Below, piece after piece: positions 1 to 64,000 of a DNA stretch of 64,000 bases (position 1 is its first letter; every line of letters begins with the position of its first letter). The notes below the pieces were generated by a model. That model was given only the letters and a program-made list of their open reading frames with translations. It was not told the DNA's origin and did not search any database. The translations under genes were made by a program, and so were the position numbers. This DNA comes from Frigoribacterium sp. ACAM 257 (GTDB lineage Bacteria > Actinomycetota > Actinomycetes > Actinomycetales > Microbacteriaceae), in the NCBI RefSeq assembly GCF_007954365.1, contig NZ_VOLO01000005.1, forward strand, positions 62,001 to 126,000, given 5' to 3'.

Positions 1-405
1 CTGATCGTCGGCTTCGCGGGCATCGCCGTGTTCCACCTCCTGATCGGGCTGTCGTCCGTGCTCGTGCCCGAGGGGACGACCAGGGCGGTCGTCGTGCTCG
101 TGTTCGTCATCTGCTTCGTCGGCACGATGCAGGGCACCATCGGCCCGCTCGTGTGGCTGATGCTCTCCGAGATCTTCCCGCTGCGGCTCCGCGGCGTCGG
201 CACGGGCGTCACGGTGCTGGTGCTCTGGACGACGAACTTCACGGTCAGCCTGTCGTTCCCGGTGCTGGTCGCCTCCGTCGGCATCTCGACGACGTTCTTC
301 GTGTTCGCGCTGCTCAACGTCGGGTCGCTGGTCTTCGCGGTGACGCGCGTCCCCGAGACGAGCGGCCGCTCGCTCGAGCAGCTCGAGGGCGACCTGCGCG
401 GCTGA
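1..405 (+). CDS. C-terminal part of an MFS sugar transporter (5' end outside window)
   Basis: The reading frame is open from the first base, so only about the last 134 residues are present and the true start is upstream of the window. The visible part has four hydrophobic segments and ends in VPETSGRSLEQLE, which matches the PETKGxxLEE signature after the last helix of the sugar porter family of the major facilitator superfamily. The segment EIFPLRLRGVG also fits the conserved loop after helix 10 of that family. The protein would import a sugar or polyol across the cytoplasmic membrane by proton symport. The substrate cannot be deduced from this fragment. Confidence 0.85.
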   Translation: MIVGFAGIAVFHLLIGLSSVLVPEGTTRAVVVLVFVICFVGTMQGTIGPLVWLMLSEIFPLRLRGVGTGVTVLVLWTTNFTVSLSFPVLVASVGISTTFFVFALLNVGSLVFAVTRVPETSGRSLEQLEGDLRG

Positions 406-466
406 GGGCCGTGCGGCGGCCTCCGACGTGGCGGTGCGCGGCAGCTCCTGGTGACGTGCGGGCCGC

Positions 467-472
467 TACTGT
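467..472 (+). promoter_or_regulatory. Putative -10 box TACTGT
   Basis: TACTGT fits the TANNNT pattern of -10 boxes seen before many genes here. It would start transcription about 25 nt before the small ORF at 498. No -35 box was recognised. Confidence 0.3.
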
Positions 473-497
473 GCGGGGAGCACGAGAGGAGCCGCCC

Positions 498-560
498 GTG
501 ACCTGGCAGATCGAGGTCGTGGTCGCGCCCACCGCCGCCGGCGCCCCGCCAGGCCGCTAG
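498..560 (+). CDS. Possible 20-residue ORF or 5' remnant of a gene
   Basis: A GTG codon follows an AGGAG ribosome binding site by a good distance, and a -10-like TACTGT lies further upstream. The frame encodes only 20 residues (MTWQIEVVVAPTAAGAPPGR) before a TAG stop, yet nearly all third codon positions are G or C, as in real genes here. A long palindrome begins 7 nt after the stop. The set of signals suggests either a very short peptide gene or the surviving 5' end of a gene truncated next to the palindrome. No family was recognised. Confidence 0.3.
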   Translation: MTWQIEVVVAPTAAGAPPGR

Positions 561-566
561 GCGGCG

Positions 567-614
567 CGAAAGCGACAAGACGACGCGATGTTCCGCGTCG
601 CCTTGTCGCGTTCG
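567..614. repeat. Palindromic element, family with CGCGATGTTCCGCGT core, copy 1
   Basis: Two 21-nt arms pair with two mismatches around a short ATGTTC-containing loop. The same core and nearly the same arms recur at 9718-9773, so this is a dispersed element rather than a unique terminator. It lies between the transporter tail and the convergent histidine kinase gene. No T-run follows either arm. Confidence 0.7.
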
Positions 615-662
615 GGTCGTCGAGCGGCGCGCGCGTCAGGCGAGGCGAGGCGAGGCGAGGCG

Positions 663-2354
663 TCAGCGCGGGAGCGTCAGCCGGAAGACGGCGCCGCCTG
701 CCGCGGCGGCGGTAACGGCTCCGGGCTCACAGACGAGGTCGCCGCCGTGCGCCCGTGCGATGCCGCGGGCGATGGGGAGGCCGAGGCCGGCGCCTCCGTC
801 GCCCGTCCGCCGGGCCTCGTCGAGCCGGACCAGCCGGTCGAAGACACGCTCGCGATCGGCCTCCGGCACCCCGGGGCCGTCGTCGCCGACCTGCACGGCG
901 ACCCCCTCCGGGGCGGAGCCGTCGACCGTCAGCACGACCGTGCCCGTCCCGTGGGTGGCCCGGGCCGCGTTGTCGACGAGGTTGCCGAGCACCTGTGCCA
1001 GGCGGCCGGCGTCGCCCAGGACGACGAGAGGACCAGCGCCCCCGCCCGTGCGGCTCACCTCGACCCGCAGGTCGAGTCCCGGCCGCCGCAGCCGCTGTCC
1101 CTCCACGACCGAGGCGACCAGCTCCTCCAGGTCCACCGGGGCGACGTCGAGCTCGAGTCCGCGGTCGACGCGAGCCATCAGCAGCATGTCGTCGATCAGC
1201 CGTGACGCCCGGGCCGCCTCGCGCACGACGTGGACGGCCAGCCGTTCGCGCTCGTCGGGCCCGACGTCGCCGCCCGAGCGGACGAGGGTGTCCGCGGCCG
1301 CTCGCATGCCGGCGACGGGCGTCCGCAGCTCGTGGGCGGCGTCCGAGACGAACGCGCGCACTCGTTCCTCGGCGTCGAGGGCCGTGCGCTCTGCCGTGAG
1401 CGCCGTCTGCTCGGCGTGCAGCGCCGCGCGCTCGGCCTCGAGCGCAGCCCGTTCCGCGCCCTCGACGCCGTCGAGCATCTCGTCGAAGGCGGTGGCGACC
1501 CGGCCGATCTCGGTGGACTCGTTCGCCGGTCGCAGCCGCCGCCCACGGTCGCCGCGGGCGATCGAGCGTGCCACGGACGTCATCCGGTCCAGCGGCAGGA
1601 GGGTCGCCCGCACGACGAGCACGAGTCCCGCCGCCGCCACGACGAGGAACACGCCCGACGCGCCGAGCATCACCCAGCGCAGCTGCCCGAGCGTCTGCCC
1701 GACCGAGCTCGAGTCGGTCGTCAGGGTGATCGTCGACCCGTCGCTCAGCTCGCTGACCAGCGTCGTCACGTCGTCGTCGGCCGTGACGCTCGACGCGGTG
1801 ACCGTGACGGCCGCGGCGTCGTCGGCGGCCGCGGCCGCGTCGGCGGGGTCGGAGGAGGTGCCCGTCGCCTCCTGCCCCGGAGCCGCAGGGTCTGCGGTCG
1901 TGCCGCCGGAGGGCGTGTCGGTGCCCGCGCCTCCTGCGCCCCTGCCCGGTCCGGCCGGAAGGCCGTCGCCGAGCGCGGGCGGGCCCTCGCGCAGCTCGTC
2001 GGGGGAGGGGCCGGCGACGATCGCGCCGCCGTCGGCGTCGCGGATCACGACCGAGAGTCCCTGCGCCGAGAGCCGGTCGGCGAGGTCGTCGCCGTCGACG
2101 GTGCCGACGAGTGCGGCGGCGGCGGAGGCGCGATCGCGGAGGCGGTCCTCGACCTGGGCGCGGAGCCGCTGGCCCAGGGTCGCCTCGACCGCGATCGACA
2201 GCCCCGCGAGCAGCAGCGCGAGCAGCACGAGCGCGGCGACGACGGTGCGGGCGCGGAGCGAGCCGGTGCGGAGCCGCGCCGAGTCGTGTCGCGCGGCGTC
2301 GCTCTGCGCCGCGTCCTGTCGCGCTGTGTCGTGTCGCGCTGCGTCCTGTCGCAT
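663..2354 (-). CDS. Sensor histidine kinase of a two-component system
   Basis: From ATG at 2354 the protein has 563 residues. It has a membrane segment near residues 37-60, a Gly/Pro/Ala-rich extracytoplasmic region, a second membrane segment near 227-250, a HAMP linker, then an alanine/glutamate heptad stretch (AERAALE, AERAALH, AEQTALT) that should form a coiled coil. The HisKA box FVSDAAHELRTPVAG carries the phosphorylated histidine, and the C-terminal ATPase domain shows NLVDNA, DDGPGVP and GLGLPIA. It lies downstream of its response regulator. A GTG at 2405 would add 17 residues, but that start lies inside a palindrome. The first residues are a low-complexity QDAARHD-type repeat, so the start is uncertain. 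The signal is unknown. Confidence 0.9.
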   Translation of the reverse strand: MRQDAARHDTARQDAAQSDAARHDSARLRTGSLRARTVVAALVLLALLLAGLSIAVEATLGQRLRAQVEDRLRDRASAAAALVGTVDGDDLADRLSAQGLSVVIRDADGGAIVAGPSPDELREGPPALGDGLPAGPGRGAGGAGTDTPSGGTTADPAAPGQEATGTSSDPADAAAAADDAAAVTVTASSVTADDDVTTLVSELSDGSTITLTTDSSSVGQTLGQLRWVMLGASGVFLVVAAAGLVLVVRATLLPLDRMTSVARSIARGDRGRRLRPANESTEIGRVATAFDEMLDGVEGAERAALEAERAALHAEQTALTAERTALDAEERVRAFVSDAAHELRTPVAGMRAAADTLVRSGGDVGPDERERLAVHVVREAARASRLIDDMLLMARVDRGLELDVAPVDLEELVASVVEGQRLRRPGLDLRVEVSRTGGGAGPLVVLGDAGRLAQVLGNLVDNAARATHGTGTVVLTVDGSAPEGVAVQVGDDGPGVPEADRERVFDRLVRLDEARRTGDGGAGLGLPIARGIARAHGGDLVCEPGAVTAAAAGGAVFRLTLPR

Positions 2355-2409
2355 CGTGTTCCGCGCGTCACGTCCCGTCACGACGTGACGCGATGCTCGG
2401 AACACGATG
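2352..2409. repeat. Imperfect palindrome at the 5' end of the kinase gene
   Basis: CATCGTGTTCC and GCGTCACGTC are repeated in inverted order as GACGTGACGC and GGAACACGATG, with a four-base insertion in one arm. The element sits exactly between the response regulator stop and the kinase reading frame. It could form an RNA stem that affects translation of the kinase, or be another member of the palindromes scattered through this window. Confidence 0.55.
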
Positions 2410-2439
2410 CGACCGCAGCCGCGGCGGCGGCGCGGCCCG

Positions 2440-3108
2440 TCACGCGCTCATCCGGTAGCCGAGCCCGCGCACGGTGTGGACGAGGCGCGGCCCCTCCCGC
2501 TCCATCTTCTTGCGGAGCGAGCTGAGGTGCACCTCCACGAGGTTCGGGTCGTAGTCGTCGTAGCCCCACACCTGGGTGAGGATCTGGGTCTTCGAGACGG
2601 TGCGGCCCCGGCTCTCGGCCAGGAACGTCAGCAGGCGCTGCTCGGTCGCGGTCAGGTCGAGCGCGACCCCGGAGCGGGTGGTGACCGCCGCCTCCGGGTC
2701 GACGACCAGGTCGGCCACCTCGATGACCGAGGGGATCCGCCCCCGGCGGCGCAGCACCGCGCTGATCCTGGCCAGCAGCTCGGCCACCGAGAACGGCTTG
2801 ACGACGTAGTCGTCGACGCCCTCGGCGAAGCCACGGAGGCGGTCGTCCAGTTCGTCACGTGCGGTCAGCATGACCACGGCCGCGTCGCTGCTCGTGCGAA
2901 CGGTCGCCGCGAGGCGGATGCCGCTCGCGCCCGGCAGCATCCAGTCGAGGACGACGAGGTCGGGGACGAACGCGCGCAGCGCCTCCGGCAGCTCGGAGCC
3001 GTCGGGCAGGCCCTTCACGGCGAAGCCCTCGGCGCCGAGCGCGGCGACGACGGACGAGAGGAGGGCAGGGTCGTCGTCGATCACGAGGACGCGGGCAGGG
3101 GAGATCAC
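2440..3108 (-). CDS. OmpR/PhoB-family response regulator
   Basis: The 222-residue protein has a receiver domain with the acidic pair DDD near residues 11-13, the phosphoacceptor D55 in LVVLDWMLPG and the conserved lysine in VVKPFS. The C-terminal winged helix shows LTATEQRLL and YRMSA, typical of the OmpR family. The GTG start is preceded by TACCGT at 7 nt, which fits a leaderless mRNA. It is the first gene of a two-gene unit with the histidine kinase downstream. The divergent gene at 3270, a membrane-anchored protein, is a plausible target. Confidence 0.93.
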   Translation of the reverse strand: MISPARVLVIDDDPALLSSVVAALGAEGFAVKGLPDGSELPEALRAFVPDLVVLDWMLPGASGIRLAATVRTSSDAAVVMLTARDELDDRLRGFAEGVDDYVVKPFSVAELLARISAVLRRRGRIPSVIEVADLVVDPEAAVTTRSGVALDLTATEQRLLTFLAESRGRTVSKTQILTQVWGYDDYDPNLVEVHLSSLRKKMEREGPRLVHTVRGLGYRMSA

Positions 3109-3115
3109 CGGGCCG

Positions 3116-3121
3116 ACGGTA
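3116..3121 (-). promoter_or_regulatory. -10 box TACCGT of the response regulator, leaderless type
   Basis: TACCGT on the minus strand lies 7 nt before the GTG start at 3108, so transcription should begin at or next to the start codon. The same arrangement recurs before many genes of the window. Confidence 0.5.
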
Positions 3122-3179
3122 CGAGGCCGAGATGCGTCGTCGCCGCCGACCGCCTATGGAAAAGCTGGGTGCCGAGGCG

Positions 3180-3202
3180 ACTTAAGCGCGGCTTCAGGTG
3201 CG
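3180..3202 (+). promoter_or_regulatory. Possible response-regulator direct repeat
   Basis: CTTAAG at 3181 and CTTCAG at 3192 are direct repeats 11 bp apart, the helical spacing usual for OmpR/PhoB operators. They lie between the divergent regulator and the anchored-protein gene. This is a visual match only. Confidence 0.3.
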
Positions 3203-3269
3203 CTCCCGAGGTTGGTCACAGCGGCGGACGACCCGTCCGCGACAGCATCGGCACTCGTCAGGAGACGAC

Positions 3270-4061
3270 ATGAACGACCAGCAGAACCCCTTCGACCACG
3301 ACCACGACCGCGACCGTGACGGCAACGGCAACGGCACCGGAGCCGGCGACGGCGACCGTCACCGCGACCAGCGCGACGCGTTCGGCGCCCCCCGCCAGGA
3401 CTCGACGGCGCACGACTCGACCGCCCACGACGCGACTCGCGAGCTGCCCGTCTCCCCGCAGGCCGCGGCGGAGCAGGGCGTGCCCGCCGCTCCCCGTCGG
3501 CGCGTCTCGCGGCGCCTCGGGATCGGCCTCGGCGTGGCCGCGGTCGGGCTCGCGCTCGTCGGCGGATCGGCGGCGGTGGCGTCGTCGGGCGGCGGCGCGA
3601 GCACGGTGACGGCGGCGACGTCGAGCGCGTCTCCGACCCCCAGCGCGAGCTCGGACGCAGGAGGCGGCACGGACTCGACCGACGGGTCCCGTCCCGCAGC
3701 CCCCGGCTCGGACTCCACGGGGTCGCCGACGCCCGCCGCCCCGGGCGCAGTCGGCGACGCGCCGGGCGGTGACGCAGTGGACGGCGAGGCACCGGCCGGT
3801 CCCCGCGCCGGCAGCCCCGGCTGCGCGCCCGCCGCGCCCGCACCCGGTGACGCGCCTGCGCCCGGCGACGCCCCCGCCCCGGGCACGAAGAGCTCCGACG
3901 GAGCCGCGCCCGCGACGCCGCCCGCCCCGCCGACGGACGCTCCCGCCCCCGGCGAGGAGGGCGCTGGCAGCGGCGACCGCCCCACGCCGCCGACCGGCGC
4001 CCCCACGCCGCCGACCGACGCCCCGTCGGCCCCCGCCGACGAGTCCGCCACCGGCAGCTGA
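3270..4061 (+). CDS. Membrane-anchored protein with long Pro/Ala/Gly-rich tail, function unknown
   Basis: ATG at 3270 follows AGGAG by 5 nt; the frame is open further upstream but without a binding site. The 263-residue product starts with a cytoplasmic segment rich in Asp, His, Arg and Gly, has one membrane segment (LGIGLGVAAVGLALVGGSA-like, near residues 88-112) and then about 150 residues of low-complexity Pro, Ala, Gly, Ser and Asp with repeated APGD and PPTDAP units. Such tails often span the cell wall. No enzymatic domain is visible. It is divergent from a two-component system and may be under its control. The function is unknown. Confidence 0.75.
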   Translation: MNDQQNPFDHDHDRDRDGNGNGTGAGDGDRHRDQRDAFGAPRQDSTAHDSTAHDATRELPVSPQAAAEQGVPAAPRRRVSRRLGIGLGVAAVGLALVGGSAAVASSGGGASTVTAATSSASPTPSASSDAGGGTDSTDGSRPAAPGSDSTGSPTPAAPGAVGDAPGGDAVDGEAPAGPRAGSPGCAPAAPAPGDAPAPGDAPAPGTKSSDGAAPATPPAPPTDAPAPGEEGAGSGDRPTPPTGAPTPPTDAPSAPADESATGS

Positions 4062-4090
4062 CCTGCCCGCCCGGCCCGTGCCTCCTCGTG

Positions 4091-4148
4091 CACCCTGGAG
4101 TGGACGAAGCACCCCGTCGTTCCGGGGTGTCTCGTCCACTCCGGGGTG
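4091..4148. terminator. Long hairpin after the anchored-protein gene
   Basis: Arms of 26 nt (CACCCTGGAGTGGACGA and its complement) pair with three mismatches around the loop TCGTTC. It begins 30 nt after the stop at 4061. There is no T-run, so it would be a non-canonical terminator or a palindromic element. Confidence 0.6.
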
Positions 4149-4377
4149 CGAGGCGGCCAGGCGGCCGCGTCGGTCGTCCGCTGCCGCCGGGGAAGCCGGA
4201 GAAGCCCGAGGCGCCCGATGAGCCCGAGACCCCTAGGGCAGACCGCTCTGTCTGTCCGCAGGACGTACGCGCCGCGACGACCGCTGGCGCCGTCGATCCG
4301 TGCGCATGTACCGTCATCGAGCGCCACCGCGCCACCCGACCGGGACGGAACCCGGCACCGCACCGCCAGGACGGCCC

Positions 4378-5229
4378 ATGAACACCTTCCGAGCTCGCGC
4401 CGCAGAGACCCTGCTCGCGCTCGCGCGCCCCTACCTCGCCCTCCACCTGGGTGTGCTCGGCGTCGAGATCCGCCGGGCGCCGTTCCCTCGGGACTCGTCG
4501 TCGGCGACCCTGCCCGGACCGCGTGCCGCCCGCCTCCTCGTCGTCGGGGACCTCGCCGCCTCGGGGTACGGAGTTCTGCTGCACGGCATGGCGTTCCCGG
4601 CGCAGCTCGCGGGCGCGTGGTCGGTCCGCACCGGCCGGGGCTGCTCGTGGACGACGATCGCCGACCCGCTCATGACGGTCCGCCGGGCTGCTCACCACCC
4701 GCGCCTGGGCACCGCCGCGGCCGCCGCGGACGCCGTGGTCGTCGCCCTCGGCGTGCCGGACGTGCTCCAGCTCACCGCCTCTGCGGACGTCGTCGCGTCC
4801 GTCGGGCGTCTCGTCGTGCGCGTCCGTTCCGCAGCCGGCCGGGACGTGCCCGTGCTGCTCGCGGGGCTTCCCCCGATGACGCAGTTCCAGGGGCTCCCGC
4901 CTGCTGCCGCGCGCCTGATCGGCTCGCAGCTGCAGCGCCTGGACGACGCCCTGCGCCAGGTCGCCGCGCAGCACGTCGGCGTCGGGTTCGTCGCGTTCCC
5001 CTCGTGGGACCTCGGCGGCTCGACGCTCCGTCGGGCCTTCTCGTTCGGCGCGATGCACCGGGGCTGGGCGGTCGCCGTCGCGGCGCGGCTCGAGCTGCCC
5101 GACCTCGGCTCGGCACCCGATCCCGATCGCGATCCCGAGTCCGCGGTCGTCGTGCAGGCCGAGCAGGTCGCCGAGGAGGCGGCGGTCGCGCCCGACGCGA
5201 CCGGCGGCCCCCTGACGCTGGCCGCGTAG
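4378..5229 (+). CDS. SGNH-hydrolase-like protein with degraded catalytic motifs
   Basis: From ATG at 4378 the protein has 283 residues. The order of blocks matches actinobacterial SGNH/GDSL esterases: LVVGDLAASGYG (usually GDSxAxG), VVALGVPDVLQL (usually GxND), LLAGLPPM, and FSFGAMHRGW (usually DGxHP). In this copy the GDS serine is leucine, the block III asparagine is proline and the acidic residue before the histidine is missing, although the histidine is kept. It therefore looks like an inactive member, or one that uses a shifted serine. There is no clear signal peptide. An upstream in-frame ATG at 4300 is possible but less likely. Confidence 0.7.
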   Translation: MNTFRARAAETLLALARPYLALHLGVLGVEIRRAPFPRDSSSATLPGPRAARLLVVGDLAASGYGVLLHGMAFPAQLAGAWSVRTGRGCSWTTIADPLMTVRRAAHHPRLGTAAAAADAVVVALGVPDVLQLTASADVVASVGRLVVRVRSAAGRDVPVLLAGLPPMTQFQGLPPAAARLIGSQLQRLDDALRQVAAQHVGVGFVAFPSWDLGGSTLRRAFSFGAMHRGWAVAVAARLELPDLGSAPDPDRDPESAVVVQAEQVAEEAAVAPDATGGPLTLAA

Positions 5230-5393
5230 CGACACGACCCGGCTGCGCGGAGACGCCGCGGTCGCGGTGACGAGCGGTCGCGCGACGAGCGCGCGCACGA
5301 CGAGCGAGCGTGCGACGGAGATCAGCGAGCAGTCGACGGCGACCGTGACGGCCACCCTCAGCGGGGTCGTCTCCCGCGCCGCGCCTCCTCGGC

Positions 5394-6206
5394 TCAGCCG
5401 ACCTGGTGCACCGCGTAGCTGGCGACGAAGCCGAGCACGGTCACGAGCCCGGTCAGCGTCTGCGCCTTGCGGAACGCCTCCGGGATCATCGTGTCGCAGA
5501 TCATCGCCAGGATCGCCCCGGCCGCGAACGCCATGACGAACGACTGCGCGCCCTCCGGCACACCGCCGAGCAGCACGTAGCCGCCGATCGCCGACAGGGC
5601 GCAGATGACGGCGATCCCCGACCAGAGCCCGAACACGTACCGGGCGCCGCGCCCCGACTCCTTGAGGTCGGCCGTGCTCGACATGCCCTCGGGGAAGTTC
5701 GAGATGACGACCGCGACGAGGATCGCCACGCTCAGCGTGCCGCCGCCCGTCAGGCTGACGCCCTGCACCGCCGTCTCGGGCACGCCGTCGAGCAGGGCGC
5801 CGAGGGCGATGCCGAGGCCGGTGCCGCCGCTCGCCGCCGCGGCCTTCCCGCCGCGGCCGCCGCCTCCGTGGCTGTCGCTCGTGCTGTCGCCCTGGCTGCC
5901 CTCGCCGTGGTGCCGGCGGTGCCTCTTCCGCCGGAACCCGCCGTGCTCGAGCAGCTGGTCGAGCACGACGTAGACGACTGCGCCGACGACGAAGCCCGAG
6001 ACCGTCGGCACGAAGCCGCCGCTGCTGGTCGCCTCGTCGACGAGGTCGAACGCGAGCGCAGAGATGAGCACGCCGGCGCCGAAGGCCATCACGAGGGCCA
6101 CGAGCTCGCGCGGCACCCGCACGAACCAGGCGACCAGCGAGCCGACGACCAGCGACAGACCGGAGAGCAGACCGGCGAGGCCGGCGAGGAGGAGCGGTGA
6201 GGTCAC
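5394..6206 (-). CDS. ZIP-family metal ion transporter
   Basis: With GTG at 6206 the protein has 270 residues. It has about eight membrane helices and a cytoplasmic loop rich in His, Gly and Ser (KRHRRHHGEG, SDSHGGGG) between helices 3 and 4, as is usual in ZIP transporters. The metal-binding helix reads ISNFPEGMSS, a variant of the HNxPEG motif, followed by IPEAF in helix 5. It should move Zn(II), Fe(II) or a similar ion into the cytoplasm; the ion cannot be fixed from sequence. The start is chosen because the upstream extension is polar and unlike the family, and TACACC lies 7 nt upstream. Confidence 0.85.
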   Translation of the reverse strand: MTSPLLLAGLAGLLSGLSLVVGSLVAWFVRVPRELVALVMAFGAGVLISALAFDLVDEATSSGGFVPTVSGFVVGAVVYVVLDQLLEHGGFRRKRHRRHHGEGSQGDSTSDSHGGGGRGGKAAAASGGTGLGIALGALLDGVPETAVQGVSLTGGGTLSVAILVAVVISNFPEGMSSTADLKESGRGARYVFGLWSGIAVICALSAIGGYVLLGGVPEGAQSFVMAFAAGAILAMICDTMIPEAFRKAQTLTGLVTVLGFVASYAVHQVG

Positions 6207-6446
6207 GCGATCCGGTGTACTCCGCCTCGGGTGCGGTCGACCGTCGCCTGCCTGTACCCCGTTCGCCTGTGGTCGTGAGCTATAGCGCACCCCTCGTTCG
6301 GGGCGCAACCCCCTGCCGGACATCCGTCGCCGTCCCTAGATTCAGGAGACCAGACAGGGCGGTCACCGTGGTCGACACGGCCCTCGCCGCCCGCCTGATC
6401 TCTGCCTGCTTCCGCCTCACCTCCGCCTCACGGGAAGGACCACACG

Positions 6447-6617
6447 ATGAGCCTGTACGTCTCGGATCCCCGCGTGCACCCTGCCTCGGTCGCCGCGTAC
6501 CGCAAGCGCCGTCGACCGGTCACGGTGCTGCCGCCCATGCGGTCGGCTCGGCCGCCGGAGCCCGCCTACGCGGACTTCTTCGAGGTCGGACGAGCCGCGA
6601 CGATCGCCGCCGGCTGA
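6447..6617 (+). CDS. Small basic protein of 56 residues, unknown
   Basis: ATG at 6447 follows GGAAGGA at 8 nt. The frame MSLYVSDPRVHPASVAAYRK... runs 56 codons and nearly every third codon position is G or C, as in coding regions of this window. It begins with a tyrosine-containing polar stretch, has a basic KRRRP patch and ends with ADFFEVGRAATIAAG. It has no cysteine, signal peptide or membrane helix. It ends 22 nt before the convergent MFS gene. No family was recognised. Confidence 0.6.
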   Translation: MSLYVSDPRVHPASVAAYRKRRRPVTVLPPMRSARPPEPAYADFFEVGRAATIAAG

Positions 6618-6638
6618 CGGATCGCCCCCGGCTGCTGG

Positions 6639-7844
6639 TCAGGCCCGGCGCGTCCGCACGACGAGCTGCACGGCCGCCCCGGCCCCGACGAACGCCGTCA
6701 TCAGCCCGCCCATCACGAGCGCCTTGCCGCCGAGAGCGCCCGCCAGCGGCGTCGCCAGGCCGCCGAGGCCGAACTGCAGCCCGCCCTGCAGCGCGGCCGC
6801 CGAGCCGGGCCAGCGATGTCCGAGCGCCTGGGTCAGCGTGATCGACCCGGGGATCACGAAGCCCCAGCCCGCCGTGACGAGCGCGAGCGCGGGCCAGATC
6901 AGCACGGGGCCGACGCCGGTCGCCGCGCCGACCAGCACGAGCGCCGACCCGGCCGTGCAGGTGACGAGTCCGGCCGTGTAGAGGGAGTCCTCGGCGAAGC
7001 GCCCCACCAGCCGGCGGAACAGCAGGGTCGACAGGATCATGCACGACGCGTTCGACGCGAAGACGAGGGTGTAGCCGAGCTCGCTGAAGCCGTACTGCTC
7101 CTGGAACACGAACGACGACGTCGAGATGTACGAGAAGAAGCCGATCGTCGCGGCGCAGCCCGTGATGAGGTACCAGCGGAAGCGCGGGATCCGCAGCAGC
7201 TCGGCCATCCGGCTGCCGGCTGCGCCGAGCGAGGCGCCCGACCGGGAGGCGGCGGGCAGCGTCTCGGGGAACCTGACGGCCGACAGCAGCGTGAGCGCCA
7301 GGCCGAACACGGCGAGCACCACGAAGAGCGACCGCCAGGCGGCGAACGTCAGCACGACGCCGCCGACCAGGGGCGCGACGACCGGGTCGAGCGAGTTCAC
7401 GACCGCCAGGGAGGCGAAGAGCCGGCTGCGGCGCGTGCCCGTCGTGGAGTCGCCGACCATCGCCCGCCCCGCGATGCTGCCCGCCGCCCCGCCGAGGCCC
7501 TGCAGCACCCGCGCGACGATCAGCGTCGTCGCGTCGGGCGCCAGGGCACAGCCGAGGGAGGCGACGGTGAAGATCGCGGTGCCGATCAGCAGCACCCGGC
7601 GCCGGCCGATCCCGTCGCTGAGCGGGCCGATCACGAACTGGCCCAGCGCGAAGCTGACCAGGAAGGCCGTCAGGCTGAGCTGCGCGACGGCCGTCGTGGT
7701 GCCGAGGTCGCGGGCGATGGCGGGCAGGGCCGGGACGTACATGTCGGTCGCGAACGGCGAGATGCCGACGACGAGGGCGAGCAGGGTGACGGACGACCGC
7801 CGGCGGGTCCACGAGGAGGCGGGGTTCGTGTCGTCGTCGTCCAC
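6639..7844 (-). CDS. MFS multidrug efflux transporter of the Bcr/CflA type
   Basis: With GTG at 7844 the protein has 401 residues and about twelve membrane helices. The N-terminal GISPFATDMYVPALPAIARDL matches the DHA1 (Bcr/CflA) signature, and helix 2-3 carries FVIGPLSDGIGRRRVLL, the MFS motif A. It should export small toxic compounds by proton antiport. The open frame extends to 7949, but that extension runs towards the dispersed repeat, and TACCGT lies 7 nt before GTG 7844, so this start is preferred. Confidence 0.87.
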   Translation of the reverse strand: MDDDDTNPASSWTRRRSSVTLLALVVGISPFATDMYVPALPAIARDLGTTTAVAQLSLTAFLVSFALGQFVIGPLSDGIGRRRVLLIGTAIFTVASLGCALAPDATTLIVARVLQGLGGAAGSIAGRAMVGDSTTGTRRSRLFASLAVVNSLDPVVAPLVGGVVLTFAAWRSLFVVLAVFGLALTLLSAVRFPETLPAASRSGASLGAAGSRMAELLRIPRFRWYLITGCAATIGFFSYISTSSFVFQEQYGFSELGYTLVFASNASCMILSTLLFRRLVGRFAEDSLYTAGLVTCTAGSALVLVGAATGVGPVLIWPALALVTAGWGFVIPGSITLTQALGHRWPGSAAALQGGLQFGLGGLATPLAGALGGKALVMGGLMTAFVGAGAAVQLVVRTRRA

Positions 7845-7851
7845 CTGACCG

Positions 7852-7857
7852 ACGGTA
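7852..7857 (-). promoter_or_regulatory. -10 box TACCGT of the MFS gene, leaderless type
   Basis: The box is 7 nt before GTG 7844 on the minus strand. Confidence 0.5.
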
Positions 7858-7911
7858 GTCGTCCTGCGTCCTGGGCCGCGCCTCCTGCGGGGTGCCGGTC
7901 GTCTCGCTCTT

Positions 7912-8010
7912 CTCAGGAACTCGGCCGAGGCAGATCCTGGATCGTGCACGAATCAGGACTCGCGCTCACCCCGCCTCGGGACTCAGGACGGAACTTCCTG
8001 AATGAGGAGG
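7912..8010 (-). repeat. Dispersed ~100 bp repeat, copy 1
   Basis: On the minus strand it starts CCTCCTCATTCAGGAA, contains TCCTGA, the palindrome TCGTGCACGA and TCCAGGATC, and ends GAGTTCCTGAG. The ends are inverted repeats of each other and an inner TCCTGA/TCAGGA pair flanks the central TCGTGCACGA. Three more copies lie at 47313, 48168 and 61609. It directly follows the nhaA stop codon. It carries no ORF of its own. Confidence 0.8.
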
Positions 8011-9345
8011 TCAGGAGGCGCGTGAGCGCTGGCGGACCCGGATCGTGAGCACGGCCGCGCCGATCAGGGCCGAGACGAGCGAGCCGACGAGCACGCCGAC
8101 CTTGACGACGTCGTCGCGCTCGCTGCCGGCGCCGAACGCCAGCTCGCCGACGAGCAGCGACACGGTGAAGCCGATGCCCGCGACGAACGAGAGGCCGACG
8201 ACGTCGGGCCAGCGCAGGCTCGGGTCGAGCCGGATGCCGGGGAGGCGCGTCACGAGCAGCGACGACACGGTGATGCCGATCGACTTGCCGAACACGAGGG
8301 CCAGGATGATCCCCAGCGCGACGCTGTCGGTCAGGGCCTCGCGCAGGCCGGCCAGGCCGCCGACCGTGACCCCGGCGGAGAAGAAGGCGAAGATCGGCAC
8401 GGCGACGCCCGATGAGAACGGGCTCCAGCGCTCGGCGAAGTGGTGCGTCAGCGGGTGCCGCTCGACGTGGCCGTCCGGGCCGGTGTGGTCGACGCCGGCG
8501 CGGCGCGTGGCGATCGCGGGGACGAGCAGGCCGAGGACGACCCCGGCGATGGTCGCGTGGATGCCCGACGCGTGCACGAGCGCCCACGCGACGACGCCGA
8601 GCGGGATCAGCAGCCACCACGACCGGACGCCGCGACGGACGAGCAGCGCGAACGCCGCGAGCGGGAGGACCGCGGCGAGCAGCGGCAGGAACAGGATGCC
8701 GGAGGTGTAGAACACGGCGATGATCGTGATGGCGAGCAGGTCGTCGACCACGGCCAGGGTCAGCAGGAACGTGCGGAGCGCCGGCGGCAGCCGCTTGCCG
8801 ACGACCGCGATGACCGCGACGGCGAACGCGATGTCCGTCGCGGCGGGGACGGCCCAGCCCTGCAGGGCGTCGCCGCCTGCGTCGAGGTTCACGAGCGTGT
8901 AGATGACGGCGGGCAGGGCGACGCCGCCGAACGCGGCGGCGATCGGCAGGGCCGCCGCGCGCGGGTCGCGGAGCGAGCCCGCCACGAACTCCTGCTTCAG
9001 CTCGAGGCCGACGACGAAGAAGAAGATCGCCAGCAGGCCGTCGGCCGCCCAGGTCCCGATGCTGAGGTCGAGGTGCAGCGCCGCCGGGCCGATCGTCGTG
9101 TCGCGGACGGCGCCGTACCAGTCGGCGGCGGGGGTGTTCGCGAGCACGAGCGCGAGCACGGTCGCGCCGAGCAGCAGGAGCCCGCCCGTCGTGTCGCGGC
9201 TGACGAAGCGGGCGAGACGGGCGCCGCGGCCGAGCGGGCCGGGGGCGTGGGCGGGCGGCGCGGGTGCGCTGGGCGCAGCGGCAGCGGCGGGCGCACTGCG
9301 CTCGGGGGAGGGGGACGAGGAGGCGTCGGGGACGTCAGGGGACAC
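8011..9345 (-). CDS. nhaA: Na+/H+ antiporter NhaA
   Basis: The product has 444 residues from GTG 9345, which follows CTGAGAG at 5 nt; GTG 9381 would add 12. After a Pro/Ala/Ser-rich cytoplasmic N-terminus it shows about twelve membrane segments. Family landmarks are LEFFFVVGLELKQEF-like text after helix 2 (FFFVVGLELKQEF), the VVDDLLAI motif with the two ion-binding aspartates near the middle, and FAFFSAGV in the second half. It exchanges cytoplasmic Na+ for external H+ and supports salt and alkaline tolerance. It is a single gene, ending at the dispersed repeat. Confidence 0.95.
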   Translation of the reverse strand: MSPDVPDASSSPSPERSAPAAAAAPSAPAPPAHAPGPLGRGARLARFVSRDTTGGLLLLGATVLALVLANTPAADWYGAVRDTTIGPAALHLDLSIGTWAADGLLAIFFFVVGLELKQEFVAGSLRDPRAAALPIAAAFGGVALPAVIYTLVNLDAGGDALQGWAVPAATDIAFAVAVIAVVGKRLPPALRTFLLTLAVVDDLLAITIIAVFYTSGILFLPLLAAVLPLAAFALLVRRGVRSWWLLIPLGVVAWALVHASGIHATIAGVVLGLLVPAIATRRAGVDHTGPDGHVERHPLTHHFAERWSPFSSGVAVPIFAFFSAGVTVGGLAGLREALTDSVALGIILALVFGKSIGITVSSLLVTRLPGIRLDPSLRWPDVVGLSFVAGIGFTVSLLVGELAFGAGSERDDVVKVGVLVGSLVSALIGAAVLTIRVRQRSRAS

Positions 9346-9417
9346 GGTGGCTCTCAGAGGGGGTCGCGGGACGGCGGGCACGGGACTGCGCCCGGGTCGT
9401 CGACGACCCGGACGTGG

Positions 9418-9588
9418 TCACGCCGTGGGCGGAGGGCATCCCGCGATCTCGCCGTGGGCGTTGCTGCCCCAGAGGCTCATCCAGCCGTTGGTGCCGCACG
9501 TGCGCTTGGTCAGCACGAGCCGCTTCGGGAACGCCTGCCGGGCCGCGCGCTGGCGGCGCGTGCTGCGGGCGATCGGGTGGCTGGTCAC
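9418..9588 (-). CDS. Small basic protein of 56 residues with two cysteines, unknown
   Basis: GTG at 9588 opens a 56-codon frame (MTSHPIARSTRRQRAARQAF...) that ends at 9418. Almost every codon ends in G or C, a strong sign of coding in this genome. The product is rich in Arg and Lys at its N-terminus, then reads TKRTCGTNGWMSLWGSNAHG and ends GCPPPTA, so it has two Cys, two Trp and no membrane helix. GGAGG lies very close to the start, so a nearby different start or leaderless expression is possible. It lies upstream of nhaA on the same strand. No family was recognised. Confidence 0.6.
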   Translation of the reverse strand: MTSHPIARSTRRQRAARQAFPKRLVLTKRTCGTNGWMSLWGSNAHGEIAGCPPPTA

Positions 9589-9717
9589 CCTCCGAGACTA
9601 CCCGCGCCTCCTGCCTGAGCACGCGGCGTCTGCCCTCGACGGGAGATCGTGCGCGCGGGCCGTCAGCCGAAGGAGGTGCGGCGGGAGTCCGCTGAAGGAG
9701 GCGCGGTCGCGTGAAAC

Positions 9718-9773
9718 TCCGCGAAAGCGACGAAGCGACGCGATGTTCCGCGTTGTCTTGTCGCTTTCGCGGA
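9718..9773. repeat. Palindromic element, CGCGATGTTCCGCGT family, copy 2
   Basis: Arms beginning TCCGCGAAAGCGAC pair with GTCGCTTTCGCGGA over about 25 nt with few mismatches and a loop containing ATGTTC. The core and arms match the element at 567-614. It lies downstream of the deoR-type gene and upstream of the small gene at 9588. Confidence 0.75.
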
Positions 9774-9836
9774 GGGATGCGGGCGGCGCGGCGCGCGGCG
9801 CGGCGGGCAGCGGGCGGCGGGCAGGCGGCTGCCGCG

Positions 9837-10622
9837 TCAGCGGGCGCGGGCGGCGAGCCGCAGGTCGACTCCGGCGTCGCGCAGCGCGGCGGCGGCCTCG
9901 TCGCCGAGCGCGTCGTCCGTGATGACGCCGTCCAGCTCGTCGAGCCGCAGCGCGCGGTAGCGCCCGAAGCGCCCGTACTTCGAGCTGGCGGCGACGAGCA
10001 CGGTCCGCTCCGCGACCGCGAGGGCCGCGCGCTTCGCCTCGATCTTCGCCTCCACCGGGGTCGTGACGCCGTGGGCGAGGTCCCACGAGCTGGACGAGAC
10101 GAAGGCGAGGTCGAGCGAGAGCTCGGCGAGGGCGACGCCGGTCAGGCGTCCCATCGTCGACTGGTTCGCCCGGTCGACGCGCCCGCCGATGCAGATCAGG
10201 TCGACAGTGGGGTGGTCGACGAACGCCTGCACCGTCGCGAGGTCGTTCGTCACGACGGTCAGGTCGGAGACGTCGTCGAGGTGCCGGCGCATCGCCTGCA
10301 CCGTGGTGCCCGCGTCGAGGTAGACGGTCATGTGGTCGTGCACGAGGGCGGCCGCCTCGCGGGCGATGGCCTCCTTCTCGGCGACGTCCGCCTCCTGCTT
10401 GACGGCTCGGCTCGGCTCCTCGACCAGGCGAGAGGCGAGCTTGGCGCCTCCGGCGGTGGCGCTGACGCGACCGGCGTCCTCGAGGGCGGCGACGTCGCGG
10501 CGGACCGTCATCTGGCTCACGCCGAGCAGCTCGGTCAGCTGCCGGTAGCTCAGCACCCGCTCGCGCTGCAGGTGCTCGACGATCGACTCGCGGCGCTGCT
10601 CGGGGATGAGGGGGGTCGACAC
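9837..10622 (-). CDS. DeoR-family transcriptional regulator of the acid-sugar locus
   Basis: The 261-residue protein has an N-terminal DeoR winged helix (EQRRESIVEHL, SYRQLTELLGVSQMTVRRDVAAL) and a C-terminal sugar-phosphate sensor domain with VYLDAGTTVQAM and LTVVTNDLAT. Members usually repress carbohydrate operons and release DNA when a sugar phosphate binds. It follows otnC by 10 nt and so can be read from the otnK promoter, but TAGGCT lies 7 nt before its GTG, giving it a likely promoter of its own. Its probable targets are the divergent operons around 12.8 kb. Confidence 0.9.
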   Translation of the reverse strand: MSTPLIPEQRRESIVEHLQRERVLSYRQLTELLGVSQMTVRRDVAALEDAGRVSATAGGAKLASRLVEEPSRAVKQEADVAEKEAIAREAAALVHDHMTVYLDAGTTVQAMRRHLDDVSDLTVVTNDLATVQAFVDHPTVDLICIGGRVDRANQSTMGRLTGVALAELSLDLAFVSSSSWDLAHGVTTPVEAKIEAKRAALAVAERTVLVAASSKYGRFGRYRALRLDELDGVITDDALGDEAAAALRDAGVDLRLAARAR

Positions 10623-10629
10623 GCGCGCC

Positions 10630-10635
10630 AGCCTA
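10630..10635 (-). promoter_or_regulatory. -10 box TAGGCT of the deoR gene, leaderless type
   Basis: The box overlaps the otnC stop codon and is 7 nt before GTG 10622. Confidence 0.45.
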
Positions 10636-11451
10636 GTTGCCGGTGTCCGCGCCTGCGGCGGGCGAGACCCCTGCCGAGACCGCCGCCGAGGAGGCGCCCG
10701 CCTCGTCCGCGGGACCGGTCCAGGGCATCCCCCACGCGGCCGTGATCGCCCGGACCTGGTCCGCGGCGATCAGCCGGCGGGCGGCCCCCTGGGTGAGCAG
10801 GGCGATGCGGCACGCCTCCTCGAGCTCGATCGTGCTCTGCACGGCCCGGTCGAGGTCCTCGCCGCTGACGACGGCGCCGTGGTTGGACAGCAGGGCGGCC
10901 CGGAACGGCAGCGGGCTGTCGCCGACGAGCGCGCCCATGGCGGGGTCGCCCGGGGCGACGAACGGCAGCAGTGGCACCTGGCCGACCCGCATCAGCGAGT
11001 AGGGCGTCAGGGGAGGGACGGCGCTGTGGGCCGACCACGGCTCGAGGCACGACAGCGCGACGGCCGACGGCGAGTGCACGTGGACGACGGCGGTGTGGGC
11101 AGGGTCCTTGGCGTACATCGCGAGGTGCAGCGCCACCTCCTTCGAGGGGGCAGGACCGCCCAGGTGCGTGCCTGCCAGGTCGAGCACCGACAGATCGGCG
11201 AGGGCGAGGTCGCCGAGCTGCGTGCCGGTGCCGGTCATCAGCAGGCGGTCGCCGTCGCGGACGCTGACGTTGCCCGAGCTGCCGGGGCTCAGCCCGGCCG
11301 CGACGAGGGCGCGACCGGCGGACACGAGGAGGCGGCCTGCCGTCGCGTGCTCCGCCGCGGTCTCGCTGCTGCTCGCGTTCGTGCTGCTCGCGTTCGTGCT
11401 GCTCACGCCGGAGCTGCTCACGCCGGAGCTGCTCGTGCCGGTGCCGCTCAT
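10633..11451 (-). CDS. otnC: Class II aldolase, 3-oxo-tetronate 4-phosphate decarboxylase-like
   Basis: The 272-residue protein overlaps the otnK stop by ATGA, so the two are translationally coupled. It is a class II aldolase/adducin-like enzyme: GLSPGSSGNVSVRDGDRLLMTGTG is the substrate loop, HVHSPSAVALS carries two zinc-binding histidines and ALLSNHGAVVSG the third. Next to a DUF1537 kinase the expected reaction is decarboxylation of a 3-oxo-tetronate 4-phosphate to a triose phosphate. The first 30 residues are a 5-residue repeat (SSTNA, SSSGV) made by a 15-bp tandem repeat and are absent from the family; the last 25 residues are also low complexity. Confidence 0.83.
   Translation of the reverse strand: MSGTGTSSSGVSSSGVSSTNASSTNASSSETAAEHATAGRLLVSAGRALVAAGLSPGSSGNVSVRDGDRLLMTGTGTQLGDLALADLSVLDLAGTHLGGPAPSKEVALHLAMYAKDPAHTAVVHVHSPSAVALSCLEPWSAHSAVPPLTPYSLMRVGQVPLLPFVAPGDPAMGALVGDSPLPFRAALLSNHGAVVSGEDLDRAVQSTIELEEACRIALLTQGAARRLIAADQVRAITAAWGMPWTGPADEAGASSAAVSAGVSPAAGADTGN
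11365..11440 (-). repeat. 15-bp tandem repeat inside the start of otnC
   Basis: About five copies of a 15-nt unit, such as GTGCTGCTCGCGTTC on the plus strand, encode the N-terminal pentapeptide repeat. The copy number is a multiple of the codon length, so it can vary without a frameshift. Confidence 0.75.
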
Positions 11452-12722
11452 GCCAGCGCCTCCCAGGCGGTCGAGAAGAGGTCGACCGCGCCGAAGTTGC
11501 CGCTCTTGAGGACGAGCGCGACCTCGCGGCCGTCGTCGGTCCTGGCTGCGCTCCAGCAGACGCCGGGCGCGAGCAGGGGGCCGATCGTGAGCAGGCCGAT
11601 GCCGAGGCAGCCGACCACGGCGCCGCTCGTCTCGCCGCCCGCGACCACCACCTGGTCGACCGTGCCGTCGGCGACGAGGTCGAGCACGACGCCCGACAGC
11701 ACCGCCTCGACGGCGTCCGCGGCGCTGACGACCGCGCCCACGCCTCCTGCGGGCAGTGCCCCCGCGGGGACGACGTCCGACGGCTGGCCGACCGAGTAGA
11801 CGACCGGCACGGAGCCGGCGTCGAGTCCGCGCACCCACTCGGCCACCGAGGCGGTCTCGGCCTCAGGGTCGGCCAGGGCCTGTGCGATGTCGACCTTGCG
11901 GGTCGGGTGCCCGGCGGCGACCGCCGCGGCGACCTGAGCCTGCGTCGTGGTCGAGGCCGAGCCGCACACGACGAGGCGACGACGCGAGAAGGAGGGGAAC
12001 GGGGCGACCTCGCGCGCTGCCGACGCCGGCTCGACCGGCTCGAGCCCCAGTGCGAGCCCGGCCCCGCCGCTCACGAGCCGGTGCCCGGCCGTCGCCCGCG
12101 AGATCGTGCGCAGGTCGTCGTCCTCGACCGCGTCGACCACCAAGTACCCCGCGGGGGCGTCGTCGAGCGCCGCGCGCAGTGCCTCGGACCCTCGGCGCAC
12201 CACGTCGAGCCCGATCTCCGTGACGGTCGCCGTCGTCTGGGGCGCGAGCAGGTCGCGCAGCCGCGACCGCGTCATGGGCGTGAGGGGGTGGTGCCGCATC
12301 GGCGAGTCCTCGAGCAGGTCGTCGCCGACCCAGAGCGAGCCGTCGCGCACGGTGCGGCCGTTCGCGGGGAACGCGGGCACGACGACGCTGCGGTCGGCGC
12401 CGAGGCGCTCGCGGAGCGCGTCGAGCACCGGCCCGATGTTGCCCTCGTCGGTCGAGTCGAAGGTCGAGCAGTACTTCGCGTAGAACCGGTCGGCACCCCA
12501 GCCGAGGAGGCGGTCGGCGGCCCCCAGGGACGCGGCCACCGCCTCCTCGACCGGCGCCGTGCGCGACTTCAGGGCGACGACGACGGCGTCGAGGCCGTCG
12601 ACCTGCTCGTCGGCGACGGGGCGGTCGCCGATCACGACGGCGGTGCGCAGCCCGCGCGAGTGCAGGGCGGCGGCGAGATCGGTGGCTCCTGTGAAGTCGT
12701 CGGCGACGGCACCTGTGAGCAT
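11448..12722 (-). CDS. otnK: 3-oxo-tetronate kinase (DUF1537 family)
   Basis: ATG 12722 follows GGAAGG at 5 nt. The 424-residue product has the N-terminal sugar-binding motif AVADDFTGATDLA and the C-terminal nucleotide-binding motif VVAGGETSGAVV with APGVCW near the end, as in the DUF1537 four-carbon acid sugar kinases. It should phosphorylate a 3-oxo-tetronate at position 4, and the coupled aldolase would then decarboxylate the product. It is the first gene of the minus-strand unit otnK-otnC-deoR. The exact acid sugar is not fixed by the sequence. Confidence 0.88.
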   Translation of the reverse strand: MLTGAVADDFTGATDLAAALHSRGLRTAVVIGDRPVADEQVDGLDAVVVALKSRTAPVEEAVAASLGAADRLLGWGADRFYAKYCSTFDSTDEGNIGPVLDALRERLGADRSVVVPAFPANGRTVRDGSLWVGDDLLEDSPMRHHPLTPMTRSRLRDLLAPQTTATVTEIGLDVVRRGSEALRAALDDAPAGYLVVDAVEDDDLRTISRATAGHRLVSGGAGLALGLEPVEPASAAREVAPFPSFSRRRLVVCGSASTTTQAQVAAAVAAGHPTRKVDIAQALADPEAETASVAEWVRGLDAGSVPVVYSVGQPSDVVPAGALPAGGVGAVVSAADAVEAVLSGVVLDLVADGTVDQVVVAGGETSGAVVGCLGIGLLTIGPLLAPGVCWSAARTDDGREVALVLKSGNFGAVDLFSTAWEALA

Positions 12723-12784
12723 GGGGACCTTCCGGTGGAGACGTTCGTCCGTCGTCGGACGCGACGGAGCCATCTCAGCATATG

Positions 12785-12831
12785 TGATTATTTGGTGCGA
12801 TCTTTGACAATCTGTGAAGTCAGGCTACGGT
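12785..12831 (+). promoter_or_regulatory. Divergent promoter and likely DeoR operator region
   Basis: TTGACA at 12804 and TACGGT at 12826, 16 bp apart, form the best sigma-A-type promoter in the window and drive the dehydrogenase gene. On the other strand TATGCT precedes otnK. This AT-rich patch carries spaced ATTATT, ATCTTT and ATCTGT words at 12787, 12800 and 12810 that could be regulator half-sites. Confidence 0.6.
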
Positions 12832-12899
12832 TGCCCACGAAGCTCAGGCCGACCGACCCCTCTCGGACGACAGGCCACCTCGAACGAACGGGAACAACG

Positions 12900-14276
12900 G
12901 TGATCCTCCACTCGACGTCGCGCCGCGCGACCCAGGCCCGCGAGACCCCGGTCCGCGTCCTCCTCACCGGAGCGAACGGCGGGTACGGCCGCACCCTGCT
13001 CGACCAGCTGCGCCGGCTCGACGACATGGTCGCGACCCAGCTCGTCGACCCCGACGTCAGCGGCACGATCCGGATGCTCGACGAGCTCGGCGTCCCCGCC
13101 GACCGCGTCGCGACCCCCTCCACCGTCGCCGAGACCGCCGCCGCGCTCGCCGCCGGCCGGGTCGCCGTCGTCGCCGACGGCGCCGCCGTCGACTGGAGCG
13201 CCGCCGACGTGCTCGTCGAGGCCACCGGGCGCATCGAGGCCGGCCACGGCTACGCCGACACGGCCCTCGACCACGGCGTGCACGTCGTCATGGTGAGCAA
13301 GGAGATCGAGTCCGTCGCCGGCGTCGCCCTCAGCGCCAAGGCCCGCGCCGCCGGCCTCCGCTACCTGCCCGGCGACGGCGACCAGCCCGCGAACCTGCTG
13401 CGCCTCGTCGCCTGGGTGCTCGACTGCGGCTTCGACATCGTCGCCCTCGGCAAGTCGAGCGAGTACGACCTCGCCTTCGACCCGGCCACCGGCGTCGTCG
13501 ACCAGGCCGGCACGACCGTCGACGCCCCCGGGCTCGCCGACCTGCTCGAGCTCGGCGACCGCCCCCTCGAGACGGTGGAGGCGCGGGCCGCCCAGGTCGC
13601 CTCGCTCAAGCGCAGCGCCGCGGCCGACCACTGCGAGATGACCGTGGTGTCGCTCTACACCGGCGCCCGTGCCGACGTCGAGGGCATGCACTATCCCGTG
13701 GCCCGGCCGCACGAGCTCGCCGACCTCTACGCCACCCGTGAGGACGGCGGCCTGATCGGCCGCACCGGCAGCGTCGACGTCTTCTCGATGCTCCGCCTGC
13801 CGGGCGAGGCCAGCTTCGCCGGCGGCGTCTTCGTCGTCGTCCGCACGGGCGACCCCGTCACCTGGGAGACCCTGCGCGGCAAGGGCCACGTGGTCAGCCG
13901 CGACGGCCGGTACGCCTGCATCTACTGGCCGTACCACTTCATGGGCGTCGAGACCCCGTTGACCATCGCGGCGGCCGTCGACGGCACCTCGTCCGTCGCC
14001 GAGCCGCGGCAGCACACCGTGCTGGCCGCACGCTCCGCCTCGGCGCTCGCCGCGGGCACGACGTTCCGCGTCGAGGGGCACCACCACGAGATCGCCGGCG
14101 TCGCGCCCGTGATCGTCGATCCCGACGACCACGGCGTCGCGCCGTACTACCTGCTCAGCGGCGCGCGGCTCGTGGCCGACGTCGCCCCGGGCGAGCTCGT
14201 GCGCCTCGACGACCTCGCCGACGTGCCCGCCGCCGCGCTGGCCGCGTACCGGACGGGCCTGGCCCTCGGGGTCTGA
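12900..14276 (+). CDS. SAF-domain, homoserine-dehydrogenase-like oxidoreductase
   Basis: The likely start is GTG 12900, since the frame further upstream is antisense to otnK. The 458-residue product has an N-terminal Rossmann fold (VRVLLTGANGGYGRTLLDQL), a middle catalytic part resembling homoserine dehydrogenase (YLPGDGDQPANLL, LGKSSEYDLAFD) and a C-terminal SAF-like domain (HTVLAARSASALAAGTTF, PYYLLSGARLV). Proteins of this kind occur with acid-sugar catabolic genes. Here it is divergent from otnK-otnC and followed by a permease, so oxidation or rearrangement of an acid sugar before OtnK is the likely role. The substrate is unknown. Confidence 0.72.
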   Translation: MILHSTSRRATQARETPVRVLLTGANGGYGRTLLDQLRRLDDMVATQLVDPDVSGTIRMLDELGVPADRVATPSTVAETAAALAAGRVAVVADGAAVDWSAADVLVEATGRIEAGHGYADTALDHGVHVVMVSKEIESVAGVALSAKARAAGLRYLPGDGDQPANLLRLVAWVLDCGFDIVALGKSSEYDLAFDPATGVVDQAGTTVDAPGLADLLELGDRPLETVEARAAQVASLKRSAAADHCEMTVVSLYTGARADVEGMHYPVARPHELADLYATREDGGLIGRTGSVDVFSMLRLPGEASFAGGVFVVVRTGDPVTWETLRGKGHVVSRDGRYACIYWPYHFMGVETPLTIAAAVDGTSSVAEPRQHTVLAARSASALAAGTTFRVEGHHHEIAGVAPVIVDPDDHGVAPYYLLSGARLVADVAPGELVRLDDLADVPAAALAAYRTGLALGV

Positions 14277-14346
14277 CCCGCGCCTCCTTCCTCTCTTCCC
14301 GCCCCCGCAGCACCCACCGCCCCCACCGCACAGGAGATCGACGACG

Positions 14347-14400
14347 ATGCCCCTCAGCCCGACACCGCCCGCCCCCGCCCCGACCGAGGTGACCTCGTGA
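14347..14400 (+). CDS. Proline-rich 17-residue leader peptide coupled to the permease
   Basis: ATG 14347 follows AGGAG at an ideal distance, the best ribosome binding site in this operon. The frame reads MPLSPTPPAPAPTEVTS and its TGA overlaps the GTG start of the permease (GTGA). Ribosomes would thus be delivered to the permease start by termination of the leader. The PP and PAPAP run could slow the ribosome. A frameshift that split off the permease N-terminus is an alternative, but the permease already starts at its first helix. Confidence 0.45.
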   Translation: MPLSPTPPAPAPTEVTS

Positions 14401-15893
14401 GCGTCGAGATCATCGCGCTGATCGTGCTGGTCGCCGTCTTCACGATCTCGGCCGTGCGCAACGTCCACATGGGCGCGCTCGCGCTCGTCGCCGCCCTCGT
14501 GGTCGGCGTGCTCGTCGTCGGCGAGAGCCTCGACGACGTGCTCGGCGGGTTCCCCGTCGACGCCCTGCTGATCCTGCTCGGCATCACGTACCTGTTCGGC
14601 ATCGCTCGGGTCACCGGCACCATCGACTGGCTGGTCGACCGCTCGGTGCGCCTGATCGGCGACCGCGTCGCGCTCATCCCGTGGGCGATGTTCGTCATCG
14701 GCACGCTCGTGGCCTGCCTCGGCACCTCGCACGCCGCGTTCACGATCGTCCCGATCGCGATGAGCCTCGCGCACAAGCACAAGATCCACTCGACGATGAT
14801 GGGCATCGTCATGAGCTCGGCGATCGTCGGCGGCGCGCTCGCCCCGACGAGCATCAACGGCATCACCGTGATGACCGTGGCCCGCACCGCGGGGATCCCC
14901 TACAACCCCGCGCTGATGTTCGGGCTGTCGATCGGCATCAACACGCTCGTCGTGCTGGTCGCGTTCTTCCTGTTCGGCGGGCGCGAGCTGATCGCTCGGA
15001 CGCGCGCAGCAGGTGCCGCCGCCGCCGCGGGCGGCTCCGGTTCCGGTTCCGGCTCGGGTCGTCGCCGTGCCGGCGGCCCCGGGATCGGCGGCTCCGGCCT
15101 CGCGACGACCGTCGCCACGAGCGAGGGTGCCGTCGGAACCGCGGCCACCGGTGCGGACCGCGCCCAGGCGGGCGCCGCCTCCTCGGACACGACCGCCTCC
15201 GTGACCTCGACGGCCACCGCGACCGCCGCCTCCTCGACGAGTTCGACCTCGGTCGACGCCGCGCCGTCGGAGAAGCTGAGCGGCTACCAGCTGCTCGTGC
15301 TCGTCTCGATCCCGGTGCTGATCGTCGGCTTCTTCACGATCACGCTGCTCGACGTCGACCTGAACCTCGGCGCCGTGGCCCTGACGATCGCCGTGCTGCT
15401 CGCCTTCGTGAACCCCGACGTGGGTCGCCAGGCGCTCGGCCGCATCGACTGGGGCACGATCCTGCTGCTCGGCGGGATCATCACCTACGTCGGCGTCCTG
15501 ACCCGCCTCGGGGCGATCGACCAGCTCGGCGAGGCTGCTCGCTCGGTCGACTCGCCGCTGCTGGCCGCCCTCGTGATCTGCGTGATCGCGGGGCTCGTGT
15601 CGGCCTTCGCGTCGACGATCGGCATCCTCGGTGCGCTCATCCCGCTCGCCGTCCCCCTGCTGATCCCCGGCGGCGGACTCGAGATGACCGGCTTCATCTA
15701 CGCGCTGGCCATCTCCGCGTCGCTGGTCGACTGTGCCCCGTTCGGCACGACGGGAGCGACGATCGTCGCCTCGGGAGTCGAGGAGGAGCGACCGCGCCTC
15801 TACCGCCACCTCATGCTCTGGGGCCTGTCGATGGTGGTCATCGGGCCGGTCGTGACGTTGGCGCTGTTCGTGGTGCCCTTCCTCTGGGCGTAG
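14397..15893 (+). CDS. MatC/SLC13-like carboxylate permease
   Basis: The 498-residue protein starts at GTG 14397 and has two sets of about five or six helices. The N-terminal half, with GVLVVGESLDDVLGGFP and CLGTSHAAFTIVPIAM, resembles the dicarboxylate carrier MatC N-terminal domain; the second half has FASTIGILGALIPLAVPLL and ISASLVDCAPFGTTGATIVA, typical of ion-transporter superfamily hairpins. The halves are joined by about 90 residues of Ala/Ser/Thr/Gly-rich linker, much longer than usual. Next to the dehydrogenase and OtnK/OtnC it probably imports the acid sugar that the locus breaks down. Confidence 0.78.
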   Translation: MSVEIIALIVLVAVFTISAVRNVHMGALALVAALVVGVLVVGESLDDVLGGFPVDALLILLGITYLFGIARVTGTIDWLVDRSVRLIGDRVALIPWAMFVIGTLVACLGTSHAAFTIVPIAMSLAHKHKIHSTMMGIVMSSAIVGGALAPTSINGITVMTVARTAGIPYNPALMFGLSIGINTLVVLVAFFLFGGRELIARTRAAGAAAAAGGSGSGSGSGRRRAGGPGIGGSGLATTVATSEGAVGTAATGADRAQAGAASSDTTASVTSTATATAASSTSSTSVDAAPSEKLSGYQLLVLVSIPVLIVGFFTITLLDVDLNLGAVALTIAVLLAFVNPDVGRQALGRIDWGTILLLGGIITYVGVLTRLGAIDQLGEAARSVDSPLLAALVICVIAGLVSAFASTIGILGALIPLAVPLLIPGGGLEMTGFIYALAISASLVDCAPFGTTGATIVASGVEEERPRLYRHLMLWGLSMVVIGPVVTLALFVVPFLWA

Positions 15894-15916
15894 CCCTGCG
15901 CCCCGTCGGGCACGAC

Positions 15917-15976
15917 CCGACGCAGAAGCGACGAACCTCCGTGATCTCTCACGGAGGTTCGTCGCTTCTGCGTCGG
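15917..15976. terminator. Perfect 28-bp hairpin after the permease gene
   Basis: The arms starting CCGACGCAGAAGCGACGA are perfectly complementary over 28 bp around a TCTC loop. It begins 24 nt after the permease stop. There is no T-run. It is a strong candidate for a terminator working in both directions between converging operons. Confidence 0.65.
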
Positions 15977-16027
15977 CATCCGCGCCTCCGCGCCGCGCCC
16001 GCACCTCCTGCGGTCGGCAGTTCTTCT

Positions 16028-16099
16028 CGAGGGCGGGTCATCGGGGTCGAGGGCGGGTCGCCGCTGACCCGCCCTCGACCTCGCTGACCCGCCCTCGGC
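16028..16099. repeat. Double palindrome with CGAGGGCGGGTC arms, copy 1
   Basis: Two CGAGGGCGGGTC words are followed by two GACCCGCCCTCG words, so the arms can pair in several ways. The same arrangement occurs inside the coding sequence at 24232-24302. Confidence 0.75.
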
Positions 16100-16153
16100 C
16101 TGGTGGCGGTCGCGGCGAAGGAGGCGCGGGTCGGGCCTCGGGGAAAGTGCGGG

Positions 16154-16786
16154 TCAGGCCGCGGGGGAGTCGCCCGCCGCGGGGCGCAGCAGCGCGGCGA
16201 CGACGTCGCCCATCAGCTCGCCGGGCGCGACGTCGCCGGTCGCCGGGGCGTCGAAGGCCGAGCCGACCGAGATGGTGATGAGGAGGCGCGCCAGCTGGTC
16301 GGAGGAGAGCCCGGTCGCGTCCGGGGTGCGTCCCTGGAAGACCTGGTCGACGAGGCCGCGCAGCGTGTCGAGCACGGCCCGCCGCTGCTCGACGAAGACC
16401 TCCATGACGAGGGGATCGGCGAGGGCCTGCGAGCGCAGCTCGGACATCAGGCTGAAGTCGTCCGCGGTGCCGGGCCCGTAGGGCGCGAACGCCGTCCGGA
16501 TCGCGGCGGGCAGGTCGGGCAGGTCGGTGCCGGGCACCCGCATCTCGTGCAGCGCGCGGAGCGCCCCGTCCGTCTCCCGGCGCAGCAGGGTGACGACGAG
16601 GTCGGCCTTGGAGTCGAAGTTCGAGTAGACGGCGCCCTTGCTGAACCCCGCCGCCCCTGCCACGTCGTCGAGGGTCGTCGCGTGGACGCCGTGTCGTGCG
16701 AAGAGCCGACTCGCGGCCTCGATCAGACGTTCGCGCACCTCGGCTCGGGGCGGGCGCTTGGCGGGGGCGCTCCCGGTCGCGGACAT
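16154..16786 (-). CDS. TetR-family transcriptional regulator
   Basis: The 210-residue protein has an N-terminal TetR helix-turn-helix (RLIEAASRLFARHGVHATTLDDVAGAAGFSKGAVYSNF split over residues 20-57) followed by an all-helical ligand domain with WTSF-free, Ala-rich sequence. ATG 16786 lies 6 nt after TAGGGT, a leaderless arrangement. It is alone on its strand, with no adjacent target gene; the upstream region contains ATACTCACGGGTAT, a possible operator for self-control. The ligand is unknown. Confidence 0.9.
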   Translation of the reverse strand: MSATGSAPAKRPPRAEVRERLIEAASRLFARHGVHATTLDDVAGAAGFSKGAVYSNFDSKADLVVTLLRRETDGALRALHEMRVPGTDLPDLPAAIRTAFAPYGPGTADDFSLMSELRSQALADPLVMEVFVEQRRAVLDTLRGLVDQVFQGRTPDATGLSSDQLARLLITISVGSAFDAPATGDVAPGELMGDVVAALLRPAAGDSPAA

Positions 16787-16792
16787 GCGGTC

Positions 16793-16798
16793 ACCCTA
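16793..16798 (-). promoter_or_regulatory. -10 box TAGGGT of the tetR gene, leaderless type
   Basis: The box is 6 nt before ATG 16786. Confidence 0.5.
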
Positions 16799-16847
16799 AC
16801 CTCCGCGCGACGGCTGTCGTCCGCGGCGCGCAGATCGGAGAATCGTT

Positions 16848-16868
16848 ACATACTCACGGGTATCCCCG
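16848..16868. promoter_or_regulatory. Possible TetR operator
   Basis: ATACTCACGGGTAT is a short inverted repeat (ATAC/GTAT) about 65 nt upstream of the tetR start, in a locally AT-richer stretch. Assignment is by position and symmetry only. Confidence 0.3.
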
Positions 16869-17028
16869 CGCTACGATCGTCTTGCCTGGTGGACCCGAGA
16901 CATCAGGAACGACCGAGTGCGCGTCGAGCGCGGCCGCCCGAACGAGCCGCCGCTCCGCGCGCTCGGTCCCGTCCCGGCGTCGACGCGCCTGTCGCGTCAG
17001 TCCGCCCGGGGCCCCGCGGCGCTGCCCC

Positions 17029-17210
17029 TGTGGATCGAGGAGGCGCGGCGCCTGTGGACTTGTCCACAGGAGGCCGGGCATGAAAAGCCCAGATCAGAGA
17101 CCGACAACGGAGTTACACGGCTGTAATTTCCACATCATGATCCACAGCCCCGCGAGGTTATCCCCGAAAAAAGCCGCTCTCGACACAAGTTGTCCACACC
17201 CTTTTCCACA
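17029..17210. other. Intergenic cluster of DnaA-box-like sequences
   Basis: The 533-nt gap between tetR and the next gene has no convincing ORF but holds two exact actinobacterial DnaA boxes TTGTCCACA (17060 and 17190), with near matches TGATCCACA (17138), TTTTCCACA (17202), TTATCCCCG (17158) and the reverse-strand CGATCCACA (17029). One box is part of the palindrome CCTGTGGACTTGTCCACAGG. The stretch between 17105 and 17210 is markedly AT-richer than its surroundings. It is not the usual oriC, since no dnaA, dnaN or rpmH is near. A DnaA-binding or titration locus, or a DnaA-regulated region, is inferred. Confidence 0.55.
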
Positions 17211-17319
17211 TGTTGTGGGGAGGTCTCGGACGGGGGCGGCTCACCCTCGGGCTGGGTGTGCCGGCCAGCCGGCCGGTCGGCCTGGGCCGCGCGCCCGCTG
17301 CACGACTCGGACCGCGCCC

Positions 17320-17592
17320 TCAGTCGTAGACGCGACCGAGCACCCACTGCCCCGCTCCGTCGCGGAGCACCTCGAACATGTGCGTCGTGCCGACGCCGTC
17401 GGTGGCCTGGAACCGCCACCCCACGAACTGCTGTGGAGGGTGCGTGATGAGCGCGGGCACGAAGGCCGGCTCGTGCCACATCTCGGTCGGGGTGTCCGTC
17501 ACGCGCCAGCGGGTGCCGTCGTGCACGAGCCGGTCGGGCGTGCCGTCGACGAACCAGAGCGCGACGGCCGAGCGGGTGGTGGAGATGTTCAT
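17320..17592 (-). CDS. DUF6504-like protein under SOS control
   Basis: ATG 17592 is preceded by GAGAGAGAGG at about 8 nt. The 90-residue product (ALWFVDGTPDRLVHDGTRWRV..., TEMWHEPAF, ITHPPQQFVGWRFQATD, WVLGRVYD) looks like the DUF6504 family, which in actinobacteria is often encoded beside the imuA'/imuB/dnaE2 mutasome genes. Here it is alone, directly downstream of a perfect LexA box, which supports a role in the DNA-damage response. The molecular function is unknown. The family assignment is from memory of conserved residues and should be checked. Confidence 0.75.
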   Translation of the reverse strand: MNISTTRSAVALWFVDGTPDRLVHDGTRWRVTDTPTEMWHEPAFVPALITHPPQQFVGWRFQATDGVGTTHMFEVLRDGAGQWVLGRVYD

Positions 17593-17608
17593 CGAGGCCG
17601 CCTCTCTC

Positions 17609-17624
17609 TCGAACACGTGTTCGA
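17609..17624. promoter_or_regulatory. Perfect actinobacterial SOS (LexA) box
   Basis: TCGAACACGTGTTCGA matches the mycobacterial/actinobacterial SOS consensus TCGAAC-N4-GTTCGA in every fixed position. It lies 17-32 nt upstream of the DUF6504-like start codon, so LexA would block its promoter. Confidence 0.85.
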
Positions 17625-17723
17625 ACAGATGGTGAGTGTAGGCAGGCCGGATCGGCTCGCGCAACCGCTCCGGCGTGTCGTCCGCCGCGCCTCCTGAGGG
17701 CCCTCTCGGTGGTGTCGGCAGCG

Positions 17724-18836
17724 TCAGGCGCGCGCGGGCGGCGCTCCGAGCGGCATGCCGAGCGCGGCGGCGACGCCCGGCGCGACGACGGCGCCCGCGA
17801 CCACGTTGAGCCCGGCGGCGAGTGCCGGGTCCGCCGCCGTGGCCGCCTCCCAGCCCCGGTCGGCAAGCGCCGCGACATAGGGCAGCGTCGCGTTCGTCAG
17901 CGCTCGGGTCGACGTCTCGGGCACGGCGCCGGGCATGTTCGCGACGCAGTAGTAGACCGTGTCGTGCACGGCGAAGGTGGGGTCGTCGTGGGTCGTCGGC
18001 CGCGACCCCTCGAAGCAGCCGCCCTGGTCGATGGCGATGTCCACGAGCACGGCGCCGGGCTTCATGGTCGCGACCATCTCGTCGGTGACGAGCTTCGGGG
18101 CCGCCGCCCCCGGGATCAGCACCGAACCGATCACGAGGTCCGCCTCGCGCACCTGCGCCGCGATCTCGAACGGTGACGAGTGCCGCGTCGCGACCCGGCC
18201 GCCGAAGCGGGCCTCGAGCGCACGGAGGCGCGGCAGCGACAGGTCGACCACGGTCACGTCGGCGCCCAGGCCGAGCGCGTTGGCGGCCGCGTGCTCGCCG
18301 GCGACCCCGCCGCCGATCACCACGACCTTCGCGGCCGGCGTGCCGGGGACGCCGCCGAGCAGGGTGCCCCGACCGCCGGAGGCGCGCATCAGGTGGTACG
18401 CCCCGACCGTGATCGACAGACGCCCCGCGACCTCGCTCATCGGCTGCAGCAGCGGCAGCGAGCGGTCGGGCAGCTGCACCGTCTCGTAGGCGATCGCGGT
18501 CGTGCCCGAGGCGACCAGCGCCTCCGTCAGGGCCCTGTCGGCCGCGAGGTGCAGGTAGGTGAAGACGACCTGGTCGGCACGCAGGTGGCGGTGCTCGGAG
18601 CTGATCGGCTCCTTGACCTTGAGCAGCAGGTCGGCGGCCGCCCAGACCTCGTCGGCGGTCTCGACGATCGTCGCGCCGACCGCGGCGTAGTCGTCGTCGT
18701 GGATGCGCGAGCCGAGGCCCGCCCCCGCCTGGACGAGCACCTCGTGGCCCCGGCGCACCAGGGCGTCGGCCCCGGCGGGCGTGAGCGCCACCCGGTTCTC
18801 GTTGTTCTTGATCTCGGTGGGGACTCCGACGCGCAC
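17724..18836 (-). CDS. ald: Alanine dehydrogenase
   Basis: The 370-residue product has the full family length. It begins [20 protein letters not shown] with the pyruvate-binding arginine and lysine region, has the NAD-binding glycine motif [14 protein letters not shown] in the middle and the conserved stretches KVKEPI, YLHLA and MPGAVP. It catalyses the reversible NAD-dependent deamination of L-alanine to pyruvate and ammonium, and serves in alanine use or redox balance. The divergent Lrp-type gene at 18959 is very probably its regulator, as in the known AldR-ald arrangement. Confidence 0.96.
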
Positions 18837-18958
18837 GGCTGCTCCGATCTTCGTCAGGGCTGCCTCGTCGCGACCCTGCTCCTCCAGTGTGGTCCGATCG
18901 TGGCGATCGTTCGTTTCTGGCCTGTTTCAGTCGAAGGATCTTCTGCGAAGATGCCACC

Positions 18959-19489
18959 ATGACCGACGACGAGCCGAGAAGAGACCTCCCCTCCCGGTCC
19001 GGGCCGAACGATCTTCGCGCCTCCGGGCCGCTCGACGAACTCGACCTGCGCCTCCTCGACGTCCTCGGGACGGACGCGCGCATCTCGAACGCGGCGCTCG
19101 CCGCGGCCGTGGGCGTCGCGCCCTCGACGGCGCACGTGCGGCTGCGCTCGCTGATCGACCGCGGGGTGGTGACGGGGTTCCTGACGAGCATCGACCAGCG
19201 CAGCCTCGGGCTGCCGTTGCAGGCGATCGTCGGCGTGACCCTGCGGCCGGGGTCGCGGCAGGCTGCGATCACCGCCTTCTCGGAGGCCGTGCGGAGCCTG
19301 CCGCAGGTGCTGCAGGTGTTCTTCCTCGGTGGTCACGACGACTTCATCGTGCACATCGCCGTGGCCGACTCGAGCGAGATCCGCACCTTCGTGGTCGACC
19401 ACCTCTCGGCCCAGCCGTCGGTCGCCTCGACGCGCACGAGCATCGTGTTCGACTACCACCGCAACGGGGTCGCGGCGTCGTTCCGTTGA
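18959..19489 (+). CDS. Lrp/AsnC-family regulator, probable AldR
   Basis: The start at ATG 18959 gives 176 residues. The N-terminal helix-turn-helix reads LDELDLRLLDVLGTDARISNAALAAAVGVAPSTAHVRL in segments near residues 25-65, and the C-terminal half has the RAM ligand domain (FFLGGHDDFIVHIAV, VRTFVVDHL-like). It is divergent from ald with 122 nt between the starts, so it likely activates ald in response to alanine. The intergenic region has the imperfect inverted repeat CGAAGGATCTTCTGCG close to its start. Confidence 0.9.
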   Translation: MTDDEPRRDLPSRSGPNDLRASGPLDELDLRLLDVLGTDARISNAALAAAVGVAPSTAHVRLRSLIDRGVVTGFLTSIDQRSLGLPLQAIVGVTLRPGSRQAAITAFSEAVRSLPQVLQVFFLGGHDDFIVHIAVADSSEIRTFVVDHLSAQPSVASTRTSIVFDYHRNGVAASFR

Positions 19490-19544
19490 GGAGGCGCGGG
19501 TCACGGTCCCCTGGGAGTCGCGGTCGACCTCCGCCCGCCTCGCC

Positions 19545-19550
19545 TACCGT
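19545..19550 (+). promoter_or_regulatory. -10 box TACCGT of the lipoprotein gene, leaderless type
   Basis: The box is 7 nt before ATG 19558. Confidence 0.5.
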
Positions 19551-19557
19551 CCGGCTC

Positions 19558-20421
19558 ATGCGATCGACACGAGCAGCCCTCACCGAGCAGGCCCCCGTCC
19601 GCACGACCCTGACCGGCGCCGCACTCGCGGTCGCCGTGCTCGCCGCCACGGCCGGCTGCACGTCAGCCGAGGCCGAGGCCGAGGGCGCGACCCCCACGGT
19701 GACGGTCACCGCGGCCCCCGCGCCCGCCCCGTCCGCGTCGGCGACCCCCGCCGAGTCGCCCGAGGTCCAGCTCGTCCGCGAGTACCTGGACGCCGCCGCG
19801 GCGGGCGACGCGGCGGCGGCCTGGCCGCTGCTGACGCCCGAGGCGCAGGCCTTCTACCCGTCCGAGCAGCAGTTCGCGTCGGCGTTCGGCCGTGACGGGA
19901 CGGTCACGCCCGAGGCGGCCGGCCAGCTCGTCGGCGCGACCTTCCAGGAGGCGGAGGCCCTCGAGGGCGCCGTCACCGTCGTCAGCGTGACGACCGAGGC
20001 CGAGGCCGACGCGTGGGTCGTCCGGGAGTCGTCGGCCGGCCTCCGCATCGACGACGCCGGGGTGCCCTCGACGGGCGACTCCGTCTACGAGTGGACCAAC
20101 CCGGCCGCAGGAGCGGAGGACGTGCAGTCCGACGCGGGCGCCGCCTCCTTCGACGACTCGGCCCCCGCCTCGATCTCGTTCGCGTCGCCGGCCTCGGCCG
20201 ACGCGACGGGGCCGTCGGTCGTCGGGTACCCGACCGGCCTCTTCGCCTTCGTCGACGGGGTCGAGACTCCTGTCGACGAGCCCGTCTCGGCGGGCTCGGG
20301 CAGGCAGTTCACCATCCCCGTCGGCTCGGCCTCGACCGACGGGGCACCAAGGGGGCTGACCGTCGTGTGGCAGGTGGGCGACGCGCCGGCGTCCTTCCGG
20401 AGCAGCACGGTGCTTCTCTGA
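19558..20421 (+). CDS. Secreted lipoprotein, function unknown
   Basis: The 287-residue protein has a signal peptide with the lipobox ATAGC, so Cys34 should be lipidated. A Thr/Ala/Pro-rich linker follows, then a domain starting SPEVQLVREYLDAAAAGDAAAAWPLL, which resembles the NTF2-like or DUF4878-type folds found in surface lipoproteins, and a C-terminal beta-rich part. It has its own -10 box and no partner on the same strand before the ANTAR genes 110 nt downstream. The function is unknown. Confidence 0.8.
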   Translation: MRSTRAALTEQAPVRTTLTGAALAVAVLAATAGCTSAEAEAEGATPTVTVTAAPAPAPSASATPAESPEVQLVREYLDAAAAGDAAAAWPLLTPEAQAFYPSEQQFASAFGRDGTVTPEAAGQLVGATFQEAEALEGAVTVVSVTTEAEADAWVVRESSAGLRIDDAGVPSTGDSVYEWTNPAAGAEDVQSDAGAASFDDSAPASISFASPASADATGPSVVGYPTGLFAFVDGVETPVDEPVSAGSGRQFTIPVGSASTDGAPRGLTVVWQVGDAPASFRSSTVLL

Positions 20422-20517
20422 CCGCGGCAGCTACGGCGGCCGGAGCGGCTGAGTCGGCGGCGGCGTGCGCCGATGTCCGTCCGGCGCACTGACCCCCGTC
20501 CTGCCCGCCGGGGCAGG

Positions 20518-20523
20518 TAGCCT
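20518..20523 (+). promoter_or_regulatory. -10 box TAGCCT of the first ANTAR gene, leaderless type
   Basis: The box is 7 nt before ATG 20531. Confidence 0.5.
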
Positions 20524-20530
20524 CGCCCTC

Positions 20531-21196
20531 ATGGACGACAGCGACCTCGCGGGATCCCTCCTCGCGGCCCTCCCGGTGTCGGGAGTGTCCGTCGCGACGA
20601 TGGGCGGGCTGCTGCGCACCGAGACGGTGTCGGCGAGCGACCCGGTGGCGGCACGGCTCGACGAGCTCCAGTTCGACCTCGGCGAGGGCCCCTGCTGGGA
20701 CGCTGTCAGCGAGCGTCGCCCCGTCTTCGAGGCCACCCTCAGGATCGCGCCGCGACGCACCTGGCCCGCCTTCTCGCGCGCCCTGCTCGACCACGACGCC
20801 GTCGAGGCCCTGCACGCGTTCCCCCTCCTGCTCGGCCCCCTCGCCCTCGGTGCGATGGAGCTCTGGTGCGACCGCCCGGGCGACCTCCCCGACGCGAGCG
20901 CGCGCCGCGCCTCCGCCCTGGCCGGTCAGGTCAGTCGTCACCTGCTGCGGCGCGCGGTCAGCGACGTGGCCGACGACCAGGCCGAGGAGGTGCGGGTCGA
21001 CAAGTACTCGCGGCGTCGCATCCACCAGGCGACCGGCATGGTGCTGGCCCAGGCCGACCTCTCGGCCGAGGACGCCGAGCTGCTGCTCCAGGGCCACGCC
21101 TTCGCCCAGGGCGTGCCGATGCGCGAGGTCGCGGACGCGGTGCTCGACGGCCGGCTCAGCTTCGCGTCCGGGGCCGACGGGATCGTGGAGCGATGA
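20531..21196 (+). CDS. GAF-ANTAR regulator (first of a coupled pair)
   Basis: The 221-residue protein has a GAF domain in residues 10-130, with the GEGPCWDA sequence typical of actinobacterial GAF-ANTAR proteins, and an ANTAR domain at the C-terminus (RRIHQATGMVLAQADLSAEDAELLLQGHAF region). ANTAR domains bind paired RNA hairpins and prevent transcription termination when activated. No kinase is encoded nearby, so a small ligand on the GAF domain is the likely input. Its stop overlaps the next start as ATGA, so the two regulators are made together. Confidence 0.88.
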   Translation: MDDSDLAGSLLAALPVSGVSVATMGGLLRTETVSASDPVAARLDELQFDLGEGPCWDAVSERRPVFEATLRIAPRRTWPAFSRALLDHDAVEALHAFPLLLGPLALGAMELWCDRPGDLPDASARRASALAGQVSRHLLRRAVSDVADDQAEEVRVDKYSRRRIHQATGMVLAQADLSAEDAELLLQGHAFAQGVPMREVADAVLDGRLSFASGADGIVER

Positions 21197-21942
21197 GCGC
21201 CGACGACCGCGACGTCCGCGGCGACGCCCGCGGCGAGGCCAGCCGCGAGGCCGTCCTCGTCGACACCTTCGCGACCCTCGCCGACAGCCTCGTCGCGGGC
21301 TTCGACGTCATCGAGCTGCTGCAGACGCTGGTCGACACCTGCAGCCGGGTGCTCGACGTCGACGAGGCGGGGATCCTGCTGGCCGACGAGGACGGCGACC
21401 TCGAGGTCGTCGCCTCGACCAGCGAGTCGAGCACGCTCGTCGAGACCATGCAGCTCGACGCCCGCTCCGGCCCGTGCTGGACGAGCTTCACGACCGCCGC
21501 GCCCGTCTCGCTGCCCGACGTCGACGTCGACCGGGAGCGCTGGCCCGAGTTCGTCGAGGTCGCACGGCAGCAGGGCTTCCGCGCGGCGCACGCCGTGCCG
21601 CTGCGGCTGCGCGGCACCGTGATCGGCACCCTGAACCTGCTCCGCAACTCCGTCGGAGAGCTGAACGACCGCGATGTCCGGGTCGCACAGGCGCTCGCCG
21701 ACGTCGCGACGATCGGCATCCTGCAGGAGCGCACCGTGCGCGAGAGCGCCGTCGTGCAGCAGCAGCTGCAGGGCGCCCTCGACACCCGCGTCGTGATCGA
21801 GCAGGCCAAGGGCGTCGTCGCGCACGTGCGCGGCGTCAGCACGGACGAGGCGTTCGCGCTGATCCGCCGCCACGCGCGCGAGAACCGGCTGAAGCTGGCC
21901 GACGTCGCCGCGCAGCTCGTCGACCGCCGCCTGACGCTGTAG
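21193..21942 (+). CDS. GAF-ANTAR regulator (second of a coupled pair)
   Basis: The 249-residue protein is a diverged paralogue of the preceding gene. Its GAF domain includes DEAGILLADEDGDLEVVAST, SGPCWTSF and FRAAHAVPLRLRGTVIGTLNLLR, and the ANTAR domain reads LDTRVVIEQAKGVVAHVRGVSTDEAFALIRRHAR near residues 198-235. It should act on RNA as an antiterminator. The two proteins could form a heterodimer, since ANTAR proteins work as dimers; this is inferred from the ATGA coupling. Confidence 0.9.
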   Translation: MSADDRDVRGDARGEASREAVLVDTFATLADSLVAGFDVIELLQTLVDTCSRVLDVDEAGILLADEDGDLEVVASTSESSTLVETMQLDARSGPCWTSFTTAAPVSLPDVDVDRERWPEFVEVARQQGFRAAHAVPLRLRGTVIGTLNLLRNSVGELNDRDVRVAQALADVATIGILQERTVRESAVVQQQLQGALDTRVVIEQAKGVVAHVRGVSTDEAFALIRRHARENRLKLADVAAQLVDRRLTL

Positions 21943-21967
21943 CGCCCGCGCTCGCGCTCGCGTCACG

Positions 21968-22038
21968 CTCCGCACCCCGCGAACCCGCGCCCACCCCTCG
22001 GCGCGGGCGCGGGTCTGCGCGGGTCCTGAGGGTGCGGA
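21968..22038. repeat. Palindrome with CCGCACCC/GGGTGCGG ends, copy 1
   Basis: TCCGCACCC...GAACCCGCGC pairs with GCGCGGGTCCTGAGGGTGCGGA across a GC-rich loop. A second, longer member lies at 41377-41451. Confidence 0.65.
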
Positions 22039-22106
22039 CACCGCTCGCAGGGCGAACGGAGCGGCGTCGGGCCGCGCCTCCGTGAACCGCGACGGCGGCA
22101 GCGCCG

Positions 22107-22112
22107 TACATT
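22107..22112 (+). promoter_or_regulatory. -10 box TACATT of the acyl-CoA dehydrogenase-like operon, leaderless type
   Basis: The box is 6 nt before ATG 22119 and should drive all three genes of the operon. Confidence 0.5.
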
Positions 22113-22118
22113 CAGCAG

Positions 22119-23303
22119 ATGCACCTCTCCCACGAGGTCGACCCCCGGTCGGCCACGGCTGTCGTCCGCGCACGCCTGCCGCGCTCGGTCGCCGACTCCC
22201 TCGCCCTCGCCGCCGACCTGACCGGCCGAGGAGGTGCGGCGCCCGTCCCCGGGGCCGGCTCCACCGCCGACCTCTGGCTGGCCCTCGCCACCCTCGCGGC
22301 CCACGACGTCGGAGCGGCCCGGGCCGTCGAGCCGCACCTCGACGCCACGGCGATCCTCGACCAGGCACGGGAATCGGGCACGGTCGTGCTGCCGGCCCGC
22401 GCCTCCTCGGCGGAGGGGTTCACCTGGGGCGTGTTCGCGGCCGAGGGCCCGGGCGCGAAGCTCGTGGCCGAGCCCGCCGATGGTGCCCGCACCTCCTGGG
22501 TGCTCACCGGCACCAAGCCGTGGTGCTCGCTCGCGGGGGTGCTCGACGGCGCGCTCGTGACCGCCTGGGTCGGCGACGAGCGGCGCCTGTTCGCCGTCGA
22601 CCTCCGCCGGCCCGGCGTCGAGGTCGTGCCCGGCGCCTGGCACGCGCGCGGCCTGGTCGAGATCCCGTCGGGGCCCGTGACGTTCGCGTCCGTGCCGGCG
22701 ACGCCCGTCGGGGAGCCCGGCTGGTACCTCCGCCGCCCCGGCTTCGAGTGGGGCGGCATCGCCGTCGCCGCCTGCTGGTACGGCGGGGCGGTCGGCGTGG
22801 CCGGCGCCCTGCTGAGGTCCGCGGTCGCCCGCGACCCCGACCCGTGGCTGCTCCGTGCGCTCGGCGTGGTCGACGAGCGCCTCGGCGACGCACGTCGCGC
22901 GCTCGAGGCGGCGGCGGTCGCCGTCGACGCCGGCCGAGCGGTCGGGCAGGAGGCGCGGCTCCTGGCGAAGAGGACGCGCTCGACGGTCGCCCACGCGGCC
23001 GAGGACGTGCTCGCCGCCGTCGGCGGAGCGCTCGGCCCGGCGCCGCTCGCCTCCGACCCGGAGCACGCCAAGCGCGTGGCCGACCTCGAGCTCTACCTGC
23101 GGCAGCGGCACGCGTCGAAGGACGACGCGTCGCTCGGCGGCGCCGTGCGCGACGCGGCCGTCGCCGCGGCTGCAGCCGCCGCGGCCGCGGCCGGGACGAG
23201 CGAGTTGCCACGTCGCGGGGGTCTCGCGACGCCGGACGCCCCCGAAACGGCAACTCGAACCGGCTCCGCCAGCACGAGCACCGCGGGGATCGCCCCGTGG
23301 TGA
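22119..23303 (+). CDS. Divergent acyl-CoA dehydrogenase-like flavoprotein
   Basis: The 394-residue product follows the acyl-CoA dehydrogenase plan: helical N-domain, a middle beta domain with WVLTGTKPWCSLAGVLDGALVTA and GVEVVPG, and a helical C-domain (WGGIAVAACWYGGAVGVAGALLRSA segment). It ends in YLRQRHASKDDASLGG and lacks the YEGT-type catalytic glutamate region, so ordinary fatty-acid oxidation is unlikely. Its last 45 codons run through an Ala-rich stretch and a palindrome (23201-23257), probably a later extension. It is first in an operon with a PIG-L/methyltransferase fusion and a glycosyltransferase. The substrate is unknown. Confidence 0.78.
   Translation: MHLSHEVDPRSATAVVRARLPRSVADSLALAADLTGRGGAAPVPGAGSTADLWLALATLAAHDVGAARAVEPHLDATAILDQARESGTVVLPARASSAEGFTWGVFAAEGPGAKLVAEPADGARTSWVLTGTKPWCSLAGVLDGALVTAWVGDERRLFAVDLRRPGVEVVPGAWHARGLVEIPSGPVTFASVPATPVGEPGWYLRRPGFEWGGIAVAACWYGGAVGVAGALLRSAVARDPDPWLLRALGVVDERLGDARRALEAAAVAVDAGRAVGQEARLLAKRTRSTVAHAAEDVLAAVGGALGPAPLASDPEHAKRVADLELYLRQRHASKDDASLGGAVRDAAVAAAAAAAAAAGTSELPRRGGLATPDAPETATRTGSASTSTAGIAPW
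23201..23257. repeat. Palindrome inside the 3' end of the dehydrogenase gene
   Basis: CGAGTTGCCACGTCGCG and its inverted partner CGGCAACTCG flank an inner CGTCGCGGGG/TCTCGCGACG stem. It is read in frame and encodes the tail after the family's usual end. Confidence 0.6.
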
Positions 23304-24961
23304 GCTTCGACGCCCGCGAGCCCGGCACCTCCGTGGCGACCTGGCGCTCCGACCCGCGCTGGGCGACGCTGCCGTCGCCGCGCCCGCTCGACCCCGCGAT
23401 CGTGCCCGCCGTCGCCGAGCCGGACGCGCCCGGCGCGTTCGACCTGGTCGGCGCCTCCGGCCCGGTGGTGGTCCTGGCCGCGCACGCCGACGACGAGACC
23501 CTGGGTGCCGGCTCCCTGATCGCGCAGCTCGTGCGGCACGGACGCGCCGTGACGGTCGTCGTCGTCACCGACGGGGCGGCGTCGCACCCGCGCTCGACGT
23601 CGACGCCGGCCGGATCGCTCCGCGAGCTGCGCCTGGCGGAGGCCCGCGCCGCCCTCGACGAGCTCGCCGGGCTCGGCGCCCCTGCCGGGCTCAGCGACCC
23701 TGCCGGGCTCGCCGACCCTTCCGGCCAGCGCGCCCAGGGCGCGCAGATCGAGCTCATCGCCCTGGGCGTCGCCGACGGCGGCCTCCGCGAGGCCCGCGAC
23801 GACGTCCGCCGCCAGCTCGCGGACCTGCTCGACGCACGGCAGCCCGTGCTCGTCCTGACCCCGTGGCGGGGCGACGGCCACCGCGACCACCGGGTGCTCG
23901 GCGAGGTCGCGGCGGAGCTCGTGGGAGGCGACGGGTCCGCGCTGCCGGACGCGCGCCTCCTCGAGTACCCGATCTGGATGTGGCACTGGGGCGGGCCCGA
24001 CCACCCCGACGTGCCGTGGGACGCGCTCGTGCGCGTCGACGGGGACGAGGAGGCGGGCCTCGCGAAGCAGCGGGCGCTCGCGCGGTACTCGTCGCAGGTG
24101 CTGCCGCTGAGCGACCGGCCCGGCGACGAGGCCGTGCTGCGGCCCGACTTCGTCGAGCACTTCGTCGGCGGCGCGGAGGTCTTCGTCGAGGCACCCGTAC
24201 CCGCACCCGCCCCCGCGCCCGAAGATTCCCCCGAGGGCGGGTCGTCTTCGCCGAGGGCGGGTCGCGCGGAACCCGCCCTCGACGCAACCGACCCGCCCTC
24301 GACGGACAGCACGCTCGAGCTCGCACCTGCGCCTGAGCACGTGCCCGGCGACACGCTCGCGCCCACGTTCGACGCGACCCACGCGCGCCGCGACGACCCC
24401 TGGGGCGTCACGACGCGCTGGTACGAGCGCCGCAAGCGCGCCCTCGTGCTCGCCTCCCTGCCCGACGAGCGCCTCGGCCGGGTGCTCGAGATCGGCTGCT
24501 CGATCGGCGTCGTCACCGAGCAGCTCGCCCTGCGTGCGGACTCCGTGCTCGCCGTCGACGTCTCGTCGGTCGCCGTCGAGCGGGCCCGCGAGCGCCTGGC
24601 CGCCCACCCGCACGTCCGCGTGGAGGTCGCCGACGTCTCGGCCGGTCTCGACCAGGGAGACGGCGACCTCGACCTCGTCGTGCTGGGCGAGGTCGGCTAC
24701 TACCTGTCGCCCGGGCACCTCGGCACGCTGCTCGCCGACGTCGACCGGGTGCTCGCGGCCGGCGGGTCGCTCGTAGCCTGCCACTGGCGGCACGGTGCCG
24801 ACGACTTCGCGCAGTCCGGCGACGCGGTGCACGAGGCGCTCGCCGCCTGGGCTCGCGGCGCCGACCTGACGCGTGTCGTCAGCCACGTCGAGGAGGACTT
24901 CCTCCTCGACGTCTTCTCGCGCGACCCCCGGTCGGTCGCGAGCCGGACGGGCCTCCAATGA
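23300..24961 (+). CDS. PIG-L family deacetylase fused to a NodS-like SAM methyltransferase
   Basis: GTG 23300 overlaps the upstream stop as GTGA. The 553-residue product has a PIG-L/LmbE zinc deacetylase in residues 50-290, with the AAHADDETLG motif and the downstream WRGDGHRDHR zinc site. A low-complexity linker (about 295-350) carries a palindromic element. The second domain (residues 365-550) is a class I methyltransferase with VLEIGCSIGVVTEQLA and LDLVVLGEVGYYL. The fusion would N-deacetylate and then methylate one substrate, as NodB-like and NodS-like enzymes do on amino sugars. The substrate is unknown. The glycosyltransferase downstream overlaps by ATGA. Confidence 0.88.
   Translation: MSFDAREPGTSVATWRSDPRWATLPSPRPLDPAIVPAVAEPDAPGAFDLVGASGPVVVLAAHADDETLGAGSLIAQLVRHGRAVTVVVVTDGAASHPRSTSTPAGSLRELRLAEARAALDELAGLGAPAGLSDPAGLADPSGQRAQGAQIELIALGVADGGLREARDDVRRQLADLLDARQPVLVLTPWRGDGHRDHRVLGEVAAELVGGDGSALPDARLLEYPIWMWHWGGPDHPDVPWDALVRVDGDEEAGLAKQRALARYSSQVLPLSDRPGDEAVLRPDFVEHFVGGAEVFVEAPVPAPAPAPEDSPEGGSSSPRAGRAEPALDATDPPSTDSTLELAPAPEHVPGDTLAPTFDATHARRDDPWGVTTRWYERRKRALVLASLPDERLGRVLEIGCSIGVVTEQLALRADSVLAVDVSSVAVERARERLAAHPHVRVEVADVSAGLDQGDGDLDLVVLGEVGYYLSPGHLGTLLADVDRVLAAGGSLVACHWRHGADDFAQSGDAVHEALAAWARGADLTRVVSHVEEDFLLDVFSRDPRSVASRTGLQ
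24232..24302. repeat. Double palindrome with CGAGGGCGGGTC arms, copy 2, inside the fusion gene
   Basis: Two CGAGGGCGGGTC and two ACCCGCCCTCGA words are arranged as at 16028-16099. The element encodes part of the linker between deacetylase and methyltransferase without breaking the frame. Confidence 0.75.
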
Positions 24962-25719
24962 CCCGCACGGTCGCCGGCCGCCTGGTCACCCGCAGCCGGA
25001 TCGCCGGCGTCGCCGTGGTCGTCCCCGCGCGCGACGAGGCCGAGCTGATCGCGCGGTGCCTGTCCTCGGTGCGCGAGGCGCGCCTCCTGCTGGCCGGTCG
25101 TGCCGCAGGCGAGGGCCGACACGAGGAGGTGCGGGTCGTCACCGTCCTCGTCGCCGACGACTGCTCGGACGAGACGGCCGCGATCGCGGCCGGGCTGCCC
25201 GACGTCACGGTGGTCGAGACCCGCCTCCGCTCCGTGGGCGCGGCCCGCTCGGAAGGCGCCCGCGTCGCGTTCGACCGGCTCGCCGAGCTCGGGGTGCCGC
25301 TCGACGCCGTGTGGCTGGCGAACACGGACGCCGACTCGGCCGTGCCGCCCGCCTGGCTGACGTCGCAGCTCGACCTGGCCGACGACGACGGGGCCGACGT
25401 CGTCGTGGGGACGGTGCGCCCCGACTTCGCCGACCTCTCCGACGCGCAGGTCGCCGCGTGGCTGTCGCGCCACACGCCGGGCAGGCCGAACGGCCACGTG
25501 CACGGGGCCAACCTGGGCCTGCGCGCCGCGGTCTACGAAGCGGCCGGGGGCTTCGGCGAGCTCGACCTGCACGAGGACGTCGAGCTCGTCGCCCGTGCCC
25601 GTGCCGCGGGTGCGGTCGTCGTCGCGTCCGAGGCAGGAGAGGTGCTCACCTCGGGGCGCCAGGTGGGACGGACCCGCGGCGGCTACGCCGGCTACCTGGC
25701 CAACGACCTGCTCGCCTAG
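24958..25719 (+). CDS. Family 2 glycosyltransferase
   Basis: The 253-residue protein overlaps the preceding stop as ATGA. It has the GT-A fold start VAVVVPARDEAELIARCLSSV, the acidic donor-binding motif NTDADSAVP and an acceptor-side stretch HVHGANLGLRAAVYEAAGGF followed by HEDVELVARA, matching the ED motif of GT2 enzymes. It is soluble, with no membrane helix. It completes the three-gene operon and would attach a sugar to the product of the deacetylase/methyltransferase. Its last 74 nt overlap the convergent kinase gene. Confidence 0.9.
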   Translation: MTRTVAGRLVTRSRIAGVAVVVPARDEAELIARCLSSVREARLLLAGRAAGEGRHEEVRVVTVLVADDCSDETAAIAAGLPDVTVVETRLRSVGAARSEGARVAFDRLAELGVPLDAVWLANTDADSAVPPAWLTSQLDLADDDGADVVVGTVRPDFADLSDAQVAAWLSRHTPGRPNGHVHGANLGLRAAVYEAAGGFGELDLHEDVELVARARAAGAVVVASEAGEVLTSGRQVGRTRGGYAGYLANDLLA

Positions 25720-27118
25720 GCGCGACCTGGTCGCGGAGGGACCGCGACGAGACGGACCCGTCACGGCCCGGCTCGTCGGCGTGCCCGACGGCGAAGACGA
25801 CCCGCGCGGTCAGCCCGCCGGTCGGCGGCGCCTCCAGGGAGAGGGCGGCCCCGTGCCCCTCGGCGACGGCCTGCACCAGGGCGAGTCCGAGGCCGTGCGA
25901 GCCGGCCACTCGCCCCTCGGCCCGGAAGAACGGCTCGGTCAGGCGCTCCGCGACGGCAGGGTCGATCACGGCGCCGCCGCTGGACACGTGCAGCACCGGG
26001 GCCCCGTCGTCGTCCTGCCCCACCACGACCCGGAGCCAGCCGCCCGGCTCGTTGTGCACGATGCCGTTGCGCACCAGGTTGCCCACGAGCACGCCGAGCA
26101 GGGCCGCGTCGCCGTCCACGGTCGTGGGGCGGCCGGTACGGCGGACGTCGATCCCCAGCTCGTCCGCCTGCTCGCGCGACGCCGCGAGGGCGTCGTCGAC
26201 GACCGAGACGAGGTCGACGCGCTCTCTGCCGTCGCCCAGCCCCGAATGGGCGTCGGAGAGGCTCAGCAGGGCCTCGACCGTGTCGATGCTGCGCGTGTTC
26301 ATCTCGCGCAGACGGGTCGCCAGGCGCTCGTCGACCTGAGGGGTGCCGAACGACGCGTCGAGCATCGCCTGGGTGGTCGCCAAGGGCGTTCGCAGCTCGT
26401 GCGAGGCGTTGGCCGCGAACCGCCGCTGGGCGTCGAACGAACGGTCGAGCCGCGCGAGCATGTCGTCGAAGGTCGTCGCGAGGCGGCCGAACTCGTCGTC
26501 CGGCTGCCCGGGGGCCCGGTCCGCCAGGTGCTCGCGGAAGAGCCCCGGCCGGCCGTGCTCGGCCTCGCGGGCGGCGGTCGCGAGGTGCTCGACCGGCCGG
26601 AGCAGGCGGCCGGACAGGATCCAGCTGGCCCAGACGCCGACGGCGAGCACCGCGGCGAAGACGACGAGGGAGGTGGTCAGCAGCACCCGCAGCAGGTCGC
26701 CTTCGCCGGCGATGGTCACCATGGAGTGCAGGCGGAGGACCGTGACGAGGGAGTCGGCCACGATCGCGACCGGAGGGTCGTCCCCGGCCGGCGCCGAGAA
26801 CGACGTGTCGGGCCCGACCGTGGTGACCCGGCCGGTCGTGGGGGGAGCGCCGCCCCCACGGTCGCCGTCGGCCCCGCCTCCGTCGGCGCTGCCTCCGTCG
26901 GCGCCGCCGAGGTCAGGAGGCTCCCCGGGGCCGACGCTGGCGAGTTCGTAGTGGGGGACGAGCGCCATCACCAGGAAGATGGTCGCGACGATCGAGATCC
27001 CCACGGCGGTCAGCACGACGCTGAAGGTGGCCGTGAGCCGGAGGCGTGCGCTGCCCCGCGCCCACGACCTCGGACGGGGTCGGAACCGCCCGGGGAACGC
27101 GGCCCGGCGGGCGTTCAC
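25646..27118 (-). CDS. Sensor histidine kinase paired with the regulator at 27115
   Basis: The 490-residue kinase starts at GTG 27118, overlapping the regulator stop as GTGA. It has membrane segments near residues 27-53 and 143-170, a Gly/Asp-rich extracytoplasmic region of 90 residues, a HAMP domain, the HisKA box FAANASHELRTPLATTQ with H240 and an ATPase domain with NLVRNGIVHNEPGG (N box variant) and SHGLGLALVQA. About 40 basic C-terminal residues are encoded antisense to the glycosyltransferase gene. It likely senses envelope stress and controls the divergent export operon. Confidence 0.92.
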   Translation of the reverse strand: MNARRAAFPGRFRPRPRSWARGSARLRLTATFSVVLTAVGISIVATIFLVMALVPHYELASVGPGEPPDLGGADGGSADGGGADGDRGGGAPPTTGRVTTVGPDTSFSAPAGDDPPVAIVADSLVTVLRLHSMVTIAGEGDLLRVLLTTSLVVFAAVLAVGVWASWILSGRLLRPVEHLATAAREAEHGRPGLFREHLADRAPGQPDDEFGRLATTFDDMLARLDRSFDAQRRFAANASHELRTPLATTQAMLDASFGTPQVDERLATRLREMNTRSIDTVEALLSLSDAHSGLGDGRERVDLVSVVDDALAASREQADELGIDVRRTGRPTTVDGDAALLGVLVGNLVRNGIVHNEPGGWLRVVVGQDDDGAPVLHVSSGGAVIDPAVAERLTEPFFRAEGRVAGSHGLGLALVQAVAEGHGAALSLEAPPTGGLTARVVFAVGHADEPGRDGSVSSRSLRDQVAPRRAGRWPGSRRSRRGSVPPGAPR

Positions 27119-27792
27119 GGTGCGGACCGGTCAGCTGCCGCGATCCGGTACCCGCGCCCGGTGACGGTCTGGATCAGCCACGGCTCGCCCAGGCGACGAC
27201 GGAGGTTCGAGATCGTGACGCGCACCGAGTTGGTGAACGGGTCGGCGTTCTCGTCCCACGCCTTCTCGAGCAGTCGCTCGGCGCTGACGACGCCGCCGTC
27301 GGCGTCGAGCAGGACGCCGAGCACGGCGAACTCCTTGCGGGTCAGCGTGACCGAGCGTCCGGCCCGCCGGACCTCGTGCCGGAAGGGGTCGAAGCTCAGG
27401 TCGCCGCAGACGGCGACCGGCGGCCGCGCCTCCTTCGACCGGCGGGCGAGTGACCGGATGCGGGCGATGAGCTCGGGGAACTCGAACGGCTTGGCGAGGT
27501 AGTCGTCGGCGCCGAGCTCGAAGCCGTCGACCTTGTCGCGCAGACGACCCGCTGCGGTGAGCATGAGGACGCCGGGCCCGGTGGCCGACAGGGCGACGGT
27601 CGAGCAGACGTCGTCACCGTGGGTGCCCGGCAGGTCGCGGTCGAGCACGACGACGTCGTAGTCGTTGACGGCCAGCCGCTCGAGGGCCGAGTCGCCGTCG
27701 TGCACGACGTCGACGGCCATCGCCTCGCGCTCGAGGACGGTGTGGACGGCCTCGGCCAGGTAGACCTCGTCCTCGACGATGAGCACGCGCAC
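27115..27792 (-). CDS. OmpR/PhoB-family response regulator
   Basis: The 225-residue protein has a receiver domain with E7-D8, the phosphoacceptor D51 in VVVLDRDLPG and K in LAKPFEFPEL, and a winged-helix output domain (VTLTRKEFAVLGVLL, NLRRRLGEPWLIQTVTGRGYRI). It is the first gene of the regulator-kinase unit. It is divergent from the lipoprotein/HlyD/MacB operon, with 197 nt between them, so it probably controls both. The intergenic region has a direct repeat GTGACATTCC/GTGACGCC. Confidence 0.93.
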   Translation of the reverse strand: MRVLIVEDEVYLAEAVHTVLEREAMAVDVVHDGDSALERLAVNDYDVVVLDRDLPGTHGDDVCSTVALSATGPGVLMLTAAGRLRDKVDGFELGADDYLAKPFEFPELIARIRSLARRSKEARPPVAVCGDLSFDPFRHEVRRAGRSVTLTRKEFAVLGVLLDADGGVVSAERLLEKAWDENADPFTNSVRVTISNLRRRLGEPWLIQTVTGRGYRIAAADRSAP

Positions 27793-27989
27793 GGCGGCTC
27801 CCTTCTCAGCAGGGTTGATGGTCTCCTGAGTGTGACATTCCGGACGTGACGCCGAGATAAAGAAGACGGTTTACGGGACGACAACGCCTCCTGCGGTGGT
27901 CTGGGACCCGTCGCCCGCCCCGGGCGACGACGACGTGCACCTCAGCACCTCGCACGTCAGAACGACCCCCCGTCCCACCTGGAGACCCC

Positions 27990-28508
27990 ATGCTCAAGAA
28001 CCGAGCCACCTTGCTCGTCGCCCTGCCCCTGCTCGTCGTCGCCTTCACGGGCTGTTCGTCCGAGGGCGGCGGCACGTCCCCCACCACCAAGAGCGAGTCC
28101 CAGCTCGCCGCCGACGCCAAGACCTGGGACGTGGCCATCGCCCAGTGCATGCGCGCCGAGGGCCTCGACTTCGCGGACCCGTCCGACTCCGGGGGCAACG
28201 CCGTCGACGTCGGCGACGACTTCGACCCCGACGCCTTCCAGGCCGCTGCCGAGAAGTGCCAGGACGAGGTGACGGAGGAGCTCGGCGAGCGGCCCGTGAC
28301 GGCGGCCGGGAAGAAGGCGCAGGAGGACTTCGAGGAGCAGCTGCGCGAGACGAACGAGTGCCTGCGCGACAAGGGGTACGACGCGCCTGACCCCGAGGAG
28401 GGCGACGGGGGCGCGATGATCTCGGAGGCCTCGGACGACGAGATCCCGGAGAGCGTCCTGGAGGCCTGCGGGGCCTTCGGCGACTCCGGCCCGACGGGCC
28501 AGGAGTGA
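27990..28508 (+). CDS. Lipoprotein of the MacB-type export operon
   Basis: The 172-residue protein has a signal peptide and the lipobox AFTGC with Cys22. The mature part is very acidic and contains paired cysteines in QCMRAEG, EKCQDE and NECLRDKGY, as in short secreted lipoproteins encoded beside actinobacterial MacB-like exporters. It heads a four-gene unit joined by 4-nt overlaps. It may be a ligand-binding or adaptor component of the exporter. The function is unknown. Confidence 0.83.
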   Translation: MLKNRATLLVALPLLVVAFTGCSSEGGGTSPTTKSESQLAADAKTWDVAIAQCMRAEGLDFADPSDSGGNAVDVGDDFDPDAFQAAAEKCQDEVTEELGERPVTAAGKKAQEDFEEQLRETNECLRDKGYDAPDPEEGDGGAMISEASDDEIPESVLEACGAFGDSGPTGQE

Positions 28509-29566
28509 GCACCCGGCGTCGCACCGTCGTCTGGTCCGGCCTGGGCCTGGTCCTGGTCGGCTGCGTCGTGACGGCGTCGGTGCTGGCCGGGCTGCCCCGC
28601 GACGCCTCGGCCGAGGCAGGGGAGGACGAGCACCGCGGGGCCGACCGTTCGACCTCGACCGTCGACCGCGGCACCCTCACCGGCAGCACGAGCAAGGCGG
28701 GCACGCTCAGCAGGCTCGACGGCCCGACGATCGTCGGCGCGGCCCAGGGGACCATCACCTGGCTGCCCCAGGTGGGCGAGGTCCTCACGCCCCGGAGCGA
28801 GCTGTACCGGGTCGACGACCGGCCCGTCACCGCGTTCGAGGGCGTCCTGCCGCAGTGGCGCGCCTTCGAGTCGGGCATGTCCCCGGGGCCCGACGTGCAG
28901 CAGCTCGAGCAGTCGCTCTCCGACTGGGGCCACCTCGTGGGCACCCCCGACCAGACCTTCGACGCCCGCACGACGCGGGCCGTCCTGGCCTGGCAGAAGG
29001 CCAGCGGGCAGACGCGCACCGGCACGGTCGACCTGGGCGGGCTGCAGTTCGTCTCCGGCGAGTTCGTGGTCGCGGGCCTGTCGGCCGCGGTCGGCGATGC
29101 GTCCGGCGGCGGTGACCTGTACGAGACCGCACGCACCGAGAAGGTGGTGACGGTCGACCTGCCGGTCGGCTCCCCCCTCGCGACCGTCGGCGGCGTCGTC
29201 TCGACGGAGCTGCCGTCGGGCACCGACGCCCCGGGGCACGTCACGGCCGTCGGGGCCGCCGAGGCCGACGCCGACTCCGGGAAGACGACCGTTCCGGTGA
29301 CCGTGTCGTTCGACGACCCGGCCGCGCCCGGCGACCTGACCGACGCCTCCGTCGTCGTCGAGTTCGTGTCCGAGGTGAGGGAGGACGTGCTGTCCGTGCC
29401 GGTGCTCGCGCTGGGAGCGGCGGCCGGGGGCGGCTTCGTGCTCGAGGTCGTGCAGCCGGACGGCAGCACCGAGGCGGTGCCCGTCGAGACGGGACTCTTC
29501 GCGGGCGACCGCGTGGAAGTGACGGGCGACGTCGCCGAGGGCACAGAGGTCGTGGTGCCGGCATGA
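28505..29566 (+). CDS. HlyD-like periplasmic adaptor with peptidoglycan-binding motif
   Basis: The 353-residue protein has an N-terminal membrane anchor (residues 8-30), then a membrane-fusion-protein fold with PTIVGAAQGTITWLPQVGEVL. A peptidoglycan-binding-like domain is inserted near residues 120-170 (GPDVQQLEQSLSDWG, TRAVLAWQKASGQTRTG). The C-terminal part resembles the beta-barrel of HlyD/MacA proteins (LSVPVLALGA, VETGLFAGDRVEVTG). It should link the ABC transporter to the cell wall. It overlaps its neighbours by 4 nt on both sides. Confidence 0.85.
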   Translation: MSTRRRTVVWSGLGLVLVGCVVTASVLAGLPRDASAEAGEDEHRGADRSTSTVDRGTLTGSTSKAGTLSRLDGPTIVGAAQGTITWLPQVGEVLTPRSELYRVDDRPVTAFEGVLPQWRAFESGMSPGPDVQQLEQSLSDWGHLVGTPDQTFDARTTRAVLAWQKASGQTRTGTVDLGGLQFVSGEFVVAGLSAAVGDASGGGDLYETARTEKVVTVDLPVGSPLATVGGVVSTELPSGTDAPGHVTAVGAAEADADSGKTTVPVTVSFDDPAAPGDLTDASVVVEFVSEVREDVLSVPVLALGAAAGGGFVLEVVQPDGSTEAVPVETGLFAGDRVEVTGDVAEGTEVVVPA

Positions 29567-30309
29567 GCGCCGTCCTCGAGCTCACGGGCGTGACTCGTGA
29601 GTACGGCAGGCCGCCCACCACCGCCCTCGACGACGTCTCGCTCCGAGTCGACCACGGCGAGATGGTGGCCGTCGTCGGGCCGTCGGGATCAGGCAAGTCG
29701 ACCCTGTTGAACGTCCTCGGCACGCTCGATCGACCGACGTCGGGCACCGTGGCCGTCGACGGCGTCGACGTCGACACGCAGAGCGACGCCCAGCTCTCGG
29801 CCCTCCGGGCACACCGCATCGGCTTCGTCTTCCAGCAGTTCCACCTCAGCGACGGGGTCAGCGCCACCGACAACGTCGCGAACGGGCTGCTCTACACGGG
29901 GACGCCGATCAGGGAGCGCCGGAGGCGCGCCACGGAGGCCCTGGTCCGCGTCGGTCTCGGCCACCGCCTCGGGCACCGGCCGAATCAGCTGTCCGGCGGT
30001 GAACGACAGCGGGTCGCCATCGCCAGGGCCGTCGTGAACCGGCCTGCCCTCCTGCTGGCCGACGAGCCGACGGGCAACCTCGACCAGCGTGCCGGCGCGG
30101 GCATCGTGGCGCTGCTGCACGAGCTGCACGCCGACGGCACCTCGATCGTCGTCATCACGCACGACGTCGAGCTCGCCCAGCTGCTGCCCCGGCGCGTCAC
30201 CATCCGTGACGGACGGGTGGCCGGCGACAGCGCCTCCTCGCCCGCGGTCACGGAGTCCGTGGTCGCCGAGTCCGCGTCGGGCCGTCCCGCCGTCGGGGCC
30301 GACTCGTGA
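29563..30309 (+). CDS. MacB-type ABC transporter ATPase
   Basis: The 248-residue ATPase has a Walker A motif GPSGSGKST at residues 39-47, the Q-loop FVFQQFHL, the signature LSGGERQRVAIARAV, Walker B ALLLADEPTGNLD and the switch histidine in VVITHD. This sequence type belongs to the MacB/LolD group that powers mechanical export of peptides, lipoproteins or drugs. It works with the permease that overlaps it. Confidence 0.95.
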   Translation: MSAVLELTGVTREYGRPPTTALDDVSLRVDHGEMVAVVGPSGSGKSTLLNVLGTLDRPTSGTVAVDGVDVDTQSDAQLSALRAHRIGFVFQQFHLSDGVSATDNVANGLLYTGTPIRERRRRATEALVRVGLGHRLGHRPNQLSGGERQRVAIARAVVNRPALLLADEPTGNLDQRAGAGIVALLHELHADGTSIVVITHDVELAQLLPRRVTIRDGRVAGDSASSPAVTESVVAESASGRPAVGADS

Positions 30310-31514
30310 GGGCGCAGGACGCCGTGCCCGGCGGCGCCCGCTCGCGGCTGCGCGCGTCCGACGTCACCAGGCTCGGCGTCTCCGGCATCGTGTCGCGCCC
30401 GGCCCGTGCCGTGCTGTCCGCGCTCGGCATCGCCATCGGCATCGCGGCGATGATCGCCGTCGTGGGCATCTCGACGTCGAGCCAGGCGCAGCTCGCCGCG
30501 ACCCTCGACGCGCTCGGCACGAACTTGCTGACGGCATCGCAGGGAACCGACTTCTTCGGCGAGACCGTTCCGCTGCCGCTCACGGCGGGAGCCTCGGCGC
30601 GGCACGTCCAGGGCGTCGAGTCCGCGGGGACGACCGGCACGGTGGTCGACGTGGGCGTCTACCGCAACGGCCGCGTCCCCTCCGGCAACACGAACGGCAT
30701 CACGCTGCGCACCGCGTCGCCCGAGCTGCTCGAGGTGCTGGAGGCCGAGCTCGCGACCGGGTCGTGGCTCACGGCGGGCACCGCGCAGTACCCGGTCGTC
30801 GTGCTGGGCTCCGCGGCGGCGAGGTCGCTCGGCATCGCCGAGCCGGGGCGACACGTCGTGATCGCCGACGCCGAGTACGTCGTCGCCGGGATCCTCGATC
30901 CCGTGCCGCTCGCTGACGAGATCGACGTGTCCGCCCTGATCGGCGAGGTCGCTGGCGAACGGCTCACGGGCGAGCCCGTGGTGCCCACGGCGGTCTACAC
31001 GCGGGTCGACCCGGAGCGCGTCGACGAGGTGCGCGAGCTCATCGCCCCCACCGTCCAGCCGCGTTCCCCGTCGGACGTCCAGGTGAGCCGTCCCTCCGAC
31101 GCGCTCGCGGCCGAGCAGGCCGCCGACCAGGCCTTCACCGGCCTGCTGGTCGGCCTGGGCTCCGTGGCCCTCCTGGTGGGAGGCATCGGCGTCGCCAACA
31201 CCATGGTGATCTCGGTGCTCGAGCGGCGACGCGAGATCGGCCTGCGCCGCGCCCTCGGCGCCACCAGGCCGCACATCCGACGCCAGTTCCTGGCCGAGGC
31301 GCTGGTCCTCTCAGCTCTCGGCGGGGTGGCGGGCGTCGCGCTCGGGGCGGGCGTGACCGCTGTGTTCGCCACGACGAAGGGGTGGCCGATGGCGATCCCG
31401 CCCGTCGTGCTCGCCGGCGGCCTCGGCGCCACCCTGGTCGTCGGGGCCCTCGCCGGGCTCTGGCCCGCGGTGCGGGCGGCGCGCATCCCGCCGACCGAGG
31501 CGCTGCAGTCCTGA
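30306..31514 (+). CDS. MacB/FtsX-type ABC transporter permease
   Basis: The 402-residue protein has one N-terminal helix, a large extracytoplasmic MacB_PCD domain of about 220 residues and three C-terminal helices of the FtsX fold, with GGIGVANTMVISVLERRREIGLRRALGA, the signature loop of the family. It forms a dimer with two ATPase subunits. The operon order lipoprotein, HlyD, ATPase, permease is typical for two-component-controlled exporters of actinobacteria. Confidence 0.93.
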   Translation: MRAQDAVPGGARSRLRASDVTRLGVSGIVSRPARAVLSALGIAIGIAAMIAVVGISTSSQAQLAATLDALGTNLLTASQGTDFFGETVPLPLTAGASARHVQGVESAGTTGTVVDVGVYRNGRVPSGNTNGITLRTASPELLEVLEAELATGSWLTAGTAQYPVVVLGSAAARSLGIAEPGRHVVIADAEYVVAGILDPVPLADEIDVSALIGEVAGERLTGEPVVPTAVYTRVDPERVDEVRELIAPTVQPRSPSDVQVSRPSDALAAEQAADQAFTGLLVGLGSVALLVGGIGVANTMVISVLERRREIGLRRALGATRPHIRRQFLAEALVLSALGGVAGVALGAGVTAVFATTKGWPMAIPPVVLAGGLGATLVVGALAGLWPAVRAARIPPTEALQS

Positions 31515-31520
31515 CCGGCA

Positions 31521-31570
31521 CCGCGCCTCCTCGTCGCTCGGTCGTCTGCCGAGAGGCGGAGGAGGCGCGG
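31521..31570. terminator. Hairpin built from CCGCGCCTCCTC / GAGGAGGCGCGG
   Basis: Two 12-nt arms pair perfectly. It starts 6 nt after the permease stop and may terminate the export operon. The arm sequence is also a decamer that is unusually frequent in this window. Confidence 0.5.
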
Positions 31571-31608
31571 GTGCGGCAGGTCGGGCCGGTCAGGCCGGTG
31601 CGGGCAGC

Positions 31609-32100
31609 TCAGGCAGGTGTGGGCAGCGCCGCCTCGATGACGCCGACGATCGCGGGGTCGTCCGGCTCGGTCGTCGGCCGGAAGCGGTGCACGTCGCCCG
31701 ACGGCGTCACGACGAACTTCTCGAAGTTCCACTTGACCTTGCCGGCCTTGCCGTCGGCGTCGGCCGTCTTCTTGAGCTCGGTGTAGAGCGGGTGCTCCGA
31801 GCGCCCGTTGACCCGCACCTTCTCCATCATCGGGAAGGTCACGCCCCAGGTCGCCGAGCAGTACTCGTCGATGGCCTCCGCCGAGCCGAGCTCCTGGAGG
31901 AACTGGTTGCTCGGGAACCCGACGACCGTGAAGCCGCGCTCGCCGTAGGTCTTCTGCAGCTGCTCGAGCTTCTCGTACTGGGGCGCGAGCCCGCAGCGCG
32001 ACGCCACGTTGACGACGAGCACCACCTTGTCGGTGAAGGCTCCGAAGCGGGTGTGCTCGCCGCGGAGGGTGGTCAGGTCGATGTCGTCGAGGTCGCTCAT
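31609..32100 (-). CDS. Glutathione-peroxidase-family thiol peroxidase
   Basis: The 163-residue protein has the family length. The peroxidatic cysteine is in VNVASRCGLAPQY, the glutamine in FPSNQF and the tryptophan in VKWNFEKFVV complete the catalytic triad. As actinobacteria lack glutathione, thioredoxin or mycothiol-linked reductants are the probable electron donors. It protects against hydroperoxides. ATG 32100 lies 7 nt after TAGCGT, a leaderless arrangement; the open frame upstream does not resemble the family. Confidence 0.94.
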   Translation of the reverse strand: MSDLDDIDLTTLRGEHTRFGAFTDKVVLVVNVASRCGLAPQYEKLEQLQKTYGERGFTVVGFPSNQFLQELGSAEAIDEYCSATWGVTFPMMEKVRVNGRSEHPLYTELKKTADADGKAGKVKWNFEKFVVTPSGDVHRFRPTTEPDDPAIVGVIEAALPTPA

Positions 32101-32107
32101 GCGCGCG

Positions 32108-32113
32108 ACGCTA
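32108..32113 (-). promoter_or_regulatory. -10 box TAGCGT of the peroxidase gene, leaderless type
   Basis: The box is 7 nt before ATG 32100. Confidence 0.5.
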
Positions 32114-32219
32114 CTCGCACACCTGCCGAGCGACCTGCGCCACAGCACGTCGCCCCTCCTCCCGTCAACCCCCTCTCGGCAACTTGTCCCGGCCCCCGCG
32201 GCCCGCCAAGATCGGAGGG

Positions 32220-33182
32220 ATGTCCGACGACCCCCGACGCAGAGTCCTCGTCGAGGCACACGGCGACGACCTCGACGGAGCGGCCAGGTTCTTCGGCTCG
32301 GGCTACGGCGAAGTGGGCGGCCTCCGCTTCGTCGAGACGGAGGACGCGTTCCGCTGGCGGCACACGACGCGCGGCGACGGCGAGCTGACCCTCCGCACGA
32401 CGCACTTCTCCGGCGAGGTCACCGGCACGATCCAGCCCCGCGGCGAGCGGATCATCCAGTGGATCGGCCGGGGCTCGGCCCTGATGGACATCGGCCGCGA
32501 CGAGGTGACGCCCGAGGTCGGCCAGCCCATGCCGTTCCCCTACGGGAGGCCCTTCTCGTTCCGGGTGACCGACGTCGAGCAGAACCTGCTGCACCTCTCC
32601 GACAGGGTGCTCGACGAGGTCGCCTCCGAGCGCGAGGACGCCTACCCCGGCTCGGTCCGCTTCGACCACACGGCCGTGATCGACGACGAGGGGCGAGTCC
32701 GCTTCAACGCCGCCCTGCGCCACATCGCGCGGGTCTACCTGGACGACGAGTCCGACGACGCCGCCCGGGCCGAGACCGCGCGCTGGGCGGCGGGCGTCCT
32801 GCTCGACACGTTCCCGCACACCTCGCGCCGCCTCCCCGACGAGGTCCTGGCGCCGCGGAACGCGTCGCTCCGCCTCGCGGTCGAGTACGTCCACGCGCGT
32901 GCGCACGAGCCGATCACGCCCCGCGGCGTCGCGACGCACGCCGGCCTCACGCCGCGCGGCCTGCAGCAGGCGTTCAGCCGTCACCTCGACACGACGCCGT
33001 CCGAGTACCTGCGCGCCGTGCGGCTCGACCGCGTGCGGGACGAGCTCGTCGAGGGGTCGGCGGACACCGTGACGGTGGCCGAGGTGGCCCAGCGGTGGGC
33101 GTTCGCGCACCTGGGGCGCTTCTCCGCCTCCTACGTCCACCGCTTCGGCGAATACCCGCGCGAGACGCTGCACGGCGCCTGA
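32220..33182 (+). CDS. AraC-family transcriptional regulator
   Basis: ATG 32220 follows GGAGGG closely; the frame upstream is open but not supported. The 320-residue protein has an N-terminal domain of about 200 residues resembling AraC-binding-domain-like ligand domains (FRWRHTTRGDGELTLRTTHF) and a C-terminal AraC DNA-binding domain of two helix-turn-helix units: ITPRGVATHAGLTPRGLQQAF and VTVAEVAQRWAFAHLGRFSASY. The ligand and targets are unknown. It is divergent from the peroxidase gene. Confidence 0.88.
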   Translation: MSDDPRRRVLVEAHGDDLDGAARFFGSGYGEVGGLRFVETEDAFRWRHTTRGDGELTLRTTHFSGEVTGTIQPRGERIIQWIGRGSALMDIGRDEVTPEVGQPMPFPYGRPFSFRVTDVEQNLLHLSDRVLDEVASEREDAYPGSVRFDHTAVIDDEGRVRFNAALRHIARVYLDDESDDAARAETARWAAGVLLDTFPHTSRRLPDEVLAPRNASLRLAVEYVHARAHEPITPRGVATHAGLTPRGLQQAFSRHLDTTPSEYLRAVRLDRVRDELVEGSADTVTVAEVAQRWAFAHLGRFSASYVHRFGEYPRETLHGA

Positions 33183-33260
33183 CCGGCGACGGGCCGGGTC
33201 GCAGGAGGTGCGGCGCGCGTACCGTGGACCGTCCCACCCCAGCCAGCCGGAAGAGCCGTC

Positions 33261-33689
33261 ATGAAGCGCATCAGCTACGCCGAGGACCACCTGGTCACCG
33301 GCGACGACATCGCGGACGCGGTGATGGCGTACGCCCAGGCCCTCGCGATGAAGGGGCAGTCGGACTCGATCGACGTCCCCGCCGTGGACGCGGCGGGGAC
33401 TCCCCGGGTCTTCAGCATCCTGGTCGGGCCCGCGAGCCAGATGCTCACCTCCGACTCGATCAGCGTGGACGAAGCCCGCGGCGACGAGATCCGCGACGAG
33501 CGGCTCGTCGTCGACCTCGCAGCGCGGACGGCTGCGCTCGCCGGCGCCTCGCCCGTCCCCGTGCCGGTCGGCGTCGACTCGGTCGACCTCGAGACCGAGC
33601 AGTTCGACGTCGCCGTCCTCGACAGCGACGCGCCGGACCAGGACGGCGGCCGCCCCGGCCGTCAACCCGGCGGCCGCCCCGGCCGTTAA
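33261..33689 (+). CDS. Hypothetical protein whose C-terminus is made by a tandem repeat
   Basis: ATG 33261 follows CGGAAGAG, and TACCGT at 33221 gives a leader of about 28 nt. The 142-residue product is acidic and soluble, starts MKRISYAEDHLVTGDDIADAVMAYA and has no known domain. The DDIADAVMAYAQALA part resembles short conserved actinobacterial proteins of unknown role. Its last 16 residues (GGRPGRQPGGRPGR) are encoded by a 24-bp tandem repeat, and the stop is a TAA inside the second unit, present only because one base differs from unit 1. Confidence 0.7.
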   Translation: MKRISYAEDHLVTGDDIADAVMAYAQALAMKGQSDSIDVPAVDAAGTPRVFSILVGPASQMLTSDSISVDEARGDEIRDERLVVDLAARTAALAGASPVPVPVGVDSVDLETEQFDVAVLDSDAPDQDGGRPGRQPGGRPGR

Positions 33690-33723
33690 CCCGGCGGCCG
33701 CCCCGGCCGTTAACCCGGCGGCC
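33645..33723 (+). repeat. 24-bp tandem repeat, 3.3 units
   Basis: The unit is GGCGGCCGCCCCGGCC followed by GTTAACCC; unit 1 has GTCAACCC. It contains palindromes GGCGGCCGCC and GTTAAC. It forms the end of the hypothetical gene and part of the gap to the next gene. Confidence 0.85.
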
Positions 33724-33795
33724 ATCTCTGCGGCACGTGTCGTGCATATGGTCGTGGCGTCCCCGACGCCCGACCGCACCAGAGAGAGCTCCCGC

Positions 33796-35973
33796 ATGCG
33801 CGCACGCCGCCCGGCCTCCCGCCTCCCGTCCTCCACGTCCACGTCCGCCCCGCACGCCGCGCGCAGCCGGCGTCCGCTCGGCGCCGTCGCCCTGACCGGC
33901 ACGGCCGCCCTCGCCGCCGCCGGCCTGATCGGCCTCTCGGCGCCCGCGAGCGCGGCCGTCGTGGCGGCGCCCGTCGAGGTCTTCGCCGACCAGGAGGCCT
34001 TCGACCTGCAGCCCGTCGGCTCGTACGAGACCGGCACCTTCGACGCCAGCGCGGCCGAGATCGTCGAGCACTGGACCGGCCAGGCACGGGACTCCTCCGG
34101 CTCGGTGCTGCACCGCCTCCTCGTCGTCAACGCGGCGGAGGCGGTCGTCGAGGTCCTCGACATCGGCACGCCCTCGGCGCCCGTCTCGGCCGGCTTCACC
34201 GTCCAGACCACCGGCGTCACGGCCGCCGACGGCTCGGTCGTGCCCGCGGGCGCCGTCGCCAACTCGGTCTCGGTGCGGGCCGACGGCCTCGGCGCCGTCG
34301 CCGTCGAGAGCGACGACAAGACCGACCTCGGCTGGGTCGTCTTCTTCGACGCCGCGGGCGACGGAGGCGCCCTGGGCGCCGTGCGCGTCGGCTCGCTGCC
34401 CGACATGGTCGCCTTCAGCCCCGACGGCACCCGGGTGGTCGTCGCGAACGAGGGCGAGCCCGCCGAGGACTACTCGGTCGACCCCGAGGGCACGATCAGC
34501 GTCGTCGACGTGCCCGCGACCGTCTCCGCCCCCGCGCAGCCGGCCGTCAGCACGGCCGACTTCCACGACTTCGAGGTCGGCGGCAGCTCGGTGCTCGACC
34601 CCGAGGTGCGGGTCTTCGGCGGCCGTGAGGACGCCGGCACGGTCACGCCCGAGTCGCCCCTGCTGTTCCCCGTGAGCGAGAACCTCGAGCCCGAGTACGC
34701 CACGTTCTCGGCCGACGGCGCGACCGCGTGGGTCTCGCTGCAGGAGGCGAACGCCCTCGCGATCGTCGACGTCGCCACGGCCACGGTGACCGACGTCGTC
34801 CCCCTCGGCACGGTCGACCGCTCCGTCGTGCCGTTCGACCCGTCCGACCGTGACGGCGCCGACGGCGGCCCGGCGATCGCGATCGGCACCTGGGCCGGCG
34901 TCGAGGGCTACCGGATGCCCGACACGATCGCGAGCTACGAGTCCGGCGGCTCGACCTACGTCGTCACCGCGAACGAGGGCGACTCGCGCGACTGGGCCGG
35001 CTACGGCGAGGTGTCGCGGGTCAGCGCCCTCGGTCGGGGCGGCGTCCCGCCCGTCTGCGCGACGTCGCCCGCCGCCGGCTCGCTGGCGCCCGCCGCGCTC
35101 GGCCGCCTGAACGTGACCACGGCGAACGGCCTCAGCGCCGACGGCTCCTGTTACGAGACGCTCTACACGTTCGGGTCGCGGTCGTTCAGCATCCTCGACG
35201 CGAGCGGTCAGCAGGTCTTCGACTCGGGCTCCGACTTCGAGGAGGTCACCGCGGCGGCCGCGCCGGAGTCCTTCAACTCGAACCACACGGAGTCGAACCT
35301 CGACGGCCGCAGCGACGACAAGGGCCCCGAGCCGGAGGGCGTCGCCCTGGGCGAGATCGACGGACGCACCTACGCCTTCATCGGCTTCGAGCGCGTGGGC
35401 GGGATCGCCGTCTACGACGTGACCGTGCCGACCGCCGCCTCCTTCGTGGCCTACGTGAACAACCGCGACTTCGCCGTCTCGGGCGAGGACGCCGCCGACC
35501 CCGCCGCCGCCCTGTCGGCTGCGGGCGACCTCGGGCCGGAGGGGCTGGCGTTCGTCCCCGCCGCCGACTCGGCGACCGGCGAGCCGATGCTCGCGGTCGG
35601 CAACGAGGTCTCGGGCACGACGACGCTCTTCGCGATCACGGTGCCCGCGGCGGCCGAGCCGCCCGTCGTCGTGCCGCCGGTCGAGCCGCCCGTCGTGGTC
35701 GAGCCGCCGGTCGTCCCGCCCGTCGCCCCGGGTGACGGTGACGGTGCCGGTGCTCCGGGCGCGGGTGCGCCGGGTGCCGGTGCCGGTGCCGGGAACGGTG
35801 CAGGCGCGGGAGGCGCGGACACGTCGACCGCAGCCGGCACGACTCGGGACGGCCTCGCCTACACCGGCTCGGAGCTGGCCGCCTGGGCCCTGCCCCTCGC
35901 CGGCGGACTCGTCGCCCTCGGCGCCGTGCTGCTGGTCCGCGCCCGTCGCAGGGCGGCTCGCCTGCGCGGCTGA
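33796..35973 (+). CDS. Choice-of-anchor I family secreted protein with LAYTG sorting signal
   Basis: ATG 33796 follows AGAGAGAG; the product has 725 residues. A long signal peptide ends near ASA (residues 47-53). The main domain is the choice-of-anchor I fold, a beta-propeller-like repeat with SPDGTRVVVANEGEPAEDY, YVVTANEGDSRDW and NSNHTESNLDGRSDDKGPEPEGV. A Pro/Val then Gly/Ala-rich spacer leads to LAYTG, a hydrophobic helix and an Arg-rich tail, the pattern of class E sortase substrates. It should be linked to the cell wall. The role is unknown; related domains are found with phosphatase or phytase-like proteins. Confidence 0.88.
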   Translation: MRARRPASRLPSSTSTSAPHAARSRRPLGAVALTGTAALAAAGLIGLSAPASAAVVAAPVEVFADQEAFDLQPVGSYETGTFDASAAEIVEHWTGQARDSSGSVLHRLLVVNAAEAVVEVLDIGTPSAPVSAGFTVQTTGVTAADGSVVPAGAVANSVSVRADGLGAVAVESDDKTDLGWVVFFDAAGDGGALGAVRVGSLPDMVAFSPDGTRVVVANEGEPAEDYSVDPEGTISVVDVPATVSAPAQPAVSTADFHDFEVGGSSVLDPEVRVFGGREDAGTVTPESPLLFPVSENLEPEYATFSADGATAWVSLQEANALAIVDVATATVTDVVPLGTVDRSVVPFDPSDRDGADGGPAIAIGTWAGVEGYRMPDTIASYESGGSTYVVTANEGDSRDWAGYGEVSRVSALGRGGVPPVCATSPAAGSLAPAALGRLNVTTANGLSADGSCYETLYTFGSRSFSILDASGQQVFDSGSDFEEVTAAAAPESFNSNHTESNLDGRSDDKGPEPEGVALGEIDGRTYAFIGFERVGGIAVYDVTVPTAASFVAYVNNRDFAVSGEDAADPAAALSAAGDLGPEGLAFVPAADSATGEPMLAVGNEVSGTTTLFAITVPAAAEPPVVVPPVEPPVVVEPPVVPPVAPGDGDGAGAPGAGAPGAGAGAGNGAGAGGADTSTAAGTTRDGLAYTGSELAAWALPLAGGLVALGAVLLVRARRRAARLRG

Positions 35974-35989
35974 CGCCTCCTCGGCCCTC

Positions 35990-36047
35990 ACGAGAGGCCC
36001 CGGATCGACCTCCCCTCGTGGGCGACGGTCGAGCCGGGGCCTCTCGT
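35990..36047. terminator. Hairpin after the LAYTG protein gene
   Basis: ACGAGAGGCCCCGG pairs perfectly with CCGGGGCCTCTCGT, with an inner TCGACC/GGTCGA stem. It begins 16 nt after the stop. Confidence 0.6.
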
Positions 36048-36082
36048 CTGTCCCCGGCCGAGGAGATCAGAGTGGTGCGTGC

Positions 36083-36138
36083 CGAGCGGTCCGATCTGGT
36101 TCCCCTCGACCTGCCGGAGACCCAGATCGGACCACTCG
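36083..36138. repeat. Palindrome of the CGAGTGGTC family, copy 1
   Basis: CGAGCGGTCCGATCTGG pairs with CCAGATCGGACCACTCG with one mismatch. The tips share GAGTGGTC with elements at 49977, 52479 and 54301. Downstream, a short ACGG run lies before the next gene. Confidence 0.7.
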
Positions 36139-36219
36139 ACGGACGGACGGACGGATCGGTTGGCGGGGGCAGTGCGGAAGAGGAGGTGCGGTGCGAGGCG
36201 TCAGGCGCGGGGCGCGCCC

Positions 36220-37149
36220 TCAGGCGGAGGCCGAGGCGGCAGGCGCGATCACGTGCAGCACCCCGGGCGCGACCTCGACCGTGACCGGCAGCGGTCCGAC
36301 CAGCTCGCCGTCGGCGTAGGCGACGATCCCGTCGTCCGACTCGATGACGACCTTCCGCACCCGGTGCACGTGCACCCTCGGATCGGCGAGGTGCGTGCCC
36401 TTCGCGACCTTGAGGAACAGGCGGAGGAACTGCAGCCGCCCCAGCCGCTCCACGATCAGCACGTCCAGCAGGCCGTCGTCGAGACGGGCCTCGGGCAGCA
36501 CGGTCGTGCCCCCGCCGAACGAGCGCCCGTTGCCGACGGTGACCAGCGTGCCCTCCACTTCGCGCGAGGCGCCGTCGAGCTCGAGCCGGTACGACAGCGG
36601 CCGCAGGCGCAGCAGCTCGATCAGCAGCGCGAGGTCGTAGCGGCGGCGGCCCTTGGGCCAGCGCAGGGCGTTCGTCCGCTCGTTGACCACGGCGTCGAAG
36701 CCGGCCGAGACGATGCAGCCGAACCAGGTGGACTCGTCGCCGCGCGTCACCCTGCCCGCGTCGATCACGAGCGGCGGCCGGTCGAGCAGCGAGACGAGGA
36801 GGCGCGTCGCGGCCTCGGGGTCGTCGTGCGGGATCCCGAGGGTGCGGGCCATGTCGTTGCCGGTGCCCGTCGGCACGATCCCCAGCGCGACCGGCACCCC
36901 GACGACGAGTCCGACGCCGAGGTTGACGACGCCGTCGCCGCCCACGACGACCAGGGCGTGGGGGAGCGTCAGCACCTGCGCGCGCGCGGCCGCGACGAGG
37001 GCTTCGACGGTGGGCTCGCGGAGCGGGACGACGTCGTGGCCCGCCGCACGGAGGGCCTCGACGACGGCGTCGCCCACGCCTCGTCCGCGTCCGGACGACG
37101 CCGACGGGTTGATCGCGACGACGACGCGGCGGCGGGGAGTCGGTTCCAT
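36220..37149 (-). CDS. Diacylglycerol/sphingosine-kinase-like lipid kinase (DagK/YegS family)
   Basis: The 309-residue protein has the DAGK catalytic domain with INPSASSGRG at the N-terminus, the glycine-rich loop VVGGDGVVNLG at residues 69-79 and IVPTGTGNDMARTLG. The usual GGDGT(V/L)NE is altered to GGDGVVNLG, a variant seen in actinobacteria. The C-terminal beta-sandwich contains VTVGNGRSFGGG and DDGLLDVLIV. It should phosphorylate a lipid such as diacylglycerol at the membrane. ATG 37149 follows CATGAT by 6 nt, the same upstream sequence as the gene at 37722. Confidence 0.9.
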   Translation of the reverse strand: MEPTPRRRVVVAINPSASSGRGRGVGDAVVEALRAAGHDVVPLREPTVEALVAAARAQVLTLPHALVVVGGDGVVNLGVGLVVGVPVALGIVPTGTGNDMARTLGIPHDDPEAATRLLVSLLDRPPLVIDAGRVTRGDESTWFGCIVSAGFDAVVNERTNALRWPKGRRRYDLALLIELLRLRPLSYRLELDGASREVEGTLVTVGNGRSFGGGTTVLPEARLDDGLLDVLIVERLGRLQFLRLFLKVAKGTHLADPRVHVHRVRKVVIESDDGIVAYADGELVGPLPVTVEVAPGVLHVIAPAASASA

Positions 37150-37155
37150 CCCCCG

Positions 37156-37161
37156 ATCATG
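37156..37161 (-). promoter_or_regulatory. -10-like box CATGAT of the lipid kinase gene
   Basis: CATGATCGGGGGATG is identical before this gene and before the gene at 37722, with 6 nt between the box and ATG. Confidence 0.4.
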
Positions 37162-37215
37162 TCAGCGGACGCGCCGCGCCGCCCCTGCGGCCCGCCCCGG
37201 CGGCCCGGCGGAAGC

Positions 37216-37247
37216 ACACTGCACCGGGACTAGACCCGGTGCAGTGT
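37216..37247. terminator. Perfect 13-bp hairpin between lipid kinase and DUF4383 genes
   Basis: ACACTGCACCGGG and CCCGGTGCAGTGT flank the loop ACTAGA. It lies 44 nt downstream of the minus-strand gene ending at 37291. Confidence 0.6.
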
Positions 37248-37290
37248 ACGAAACGCGGTGCGATGCCCGCGGCAGCTCCGCGGCGGCGGC

Positions 37291-37722
37291 TCAGCGGCGG
37301 CGGCGGCGCTCCGCACCGATCGCGGTCAGCAGCAGCACGCCGCCGGCCAGCAGGTGCGTGATGTCGTCGCCGAGGTTGAGGGCGAGGAAGTTGACGTCGG
37401 TGTCGCGCACGAGGAACCCGGCGACGCCGAAGACGACGAAGAGCAGGCCCACGACCGTGTTGATCGTGCGGGCGGGGGCGCTGCCGGAGGCGCCCGCGAT
37501 GAGCAGTGCCGCACCCGAGAGCACCCAGATGACGACGAGCGCGGGGTTGACGTTGAGGAACCCGAGCGCCGCCCCGGTCGTCCCGAAGAACGGCCCCATG
37601 TTCTCGGCGAAGAACCCGCAGGCGCCGACCAGCAGGACGATCGTGCCGATCGTCAGTGCGGCCGCGCGGTTCGGCGACTCGCGGATGGTGGGCTCGTAGG
37701 CGGCAGGAGTCGTCGTGGTCAT
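37291..37722 (-). CDS. DUF4383-like four-helix membrane protein
   Basis: The 143-residue product starts at ATG 37722. It has four membrane helices: AALTIGTIVLLVGACGFF, ALVVIWVLSGAALLIAG, INTVVGLLFVVFGVAGFLV and ITHLLAGGVLLLTAIG. The motif NxxxHLLxGxxLL in the last helix and NRAAALTIG in the first suggest the DUF4383 family of small actinobacterial membrane proteins. The function is unknown. The C-terminus is a run of arginines. Confidence 0.75.
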   Translation of the reverse strand: MTTTTPAAYEPTIRESPNRAAALTIGTIVLLVGACGFFAENMGPFFGTTGAALGFLNVNPALVVIWVLSGAALLIAGASGSAPARTINTVVGLLFVVFGVAGFLVRDTDVNFLALNLGDDITHLLAGGVLLLTAIGAERRRRR

Positions 37723-37728
37723 CCCCCG

Positions 37729-37734
37729 ATCATG
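37729..37734 (-). promoter_or_regulatory. -10-like box CATGAT of the DUF4383-like gene
   Basis: The box and spacing are identical to those at 37156-37161. Confidence 0.4.
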
Positions 37735-37761
37735 CCAGAGCACCACCCGAGGAGGCGCGGC

Positions 37762-39117
37762 TCAGCTCGAGGGCGCCGCCGCGGCACCCGGGCCGGTGCC
37801 GGCCGCATCGCCCGCGGCGGCCGCGTCCTCTGCGGCGCGGATCGCCGGCACCCGGGTCGCCTGGCTCATGAACCGCCGCACGTCGAGGTCGACGATGATG
37901 TCCGCGGGCCGCAGCGGGCGGGTCAGGTACAGCCCGTCGAGGGCCGTGATGCGGCTGAGCGCGACGTAGGTCTGCCCGGCGCTGAAGACCCGCGTGCCCA
38001 GGTCGACGATGGCGCTGTCGTAGGTCTTGCCCTGCGACTTGTGGATCGTCACGGCCCAGGCCAGGCGCAGGGGGAACTGCGTGAACTCGGCCACGACGTC
38101 CTTGCGGAGCTGCTTGGTCGAGGCCGACCACGAGTAGGCGAACTTCTCCCACACGGCGGGCTGCACCTCGTGTTCCTCGCCGTCGACCTCGACGAAGACG
38201 GTGTCGCGCACCTTCGTCACGGTGCCGGTGGTGCCGTTGACCCAGCGCTGGTCCTGGTCGTTGCGGAGGAACATCACGCGCGCCCCGCGCTTCAGCTCGA
38301 GAGCCTCGTCGGCGGGGAACGTGCGCCCCCCGAACTCGCCGCTGACCTCGGCCTTGGCGGTGAGCACCCGCCCGGGCAGCCGCTCGAGCTCGACCTTGTT
38401 GATGCGGGTCACGGTGTCGTTCCGGGTCGCGAGCGTGATCGCGGTGCCGTCGGTCGGCGCGGGGCGCGCCCCCGCCCCGTTCAGCGCACCGGCGATCTCG
38501 GCGGTGACGCGGCCGTGGCGGACGGCGTTCAGCATCTCCTTGAAGTCGCCCTCGGTCTGCCGGTGGATGAACGCCAGCTCGTAGATCCGCAACGACGCTT
38601 CTTGCCAGACGTGGGCGTCGAAGAACCACATCGACCGGTAGTTGTCGCGGAAGTACGCGCGCTCCTCCGCGTCGCCGGGCACCGGGGGCAGTTGGTAGGG
38701 GTCGCCGAAGAGCACGACCTGCACGCCGCCGAACGGCTCGGACCGTCGCTGTCGTGCCTGGCGCAGGGAGCGGTCGATCGCGTCCATCAGGTCGGCGTTC
38801 ACCATCGAGACCTCGTCGATCACGAGCGTGTCGATCGTGTTGAGCAGCTTGCGCAGCTCGCTCTTCTGCTCGATGTCGTGGTCGGCGATCAGCCCGATCG
38901 ACAGCCGGAACAGCGAGTGGATCGTCTGCCCGCCGACGTTGAGGGCGGCCACGCCCGTGGGGGCACAGATCACGACCTGCTTCGACGTGTTCCACGACAG
39001 GTGGTTCAGCAGGGTCGACTTGCCGGTGCCGGCCCGGCCGGTGACGAAGATGTGCTCCTTGGTGTCCTCGATGGCGTCGAACACGGCCTGCTGCTCGGCG
39101 GAGAGGGCGACGGACAC
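37762..39117 (-). CDS. PIF1-like ATP-dependent DNA helicase
   Basis: The 451-residue protein is a superfamily 1 helicase: Walker A GRAGTGKST at residues 27-35, motif Ib APTGVAALNVGG, Walker B LVIDEVSMVNADLMDAID, motif III VVLFGDPYQLPPV and the C-terminal motifs WAVTIHKSQGKTYD and YVALSRITALDGLYL. This arrangement matches PIF1-type helicases, which unwind DNA 5'-3' and resolve G-quadruplexes in the proteins studied. About 20 residues of Ala/Gly-rich tail follow the catalytic domain. It is a single gene. Confidence 0.9.
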   Translation of the reverse strand: MSVALSAEQQAVFDAIEDTKEHIFVTGRAGTGKSTLLNHLSWNTSKQVVICAPTGVAALNVGGQTIHSLFRLSIGLIADHDIEQKSELRKLLNTIDTLVIDEVSMVNADLMDAIDRSLRQARQRRSEPFGGVQVVLFGDPYQLPPVPGDAEERAYFRDNYRSMWFFDAHVWQEASLRIYELAFIHRQTEGDFKEMLNAVRHGRVTAEIAGALNGAGARPAPTDGTAITLATRNDTVTRINKVELERLPGRVLTAKAEVSGEFGGRTFPADEALELKRGARVMFLRNDQDQRWVNGTTGTVTKVRDTVFVEVDGEEHEVQPAVWEKFAYSWSASTKQLRKDVVAEFTQFPLRLAWAVTIHKSQGKTYDSAIVDLGTRVFSAGQTYVALSRITALDGLYLTRPLRPADIIVDLDVRRFMSQATRVPAIRAAEDAAAAGDAAGTGPGAAAAPSS

Positions 39118-39261
39118 GGCGACACGGACCTTTCGGGCTCGAGGAGCAGGGGAGGCGGCAGGGGCGGACGGGGTGGAGCCGCGATCTCGAGGAGGCGCGT
39201 CCAGGTCTCCAACCTACCCGCGCCTCCGTCGCTGCACGGCTGGTCGTGACCTCCGTCGACC

Positions 39262-39267
39262 TATGCT
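39262..39267 (+). promoter_or_regulatory. -10 box TATGCT, leaderless type
   Basis: The box is 6 nt before ATG 39274 and excludes the alternative GTG at 39268. Confidence 0.55.
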
Positions 39268-39273
39268 GTGGAC

Positions 39274-40275
39274 ATGTCTTCGTCCGTGGGGGAGAGAAGG
39301 CGCCCGTCGTCGTGGTGGCCCTTCGTCGCCATCTGGGGCGGTGCCGCGCTCTTCGTGGTGATCGGGTTCGCCGTGACGGTCGTCGCGCTGAACGCGACCG
39401 TGTACAGCGCGGGCGGCTTCGCGCGCGGCTACCTCGACGCGATCGACCGTGGCGACACCGCCAGCGCCCTCACCCTCGCGGGGATCGAGCCGACGGGCGA
39501 TCTCGAGGACGCCCTGCTGACCGTGCCCTCGCTGGGCGGCCTCGCCGACGTGCACGAGGAGCGCGAGCTCGACCTCGGCGACGGCACCCGCGCCGTGACG
39601 CTGTCGTACACGCTCGACGGCACCCCCGGGCAGTCGCAGTTCGTCGTGCAGCAGGCCGGCACGCGGTTCGGCTTCTTCCGCGCCTGGAGCTTCGCGCAGA
39701 GCCCGACCGCGACCCTCGACGTCACGCCGATGAACGACCCGCGCTTCACGGTCGACGGCCGGCTCGTGACGACCGAGAGCGGCGACGTCGCGACGCGCTT
39801 CGAGGTGCTCGCGCCCTCGCGCTTCGTCCTCTCGCACGAGAGCGCGTACCTCGAGGCGCCGACCGTCGGCGTGACGGTGATCAGCGCGGGGGGCACCTCC
39901 TCGGCCAGCGTCGCGACCGTGGCCCGCGCCTCCTTCTCGCAGGTGCTGCAGGAGCAGCTCGACACGATGCTCGACACCGACTGCGTGACGCAGCCGGTGC
40001 TGCTGCCCGCCGGCTGCCCCTTCGGGCGGCAGGTCGACGACCGGGTCACGGGCGAGCCCGCGTGGAGCATCGTCGCCTACCCGCAGGTCGCCGTGCAGCC
40101 CGGCACGGTCTCCGGCCAGTGGCTCGTCACCGAGGCCGCGGGCACGGCTCACCTCGTCGTCGACGCCCAGTCGCTCTTCGACGGGCGTCGCTACGCGATC
40201 GACGAGGACGTCCCCTTCACCGTCAGCTACACGATGAGCATCGGCACGGACGACGTCCTGACCTTCCAGCAGTAG
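39274..40275 (+). CDS. Membrane-anchored extracytoplasmic protein, unknown
   Basis: The start at ATG 39274 gives 333 residues. A short basic N-terminus with WWPF is followed by one membrane helix (AIWGGAALFVVIGFAVTVVAL) and a large extracytoplasmic domain beginning SAGGFARGYLDAIDRGDTASALTLAG. That opening, like DUF4878-type proteins, suggests an NTF2-like fold, followed by beta-rich sequence with one pair of cysteines (DTDCVTQPVLLPAGCPF) that may form a disulfide. No enzymatic motif is seen. It stands alone between hairpins. Confidence 0.72.
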   Translation: MSSSVGERRRPSSWWPFVAIWGGAALFVVIGFAVTVVALNATVYSAGGFARGYLDAIDRGDTASALTLAGIEPTGDLEDALLTVPSLGGLADVHEERELDLGDGTRAVTLSYTLDGTPGQSQFVVQQAGTRFGFFRAWSFAQSPTATLDVTPMNDPRFTVDGRLVTTESGDVATRFEVLAPSRFVLSHESAYLEAPTVGVTVISAGGTSSASVATVARASFSQVLQEQLDTMLDTDCVTQPVLLPAGCPFGRQVDDRVTGEPAWSIVAYPQVAVQPGTVSGQWLVTEAAGTAHLVVDAQSLFDGRRYAIDEDVPFTVSYTMSIGTDDVLTFQQ

Positions 40276-40293
40276 GCCCCGGCCTCCGGCCCC

Positions 40294-40353
40294 GGTGAGC
40301 CGGCACGAGGTGCTGTCCCCGGGGCGGCAGGGAGCACTTCCTGCCGGTTCACC
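40294..40353. repeat. Palindrome of the GGTGAGCCG family, copy 1
   Basis: GGTGAGCCGGCACGAGGTGCT pairs with the inverted GGTTCACC end over the same length with a few mismatches. The stop codon of the minus-strand gene at 40349 lies in its right arm. A second copy is at 52774-52834. Confidence 0.7.
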
Positions 40354-41263
40354 CCGACTGGGGAGGGGAGGCGACGTGCGCGGCGAGGACGTCGCGGGTC
40401 GACGTCCAGGTGCGGCCCTCGCCCCAGCGGTCGTTGTCGACGCGGCGCAGCTGGCCGTCGCCGCTGTACATGCTCACGAGGTACTGCATGCCCTGCCAGG
40501 CGGGGAAGGCCTCGTCGGTCTCGCGCGAGAAGCGCCGCATGCCCTTGCTCATCGCCGACAGCAGGCCCGTCGTGCCGGCCCACTGCACGCGGAAGGGCTC
40601 GCCCGTCAGGGACGACATCGTGCGGGCGAGCTCGCGGGCGGTGACGCGGTCGCCGGCCACCTCGACGTACCGGGGAGCCGTCGGGTCGAGGGCGACGGCG
40701 GCCGTGACGGCGGCGGTGTCGTCCTTCGAGGTGAAGTCGAGCACCTGGTCGGCGTCCGACCAGAACAGCACGAGCTTCCGGTCGGCCAGCACGATGGGCG
40801 CCTGCCCCGTGAGCATGTCGGCGAAGGCGCCGTTCAGCACCGAGGTGGCGCGGATCGGCGAGGCGTCGAGCACGCCCGCGAACTCCCGACGGAACTCGAG
40901 GTTCCGGTTCGACCGCGGGGGCAGGTACCGGTAGTCGGCCGAGTAGTCGGACGGCACGAACCGCGGCACGCCCTCGGCCACGGCGGCCTGGAGCAGCGCG
41001 GTCTGTGCGTCGACGATCACGTCCCGCACCCCGCTGACGGTCGACACGACGACGTCCACGCCGCGGACCGCGTCGCGCAGCGCAGCAGGGTCCCCGGAGG
41101 AGGCGCGGGTCACGACGACCCCCTCGGTCCCGCCGAACAGGCGGTCGGCCGCGCTGCTCGCGGGGCGGGTGAGCACGCGGACGTCGGCGCCGCGGGCGAG
41201 CAGCTCGCGGACGACGCGGCGACCGAGGTCGCCGGTCCCCCCGGCGACGAGGACTGTGGGCAT
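40349..41263 (-). CDS. NmrA-like NAD(P)-binding protein
   Basis: ATG 41263 follows AGGAG at 6 nt; the product has 304 residues. The Rossmann motif TVLVAGGTGDLGRRVVREL is at the very N-terminus, followed by VRVLTRP and VVSTVSGVRDVIVD. The middle has VPSDYSADYRYL in place of the SDR catalytic tyrosine region. It belongs to the atypical short-chain family of NmrA and isoflavone-reductase-like proteins, which act as reductases or as NADP sensors. The substrate is unknown. The last residues are encoded in the arm of a palindrome. Confidence 0.85.
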   Translation of the reverse strand: MPTVLVAGGTGDLGRRVVRELLARGADVRVLTRPASSAADRLFGGTEGVVVTRASSGDPAALRDAVRGVDVVVSTVSGVRDVIVDAQTALLQAAVAEGVPRFVPSDYSADYRYLPPRSNRNLEFRREFAGVLDASPIRATSVLNGAFADMLTGQAPIVLADRKLVLFWSDADQVLDFTSKDDTAAVTAAVALDPTAPRYVEVAGDRVTARELARTMSSLTGEPFRVQWAGTTGLLSAMSKGMRRFSRETDEAFPAWQGMQYLVSMYSGDGQLRRVDNDRWGEGRTWTSTRDVLAAHVASPPQSG

Positions 41264-41376
41264 GGGGGCTCCTGACGTGGGTCCCCACCGGACGCGGGTC
41301 TTCCATCAGTACGCGCCCCGCGCCTCCTGCGCCTGTGGGCAGTGCGCGCTGCGCCGCGGCTGCCGCGCGCCGGAGT

Positions 41377-41451
41377 CCGCCCACACCCTCGAGACCCGCG
41401 CACACCCGCGCTCGCGCGGAGGGGTCTGCGCGGGTTCGGGGGGTGTGCGGG
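41377..41451. repeat. Palindrome with CCGCCCACACCCTCGA arm, copy 2 of the CCGCACCC family
   Basis: The left arm CACACCCTCGAGACCCGCG pairs with the right arm CGCGGGTTCGGGGGGTGTG. Arms and order match the element at 21968-22038. It lies downstream of the ABC permease gene. Confidence 0.65.
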
Positions 41452-41478
41452 TGCGCGAGGTTGCGGGCGCGGCCCGGC

Positions 41479-42240
41479 CTACCGGACGGAGGCGCGGCGC
41501 AGGAAGCCGAAGGTGCCCGAGACCGACAGCGAGATGAGCGCCACGGCCGCGACGGCCAGCCACCAGGGGCGGAACGCCTCGGCGACGGCGGCGAACGACG
41601 GCACGGCCGCGAGCACGACGACGGCGAGCACGACGACCACGGCGACGCTGATGACGAGCGGACCGCGCGGCCCGAAGCGCAGCCACGAGGCACCGTAGAC
41701 CCCGCCGATCGCCAGCGCGAGCCACGACCCGAGGAGAGCGGCCAGGGCGAGCACGAGCGGGTCGCCGGCGCCCAGGACGTCGACGTCGAAGACGTAGAAC
41801 CCGCCGAACCAGTGGCCCGTGAGTCGTTCGAGGCCCAGCATCCCGACGAACACGGCCGTGACGAACAGCGCGACCAGGGCCTGCGTGGCAGCCGTCCCGA
41901 GCGCGAAGTCGCGCCGGGTCGTGCCGAGGGCTGCCGCCAGCGGGAACGTCGACGCGACCGTGGCGACGCCCGTCGCGACGAGGTAGCCGCTCAGCGCCCA
42001 CGCGACGCCCGGGTTGGACCGGGCCCCGGCGACGTACTCTGCGCTGCCGGGGTCGCCGCCGGCCCGCTGGATCGCGAGCTGGATGACGATCGAGACAACG
42101 AGGGTGACGCCCAGGACGAACAGCGGCACGAGCAACAGGTTCGTGCGGCGGGCGAAGTGCAGCGTCACGACGGGGGCGGTGCGGGAGGCGGCGCGCGCCT
42201 CCTCGGGTCGGCCGTGTGCGGTGAGCGGTGCGGCGGTCAT
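41479..42240 (-). CDS. ABC transporter permease subunit of the GntR-controlled operon
   Basis: The 253-residue protein has about six membrane helices after a polar N-terminus, as is usual for permeases of YtrA/YtrB-type operons. A TTRRDFALG segment after helix 3 matches the cytoplasmic loop common to ABC-2 permeases of this kind. It overlaps the ATPase stop as ATGA and is last in the gntR-ATPase-permease unit. The exported substrate is unknown; antibiotic or cell-wall stress is the usual inducer of this operon type. Confidence 0.8.
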   Translation of the reverse strand: MTAAPLTAHGRPEEARAASRTAPVVTLHFARRTNLLLVPLFVLGVTLVVSIVIQLAIQRAGGDPGSAEYVAGARSNPGVAWALSGYLVATGVATVASTFPLAAALGTTRRDFALGTAATQALVALFVTAVFVGMLGLERLTGHWFGGFYVFDVDVLGAGDPLVLALAALLGSWLALAIGGVYGASWLRFGPRGPLVISVAVVVVLAVVVLAAVPSFAAVAEAFRPWWLAVAAVALISLSVSGTFGFLRRASVR

Positions 42241-43163
42241 GAGCGGGCTCCGTCCAGGGTGGTGTCGGTGGTGTCGGTGGTCGCCGAGGAGGCGGCGCCC
42301 GAGGCCCCGAGGGCGGCCACGACCTGCTGCAGCCCGACGGGCGACAGCTCGACTCCCGCTGCGGCGGCGTCGGCGCGGACCCGCTCGTCGGCGGCGCCCT
42401 CGACGGTGGCGGTCGTGAGACCGCCGATGCCGTGCGTGCTGAGCACGGGCCGACCGGCGAGGAAGGCCGTCACGGCCCGGGTCGTGCCGGCCACGGAGTA
42501 CGCCGAGGCCCGGGCGGCGTCGACGTCGCAGTCGAGCCGGACGCGACCCCGTTCGAGCACGACGACGTGCTCGAGCAGCGACTCCATCTCGTCGATGAGG
42601 TGCGTCGACAGCAGGATCGTCCGGGGGTGCTCGGAGTAGTCGGCGAGGAGGCGGTCGTAGAAGAGCTGCCGGGCGGTCGCGTCGAGGCCGAGGTACGGCT
42701 CGTCGAAGATCGTGAGCGGCGCCCGCGACGCGACGCCGATCACGATCGCCACCGCAGAGGCCTGGCCGCGCGACATCTTCTTCACCGGCGTCTTCTCGGG
42801 CACCCGCAGGTCGGCGGCGAGCGAGCGCGCCAGCTCGGCGTCCCAGCCGCGGTGGAACGCGGGGCCGACGGCGAGCACCTCACGCAGCCGGAAGTCGTCG
42901 GGCCAACGCTGGTCGTCCTTCACGAAGGAGGTGCGGGAGGCCACGCGGGAGTCGTCGGCAGGGTCGTGCCCGAAGACGCGGACCCGGCCGCCCGAGGGGC
43001 GCTCCTGCCCCGCGACGACGCCCAGGGTCGTCGTCTTGCCGGCGCCGTTGCGGCCCAGCAGGCCGCAGATCGTGCCGTCCTCGACACGGAACGAGACGCC
43101 GGAGAGGGCGTCGGTCGAGCCGTAGCGGCGCGACAGGTCGGTGATCTCGATCGCGATGGTCAC
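42237..43163 (-). CDS. ABC transporter ATPase subunit
   Basis: The 308-residue protein has Walker A LLGRNGAGKTTTLG, the signature region KKMSRGQASAVAIVIG (SRGQ in place of SGGQ), Walker B PLTIFDEPYLGLD and the switch in ILLSTHLIDEM. The C-terminal 90 residues resemble the accessory region of ABC-2-type ATPases. It overlaps gntR upstream and the permease downstream by 4 nt each. Confidence 0.92.
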   Translation of the reverse strand: MTIAIEITDLSRRYGSTDALSGVSFRVEDGTICGLLGRNGAGKTTTLGVVAGQERPSGGRVRVFGHDPADDSRVASRTSFVKDDQRWPDDFRLREVLAVGPAFHRGWDAELARSLAADLRVPEKTPVKKMSRGQASAVAIVIGVASRAPLTIFDEPYLGLDATARQLFYDRLLADYSEHPRTILLSTHLIDEMESLLEHVVVLERGRVRLDCDVDAARASAYSVAGTTRAVTAFLAGRPVLSTHGIGGLTTATVEGAADERVRADAAAAGVELSPVGLQQVVAALGASGAASSATTDTTDTTLDGARS

Positions 43164-43546
43164 GGTGCGGTCTCCTGATCGATCATGCGCCGCAGGTCGG
43201 CGGCGTCGATGCCGAGGGCGGCTGCCTCGAGCACCAGGGGTCGGACGTACTCGGCCGCGAACGCGGCGCGGCGCTGCTCGGCGAGGTGCTCGCGGGCACC
43301 GTCGGCGACGAACATGCCGATGCCGCGGCGCTTGTAGAGCACACCTCGGTCGACCAGCAGGTTGACCGCCTTGCCGGCGGTGGCGGGGTTGATCCGGTAG
43401 AACGCGGCGAACTCGTTCGTCGAGGCGACCTGGTCGCCCTCGGCGTACGTGCCCGAGAGCACGTCGCCGGCGATGCGGTCGGCGAGCTGCTGGAAGATGG
43501 GCGTCCCGTCGTCGAACACGTCGCCTCCTTCGCGTTTCTGGTGCAT
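43160..43546 (-). CDS. GntR-family regulator, YtrA subfamily
   Basis: The 128-residue protein is short, as in the YtrA subfamily. The winged helix reads PIFQQLADRIAGDVLSGTYAEGDQVASTNEFAAFYRINPATAGKAVNLLVDRGVLYKRRGIGMFV in segments near residues 8-75, and only a short helical tail follows. GTG 43546 has GGAGG at 6 nt. It is first in the operon and very likely represses it through the dyad at 43556-43571. Confidence 0.93.
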   Translation of the reverse strand: MHQKREGGDVFDDGTPIFQQLADRIAGDVLSGTYAEGDQVASTNEFAAFYRINPATAGKAVNLLVDRGVLYKRRGIGMFVADGAREHLAEQRRAAFAAEYVRPLVLEAAALGIDAADLRRMIDQETAP

Positions 43547-43555
43547 TGGTTAGTT

Positions 43556-43571
43556 GGTTCAGTAATGAACC
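43556..43571. promoter_or_regulatory. Probable GntR/YtrA operator
   Basis: GGTTCAGTAATGAACC is a perfect 6-4-6 inverted repeat directly upstream of gntR and overlapping the -10 box of its promoter, as expected for autorepression. Confidence 0.65.
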
Positions 43572-43596
43572 TAGGAGGTGTGGATCACTCCGTCAA
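43568..43596 (-). promoter_or_regulatory. Promoter of the gntR-ABC operon
   Basis: On the minus strand TTGACG (43591-43596) and TAGGTT (43568-43573) are separated by 17 bp. The -10 box is partly inside the operator dyad. Confidence 0.6.
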
Positions 43597-43661
43597 GGTC
43601 GCCTGCGTGGCGATCGACGCGCCGTTACCGATTCGTGACCCATGACTCCCGAGCACTGGTA

Positions 43662-43694
43662 TTGACTAATGTCGTGTACAGAGTCTCAAATACT
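43662..43694 (+). promoter_or_regulatory. Promoter of the secreted Ig-like protein gene
   Basis: TTGACT at 43662 with TCAAAT at 43686 (18 bp), or AATACT at 43689, precedes ATG 43701 with almost no leader. The region is unusually AT-rich. Confidence 0.45.
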
Positions 43695-43700
43695 ACAAAG

Positions 43701-45131
43701 ATGTTGTCAGGACTGATCGGTGCGGTCGCGTTGCTCGGTTCGCTCGCGATCGCGCCCGCCCCCGCGGTCGCCTCCGCACCGGAGGGAGGCATCTCGGCCG
43801 AGGTCGACGCCGCGCCGACGAGCACGACGTTCTCGTTGGCGTGCACGAACGGGAACTTCCGGGGCGAGGCGCAGGTCACGGCGTCGCTCGAGTACAGCGG
43901 CGGTCAGGCGAACTGGACGACCACGGTCGACCGATACCGCATCACTCGCTCGAACGGCCAGAGCCGTGGCGACAAGGCCAACATCGACCTCGAGTTCGTG
44001 GTGAAGGCAGGCGTCCTGAGCAACCTCAAGACGGCGTCGGCGAACTCGTCGGACGCCATGCGGCAGGACGGCTCCTGGCACGACCTGGGCCTCGGCAAGA
44101 CGATGTCGAACGCGCCGCTGCAGCATCCCTACCCGTCCGAGCCCCTCTCCGCGATGGTCGACGTGAGGTTCACGTTCGACAAGTCCAACGGCGACCCGTC
44201 GTGCCGGTCCTGGAAGATCGGCGACTGGGGCCGTGCCGTGAAGGACGTCCGCACGTCGCCCGGAGCGTTCGGGCGGGACGACGAGATCAGCTCCTGCACC
44301 GTCCAGACCAGCGGCGCGACGTGCTCCATCGCCAAGACCGACACGAAGGCGAGCACGGTCTCCGTCACGTCGGGGCTCGACAGCGGATGGGTCAGCGGCC
44401 AGCTCAGCGCGTCGTGGACGACCTCCCGCGCCGTGTCCGTCTCCTGTACCTCGCCTCAGCTCACCGCGGGCCAGCGGTGGGCCGCCTACCCCAGCGGCAC
44501 CTACTACACGTTCTCCACGTTCGCGCGGCTCTTCGACGTACAAGCCCTCGTCGCGCCCGGCCACGCCTTCGAGGTCGACGGCGGAGTCGGCTGCGAAGCC
44601 ACCGGGACTCCGTACTGCGGGACGAGCCACGCCGTTCCCCTGATCCGGTCGGCCGAGCACACCGCACAGGGCATCCGCATCACCGGCTGCGGCGAGCCCG
44701 GAGCGCAGATCAAGACCACGAACGACCCCGGCGTCGGCTGGTACACCATCGAGTCCGGGGCGGCCTACGTCGGACTCGACGGTTCGTTCGACGTCACCAC
44801 GAAGCGTCGCGTCGATCAGCAGGCAGTGGTCAAGTCGATGGGAACGATCGCGGCCGAGTCGAACAGGGTCACCCCGCAGGCGCGCCTGACGGCTGCCACG
44901 TTGGCTCCCTCCGGCGGTGTGCAGATCACTGGTTGGGCCGAGCCCGGTTCTGAGATCAGGTCCACCAACGATCCTCACGCAGGGTGGTACTCCATCGAGG
45001 GCGGGCGCGTGCACGCGCAGTCCGACGGCTCGTTCCGCCTGACGACCGGGCGCCTCGTGGACGGCTGGGCGGTGATCCAGTCCTTCGGGCGGCACCAGTC
45101 CGTCTCGAACAAGGTGATCCCCACGAACTGA
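43701..45131 (+). CDS. Secreted protein with two tandem C-terminal repeats, unknown
   Basis: From ATG 43701 the protein has 476 residues and a signal peptide (LSGLIGAVALLGSLAIAPAPAVASA). The N-terminal domain (residues 40-330) has many Ser, Thr and Asn and six or more cysteines. The C-terminus has two similar 65-residue units (IRITGCGEPGAQIKTTNDPGVGWYTIE and VQITGWAEPGSEIRSTNDPHAGWYSIE) of the bacterial Ig-like kind found in surface proteins. Codons end in A or T more often than elsewhere, mainly near the start, and the upstream region is AT-rich, which suggests recent acquisition. The function is unknown. Confidence 0.75.
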   Translation: MLSGLIGAVALLGSLAIAPAPAVASAPEGGISAEVDAAPTSTTFSLACTNGNFRGEAQVTASLEYSGGQANWTTTVDRYRITRSNGQSRGDKANIDLEFVVKAGVLSNLKTASANSSDAMRQDGSWHDLGLGKTMSNAPLQHPYPSEPLSAMVDVRFTFDKSNGDPSCRSWKIGDWGRAVKDVRTSPGAFGRDDEISSCTVQTSGATCSIAKTDTKASTVSVTSGLDSGWVSGQLSASWTTSRAVSVSCTSPQLTAGQRWAAYPSGTYYTFSTFARLFDVQALVAPGHAFEVDGGVGCEATGTPYCGTSHAVPLIRSAEHTAQGIRITGCGEPGAQIKTTNDPGVGWYTIESGAAYVGLDGSFDVTTKRRVDQQAVVKSMGTIAAESNRVTPQARLTAATLAPSGGVQITGWAEPGSEIRSTNDPHAGWYSIEGGRVHAQSDGSFRLTTGRLVDGWAVIQSFGRHQSVSNKVIPTN

Positions 45132-45294
45132 CCCGGCGGGCCGACCGGCCGACCGGTCGGCCGGTCCCCGGCCCCGGCCCCTGTGGCCCCGAACCGACGA
45201 GAGATGCTCCCCGCACCAGTGCAGGGAGCATCTCTCGTCGGTTCACGGCCTCGCAGGCCGGGGGCCGGGGCCGGGCCCGGGGCCCGAGGCCGGG
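45132..45294. terminator. Nested palindrome between convergent genes
   Basis: A perfect 21-bp hairpin (45191-45211 with 45224-45244, arm GAACCGACGAGAGATGCTCCC without its last base) is flanked by GC-rich arms such as GGCCGGTCCCCGGCCCC and GGGGCCGGGGCCGGGCCC that can pair outside it. The whole gap between the converging stops is one nested palindrome, so it should stop transcription from both sides. Confidence 0.75.
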
Positions 45295-46995
45295 TCAGTC
45301 GGCGTCGATGACGACCGTCGTGATGACGGGCGTGCGACGGTGGCGACGGAAGAACCATCGGCTCAGGCCGTCCTCGATGGCGCGCTCGGCGGCCTCGCCG
45401 TCGACGTGGCCGCGAGCGGTGGCCTGCTCGAGGGCCTTGGCCGCGACGTCCTCGGCCTGGTCCTCCCAGCCGACGGCCTCGACGAAGCCGCGCGGGATGA
45501 ACTCGACGGGCTCGACCAGCTTCTGCGTCGCGAGGTCGAAGATGCCGAGCACCGTGATGTGGCCCTCCTCGGCGAGCGACAGGCGGTCCTTGAGGGCGTC
45601 CTCGGTGGCGACGCCGATCGTGGCGCCGTCGACGAACACGTAGGGCGCGGGGATGCGCCCGGCGATGCTGGCGCGGCCGCGGTCGAGGTCGACGACCACG
45701 CCGTCCTCGACGACGAGCACCCTGTCCTCGGCGACGCCGGTGGCGATCGCGAGGTCGGCGTTGGCCGTGAGGTGGCGCCACTCGCCGTGCACGGGCAGCA
45801 CGTTCTTCGGCTTGACGATGTTGTAGCAGTAGGTGAGCTCGCCGGCGCTGGCGTGGCCGGAGACGTGCACCTTGGCGTTGCCCTTGTGCACGACGGTCGC
45901 GCCCCAGCGGATCAGGCTGTTGATGACGCCGTAGATCGCGTTCTCGTTGCCGGGGATGAGCGAGCTGGCGAGCAGGATCGTGTCGCCCTCGCCGACCTTG
46001 ATGATGTGCTCGCGGTTGGCCATGCGCGACAGCGCCGCCATCGGCTCGCCCTGCGAGCCGGTGCAGATCAGGACGATCTTGTTGTCCTGCATCTTGCTGA
46101 GCTGCTTGAGGTCGACGACCAGGCCCTTGGGGATGTTCAGGTAGCCGAGGTCGGAGGCGATGCCCATGTTGCGGACCATCGAGCGGCCGACGAAGGCGAC
46201 CTTGCGGCCGTGCTTGTGGGCGGTGTCGAGCACCTGCTGGATGCGGTGCACGTGGCTGGCGAAGCTCGACACGACGATGCGCTTCGGCGCCTCGCGGAAG
46301 ACGCGGTCGATCGCGGCGCCCAGGTCCTTCTCGGCCGTCGTGAAGCCGGGGACCTCGGCGTTGGTCGAGTCGGTCATGAACAGGTCGACGCCCTCGTCGC
46401 CCAGGCGGGCGAAGTGGTTGAGGTCGGTGATCCGCTTGTCCATCGGGAACTGGTCCATCTTGAAGTCGCCCGTGTGGAGCACGAGACCGGCGCTCGTGCG
46501 GAGCGCGACGGCGAGGCCGTCGGGGATGGAGTGGTTCACGGCCACGAACTCGAGGTCGAACGGGCCGGCCTGGTGGTGGTCGCCGGCGGCGACCTCGTGG
46601 GTGATCGGCGTGATCTTGTGCTCCTGCAGCTTCGCCGTGATGAAGGCGAGGGTGAGCTTCGAGCCGACCAGGGGGATGTCGGGGCGCTCCTTGAGGAGGT
46701 AGGGCACGCCTCCGATGTGGTCCTCGTGGCCGTGCGTCAGCACGATGGCCTCGACGTCCTTCAGGCGGTCGCGCAGCGGCGTGAAGTCGGGCAGGATCAC
46801 GTCGATGCCGGGCTGCGTCTCTTCCGGGAAGAGCACGCCGCAGTCGACGACGACGAGCTTGCCCTTGTGCTCGAAGAGGGTCATGTTGCGTCCGACGTCG
46901 CCGAGGCCGCCGAGCGGGGTGACGCGCAGGGCGCCGCGCTTCAGGGGCTGGGGCTTCTTGAGGTCGAGGGAGTGCTTGGTCGCTACGTTCGGCAT
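45295..46995 (-). CDS. rnj: Ribonuclease J
   Basis: The 566-residue protein starts at ATG 46995. The metallo-beta-lactamase motif is THGHEDHIGG near residue 88, followed by LHTGDFKMD and the beta-CASP motifs SSFASHVHRIQ, ICTGSQGEP and VSGHASAGEL with the C-terminal histidine of VLPVHGEWRH. Length and order match actinobacterial RNase J, a 5'-3' exonuclease and endonuclease for RNA maturation and decay. The open frame extends to 47244, but the extension is low complexity. It has a long upstream untranslated region. Unlike in many relatives, dapA is not upstream. Confidence 0.95.
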   Translation of the reverse strand: MPNVATKHSLDLKKPQPLKRGALRVTPLGGLGDVGRNMTLFEHKGKLVVVDCGVLFPEETQPGIDVILPDFTPLRDRLKDVEAIVLTHGHEDHIGGVPYLLKERPDIPLVGSKLTLAFITAKLQEHKITPITHEVAAGDHHQAGPFDLEFVAVNHSIPDGLAVALRTSAGLVLHTGDFKMDQFPMDKRITDLNHFARLGDEGVDLFMTDSTNAEVPGFTTAEKDLGAAIDRVFREAPKRIVVSSFASHVHRIQQVLDTAHKHGRKVAFVGRSMVRNMGIASDLGYLNIPKGLVVDLKQLSKMQDNKIVLICTGSQGEPMAALSRMANREHIIKVGEGDTILLASSLIPGNENAIYGVINSLIRWGATVVHKGNAKVHVSGHASAGELTYCYNIVKPKNVLPVHGEWRHLTANADLAIATGVAEDRVLVVEDGVVVDLDRGRASIAGRIPAPYVFVDGATIGVATEDALKDRLSLAEEGHITVLGIFDLATQKLVEPVEFIPRGFVEAVGWEDQAEDVAAKALEQATARGHVDGEAAERAIEDGLSRWFFRRHRRTPVITTVVIDAD

Positions 46996-47282
46996 GCTGG
47001 CCGCTTTCTGTGGGGGAGTCGCGCGAGGTGTGCCCGCACGGAGGTGTCGGTGTTCTGCCGGCGTCGACCCGCTCGGCGGGCTGCCCGGCCCGCTGTGGCG
47101 GGACCGGCGGGGGAGGCTCAGGTCTCGGTCGGCGACTCGCTGTCGAGTGCCGTCGAGATCGACCACGTGGCGATCCGCCTCGCCGCCCGTGTGGGTTTCG
47201 GTGGAGGCGTCCGTTGCGTCCACTGGCGTGGTCGCGTCGACCACAGAGAGCGTGGCCAGACGAACTGTCGGACCGCAGTCTA
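46996..47282 (-). promoter_or_regulatory. Probable long 5' leader and promoter of rnj
   Basis: The only -10-like box found is TAGACT at 47277-47282, giving a leader of about 275 nt before ATG 46995. No gene was recognised in this stretch. A long leader would allow RNase J to control its own mRNA, which is inferred only. Confidence 0.35.
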
Positions 47283-47312
47283 GGCCACCCGACCCGGCCC
47301 CCGCCTCCTGCG

Positions 47313-47416
47313 CCTCCTCATTCAGGAATCTCAGTCCTGAGCCGCGCAGCGGGGGGACCTACCGTCCTGACCCGTGCACGACTCAGGACCCGACCCCCGC
47401 GACTTCCTGGATCAGG
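47313..47416 (+). repeat. Dispersed ~100 bp repeat, copy 2
   Basis: It starts CCTCATTCAGGAA, contains AGTCCTGAGCCGCGCA, GGGGGGACC, GTCCTGA and CCGTGCACGA, and ends CTTCCTGGATCAGG. The stop codon of the broken SDR gene (47412-47414) lies in its last bases. Confidence 0.8.
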
Positions 47417-47875
47417 CCTTCGCGAGCTGCGGGTACAGCGCCCCGAGCGGTGCCGAGAGCGCCGCCCTCACCTGGCGCGAGGTCTCGTCGGCGAGCACCT
47501 CGTGCTCGCCGGCCTCGAGGGCGTCGAGGACGTCGGCGACGCGCGCGGCAGGGTCGGTCTTGGCGTCGCTGACGCCGGCGGCCATGCCGGTGTCGACGTA
47601 GCCCACGTGCACGCCGACGACCTGGACGCCCGCGGGCTGCAGCTCGAGGCGCAGCGAGTTGGTGGCCGACCAGAGCGCGGCCTTCGTCGCCGAGTAGATG
47701 CCGGCGACGGCGTACCAGGACAGGACAGGGCGGAGTGGATGTCGATGATCGCGGTGCCGCCGCCGTGGGCCGAGAGGAGGGGCGCGTAGGCCCGGGCGAG
47801 GAACAGCGGCCCCAGGAAGTTGGTCTCGACGTCCGCACGGATCTCGTCGTCGGTGTGGCTGAGGATGCCCGGCGT
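47412..47875 (-). pseudogene. Truncated and frameshifted short-chain dehydrogenase
   Basis: The C-terminal part reads WYAVAGIYSATKAALWSATNSLRLEL, with the YxxxK-type catalytic pair, and AGVQVVGVHVGYVDTGMA. The middle part, ETNFLGPLFLARAYAPLL and GTAIIDIHSALS, is in a different frame. A tandem duplication of GGACA at 47718-47727 accounts for the shift, since removing five bases joins HSALS to WYAVAG. The whole N-terminal cofactor-binding half is missing, so this is a dead SDR gene. Confidence 0.85.
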
Positions 47876-48038
47876 GGAGCGCCTCACCTCGGCGACGCCC
47901 TCCGACGCGGCCGCGCTCGCGCACGTGGTGTCGGCGGTCATGATGCTCGCGATGTCGTCGGCGGTCGACGAGTCCGTCCCCGCCGACGAGATCGTCGCCG
48001 GGGTGCGCCGCCAGCTCGAGGTCGTCCTGCCGCGCTGA
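47876..48038 (+). pseudogene. C-terminal remnant of a TetR-like regulator
   Basis: The frame ending at 48038 reads SDAAALAHVVSAVMMLAM and VPADEIVAGVRRQLEVVLPR, with G or C at nearly every third position, and resembles the last helices of a TetR protein. No start or helix-turn-helix domain is present; the left side joins the dead SDR gene. Confidence 0.6.
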
Positions 48039-48039
48039 C

Positions 48040-48138
48040 CTACGGGAGGGTGACGACGGCCTTGCCGCGGATGCGGGTCTTCCCGAGGTCGTCGAGGGCG
48101 GCTGCCGTCTCGGCGAACGGGTGGGTCGCGCCGCGGGC
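48040..48138 (-). pseudogene. C-terminal remnant of a zinc-type alcohol dehydrogenase/quinone reductase
   Basis: The 32-codon frame THPFAETAAALDDLGK, TRIRGKAVVTLP ends in TAG and matches the usual C-terminus of quinone-oxidoreductase-type medium-chain dehydrogenases. An in-frame stop lies just upstream at 48139-48141, so nothing else of the gene remains. Confidence 0.6.
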
Positions 48139-48167
48139 TCACACGACCCCGCGCGTCCTGCGGCTCG

Positions 48168-48265
48168 CCTCATTCAGGAACACAGATCCTGATCCGCGCA
48201 CCCGGGGGACTCGCCGTCCTGAGTCGTGCACGATCCAGGATTCGCACCCCGAGAATTCCTGGACT
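48168..48265 (+). repeat. Dispersed ~100 bp repeat, copy 3
   Basis: It starts CCTCATTCAGGAA, contains GATCCTGATCCGCGCA, GGGGGAC, GTCCTGA, TCGTGCACGATCCAGGA and ends AATTCCTGGA. It has the same orientation as copy 2, with the gene remnants between them. Confidence 0.8.
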
Positions 48266-48307
48266 GGCGACGCCGATCCCGACGAGCGAGGACGGCCGAC
48301 ACCTCGC

Positions 48308-48313
48308 TAGGGT
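48308..48313 (+). promoter_or_regulatory. -10 box TAGGGT of the NUDIX gene, leaderless type
   Basis: The box is 6 nt before ATG 48320. Confidence 0.5.
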
Positions 48314-48319
48314 CGCGGC

Positions 48320-48907
48320 ATGGACAGCGACGTCGGGCAGACCCCCGCTGAACGGACCCGTGTCGAGCTCGCGGCGTGGCAGCCGCGCGGACGCGAGCAG
48401 CAGGAACTCCGCGATCGGCTCCTGACGTGCCTGGAGGCTGAGGGCGACCTGTTCCTCAGCCGGGAGGCCGGCCGCGAGCACGTCACCGCGAGCTGCTTCG
48501 TCCTCTCCGCCGACCGGGGATCGGTGCTCCTCGCGCTGCACCGCAAGGCCGGTCGTTGGCTGCAGCTCGGCGGCCACGTCGAGCCCGACGACGCGAGCGC
48601 CGCAGCGGCAGCGCTGCGCGAGGCCCGAGAAGAAGGGGGCATCGCCGACCTGGTCAAGGTCGTGGCGCACCCCGTCGACGTCGACCGCCACCGGTTGGTG
48701 GGCGCGTTCGGCGCCTGCGAGGTGCACTGGGACGTCGGCTATCTCGCTGTCGCCGCACCCGGCGCCGCCCCCGCGGTGAGCGACGAGAGCGACGACGTCG
48801 CCTGGTGGCCCCTCTCCGACCTCAGGGACACGCAGCCGCACCTCGCCGACCGCATCGCGGGCCTCGTCGCCGAGACACCCGGCCTGCTCGAGAACCGGCC
48901 GACGTGA
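48320..48907 (+). CDS. NUDIX hydrolase
   Basis: The 195-residue protein carries the NUDIX box GGHVEPDDASAAAAALREAREEGG near residues 92-115 (first glutamate of the consensus is aspartate, the REAREE core is intact). It should hydrolyse a nucleoside diphosphate derivative with Mg2+. Its N-terminal 50 residues form a helical extension as in several actinobacterial members. The stop overlaps the next gene as GTGA. The substrate is unknown. Confidence 0.92.
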   Translation: MDSDVGQTPAERTRVELAAWQPRGREQQELRDRLLTCLEAEGDLFLSREAGREHVTASCFVLSADRGSVLLALHRKAGRWLQLGGHVEPDDASAAAAALREAREEGGIADLVKVVAHPVDVDRHRLVGAFGACEVHWDVGYLAVAAPGAAPAVSDESDDVAWWPLSDLRDTQPHLADRIAGLVAETPGLLENRPT

Positions 48908-49428
48908 TCGAGCTGCAGGAGCACCGACCCGAGTGGGCCGAGTCGTACCGAGCGGCCGCGGCGGCGGTCATGGCCGTTCTCCCCGGGCAGCTCGACGCGA
49001 TCGAGCACATCGGCAGCACCGCGGTCCCGTCCCTGCTGGCGAAGCCGATCATCGACCTGGCTGCGCGGGCGGTCGCGGGGGCCGACCCGCGCCTCCTCGA
49101 CAGGCCCCTCTCCGGGCTGGGCTTCGAGCGGCACGCCGCCGGGCCGAAGAACCACGCCGTCTTCGTCCGCACCGTGGACGCGCGTCGAACGCACCTCCTG
49201 CACGTCTTCGCCCCCGATCAGTGGGAGCACTGCAACCAGCGCCTCTTCCGCGACCGGCTGCTCCGTGACGCCGATGCCCGCCGTCGGTACCGCGAGCTGA
49301 AGGAGGCGCTGGCCCGGTCCCGAGACGGCCGCGACTACACGGCGGGCAAGCTCGCCCTCGTGGAGGAGCTGCTCAACGAGGAGCGGGCGGCCCGTGGCCT
49401 CCCCCCGACGTCGGCCTGGGACAAGTAG
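48904..49428 (+). CDS. GrpB/UPF0157 family nucleotidyltransferase-like protein
   Basis: GTG 48904 overlaps the NUDIX stop. The 174-residue product has the family signature IEHIGSTAVPSLLAKPIIDLAA near residue 38 and HLLHVFAPDQWEH. GrpB proteins share the nucleotidyltransferase fold and are of unknown function. It is translationally coupled to the NUDIX hydrolase. Confidence 0.92.
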   Translation: MIELQEHRPEWAESYRAAAAAVMAVLPGQLDAIEHIGSTAVPSLLAKPIIDLAARAVAGADPRLLDRPLSGLGFERHAAGPKNHAVFVRTVDARRTHLLHVFAPDQWEHCNQRLFRDRLLRDADARRRYRELKEALARSRDGRDYTAGKLALVEELLNEERAARGLPPTSAWDK

Positions 49429-49429
49429 C

Positions 49430-49948
49430 TCAGCGCTGGCGCGCGACGGCGGGCAGATCCCGCCCGTACGTCTGCATCGGGCGCCCGAGCAGCGAGTGCT
49501 CGAACGGCTCGCCGACCGCCTCCCAGCCCTCGCTCTCGTACAGGCGGATCGCCGCCGCGTTGTCGAGCAACGCGTGCAGCACGACCCGCGGGTGCCCGAG
49601 CCCGGCGAGGTGATCCGTCACGTGACGGATCAGCGCCCGGGCGAGACCCTGCCCCTGCGCGGCCGGTGCGACGGCGAGAAGCCCCAGGACGGCAGCATCC
49701 GTCGGGTCGGACGGCAGGCCGCTCCCCGGCGCCGTCGCCAGGACGAACCCGCCGAGCGTGCCGTCGACCTGCTCCGTGACGAACCAGCTGATGCTGCGGT
49801 CGAACTTCGGGCGCGCCCGCTCGGCGACGCCGGGGAACGCGCGTCCGTCGCGGGCGGCGCACGCCGCGACCCAGAGTGCGACGCAGGCCCCGACGTCGGC
49901 GCTCGTGGCCGGGCGGAGGGAGGGATCGATCGCACGAGTGTCGTCCAT
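49430..49948 (-). CDS. GNAT-family N-acetyltransferase
   Basis: The 172-residue protein has the acetyl-CoA motif A LLAVAPAAQGQGLARALIRHV (QGQGLA loop near residue 100) and motif B ALLDNAAAIRLYESEGWEAVG. ATG 49948 is chosen as the start because the longer frame is antisense to padR. It converges on grpB with 1 nt between them. The substrate is unknown. Confidence 0.9.
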   Translation of the reverse strand: MDDTRAIDPSLRPATSADVGACVALWVAACAARDGRAFPGVAERARPKFDRSISWFVTEQVDGTLGGFVLATAPGSGLPSDPTDAAVLGLLAVAPAAQGQGLARALIRHVTDHLAGLGHPRVVLHALLDNAAAIRLYESEGWEAVGEPFEHSLLGRPMQTYGRDLPAVARQR

Positions 49949-49976
49949 GTGTCGGTCATGCCGGGGACGACCGCCT

Positions 49977-50032
49977 CGAGTGGTCGGTTCCTGTCCCTCA
50001 GAGCGCCGGCACCGACCAGAACCGACCACTCG
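49977..50032. repeat. Palindrome of the CGAGTGGTC family, copy 2
   Basis: CGAGTGGTCGGTTC pairs with GAACCGACCACTCG. It lies between the GNAT and padR starts and is followed by short tandem CGGACGCGC units to about 50090. Confidence 0.7.
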
Positions 50033-50125
50033 GCGCGCGGACGCGCGCGGACGCGGCACGGACGCGCACGGACGTGCACGCTCGCCGACCCTGGGCGCCA
50101 GCCCCGCTCCCGCCGAGGCCCGAGG

Positions 50126-50131
50126 TATATC
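50126..50131 (+). promoter_or_regulatory. -10 box TATATC of the padR operon
   Basis: TATATC lies 37 nt before ATG 50168; the leader contains the binding site AGGAG. Confidence 0.45.
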
Positions 50132-50167
50132 GTTCGGGCATCGCTCGACCCTCGACAGGAGATCATC

Positions 50168-50701
50168 ATGGGCACCTCGCGCACACCCGGCACCTTCGGC
50201 ATGGACCTCGACGGGATGTGGCAGGCGATGGACCAGCTCCGCTCCACCTTCGACCGTCGTGACGGCGCCCGCGCCCCGCGCGGCGAGGTCCGCGCCGCGA
50301 TCCTCGCCCTGCTCGGCGAGCGGCCGATGCACGGCTACCAGATCATCCACGAGATCGACGAGCGCAGCGGCGGCGACTGGAAGCCCAGCGCCGGCTCCGT
50401 CTACCCGACCCTGCAGCTGCTCGCCGACGAGGGCCTGATCGTCGCCGAGGAGACCGAAGGCCGCAAGGTCTGGTCGCTCACCGACTCGGGCCGCGCCGCC
50501 GCCGGCGTCGACCCCTCCGACCCCTGGGCCGCCCCGCGCTCCTCCGGCGACCGTCGCACCGCCCTGCCCAAGGCCGGCGTCGAGCTCGCCCGCGCGACCG
50601 CCCAGATCGGCCGCACCGGCACCTCCGCGCAGGTCGACGAGGCGGTGGCGGTCCTCGACGAGGCACGTCGGCGCATCTACTCGATCCTCGCTCGAGACTG
50701 A
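50168..50701 (+). CDS. PadR-family transcriptional regulator
   Basis: ATG 50168 follows AGGAG at 5 nt. The 177-residue protein has the PadR winged helix (RAAILALLGERPMHGYQIIHEIDERSGGDW, SAGSVYPTLQLLADEGLI, GRKVWSLTDSGR) in residues 42-112 and a C-terminal helical dimerisation part. An N-terminal 40-residue Met-rich extension (FGMDLDGMWQAMDQL) precedes it. It is 5 nt upstream of the ABC1 kinase gene, so it probably controls that operon. Confidence 0.93.
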   Translation: MGTSRTPGTFGMDLDGMWQAMDQLRSTFDRRDGARAPRGEVRAAILALLGERPMHGYQIIHEIDERSGGDWKPSAGSVYPTLQLLADEGLIVAEETEGRKVWSLTDSGRAAAGVDPSDPWAAPRSSGDRRTALPKAGVELARATAQIGRTGTSAQVDEAVAVLDEARRRIYSILARD

Positions 50702-50706
50702 CGCGG

Positions 50707-52446
50707 GTGGCGTCGCCCCGTCCCGACGAGGCCCATCCCGAGGTGCGTGACCGGGCCGGTCGCGCCCGGTACCGCCGCATCCTGCGGTTCGCGTCGCGCC
50801 ACCTCGCGGTGACGTGGTGGTTCGAGCTCGTGCTGCCCCGGTTCGGGCTGCGCTGGGTCGCCGAGCGCACCCGTGCCCGGCGCATGCAGCGCTTCGCCCG
50901 AGGCTTCCACGGGCTCGCGCTCGACCTCGGCGGCCTGATGATCAAGGTCGGCCAGTACCTGTCGTCGCGCCTCGACGTGCTCCCGCCCGAGATCACCAAA
51001 GAGCTGGAGGGGCTGCAGGACGAGGTCACGCCCGTGCCCTTCCCCGAGATCCGGGCGCTCGCCGAGGCCGAGCTGGGCATGTCGCTCGACCGGGTCTTCG
51101 CCTCCGTGTCCCCGGAGCCGATCGCGGCGGCCTCCCTCGGCCAGGCGCACCGCGCCGTGCTCGGCCCGGTCGACTCGGCCGACACCGGTCTCCGCGACGT
51201 GGTGCTGAAGGTGCAGCGCCCCGGCATCGACCGCATCGTCGACGTCGACCTCGCCGCCCTCCGCAAGGTCGGCGGCTGGCTGAGCCACGTCCGGCTCGTC
51301 TACGACCGCGTCGACGCCCCTGCCCTCGTCGAGGAGTTCGCCCGCACCAGCCTCGAGGAGATCGACTACCTGCACGAGGCCGCCGCCTCGGCCCGCTTCG
51401 CCGCCGACTTCGCCGACGACGACCGGGTCGGCGTGCCCGACGTCGTGTGGGAGCGTTCCACCCGCCGCGTCCTCGTGCTCGAGGACGTCTCCGCCATCAA
51501 GATCACCGACGCCGAGGGCCTCCGCGCCGCCGGCATCGACCCTGCCGAGGTCGCCCCGGTCTTCGCCGCGGTCATGTTCGACCAGCTCTTCGGCAACGGC
51601 TTCTTCCACGCCGACCCGCACCCCGGCAACATCTTCGTGACGCCCGTCGAGCCGGGCGGCAGCGCCGGCAGCGCCGACGGTGTCGAGCCCCAGCGCCCGT
51701 GGCGGCTCACCTTCATCGACTTCGGGATGATGGGGGAGGTGCCGGCCGGCACCCGGAACGGCCTCCGTCAGCTGCTCATCGCGGCCGCGTCGCGCGACGG
51801 CAGCGGCATGGTGAACGCCATGCGCGACCTCGGGGTGCTGCTCCCGACCGCCGACACCGTCGGCCTCGAGCGGGCCGTGACCGCGACCTTCGCCCGCTTC
51901 GGCGGCATGGGCTTCGCCGAGCTGCGCGAGGTCGACCCGCGCGAGTACCGCGAGTTCGCCGGGCAGTTCGGCGACCTGATCCGGTCGCTGCCGTTCCAGC
52001 TGCCCGAGGACTTCCTGCTCGTCCTGCGGGCGGTGACCCTCACCTCCGGCGTGGCCAGTGCCCTCGACCCCGTCTTCAACCTCTGGGACTCGGTCGAGCC
52101 GTACGCCGCCCGGCTCGTCCGCGACGAGCGCGGCAACGCCGTGCAGGACGTGGCCCGACGGGCGGCCGACGCGGTCGGCGTCGCCGCCCGCCTGCCCGGC
52201 CGGCTCGACCACCTCGTCGGCCGCCTCGAGGACGGCACGCTCGAGGTCGGCAGCCCCCGCATCGAGCGCCAGCTCGGCCGGATCGAGCGGACGGCCCGCC
52301 GCGTGCTGGCCGCCGTCCTGTTCGGCGGCCTGCTGATCGCCGGCGCCGTGCTGCGCGCCGACGGCGACGTGCTCGGCACGGTGCTGATGGTCGCCTCCGC
52401 GGTGCCGCTGCTGTACGCCCTGCTCGCCGGGCGGCTCCCCGGGTAG
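50707..52446 (+). CDS. ABC1/UbiB-family kinase-like membrane protein
   Basis: The 579-residue protein has the family motifs GLMIKVGQYLSSR (KxGQ), AAASLGQAH (alanine-rich loop), VVLKVQRPGI with the ATP-binding lysine, FFHADPHPGNIF and FIDFGMMG with the metal-binding aspartates. Two membrane helices lie near the C-terminus (VLAAVLFGGLLIAGAV and GTVLMVASAVPLLYALLAG). UbiB-type proteins support isoprenoid quinone or lipid metabolism. GTG 50707 is 5 nt after padR. Confidence 0.93.
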   Translation: MASPRPDEAHPEVRDRAGRARYRRILRFASRHLAVTWWFELVLPRFGLRWVAERTRARRMQRFARGFHGLALDLGGLMIKVGQYLSSRLDVLPPEITKELEGLQDEVTPVPFPEIRALAEAELGMSLDRVFASVSPEPIAAASLGQAHRAVLGPVDSADTGLRDVVLKVQRPGIDRIVDVDLAALRKVGGWLSHVRLVYDRVDAPALVEEFARTSLEEIDYLHEAAASARFAADFADDDRVGVPDVVWERSTRRVLVLEDVSAIKITDAEGLRAAGIDPAEVAPVFAAVMFDQLFGNGFFHADPHPGNIFVTPVEPGGSAGSADGVEPQRPWRLTFIDFGMMGEVPAGTRNGLRQLLIAAASRDGSGMVNAMRDLGVLLPTADTVGLERAVTATFARFGGMGFAELREVDPREYREFAGQFGDLIRSLPFQLPEDFLLVLRAVTLTSGVASALDPVFNLWDSVEPYAARLVRDERGNAVQDVARRAADAVGVAARLPGRLDHLVGRLEDGTLEVGSPRIERQLGRIERTARRVLAAVLFGGLLIAGAVLRADGDVLGTVLMVASAVPLLYALLAGRLPG

Positions 52447-52478
52447 GAGGCGGCGCCTCCTCGGCTGGACTTGCCCAG

Positions 52479-52618
52479 TGGTCCGAACTGGGCCCCCTGC
52501 CTGCCGAGTGGTCCGAACTGGGCACCTTGCCTGTCGAATGGTCCGAACTGGGCACCTTGCCTGCCGAGTGGTCCGAATTCGGCCCTCGCAAGGGTGCGGA
52601 CGACATCTTCTGACCACT
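52479..52618. repeat. 30-bp tandem repeat of the GTGGTCCGAACTGGG word, closing with GACCACTCG
   Basis: Four units of 30 bp contain GTGGTCCGAACTGGGC (last unit GTGGTCCGAATTCGGC) separated by CTGCCTGCCGA-type spacers. The array ends with the inverted word GACCACTCG, so it is an expanded form of the CGAGTGGTC palindromes at 36083, 49977 and 54301. It lies downstream of the ABC1 gene. Confidence 0.8.
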
Positions 52619-52645
52619 CGATGGCGGGCGGCACCGCGAGCAGGG

Positions 52646-52759
52646 TCAGGCGGTCGCGGTGTCGTGCAGCACCTTCCGGGCGACCACGTTGCCGAGCCGC
52701 TGCGCCACCTGCACCAGCACGATGATCAGCACGGTCACGGTCACGGTCACGGTCACCGT
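52646..52759 (-). pseudogene. C-terminal remnant of a methionine ABC transporter permease (MetI-like)
   Basis: The frame VTVTVLIIVLVQVAQRLGN, VVARKVLHDTATA ends at 52646 and matches the final helix and tail of MetI-type permeases (VLLIVLVQxxQxxGxxLxRR). Upstream it dissolves into a six-base GGTCAC repeat and then the palindrome at 52774. The rest of the gene is absent. Confidence 0.5.
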
Positions 52760-52773
52760 CCTGTGTCGGGACG

Positions 52774-52834
52774 GGGTGAGCCGACACGAAGTGCCGTCCC
52801 GGCGGACTCGCAGAGCCCTCCGCGCCGGTTCACC
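52774..52834. repeat. Palindrome of the GGTGAGCCG family, copy 2
   Basis: GGTGAGCCGACACGAAGTGC and the GCGCCGGTTCACC end repeat the layout of 40294-40353. It borders the metI remnant. Confidence 0.65.
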
Positions 52835-52906
52835 GCGGGGCCGCCCGGCCTCGACGGCGACGACGGTGCTCGGTAGCGTGGTCGGACGCCGTCGAGGGGA
52901 CACCGC

Positions 52907-53134
52907 ATGAACACCGCCACAGTCGTCATCGCCCTGATCGTGCTCGCGATCGTCGCGGCCACCGTCGCGATCGTGCTCCGCGACCGGCGGGACCGTGCGC
53001 TGGCCGCCAGGCTCGACGAGTCCGACCCGGGGGCGGGCGTCCGCGCCCAGGCCGACGCCGAGCGGCAGCAGGCCGGCCCGCGGGGCGAGGCCGGCGGTTC
53101 GTCGTGGTCGGCCGCCGGGAAGAACTCGGCCTGA
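52907..53134 (+). CDS. Small single-helix membrane protein, unknown
   Basis: ATG 52907 follows GAGGGGAC, and TAGCGT at 52872 gives a leader of about 23 nt. The 75-residue product has one N-terminal membrane helix (ATVVIALIVLAIVAATVAIVL) and a charged tail rich in Arg, Asp, Glu and Gly. No family was recognised. It lies 20 nt upstream of the phosphotransferase gene and could share its transcript. Confidence 0.65.
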   Translation: MNTATVVIALIVLAIVAATVAIVLRDRRDRALAARLDESDPGAGVRAQADAERQQAGPRGEAGGSSWSAAGKNSA

Positions 53135-53154
53135 GACGGGGCTCGGCCGGCCCC

Positions 53155-54255
53155 GTGGACCAGCACCGTCACGACGACGACCACGAGGATGCTGCCGTCC
53201 TCGAGTCGGGTTCCTCTCCCGACCCCGGTCCCGACCTCGACCCCGACCCCGGTCCCGACCTCGACCTCGACCCCGACCTCGACCCCGACCCCGACTCCGA
53301 CCCGGACGAGGGCTCGCTGGTCTCCTTCGCCGCCCTGGCTGTCGACAAGCTCGTCTCGCCCGCTCGCGGCACCCGGCAGGGCGTTCTCCTGCCCGGCGTC
53401 GACACCTCCGTCGTCCGGATCTGGGGAGACGGCGTGGACGTCGTCGTCCGCACGCCACGAGACACCGCCGGGCCCGACACCTACCCGGCCGAGGAGTGGG
53501 CCGCCGAGCACGCCGCGCGCCACGGGGTGCGGACGCCACGGGTGCTCGCCCGCGAGTCCGAGTTCGGCGAAGGGCCCCTCATGATCGTCGAGCACGTCAC
53601 CTCGATCGCCTCCGACCGTGACCCGTGGCACGATCTCGGCCGCCTCGCCGCGGCGCTCGCCGAGGTTCACCTCGACGCGGTGGACCCGGCCTCGGTCGAG
53701 CCCGACGGGGTCGACCCCCACGTGCCCGACTCGCTCTTCACCCGCTTCGGCCGCGACCTGCCGGAGGCCTGGCGGCGCCACGTGCGGTACGGGCTCGACT
53801 CCCTGGTGCCGGGCGACCGCCTCCTCGGCCTCGGCGTCTACACGGAGCGACAGCGGGGCCCGCTGCGCACCGCCCTCGAGCAGCTCGTCGACGAGAGCGA
53901 GGGGTGGCGGCACGGGCTCGTCCACGGCGATCTCGCACCGCGCAACCTCGTGCCCCGAGGCCCCGGCGACCCCGTGCTGATCGACTGGGGGACGGCCCGC
54001 ACCGGCCCCGTGCCCTGGCTCGAGCTCGACCGCGTGCACCGCTGGAGCGTCGTCGGCGGCGTCGTCACGGCCGACGAGCTGCGGCGCTTCGCCGCCGGGC
54101 TCGGGGTCGACCTCGACGACTCCCTCCCGACCCTGCGGCGACTCGCCCTGCTGCACCACCTCGACCTCGTGCGCTGGGCGCTCGAGCACCGTCCCGACCG
54201 GCTCGCCCGTGAGGTCGAGGAGGCGCGGCGAGCGATCGCCCGTTGCCTGCCCTGA
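53155..54255 (+). CDS. Aminoglycoside-phosphotransferase-family kinase with Asp-Pro repeat
   Basis: GTG 53155 is a likely start, giving 366 residues. An N-terminal segment of about 30 residues is built of DP, DL and DPGPDLD repeats and precedes the kinase fold. The catalytic loop is GLVHGDLAPRNLV and the metal-binding aspartate is in VLIDWGTA, with TYPAEEWAAEHAARHGVRTPRVL before them. It should phosphorylate a small hydroxyl compound; whether it gives drug resistance cannot be said. The repeat-encoding DNA (53218-53311) consists of GACCCC and GACCTC hexamers and may vary in length. Confidence 0.82.
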   Translation: MDQHRHDDDHEDAAVLESGSSPDPGPDLDPDPGPDLDLDPDLDPDPDSDPDEGSLVSFAALAVDKLVSPARGTRQGVLLPGVDTSVVRIWGDGVDVVVRTPRDTAGPDTYPAEEWAAEHAARHGVRTPRVLARESEFGEGPLMIVEHVTSIASDRDPWHDLGRLAAALAEVHLDAVDPASVEPDGVDPHVPDSLFTRFGRDLPEAWRRHVRYGLDSLVPGDRLLGLGVYTERQRGPLRTALEQLVDESEGWRHGLVHGDLAPRNLVPRGPGDPVLIDWGTARTGPVPWLELDRVHRWSVVGGVVTADELRRFAAGLGVDLDDSLPTLRRLALLHHLDLVRWALEHRPDRLAREVEEARRAIARCLP

Positions 54256-54300
54256 CAGCCCGGTCGGCCACGTCAGGGAGCCGTCCTGCCCTGCTCGGCC

Positions 54301-54360
54301 GTCGAGTGGTCACGACCTGTCCTTCCGCGGCGCGTGAACGACACTTCTCGACCACTCGAC
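54301..54360. repeat. Palindrome of the CGAGTGGTC family, copy 3
   Basis: GTCGAGTGGTCACGA pairs with TCTCGACCACTCGAC. It sits between the converging phosphotransferase and GlxA-type genes and may act as a terminator for both. Confidence 0.7.
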
Positions 54361-54386
54361 GCCGCGTGCCTCTCTGGCTGCCGCGG

Positions 54387-55367
54387 TCAGGCGGCGACGC
54401 CCGCCGCGTCCGCGCCGCGGAACGTCGCGCGGTAGGCCCGCGGCGTCGTCCCGAGCACCCGCGTGAAGTGGTGCCGCAGCACCGCGGCCGACCCGAACCC
54501 GGCCTGGCCGGCGACGGCGTCGAGCCCGAGCCCCGTCACCTCGAGCAGGTGCTGTGCCCGAAGGAGGCGCTGCCTCGTCAGCCAGGCGGCCGGCGTCGTG
54601 CCCAGCTCGGCCTTGAACCGGCGGGCGAAGGTGCGGGGCGACATGTGGGCCCGTGCCGCGAGGGCCTCGACGGGCTGCTCGTCGCCGAGGTGGGCGAGCA
54701 TCCAGTCGGCGAGGGGCGCGAGGGACGTGTCGGCCTCGTTCGGCAGGGGAGTCTCGATGAACTGGCTCTGGCCGCCGTCGCGGTGCGCGGGCACGACCAT
54801 GCGGCGGGCCACGACGTTCGCGGCGGCGGCCCCGGCGACCCGACGGACGAAGTGCAGGCACGCGTCGATGCCTGCGGCGGTGCCGGCGCTCGTGATGACC
54901 TTCCCGTCCTCGACGAAGAGCGCGTCCGGGTCGACCGTCGTGCCGGGGTGCTCGCGCCGCAGCCTGTCGGCGTGCATCCAGTGCGTCGTGGCGCGGCGGC
55001 CCTCGAGGATTCCCGCGTCGGCGAGCACGAACGCGCCGCTGCAGACGCTGATCAGCCAGGCTCCGCGCGCCTCGGCGGAGACGAGCAGGTCGCGCACCGC
55101 GGGCGAGAGCGTGCCGTCGGCCCCGTAGCTGCCGAGGGCCGGGACGCAGATGACGTCCGCGTCGTCCGCCGCCGCGAGGCCGTCCGCGACCGTGATGCCG
55201 AAGCCCTGGTTCGTGGCGACGACGCCCGGGTGCTCGGTGACGACGCGGTGCTCGAACGATGGCCCGCCCTCGGCGCTGCGGTCGAGGCCGAAGACCTCGC
55301 AGAGCACGCCGAACTCGAAGGGGGCGACTCCGTCGGCCACCAGGGTGGCGACGATCATGCGGTCCAT
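54387..55367 (-). CDS. GlxA-type regulator: DJ-1/PfpI domain fused to AraC DNA-binding domain
   Basis: ATG 55367 gives 326 residues. The N-terminal DJ-1/PfpI domain (residues 1-170) has the nucleophile elbow ISVCSGAFVLADAGIL and ATTHWMHADRL. The C-terminal AraC domain shows VEALAARAHMSPRTFARRFKAEL and LDAVAGQAGFGSAAVLRHHFTRVLGTTPRAYR. Such GlxA-like regulators often control nitrogen or amine metabolism. It is divergent from the HD-domain hydrolase and probably regulates it. Confidence 0.92.
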   Translation of the reverse strand: MDRMIVATLVADGVAPFEFGVLCEVFGLDRSAEGGPSFEHRVVTEHPGVVATNQGFGITVADGLAAADDADVICVPALGSYGADGTLSPAVRDLLVSAEARGAWLISVCSGAFVLADAGILEGRRATTHWMHADRLRREHPGTTVDPDALFVEDGKVITSAGTAAGIDACLHFVRRVAGAAAANVVARRMVVPAHRDGGQSQFIETPLPNEADTSLAPLADWMLAHLGDEQPVEALAARAHMSPRTFARRFKAELGTTPAAWLTRQRLLRAQHLLEVTGLGLDAVAGQAGFGSAAVLRHHFTRVLGTTPRAYRATFRGADAAGVAA

Positions 55368-55382
55368 GGGGTCTCCCGGCAT

Positions 55383-55421
55383 CTGGCAGTCATGACGTGT
55401 TCGATGGCGATCCTGCCACTG
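55383..55421. promoter_or_regulatory. Possible operator between the GlxA-type and HD genes
   Basis: TGGCAG at 55384 and CTGCCA near 55413 form an inverted repeat about 29 bp apart in the 88-nt divergent region. Confidence 0.35.
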
Positions 55422-55442
55422 GTCGGCGCGTCCGTCCACTCC

Positions 55443-55448
55443 TAGGTT
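55443..55448 (+). promoter_or_regulatory. -10 box TAGGTT of the HD-domain gene, leaderless type
   Basis: The box is 7 nt before ATG 55456. Confidence 0.5.
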
Positions 55449-55455
55449 CGGGGGT

Positions 55456-56115
55456 ATGACCTCTGCTGAGCCCGTGGACTCATCGACCGCCTCCACCGCC
55501 GCCTACTCCGCCGCCGTCGCGCGCCTCCTCGTCCCGCCCACCGACGTCGCCGCCCGCGCCCGGGAGGTCGCCGCGGCGCACGCGAGCCCGGCCCTGCTCG
55601 CCCACAGCGATCGCTCGTGGGCGCTCGCCGCCGAGCTGGGCCGGCGCGAGTCGATCGAGTTCGACGCCGAGCTCCTCTGGGTCGCGTCGCTGCTGCACGA
55701 CCTCGGCCTCGTGCCCTCGTTCGACGCGCACGCCGTCGACTTCGAGCACGCCGGGGGAGCCGTCGCGCGCGTCTTCGCCGCCGGAGCCGGCTGGCCGGAG
55801 GCTCGACAGCGCCGGGTCGCCGAGGTGGTCGAGCGCCACATGTGGGCGTCGGTCGACGTCGCCCTCGATCCCGAGGCGCACCTGCTCGAGCGGGCGACGA
55901 GCCTCGACGTCAGCGGCGCAGGAGGTGCGGACTGGGACGCCGCGTTCGTCGCCTCCCTGGTCGCGGCCGTCCCGCGGCTCGGCTTCGCCGCCGAGTTCGC
56001 CGCGGCGATCGGCGACCAGGCCGAGCGCAAGCCCGCGAGCGAGGCGGGCCGTGCGGTGCGCGGGGGAATGCCCGGCCGCATCGCCGCGAACCCCCTCGAC
56101 CGCCTCCCCGGCTGA
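55456..56115 (+). CDS. HD-domain hydrolase, cyanamide-hydratase-like
   Basis: The 219-residue protein has the HD metal-binding pattern of this group: LLAHSDRSWALAAELG with the first histidine, WVASLLHDLGLVPSF with HD, and VVERHMW with the third histidine. The set resembles cyanamide hydratase and related HD enzymes rather than (p)ppGpp hydrolases. It would hydrate or hydrolyse a small nitrogen compound. Its divergent GlxA-type neighbour fits control by a nitrogen compound. The substrate is inferred only. Confidence 0.85.
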   Translation: MTSAEPVDSSTASTAAYSAAVARLLVPPTDVAARAREVAAAHASPALLAHSDRSWALAAELGRRESIEFDAELLWVASLLHDLGLVPSFDAHAVDFEHAGGAVARVFAAGAGWPEARQRRVAEVVERHMWASVDVALDPEAHLLERATSLDVSGAGGADWDAAFVASLVAAVPRLGFAAEFAAAIGDQAERKPASEAGRAVRGGMPGRIAANPLDRLPG

Positions 56116-56158
56116 GCGGCGGCCGCGGAATGCCGAGTGCGCACCCCTGGTTCATCCC

Positions 56159-56164
56159 GTAAGA
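56159..56164 (+). promoter_or_regulatory. -10 box TAAGAT of the LLM oxidoreductase gene
   Basis: Transcription would begin near 56171, leaving a 35-nt leader with GGAG before ATG 56206. This argues against the ATG at 56167. Confidence 0.45.
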
Positions 56165-56205
56165 TCATGCACACGCATGAAACGCAGCGGATCGGAGCGC
56201 ACCCC

Positions 56206-57255
56206 ATGGCACACCCCCTCGAGTTCGGACTCGACACCTTCGGCGACGTCACCGAGCGCCCGGCCGGCGTCGACGGCGCGGGCGAGCTCGTCTCGCACGC
56301 CCAGTCGATCCGCGACCTCGTCGAGCAGGCCGTGCTCGCCGACCAGGTCGGCCTCGACTTCATCGGCGTCGGCGAGCACCACCGGGTCGACTTCGCGGTC
56401 AGCGCGCCCGAGGTCGTGCTCGCGGCGATCGCGGCCCGCACCGAGAAGATCCGCCTGGGCTCGGCCGTGACCGTGCTCAGCTCCGACGACCCCGTCCGTG
56501 TCTACGAGCGCTTCGCGACGGTCGACGCGCTGTCGAACGGGCGGGCCGAGGTCATCCTCGGGCGTGGCTCCTTCACCGAGTCGTTCCCCCTCTTCGGCCT
56601 CGACCTGCAGGACTACGAGGTGCTCTTCGAGGAGAAGATCCAGCTCTTCGCCGAGCTCCTCAAGGACGAGCCCGTCACCTGGCAGGGCACCAAGCGCGGC
56701 GCCCTCAGCGACCAGTGGGTCTACCCGCGGCCCGAGAGCGGCACGCTGAAGACCTGGGTCGGCGTCGGCGGATCGCCGCAGTCGGTCACCCGGGCGGCGC
56801 ACTACGGCCTGCCCCTCTTCCTCGCGATCATCGGTGGTCAGCCCGCCCAGTTCGCGCCGTACGCCGACCTCTACCGCCGTGCGCTCGGCGAGTTCGGCAA
56901 GGAGTCGCAGCCCATCGCGATGCACTCGCCCGGCTTCGTGCTCGAGACCGACGCCGAGGCGAAGGAGGTGCTGTTCCCGTACCAGGAGGCGCAGACGAAC
57001 CAGCTCGGCAGCGAGCGCGGCTGGCCGCCCTACTCGCGCGCGCAGTACGAGCAGAGCGCGGGCCCCCAGGGCGCCCTCTACGTCGGCTCGCCCGAGACTG
57101 TCGCCGCCAAGATCGCCCAGAACATGACGCTCCTCGGTGCCACCCGCTTCGACATGCGCTACAGCATGGGCCGTCTGCCGCACGCGGAGATGATGCGCAG
57201 CATCGAGCTCTACGGCACGAAGGTGGTGCCGCTGGTCCGCGAGATGCTCGCCTAG
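56206..57255 (+). CDS. LLM-class flavin-dependent oxidoreductase
   Basis: The 349-residue protein from ATG 56206 has the luciferase-like TIM-barrel motifs LEFGLDTFGD at the start, VGLDFIGVGEHHRVDFAVSAP, RLGSAVTVLSSDDPVRVYE and EVILGRGSFTESFPLFG. A C-terminal signature is VGSPETVAAKIAQNM. It uses reduced flavin to oxidise an unknown substrate. Its stop overlaps the stop of the convergent regulator by CTAG, four bases shared by both genes. Confidence 0.92.
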   Translation: MAHPLEFGLDTFGDVTERPAGVDGAGELVSHAQSIRDLVEQAVLADQVGLDFIGVGEHHRVDFAVSAPEVVLAAIAARTEKIRLGSAVTVLSSDDPVRVYERFATVDALSNGRAEVILGRGSFTESFPLFGLDLQDYEVLFEEKIQLFAELLKDEPVTWQGTKRGALSDQWVYPRPESGTLKTWVGVGGSPQSVTRAAHYGLPLFLAIIGGQPAQFAPYADLYRRALGEFGKESQPIAMHSPGFVLETDAEAKEVLFPYQEAQTNQLGSERGWPPYSRAQYEQSAGPQGALYVGSPETVAAKIAQNMTLLGATRFDMRYSMGRLPHAEMMRSIELYGTKVVPLVREMLA

Positions 57256-58223
57256 CCGACCCGCGCCTCCTCGGTGCCAGGGTCGCCGACGAGGTCAGCC
57301 CCTGGCGCTCCGGCGGCGCCCACGGCTCCGACCCGCAGGAAGTCGAGGGCGGCGGCCGCGGGCGACCCCTCGGCGGCCGTGTAGGCGACGATCGCGAGCT
57401 CGCTGCCGGGGACGGTGAACACGTCGCAGTCGAGCTCGAGCGGCCCGACGAGCGGGTGGTCCATCACCTTGCGCGCGGACTCGTGCACGCCGACCGCCCC
57501 CTGGGCCCAGAGGGCTGCGAAGGCGGGCTCGGAGGCGAGCAGCCCGTCGACCAGGCCACGGAGGTGCGGGTCGGCCGGGTGGTCGACCAGGGCCCGGCGC
57601 AGGTCGGCGACCAGCGCGGCCCGGAAGCGGGCGCCGCCCGAGCCGTCGAGGTGACGGGTCCGCACCGCCGTGTCCGCGCCTCCTGTGCTCGTCCGTGTCC
57701 TGTCCTCCTCCACGGCGGCAGCCGGGTCGGCCTCGCGACGGGCGTCGCGGAACGCCCGGACGACGATGTTCCGCTCGCCCGCCGGCCAGCCCTCGGGGTC
57801 GCCGAGGAGGCGCCCCCAGAGCGGGCTCCAGGTGAGCAGGTCCCAGGAGGCGCTGAAGACCGCCACGGGAGTCTCGCGCAGGCGTCCGACCAGCCGCTGC
57901 ACGCCCGGCGGGATGTGCCGCGACACGACGGCCGAGGTCGGGGGCAGGAGGCCCGCGCTGCGGAACAGGTGGTCGCGCTCGGCGTCGTCGAGCTGCAGGG
58001 CGCGGGCGAGCGCGGTGGCGACCTGGTCGGAGGGGTGCCGGGCGCGGCCCTGCTCGAGCCGCACGACGTAGTCGACCGAGAGCCCGGCGAGGGCCGCGAG
58101 CTCTTCTCGGCGCAGGCCGGCCGCGCGCCGGGGGCCGCCGGAGGGCAGGCCCGCGTCGGAGGGCGCGAGGCGGGCTCGCCAGGTCTTCAGCAGCCAGCCG
58201 AGCTGGTCGTCCTGTGCAGTCAC
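57252..58223 (-). CDS. MmyB-like (MltR-type) XRE-family regulator
   Basis: GTG 58223 follows GGAGAGG at 9 nt; the product has 323 residues. The N-terminal XRE helix-turn-helix contains GLRREELAALAGLSVDYVVRLEQGR, and the remaining 230 residues are the MmyB ligand-binding domain (FSASWDLLTWSPLWGRLLGDP, LDCDVFTVPGSELAIVAYTAA), known in relatives to bind a fatty-acid-like molecule. Regulators of this kind are typically divergent from the short-chain dehydrogenase they control, exactly as here. Confidence 0.93.
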   Translation of the reverse strand: MTAQDDQLGWLLKTWRARLAPSDAGLPSGGPRRAAGLRREELAALAGLSVDYVVRLEQGRARHPSDQVATALARALQLDDAERDHLFRSAGLLPPTSAVVSRHIPPGVQRLVGRLRETPVAVFSASWDLLTWSPLWGRLLGDPEGWPAGERNIVVRAFRDARREADPAAAVEEDRTRTSTGGADTAVRTRHLDGSGGARFRAALVADLRRALVDHPADPHLRGLVDGLLASEPAFAALWAQGAVGVHESARKVMDHPLVGPLELDCDVFTVPGSELAIVAYTAAEGSPAAAALDFLRVGAVGAAGAPGADLVGDPGTEEARVG

Positions 58224-58245
58224 GGGCTCATCCTCTCCTCCCCAG

Positions 58246-58275
58246 GGAGGAGCTGCCTGGTACTGGCAGTCCTCC
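58246..58275. promoter_or_regulatory. Probable operator of the MmyB-like regulator
   Basis: GGAGGAGCTGCC and GGCAGTCCTCC form an inverted repeat around TGGTACT, between the divergent regulator and SDR genes. CAGACT at 58313 is a possible -10 box of the SDR gene, 6 nt before its ATG. Confidence 0.5.
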
Positions 58276-58324
58276 TGCCCGGGCGGGCCACGCGCCTGTC
58301 GGCGGCGACGCGCAGACTCGACCC

Positions 58325-59017
58325 ATGACCACGACACTCATCACCGGATCCAACAAGGGCCTCGGCCTCGAGACCGCCCGCCGCCTGCTGGCCGAGGGCC
58401 ACACCGTCTGGATGGCGGCGCGCGACGCGTCACGCGGACAGCAGGCCGCCGACGAGCTCGGCGCCCGCTTCGTGCAGCTCGACGTCACCGACGACGCCTC
58501 CGTCGCGGCGGCCGCCGAGCTCGTCGGGGCCGAGGGCGGGCTCGACGTCCTCGTGAACAACGCGGGGATCTCGGGTTCGCACGCGGACCCCGCCGACCTC
58601 ACGGGCGCCGACGCGCTGCTCGTCCTCGACACCAACGTCGCCGGCATCGTCCGCACGACGCACGCGTTCCTCCCGCTGCTCCGCGCCTCGTCGGCCCCGG
58701 CGATCGTCAACGTGACGAGCGGGCTCGGCTCGTTCACCGCGGTGCACGACCCCGACCGCATCGAGTCGACCGTGGTGGCCCCGCTCTACACGGCGTCGAA
58801 GTCGGCCGTGACGATGCTCACCGTCCAGTACGCCAAGGCGCTGCCGGGCATCCGGGTCAACGCGGCCGACCCCGGCTACACGGCGACCGACCTCAACGGC
58901 AACAGCGGGCACCAGACCGTCACCGAGGGCACCGACGCGATCGTCGAGCTGGCGACGCAGGGGGCGGACGGGCCGACCGGCACCTTCATCGACCGTGGCG
59001 GCGTCGCGCCCTTCTAG
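58325..59017 (+). CDS. Short-chain dehydrogenase/reductase
   Basis: The 230-residue protein is a classical SDR: cofactor motif TLITGSNKGLGLETARRL at the N-terminus, NNAGISG, catalytic serine in VNVTSGLGS and the YTASK pair near residue 155. The C-terminus VNAADPGYTATDL fits the family. It is NAD(P)H-dependent and its substrate is unknown. It is divergent from the MmyB-like regulator. Confidence 0.94.
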   Translation: MTTTLITGSNKGLGLETARRLLAEGHTVWMAARDASRGQQAADELGARFVQLDVTDDASVAAAAELVGAEGGLDVLVNNAGISGSHADPADLTGADALLVLDTNVAGIVRTTHAFLPLLRASSAPAIVNVTSGLGSFTAVHDPDRIESTVVAPLYTASKSAVTMLTVQYAKALPGIRVNAADPGYTATDLNGNSGHQTVTEGTDAIVELATQGADGPTGTFIDRGGVAPF

Positions 59018-59097
59018 GCGGCGCAGCGGCTGCGCTCGGGCGGAGGCGCCGGGCGCGATACGGCAGGCGTCAGCCGCCAGGCGTCAGCCGGCAGGCG

Positions 59098-59412
59098 TCA
59101 GCTCTTCTCGCAGGCGATGCCGTCCTTGTCGCGGTCGAGCTTGCTGTTGGCGGCGTAGAGCGCCTTGTCGAACTTCACGGTGCCCTTGAGCTTGCGCTTC
59201 TCGACCGCGCCCTTGGCGGGGGTGACGAGGTTGACCTTCACGCCGGGCTTGGCGATGCCGCCCGACCAGGCCTTCTGCACCGCAGTGCAGTTGGCGTAGG
59301 TCTTCGCAGCCGTGGTCGCGGCGTGGGCCTGGCTGCCGCCTCCGAGCAGGGACGCGACGACGACGCCGGCCGCGAGGAGCCCGAGCTGCGTGCGGGCGAT
59401 GGTTCCGGCCAT
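59098..59412 (-). CDS. Secreted excalibur calcium-binding protein
   Basis: ATG 59412 gives 104 residues with a signal peptide (ARTQLGLLAAGVVVASLLGGGSQAHA). The mature part contains TYANCTAVQKAW and the excalibur loop DRDKDGIACEKS at its end, where DxDxDG binds calcium and two cysteines form a disulfide. Such domains occur alone or on surface nucleases. It should be a small cell-surface protein of unknown role. Confidence 0.9.
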   Translation of the reverse strand: MAGTIARTQLGLLAAGVVVASLLGGGSQAHAATTAAKTYANCTAVQKAWSGGIAKPGVKVNLVTPAKGAVEKRKLKGTVKFDKALYAANSKLDRDKDGIACEKS

Positions 59413-59563
59413 GGTGGGTGTCCTCTCGAGGGCGCCGTCTGACGTCCGGCTCCGATCCAAGCCGCCGCGCGCCTCCTGCACGACCCCCAGAGCGAGCGCC
59501 CCTCGCACGGGGCTCAGAGGCGCGGTGCGGCTGAGGGGGGCAGCCCCTGGCGCGCGGGCCAGC

Positions 59564-61540
59564 TCAGCCGCGGCTGCGGGCCAGTGCCTCGAGCTGCTCG
59601 TTGTAGGCGGTCAGCTCGGCGTCGCCGTCGCGGTCGGCCTGACGGTCCTTGCGCTTGGCCTCGCGGCCGTCGCTGCGGCTCCACATGATCGCGACGATGA
59701 TCGCCATCGTGACGGTCGGGATCTCCCCGACGCTCCAGGCGATGCCGCCGGCGGCGTACTGGTCCTCCATCGGCGTCGGGCCCCAGGTCCGTCCCATCGC
59801 GCCGTACCAGTCGGCCAGGAACAACCCGGTCGCCGTCATGATCCCGATGCCGAAGAACGCGTGGAACCCCATGGTCGCCAGCAGCACGACGAGCCGCATC
59901 GGGTACGGCAGGCGCCCCTTCACCGGGTCGATGCCGATCATCGACTGCACGAAGAGGTACCCGACGATCAAGAAGTGCACGATCATCCAGTAGTGGCCGA
60001 GGTGCGTCGTCGTCGCCCAGCTGAACAGCGACGTGTAGTAGAAGACGAAGAGCGATCCGGCGAAGAGCACGGCGGCGACGATCGGGTTGCTGATGACGTG
60101 CGCGTAGCCGGAGTGCACGAGGATCATGATCCACTCGCGCGGCCCCCGGGTGCCGTCCGTCCGCTTGCGGATCGCCCGCAGCGCCAGTGTCGCCGGGGCG
60201 CCGGGCACCAGCAGCAGCGGGATCACCATGCCGAGCACCATGTGCGACAGCATGTGCGCGCTGAAGAGGTAGGGCTCGTAGACGTTCGGGGCGCCGCTCG
60301 TGACGTAGAACAGCACGAGCAGGCCGGCGATCCAGGAGGCGGTGCGTCCGAGCGACCACTGGTCGCCACGGCGTCGCAGCCGCACGACGCCCGCGACGTA
60401 GAAGAAGATCCCGAAGGCGCAGACGAGCGCCCAGAGCAGGTCGACGTTCCACTCCGTCAGGTACCGGATCGGCGTCAGCTCACGAGGCAGCGCCTCCTCC
60501 GTGAGGATCTCCGCCGGCGACGGCGCGGCCAGGTCGCTGGCAGCCACCTCCTCGACCGGTGTCGCCGTGCGGGCGAGCGCCGACGCGACGCCGGAGGCCA
60601 GGCCCATGAAGGCCAGCTCGGCCGTCACGAACCACCAGAAGAACCGGGCGGTCCTCGCCGGGTGCGTCTCCATCCGCCGGACCAGGTACTGCCGCTGCAC
60701 GACGCCGAACAGCCCGAGCGCGACGAGCGCGAAGGTCTTGACCAGCACGAGCACGCCGTAGCCCGTCGACAGCGCGGCCCAGTCGCCGATGCGCAGCGCC
60801 GCGCTGCCGACGCCCGAGACGGCGACGACGACGAAGCAGATGATCGCGAGGGTCGAGTAGCGCGCCAGGACGACGCTGATCCGGCCCTTCTCGAGCGTGC
60901 TCCGCAGGAGGACGAGCGCGACGAGGCCGCCGAGCCAGACGGAGGCGCCCTCGAGGTGCAGCGCGAGGTCGGTGACGGCGGCGTCGTGGCCGCTCGAGCC
61001 GGCGGCGTGACCCTGCTGGGCCAGGGGGATGAGCCCGCCGCCCGCGAGCACGGTGAGGGCGACGAGCGCCCAGATGTTGCGCAGCACGAAGCTGAGCACC
61101 GTGACCGCCGCGGCGATCAAGGTGGTGATGAGCCAGGCCCGGCCCAGCTCGGTGTCGGTGAGGAAGAAGGCGAGGGTACGGCCGAACTGCTCGTCGAGGG
61201 TGACGGGCACGTTGGCGACGCTGAGGAACGTGAAGAAGCTGGTGGCCGCGGAGGCGACGGTCCAGAACCCGGCAGCGCCCGCCGCGATGTCCATGGCCCG
61301 CTCGAACTCGGGTCGGTCGCGCGAGAGGGCGAAGCAGGTGAGGAACAACGTTCCGATGGTGACGGCCGCGCCGATGTTGCCGAGCATCTTGGCCATCGGC
61401 AGCCCGTAGCGCACGACCTGGCCGGGGTCGACGACGAGCGGCGCGTCGGCGGCGCCGCCGAACTTCAGGGCGGCGACGAGGGCCGCGAACGCGACGACCA
61501 CGAGCAGTGCGGGCCCGGCCGTGCGAGAGAGTCTGGGCAT
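59564..61540 (-). CDS. Fusion of copper-resistance CopD and cytochrome oxidase assembly CtaG domains
   Basis: The 658-residue protein has about eight membrane helices of the CopD domain in the N-terminal half (HLEGASVWLGGLVALVLL and FALVALGLFGVVQRQYLVRRM) and then a CtaG (caa3 type) domain with about seven helices and the histidine-containing LFSAHMLSHMVLGMVIPLLLVPGAPATLALRA. It should handle copper delivery to cytochrome oxidase at the membrane. ATG 61540 lies 7 nt after TACCAT, a leaderless arrangement; the longer frame runs into a dispersed repeat. Confidence 0.93.
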   Translation of the reverse strand: MPRLSRTAGPALLVVVAFAALVAALKFGGAADAPLVVDPGQVVRYGLPMAKMLGNIGAAVTIGTLFLTCFALSRDRPEFERAMDIAAGAAGFWTVASAATSFFTFLSVANVPVTLDEQFGRTLAFFLTDTELGRAWLITTLIAAAVTVLSFVLRNIWALVALTVLAGGGLIPLAQQGHAAGSSGHDAAVTDLALHLEGASVWLGGLVALVLLRSTLEKGRISVVLARYSTLAIICFVVVAVSGVGSAALRIGDWAALSTGYGVLVLVKTFALVALGLFGVVQRQYLVRRMETHPARTARFFWWFVTAELAFMGLASGVASALARTATPVEEVAASDLAAPSPAEILTEEALPRELTPIRYLTEWNVDLLWALVCAFGIFFYVAGVVRLRRRGDQWSLGRTASWIAGLLVLFYVTSGAPNVYEPYLFSAHMLSHMVLGMVIPLLLVPGAPATLALRAIRKRTDGTRGPREWIMILVHSGYAHVISNPIVAAVLFAGSLFVFYYTSLFSWATTTHLGHYWMIVHFLIVGYLFVQSMIGIDPVKGRLPYPMRLVVLLATMGFHAFFGIGIMTATGLFLADWYGAMGRTWGPTPMEDQYAAGGIAWSVGEIPTVTMAIIVAIMWSRSDGREAKRKDRQADRDGDAELTAYNEQLEALARSRG

Positions 61541-61547
61541 CGCTCCC

Positions 61548-61553
61548 ATGGTA
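61548..61553 (-). promoter_or_regulatory. -10 box TACCAT of the CopD-CtaG gene, leaderless type
   Basis: The box is 7 nt before ATG 61540. Confidence 0.5.
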
Positions 61554-61608
61554 GGTCGCCGCGACTGGGAGCGGGAGCGGACCGCTCGCCCCCGAGCGAC
61601 CTCCTCCT

Positions 61609-61709
61609 CCTCCTCATTCAGGAAGATCGGACCTGAGCCGCGCGAGCGGGGGAGGCGGAGTCCTGACTCGTGCACCGATCAGGAACTACGGATGGCGAGT
61701 TCCTGAATG
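61609..61709 (+). repeat. Dispersed ~100 bp repeat, copy 4
   Basis: It starts CCTCATTCAGGAA, contains ACCTGAGCCGCGCGA, CGGGGGAGG, AGTCCTGA, CTCGTGCACCGATCAGGA, and ends GAGTTCCTGAAT. It shares ends, length and internal words with the copies at 7912, 47313 and 48168. Confidence 0.8.
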
Positions 61710-61795
<86 letters not shown>

Positions 61796-61818
61796 GCACA
61801 GAGCCCGGGCATGCAGAA

Positions 61819-61846
61819 GAGGGCGGCGACCGAAGTCGCCGCCCTC
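61819..61846 (-). terminator. Terminator hairpin of the HU gene
   Basis: GAGGGCGGCGAC and GTCGCCGCCCTC pair perfectly around a CGAA tetraloop, 29 nt downstream of the HU stop. The run after it is CCCGG, not a T-run. Confidence 0.7.
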
Positions 61847-61874
61847 TCCCGGGTGCTTCGTGAGAAGCGGAGGA

Positions 61875-62162
61875 CTACTTGACCGCAGCCTTGAGCTTGC
61901 TGCCGGCGCTGACCTTGACCGAGTCGCTCGCGGCGATCTCGAGGGCCTCGCCCGTCTGCGGGTTGCGACCCGTGCGAGCGGCGCGGTGCGTCTTCTCGAA
62001 GGCGATCCACCCGGGGATGGTGACCTTCGTGCCGTCGGCGACCGACTTCGACACGACGGAGAAGAAAGCGTCGACGACGCCGCTGACGGCGGCCTGGCTC
62101 TGGCCGGACTCGGAAGCGACAGCTGCGACGAGCTCGGTGCGGTTCAGTGACTTGTCAGCCAT
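61875..62162 (-). CDS. hup: HU-family DNA-binding protein
   Basis: The 95-residue protein is the standard HU size, without the long lysine-rich tail of some actinobacterial HU proteins. It starts MADKSLNRTELVAAVA, has VTIPGWIAFEKTHRAARTGRNPQTGE with the DNA-intercalating proline arm, and ends KLKAAVK. It binds and bends chromosomal DNA. ATG 62162 follows GAGGAGG at a good distance. It is transcribed alone, with the hairpin at 61819 as terminator. Confidence 0.96.
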   Translation of the reverse strand: MADKSLNRTELVAAVASESGQSQAAVSGVVDAFFSVVSKSVADGTKVTIPGWIAFEKTHRAARTGRNPQTGEALEIAASDSVKVSAGSKLKAAVK

Positions 62163-62334
62163 GTGGTGTCCTCCTCGGACTTCGTTCGGTGAGACATGAC
62201 ACGGCGTTCACCGTGCCTGTTCGGATCAGTCTGCAGAGCCGAGGGCCCTGTGCCTGTGTGGTTCAGACCCGGTGCCGCAGCCCCGGACCATCTAGCTCGA
62301 TCCTGGAGCCGAGGCCCCGGGAAACGGCTCGAAC

Positions 62335-62640
62335 CTACCAGGAAGACTTCGTGATGCCCGGAAGCTCACCACGGTGCGCCATGTCACGGAAGCGCACGCG
62401 GCTGATGCCGTACTCCTTGAGGTGGCCACGGGGGCGACCGTCGATGGCGTCGCGGTTGCGCAGACGGACCGGCGACGCGTCGCGCGGCAGCTTCTGCAGG
62501 CCGAGGCGAGCGGCCTCGCGGCTCTCGTCGGTGCCGGCCGGGTCGACGAGGGCCTTCTTCAGCTCGAGGCGCTTCTCGGCGTAGCGCGCGACGATGACGG
62601 CGCGCTGGTCGTTCTTGGCGATCTTGCTCTTCTTGGCCAT
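62335..62640 (-). CDS. rpsN: Ribosomal protein S14, cysteine-free form
   Basis: The 101-residue protein starts [20 protein letters not shown] and ends [11 protein letters not shown], the long zinc-free form of S14. The CxxC zinc knuckle of the short form is absent, so it needs no zinc. It is last in the operon rpmB-rpmG-rpsN, 2 nt after rpmG. Confidence 0.97.
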
Positions 62641-62642
62641 GC

Positions 62643-62810
62643 TTAGCGCTCCTCGCGGAATTCGACGTGCTTGCGGATGACCGGGTCGTACTTCTTGAGA
62701 ACCAGGCGGTCGGGGTTGTTGCGACGGTTCTTCTTGGTCACGTACGTGAAACCGGTGCCCGCCGTCGAGCGGAGCTTGATGATGGGACGGACGTCCTGCT
62801 GACGAGCCAT
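62643..62810 (-). CDS. rpmG: Ribosomal protein L33, cysteine-free form
   Basis: The 55-residue protein, [20 protein letters not shown]..., has [19 protein letters not shown] and no CxxC pairs, so it is the zinc-independent form. Its start overlaps the rpmB stop (TAATG), so translation is coupled. Confidence 0.97.
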
Positions 62811-63046
62811 TAGATCTTCTCCCCACGAGCGAGCAGGTCCTTGACGACCGACTCGATGCCACGAGCATCGATGACCTTGATGCCCTTGGCGCTGAGCTGG
62901 AGGGTCACCTTCCGGCGCAGCGACGGCACGTAGTACGTCTTCTTCTGAATGTTCGGGTCGAAACGACGCTTGGTGCGTCGGTGCGAGTGCGAGATGTTGT
63001 GGCCGAAACCAGGAATGGCTCCGGTCACCTGGCAGGTTGCTGCCAT
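62810..63046 (-). CDS. rpmB: Ribosomal protein L28
   Basis: The 78-residue protein starts [29 protein letters not shown] and ends DLLARGEKI. It has a single cysteine and not the four of zinc-binding L28. ATG 63046 follows GGAGGAAATC, a strong binding site. It is first in the rpmB-rpmG-rpsN operon. Confidence 0.97.
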
Positions 63047-63206
63047 GATTTCCTCCGTAGGTACCGTAGGAACTCGCCGCCCGTGGACGGCGACCCCTAC
63101 CCAAGGTCACTTGTCGGCGCGCGTCGCCCCGCTCGGTCCGCATGACGGGCCGTGGTGCTCGGGGGTCGGTGCACATGGGCGCAGAGAGCGCCCAACCAAA
63201 GAACGA

Positions 63207-63235
63207 GCTTACGCGACACGCCCGACCCGGGTCAA
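63207..63235 (-). promoter_or_regulatory. Promoter of the rpmB-rpmG-rpsN operon
   Basis: On the minus strand TTGACC (63230-63235) and TAAGCT (63207-63212) are separated by 17 bp. Transcription would start near 63200, about 150 nt before rpmB. No convincing Zur box was seen next to it. Confidence 0.6.
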
Positions 63236-63304
63236 CTGCGACCCCGCTGGTAATTCAGGCCGAGACCGCAGGAGGCGCGAGGCCGAGATCGCAGGAGGCG
63301 CGGC

Positions 63305-63742
63305 TCAGTCGGCCGCCCCGCCGCGCGTCACGGCAGGGTCGCGTCCCGCGGCCTTCTCCGCCGTGCACGCCGCGCAGGTCCCGAACACGTCGACGATGTG
63401 CTGTGCCTCGGTGAAGCCGTGCTGCGCGGCGACCTGTCGGGCCCAGGTCTCGACGGCGTCGGCCTCGATCTCGACCGTGGTGCCGCAGGTGCGGCAGATC
63501 AGGTGGTGGTGGTGGGTGCCCGGCGTGCAGGCGCGGTAGAGGCTCTCGCCCTCCTGCTGCAGCGAGTCGGCGGCACCGTCGGTGGCGAGGTCCGAGAGCG
63601 CGCGGTAGACGGTGGCGAGCCCGATGGGCGAGCCCGTGTCGCGCAGCTGGCCGTGCAGCGACTGGGCGCTGACGAAGCCCTCCGAGCGGCCGAGCGCCTC
63701 GCGCACGGCCTCGCGCTGCCAGGTGTTCCGCTTCGCTACCAC
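63305..63742 (-). CDS. Fur-family regulator, probably Zur
   Basis: The 145-residue protein has the Fur winged helix (QREAVREALGRSEGFVSAQSLHGQL, GLATVYRALSDLA) and a metal-binding half with HHHHLICRTC and FGTCAACTAEK; the two CxxC pairs form the structural zinc site. Absence of a long C-terminus and its place directly upstream of a zinc-free ribosomal protein operon suggest Zur rather than Fur or PerR; this is an inference. The operon promoter lies between the two. Confidence 0.88.
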   Translation of the reverse strand: MVAKRNTWQREAVREALGRSEGFVSAQSLHGQLRDTGSPIGLATVYRALSDLATDGAADSLQQEGESLYRACTPGTHHHHLICRTCGTTVEIEADAVETWARQVAAQHGFTEAQHIVDVFGTCAACTAEKAAGRDPAVTRGGAAD

Positions 63743-63787
63743 TGCGCACCTCCGTGCATCGCTCGTGCTCGTGCAGGTCCCGCCACG

Positions 63788-64000
63788 TCAGGCCTCCTTC
63801 GTCGTCGTCGAGGGTACCGGGGCGTCCTGTGGTCGCCTGGGGGCGCCTCCTCGGCGGTCGCGTCGCCCGCCGACGACGCGGCAGACGAGCCAGATCAAGA
63901 ACGAGATGGTGGTGACGTAGGGGCTGATCGGCAGCCCGCCGCCCAGTGCGAGCAGGATGCCGCCCACCACCGACACCACCGCGAACACGACGCTGAGCAC
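63788..64000 (-). CDS. Small membrane protein (may continue past the window)
   Basis: The frame open to the window edge has at least 70 residues with two membrane segments (VVFAVVSVVGGILLALGG and TTISFLIWLVCRVVGG) followed by a basic, Pro-rich tail. A GTG lies on the last three bases, so the true start may be here or beyond the window. It is upstream of the Fur-family gene on the same strand, 45 nt away. No family was recognised. Confidence 0.6.
   Translation of the reverse strand: MLSVVFAVVSVVGGILLALGGGLPISPYVTTISFLIWLVCRVVGGRRDRRGGAPRRPQDAPVPSTTTKEA

Follow-up and report, generated by a model that had tools for sequence, protein, structure and literature searches.

A sequence of about 100 bp built of nested inverted repeats occurs four times within the window, that is, the whole stretch of 64,000 nucleotides analysed here. 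The window is part of contig 10 in G000, a genome of 3.33 Mb whose relatives place it in Frigoribacterium. A sequence-only reading had taken the four copies for a non-autonomous mobile palindrome of the REP or MITE kind, or for a structured RNA element. The question raised by this locus is whether such a sequence is best understood through how it moves, through how its transcript folds, or as a site in double-stranded DNA.

Copies and neighbouring genes in the window

All four copies were recovered within a few bases of the places first reported for them, as follows.

7907..8009, minus strand: copy 1; orthologous copies in genomes G007 and G012
47314..47416, plus strand: copy 2; same site filled in all four genomes that carry the element
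48166..48268, plus strand: copy 3; flanked by the end of a short coding remnant (48038) and by a NUDIX gene (48320), both on the plus strand
61610..61712, plus strand: copy 4; between an HU-type gene (61875-62162, minus) and ctaG (minus)

The shared end motif, CCTCATTCAGGAA, was exact at 7995-8007 (minus strand), 47316-47328, 48168-48180 and 61612-61624. With up to two mismatches it matched six times in the window, two of these being other ends of copies, compared to 0.22 matches expected by shuffling. The opposite end was also as described, with the variants TTCCTGGA in copies 2 and 3 and TTCCTGAGA in copy 1, and the inner boxes and palindromic centre were confirmed, the centre of the family being TCCTGAnYCGTGCACGRnTCAGGA.

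The copies had further been said to abut gene 3' ends, which proved right as a tendency. A minus-strand gene at 8011-9381, for a Na+/H+ antiporter that we take to be NhaA, ends 1 bp before the left end of copy 1, which in turn lies upstream of an MFS transporter gene on the same strand. Copy 2 sits 5' of the gene for RNase J and runs over the stop codon of a minus-strand remnant of an SDR gene. Copy 4 is antisense to both neighbours and lies 162 bp from the end of the HU-type gene, which is followed by a terminator-like hairpin.

Two further features of these flanks were observed. At 47412-48038 a short-chain dehydrogenase fragment in G000 runs into the end of another gene, and G007 and G011 are about 800 bp longer there, which points to a deletion remnant between copies 2 and 3 in G000. 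At 61720-61800, directly after copy 4, lies a CAGGCA tandem repeat; microsatellites were not enriched beside copies (right flanks 33/126 and left flanks 36/125, compared to 12/47 for control 3' regions).

Anatomy of the element

The element is about 103 bp long and nearly always ungapped, with linkers that vary in sequence and are fixed in length (a one-base indel was present in 3 of 62 aligned copies). Its boxes follow in the order below, numbered from the C of CTCATTCAGGAA as 0 in a position table that still included irregular copies, and with the corresponding coordinates of copy 2.

-3 to 11 (copy 2, 47314-47328): left end or box1, CTCCTCATTCAGGAA; then a 5-nt linker
17-23 (47334-47340): box2, gTCCTGA; then 11 nt
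35-40 (47352-47357): box2' place, TCAGGA or GCAGGA in the minor subtype B and GGGGGA-like in the main subtype A (GGGGGA in copy 2); then a 6-nt linker
47-53 (47364-47370): box3, gTCCTGA
56-63 (GTGCAC at 47374-47379): centre, CGTGCACG
66-71 (47383-47388): box4, TCAGGA; then a 15-nt linker
87-95 (47404-47412): box5, TTCCTGAAT; then nnnG

Positions 0-11 are invariant by ascertainment, the copies having been found through them; in G012 the form CTCGTTCAGGAA is commoner than CTCATTCAGGAA. The layout amounts to five half-sites, six in a subtype, that alternate between TCAGGA and TCCTGA in orientation, with centres 13, 30, 18 and 22 bp apart, the optional sixth splitting the 30 bp into 17 and 13. The array also has GTGCAC at its centre and, at its left end, a CTCCTC that is directional; the terminal inverted boxes are TTCAGGAA and TTCCTGAA.

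Copy number in the genome

The family extends well beyond the window, so the sequence-only reading is not refuted by a lack of further copies in the genome. The exact 12-mer CTCATTCAGGAA occurred 64 times in G000 and its reversed control not once. A sequence-only profile, R1, was built from 62 of these loci; the two left out were a fragment and an overlapping match that read a fully palindromic copy in reverse. When 150 of 3922 first-look candidates in G000 were scored, R1 gave 145 matches, of which 76 scored at least 44 bits and 69 scored lower. All but one of the weaker matches (68/69) overlapped full copies, the remaining one being a lone fragment (C7:549434-549467), and none of the 150 scored candidates was a half-decayed copy. 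Among 50 listed matches to exact TCAGGA-N7-TCCTGA, 49 lay in full copies and one in this lone fragment, so among the matches listed the half-site pair hardly occurs alone.

Tandem and inverted pairs of copies occur. The most alike dispersed copies were one G000 pair with 93/104 identical positions and a best G007 pair with 96/104, and no two copies among those compared in either genome were identical. Several G000 and G007 copies have, no more than about 200 bp away, a second dispersed palindromic repeat in which CGAGGGCGGGT boxes face ACCCGCCCTCG boxes (right flanks at loci L006, L036, L146, L158, L159, L160, L181 and L098).

Distribution and turnover of sites

At E<=1e-6 the element was present in 4 of 16 Frigoribacterium genomes: G000, G007, F. 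faeni AS3.2 (G012) and Frigoribacterium sp. PhB116 (G011). Across Microbacteriaceae, under stricter filters, it was confined to four of the 299 genomes sampled and to a single genus out of 85. RNase J and ctaG both show the four carriers to be nearest kin: for RNase J they are 97-99% identical to the window (others at most 94%) and for ctaG 92-94% (others at most 86%). With up to three mismatches, the core palindrome was counted 75 times in G000, 69 in G007, 44 in G012 and 30 in G011 (control pattern 0). The same search for decayed remnants gave none in 11 of the 12 non-carriers and one in G010. At the looser E<=0.01 in 60 genomes, G005, G018 and G030, all outside the clade, gave one weak match each (E 0.003-0.009), which were taken as chance. 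Viral contigs gave no match to one strict pattern, and plasmids none to one copy by distant blastn. Within the genomes searched, the element is restricted to one small Frigoribacterium clade.

Individual sites differ even among the carriers. The ctaG site (copy 4) is filled in G000 and G007 and empty in G011, G012 and the 9 non-carriers, of 12, that could be aligned there; in G011, CCTCCTCCT runs straight into CCCCGGG, which lies beyond the element in filled genomes. The place of copy 3 has different flanks in G007 and G011, and no copy was seen there in either. One filled G012 site was empty in G011 and one filled G011 site empty in G000, with reshuffled flanks at both. No target-site duplication was readable, either at the near-clean empty ctaG site of G011 or at the other sites, where flanks were reshuffled. 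At least some sites are evidently dispensable, because their presence is polymorphic between close relatives. Linkers are near-random between copies, yet the nearest species have no copies; either an old family was lost elsewhere without trace, or new copies begin with unlike linkers.

On a larger scale, the stretch C1:1734978-2467172 of the complete genome G007 (0.73 Mb) held a single copy (at 2082788) among matches at E<=1e-9; given 70 distinct copies over 3.33 Mb, one would expect about 15. Depletion around the replication terminus was considered for this thin stretch (1.74-2.47 Mb) and rejected, as gene-strand bias puts the switch nearer 1.5 Mb; GC skew over 20 samples of G007 was uninformative on the place of the terminus.

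A gene at L134:1041-1742 (with L091 and L112), which we take to be lipoprotein-like, occupies three places in G007 with elements beside each. The three gene copies are 98-99% identical over about 760 bp and had no Pfam match. This repeated gene fits the element copies found at the ends of G000 contigs C6, C9, C10 and C11; an rRNA operon was discarded as the cause of copies at contig ends, the shared sequence being the repeated protein gene.

Conservation of boxes at orthologous sites

Copies with flanks (72 from G000 and 69 from G007) were paired by flank similarity. This gave 49 one-to-one pairs in which both flanks matched, of which 48 (at least 72/104 identical) were used and one was dropped for low identity. 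Aligned flanks had median identities of about 93% and 92%; ungapped, the first 60 bp on each side differed by 41-60%, because indels shift the register. Box sites had changed at 128 of 2400 (5.3%) and linker sites at 441 of 1536 (28.7%; Fisher p about 3e-91), and boxes were less changed than linkers in 47 of the 48 pairs. Nineteen positions were without change in any pair, namely the CAGG/CCTG cores of boxes 1-3, the GCA of GTGCAC, the GG of box4 and the CC of box5, and the inner boxes were as constrained as the element ends. Paralogs differed from one another at 8-9% of box positions and at 61% of linker positions, base composition by itself predicting 71% for the latter.

Copy 2, filled in all four carriers, has unlike first linkers and largely the same boxes in each; box1 has one change in G012 and GTGCAC one change in G007. 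In G011 its box4 is damaged, the one decayed copy known. The lower rate of change in boxes indicates selection on copies in place, with the reservation that the profile came from copies with the exact box1 12-mer and the G007 loci from matches at E<=1e-9, so that strongly decayed orthologs may have escaped the count and box conservation may be exaggerated.

Placement relative to genes

Genes were predicted with a custom codon-usage gene finder around 148 good copies from the four genomes. Seven of the 148 were excluded for overlap with a predicted gene, and two had no left gene. The left gene pointed into the element for 108 of the 139 placed copies, a count in which the same site in several species recurs and which is therefore not one of independent cases. 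Where it did so, the stop codon lay at a median of 22.5 bp before the left end. In tandem settings there was a modest bias toward the sense orientation, 22:7 over antisense in G000 (p = 0.008) and 23:10 in G007 (p = 0.035), and divergent settings were rarer (8/115 in G000 and G007 together) than among control gaps of at least 120 bp (33/113). The 12 intergenic bp before the element contained 1-3% A and 72-74% pyrimidines, compared to 8-9% and 54-58% in the opening 12 bp of the 3' regions of 101 controls.

Pairing within the element

The paired changes in the arms, whose lack would count against the sequence-only reading, are mostly but not wholly missing: there was a modest excess between linker1 and linker2 and none in the central and outer helices or the box4-box5 linker. 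Pairing of linker1 with linker2 was 0.385 compared to 0.311 after shuffling over 65 G000 copies (1/300 shuffles) and 0.403 compared to 0.320 over 61 G007 copies (0/300); slid registers were mostly without excess, one in G007 reaching 10/300. Subtype B gave 0.590 against 0.473 (13 G000 copies) and 0.467 against 0.380 (20 G007 copies), and subtype A 145/500 and 29/500 shuffles. Positions 15 and 43 paired in 40/61 G007 copies (28.2 expected) and 28/65 G000 copies (28.1 expected). A fold that includes the linker1-linker2 hairpin reached 67.9% paired cells compared to 66.6% (2/500 shuffles) and a covariation of 0.121 compared to 0.106 (6/500), values that relatedness can yield. In ortholog pairs, five changed linker1-linker2 site pairs stayed paired by double change and 79 were made or broken; slid registers kept between 0 and 4.

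Elsewhere in the element, symmetric positions of the outer and central helices showed no compensatory excess, nor did the box4-box5 linker show an excess of pairing. Positions 54-56 paired with 63-65 at 0.415 compared to 0.469 shuffled in G000 and 0.415 compared to 0.436 in G007. Positions 55 and 64 have a Y/R preference, and their Watson-Crick pairs numbered 31 against 32.2 expected (G000) and 25 against 26.5 (G007). A symmetric preference of this kind without covariation fits protein half-sites better than pairing.

Single folds of the window copies scored z -1.5 to -3.6 relative to shuffles, and another subtype A copy -3.6; three B-like copies reached -6 to -10. Rfam gave no hit at gathering score in the window and ten other loci, and in ten more loci only a tRNA at its own gathering score. 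A general RNA structure was rejected, as Rfam, RNAalifold, single folds, pair counts and ortholog double changes gave it no general support. The structured-RNA side of the sequence-only reading is at best weakly favoured, through a linker1-linker2 excess that is modest and strongest in the minor subtype B. In some copies pairing may play a part in one hairpin, but it leaves the boxes unexplained.

Alternative explanations

The sequence-only reading was right on the nested inverted boxes, on the dispersal of many copies and on their position, mostly close to the 3' ends of genes. The search for a REP-associated transposase that it suggested was negative: Y1_Tnp (PF01797), the transposase family searched genome-wide in G000, had no match there at E<=1, leaving a REP/RAYT system unsupported, while a control search matched 10 of 14 named genomes, six of them over cut-off. 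A MITE-like origin agrees with sites being polymorphic between close relatives and lacks a readable target-site duplication. The element could still be wholly a non-autonomous REP/REPIN- or MITE-kind mobile element, with boxes that would be transposase-binding ends and subends kept through the copying of copies with good boxes. The 76 copies in G000 (150 of 3922 candidates scored), their restriction to one clade, sites polymorphic between sister species, the terminal inverted boxes TTCAGGAA/TTCCTGAA, the tandem and inverted pairs and the dispersed G000 pair alike at 93/104 all speak for it. We judge this account rather unlikely: the conservation of boxes at detected orthologous sites is not expected of inert copies, REPIN-type compensatory changes are mostly absent, no copies among those compared are identical (best 93/104 and 96/104), and neither Y1_Tnp in G000, for all the control matches, nor a target-site duplication was seen.

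A 3'-UTR RNA element, serving as terminator or mRNA-end stabiliser through a folded transcript with hairpins box1-box2-box2'-box3 and box4-box5, would suit the sense orientation a median of 22.5 bp past stop codons where the left gene points in, and the A-poor, C-rich lead-in tract, which is stronger than in the 101 control 3' regions. It also draws on the strong folds of three B-like copies (z -6 to -10), on the linker1-linker2 excess over all copies in G000 and G007 and on the whole fold (2/500 shuffles for cells paired, 6/500 for covariation). Against these stand the weak folds of the window copies (z only -1.5 to -3.6), the box4-box5 linker without excess, double changes in orthologs numbering 5 against 79 pairs made or broken, the lack of an Rfam match at gathering score in the window or ten other loci, and antisense tandem placements in 7/29 and 10/33 cases, and we hold this explanation to be distinctly improbable. 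Position just past stop codons in sense, together with a near-identical lipoprotein-like gene bordered by elements at three G007 places, would also recall a recombination site like the integron attC sites found downstream of cassette genes. The core boxes R' and R'' of attC are defined by GTT/AAC, however, and by eye the consensus has no conserved AAC/GTT core boxes; moreover, identity in the triplicated gene spans the gene and ends before the elements, and the copies are dispersed rather than in cassette arrays. Such a site is very unlikely indeed.

A proposed composite protein-binding site

We favour a composite double-stranded DNA recognition site for a putative DNA-binding protein, probably spread first as a small mobile element, and consider the chances that this is correct to be evenly balanced. 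A putative clade-restricted, probably dimeric protein would read the TCAGGA half-sites two by two and assemble over the whole 103 bp. Because the elements sit at gene ends, a role where transcription units end or meet is suggested, which might lie, for example, in chromosome organisation, the handling of supercoils or insulation. The family would have spread as a small non-autonomous mobile element and later been kept by selection; for its origin, spread as a small mobile element is likely. A bolder form of the proposal is possible but doubtful, namely an undescribed chromosome-wide site system, with dozens of rigid 103-bp arrays of five or six boxes at gene ends, selectively kept and assembling a putative clade protein, which would, for instance, organise the chromosome or isolate neighbouring transcription units.

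As a partner, an AbiEi/DUF559-like (REase_MTES_1575-like) protein encoded between two inward-facing copies (L133:862-1848) was considered and dropped; it has a close ortholog only in G000 and G007 among the 16 genomes and distant relatives in all 16.

Copies seem constrained in place, yet the 12 other Frigoribacterium genomes examined do without any. The family would be a small, tractable case for studying the origin and upkeep of binding sites spread over a whole genome, with non-carrier sister species as controls. If a reader protein is found, it may represent a novel type of site-specific chromosome protein.

Comparison with known systems

No description of the element was found in the literature searched, a search outside of which most subscription journals lay. 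REP-type palindromes have their explanation in a transposase and a hairpin; here the hairpin signal is modest and no RAYT was found in G000. The element resembles REPs and REPINs (PMC3116915) in being high-copy and extragenic, with inverted ends that are highly conserved and a spacer that is constant in length and less so in sequence. According to that account, compensatory changes are common in REPINs and a RAYT accompanies them; the element differs in its few compensatory changes, in the absence of Y1_Tnp from G000 and in having five or six boxes rather than two ends (PMC3116915). In a model (PMC8049555), REP-type populations can be stably kept if each copy benefits the host, and the constraint in place seen here would fit such a benefit. 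A REP carries a GTAG or CGTC tag at one end (PMC3733652). By eye, the consensus has neither tag and ends in CTCCTCATTCAGGAA and TTCCTGAATnnnG.

ERIC, RUP and RU-1 to RU-3 are MITE-like small mobile sequences (PMC2229807; PMC2759123). They are intergenic, measure about 100-130 bp and have terminal inverted repeats, in all of which the element is alike. The element differs in having no readable target-site duplication and in inner boxes as constrained as its ends. The MIRU of mycobacteria are likewise actinobacterial and intergenic, measure 50-100 bp and tend toward the orientation of the flanking gene, as the element does; the multi-box palindromic layout is the element's own. Chromosomal site systems, such as the sites of Noc and SlmA or the gyrase-binding BIMEs at gene ends, consist of tens of short palindromic protein-binding sites distributed along the chromosome, as is proposed for the element. 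Those are usually one short site each, whereas the element, carried by 4 of 16 Frigoribacterium genomes and without clear depletion at the terminus, is a rigid 103-bp array.
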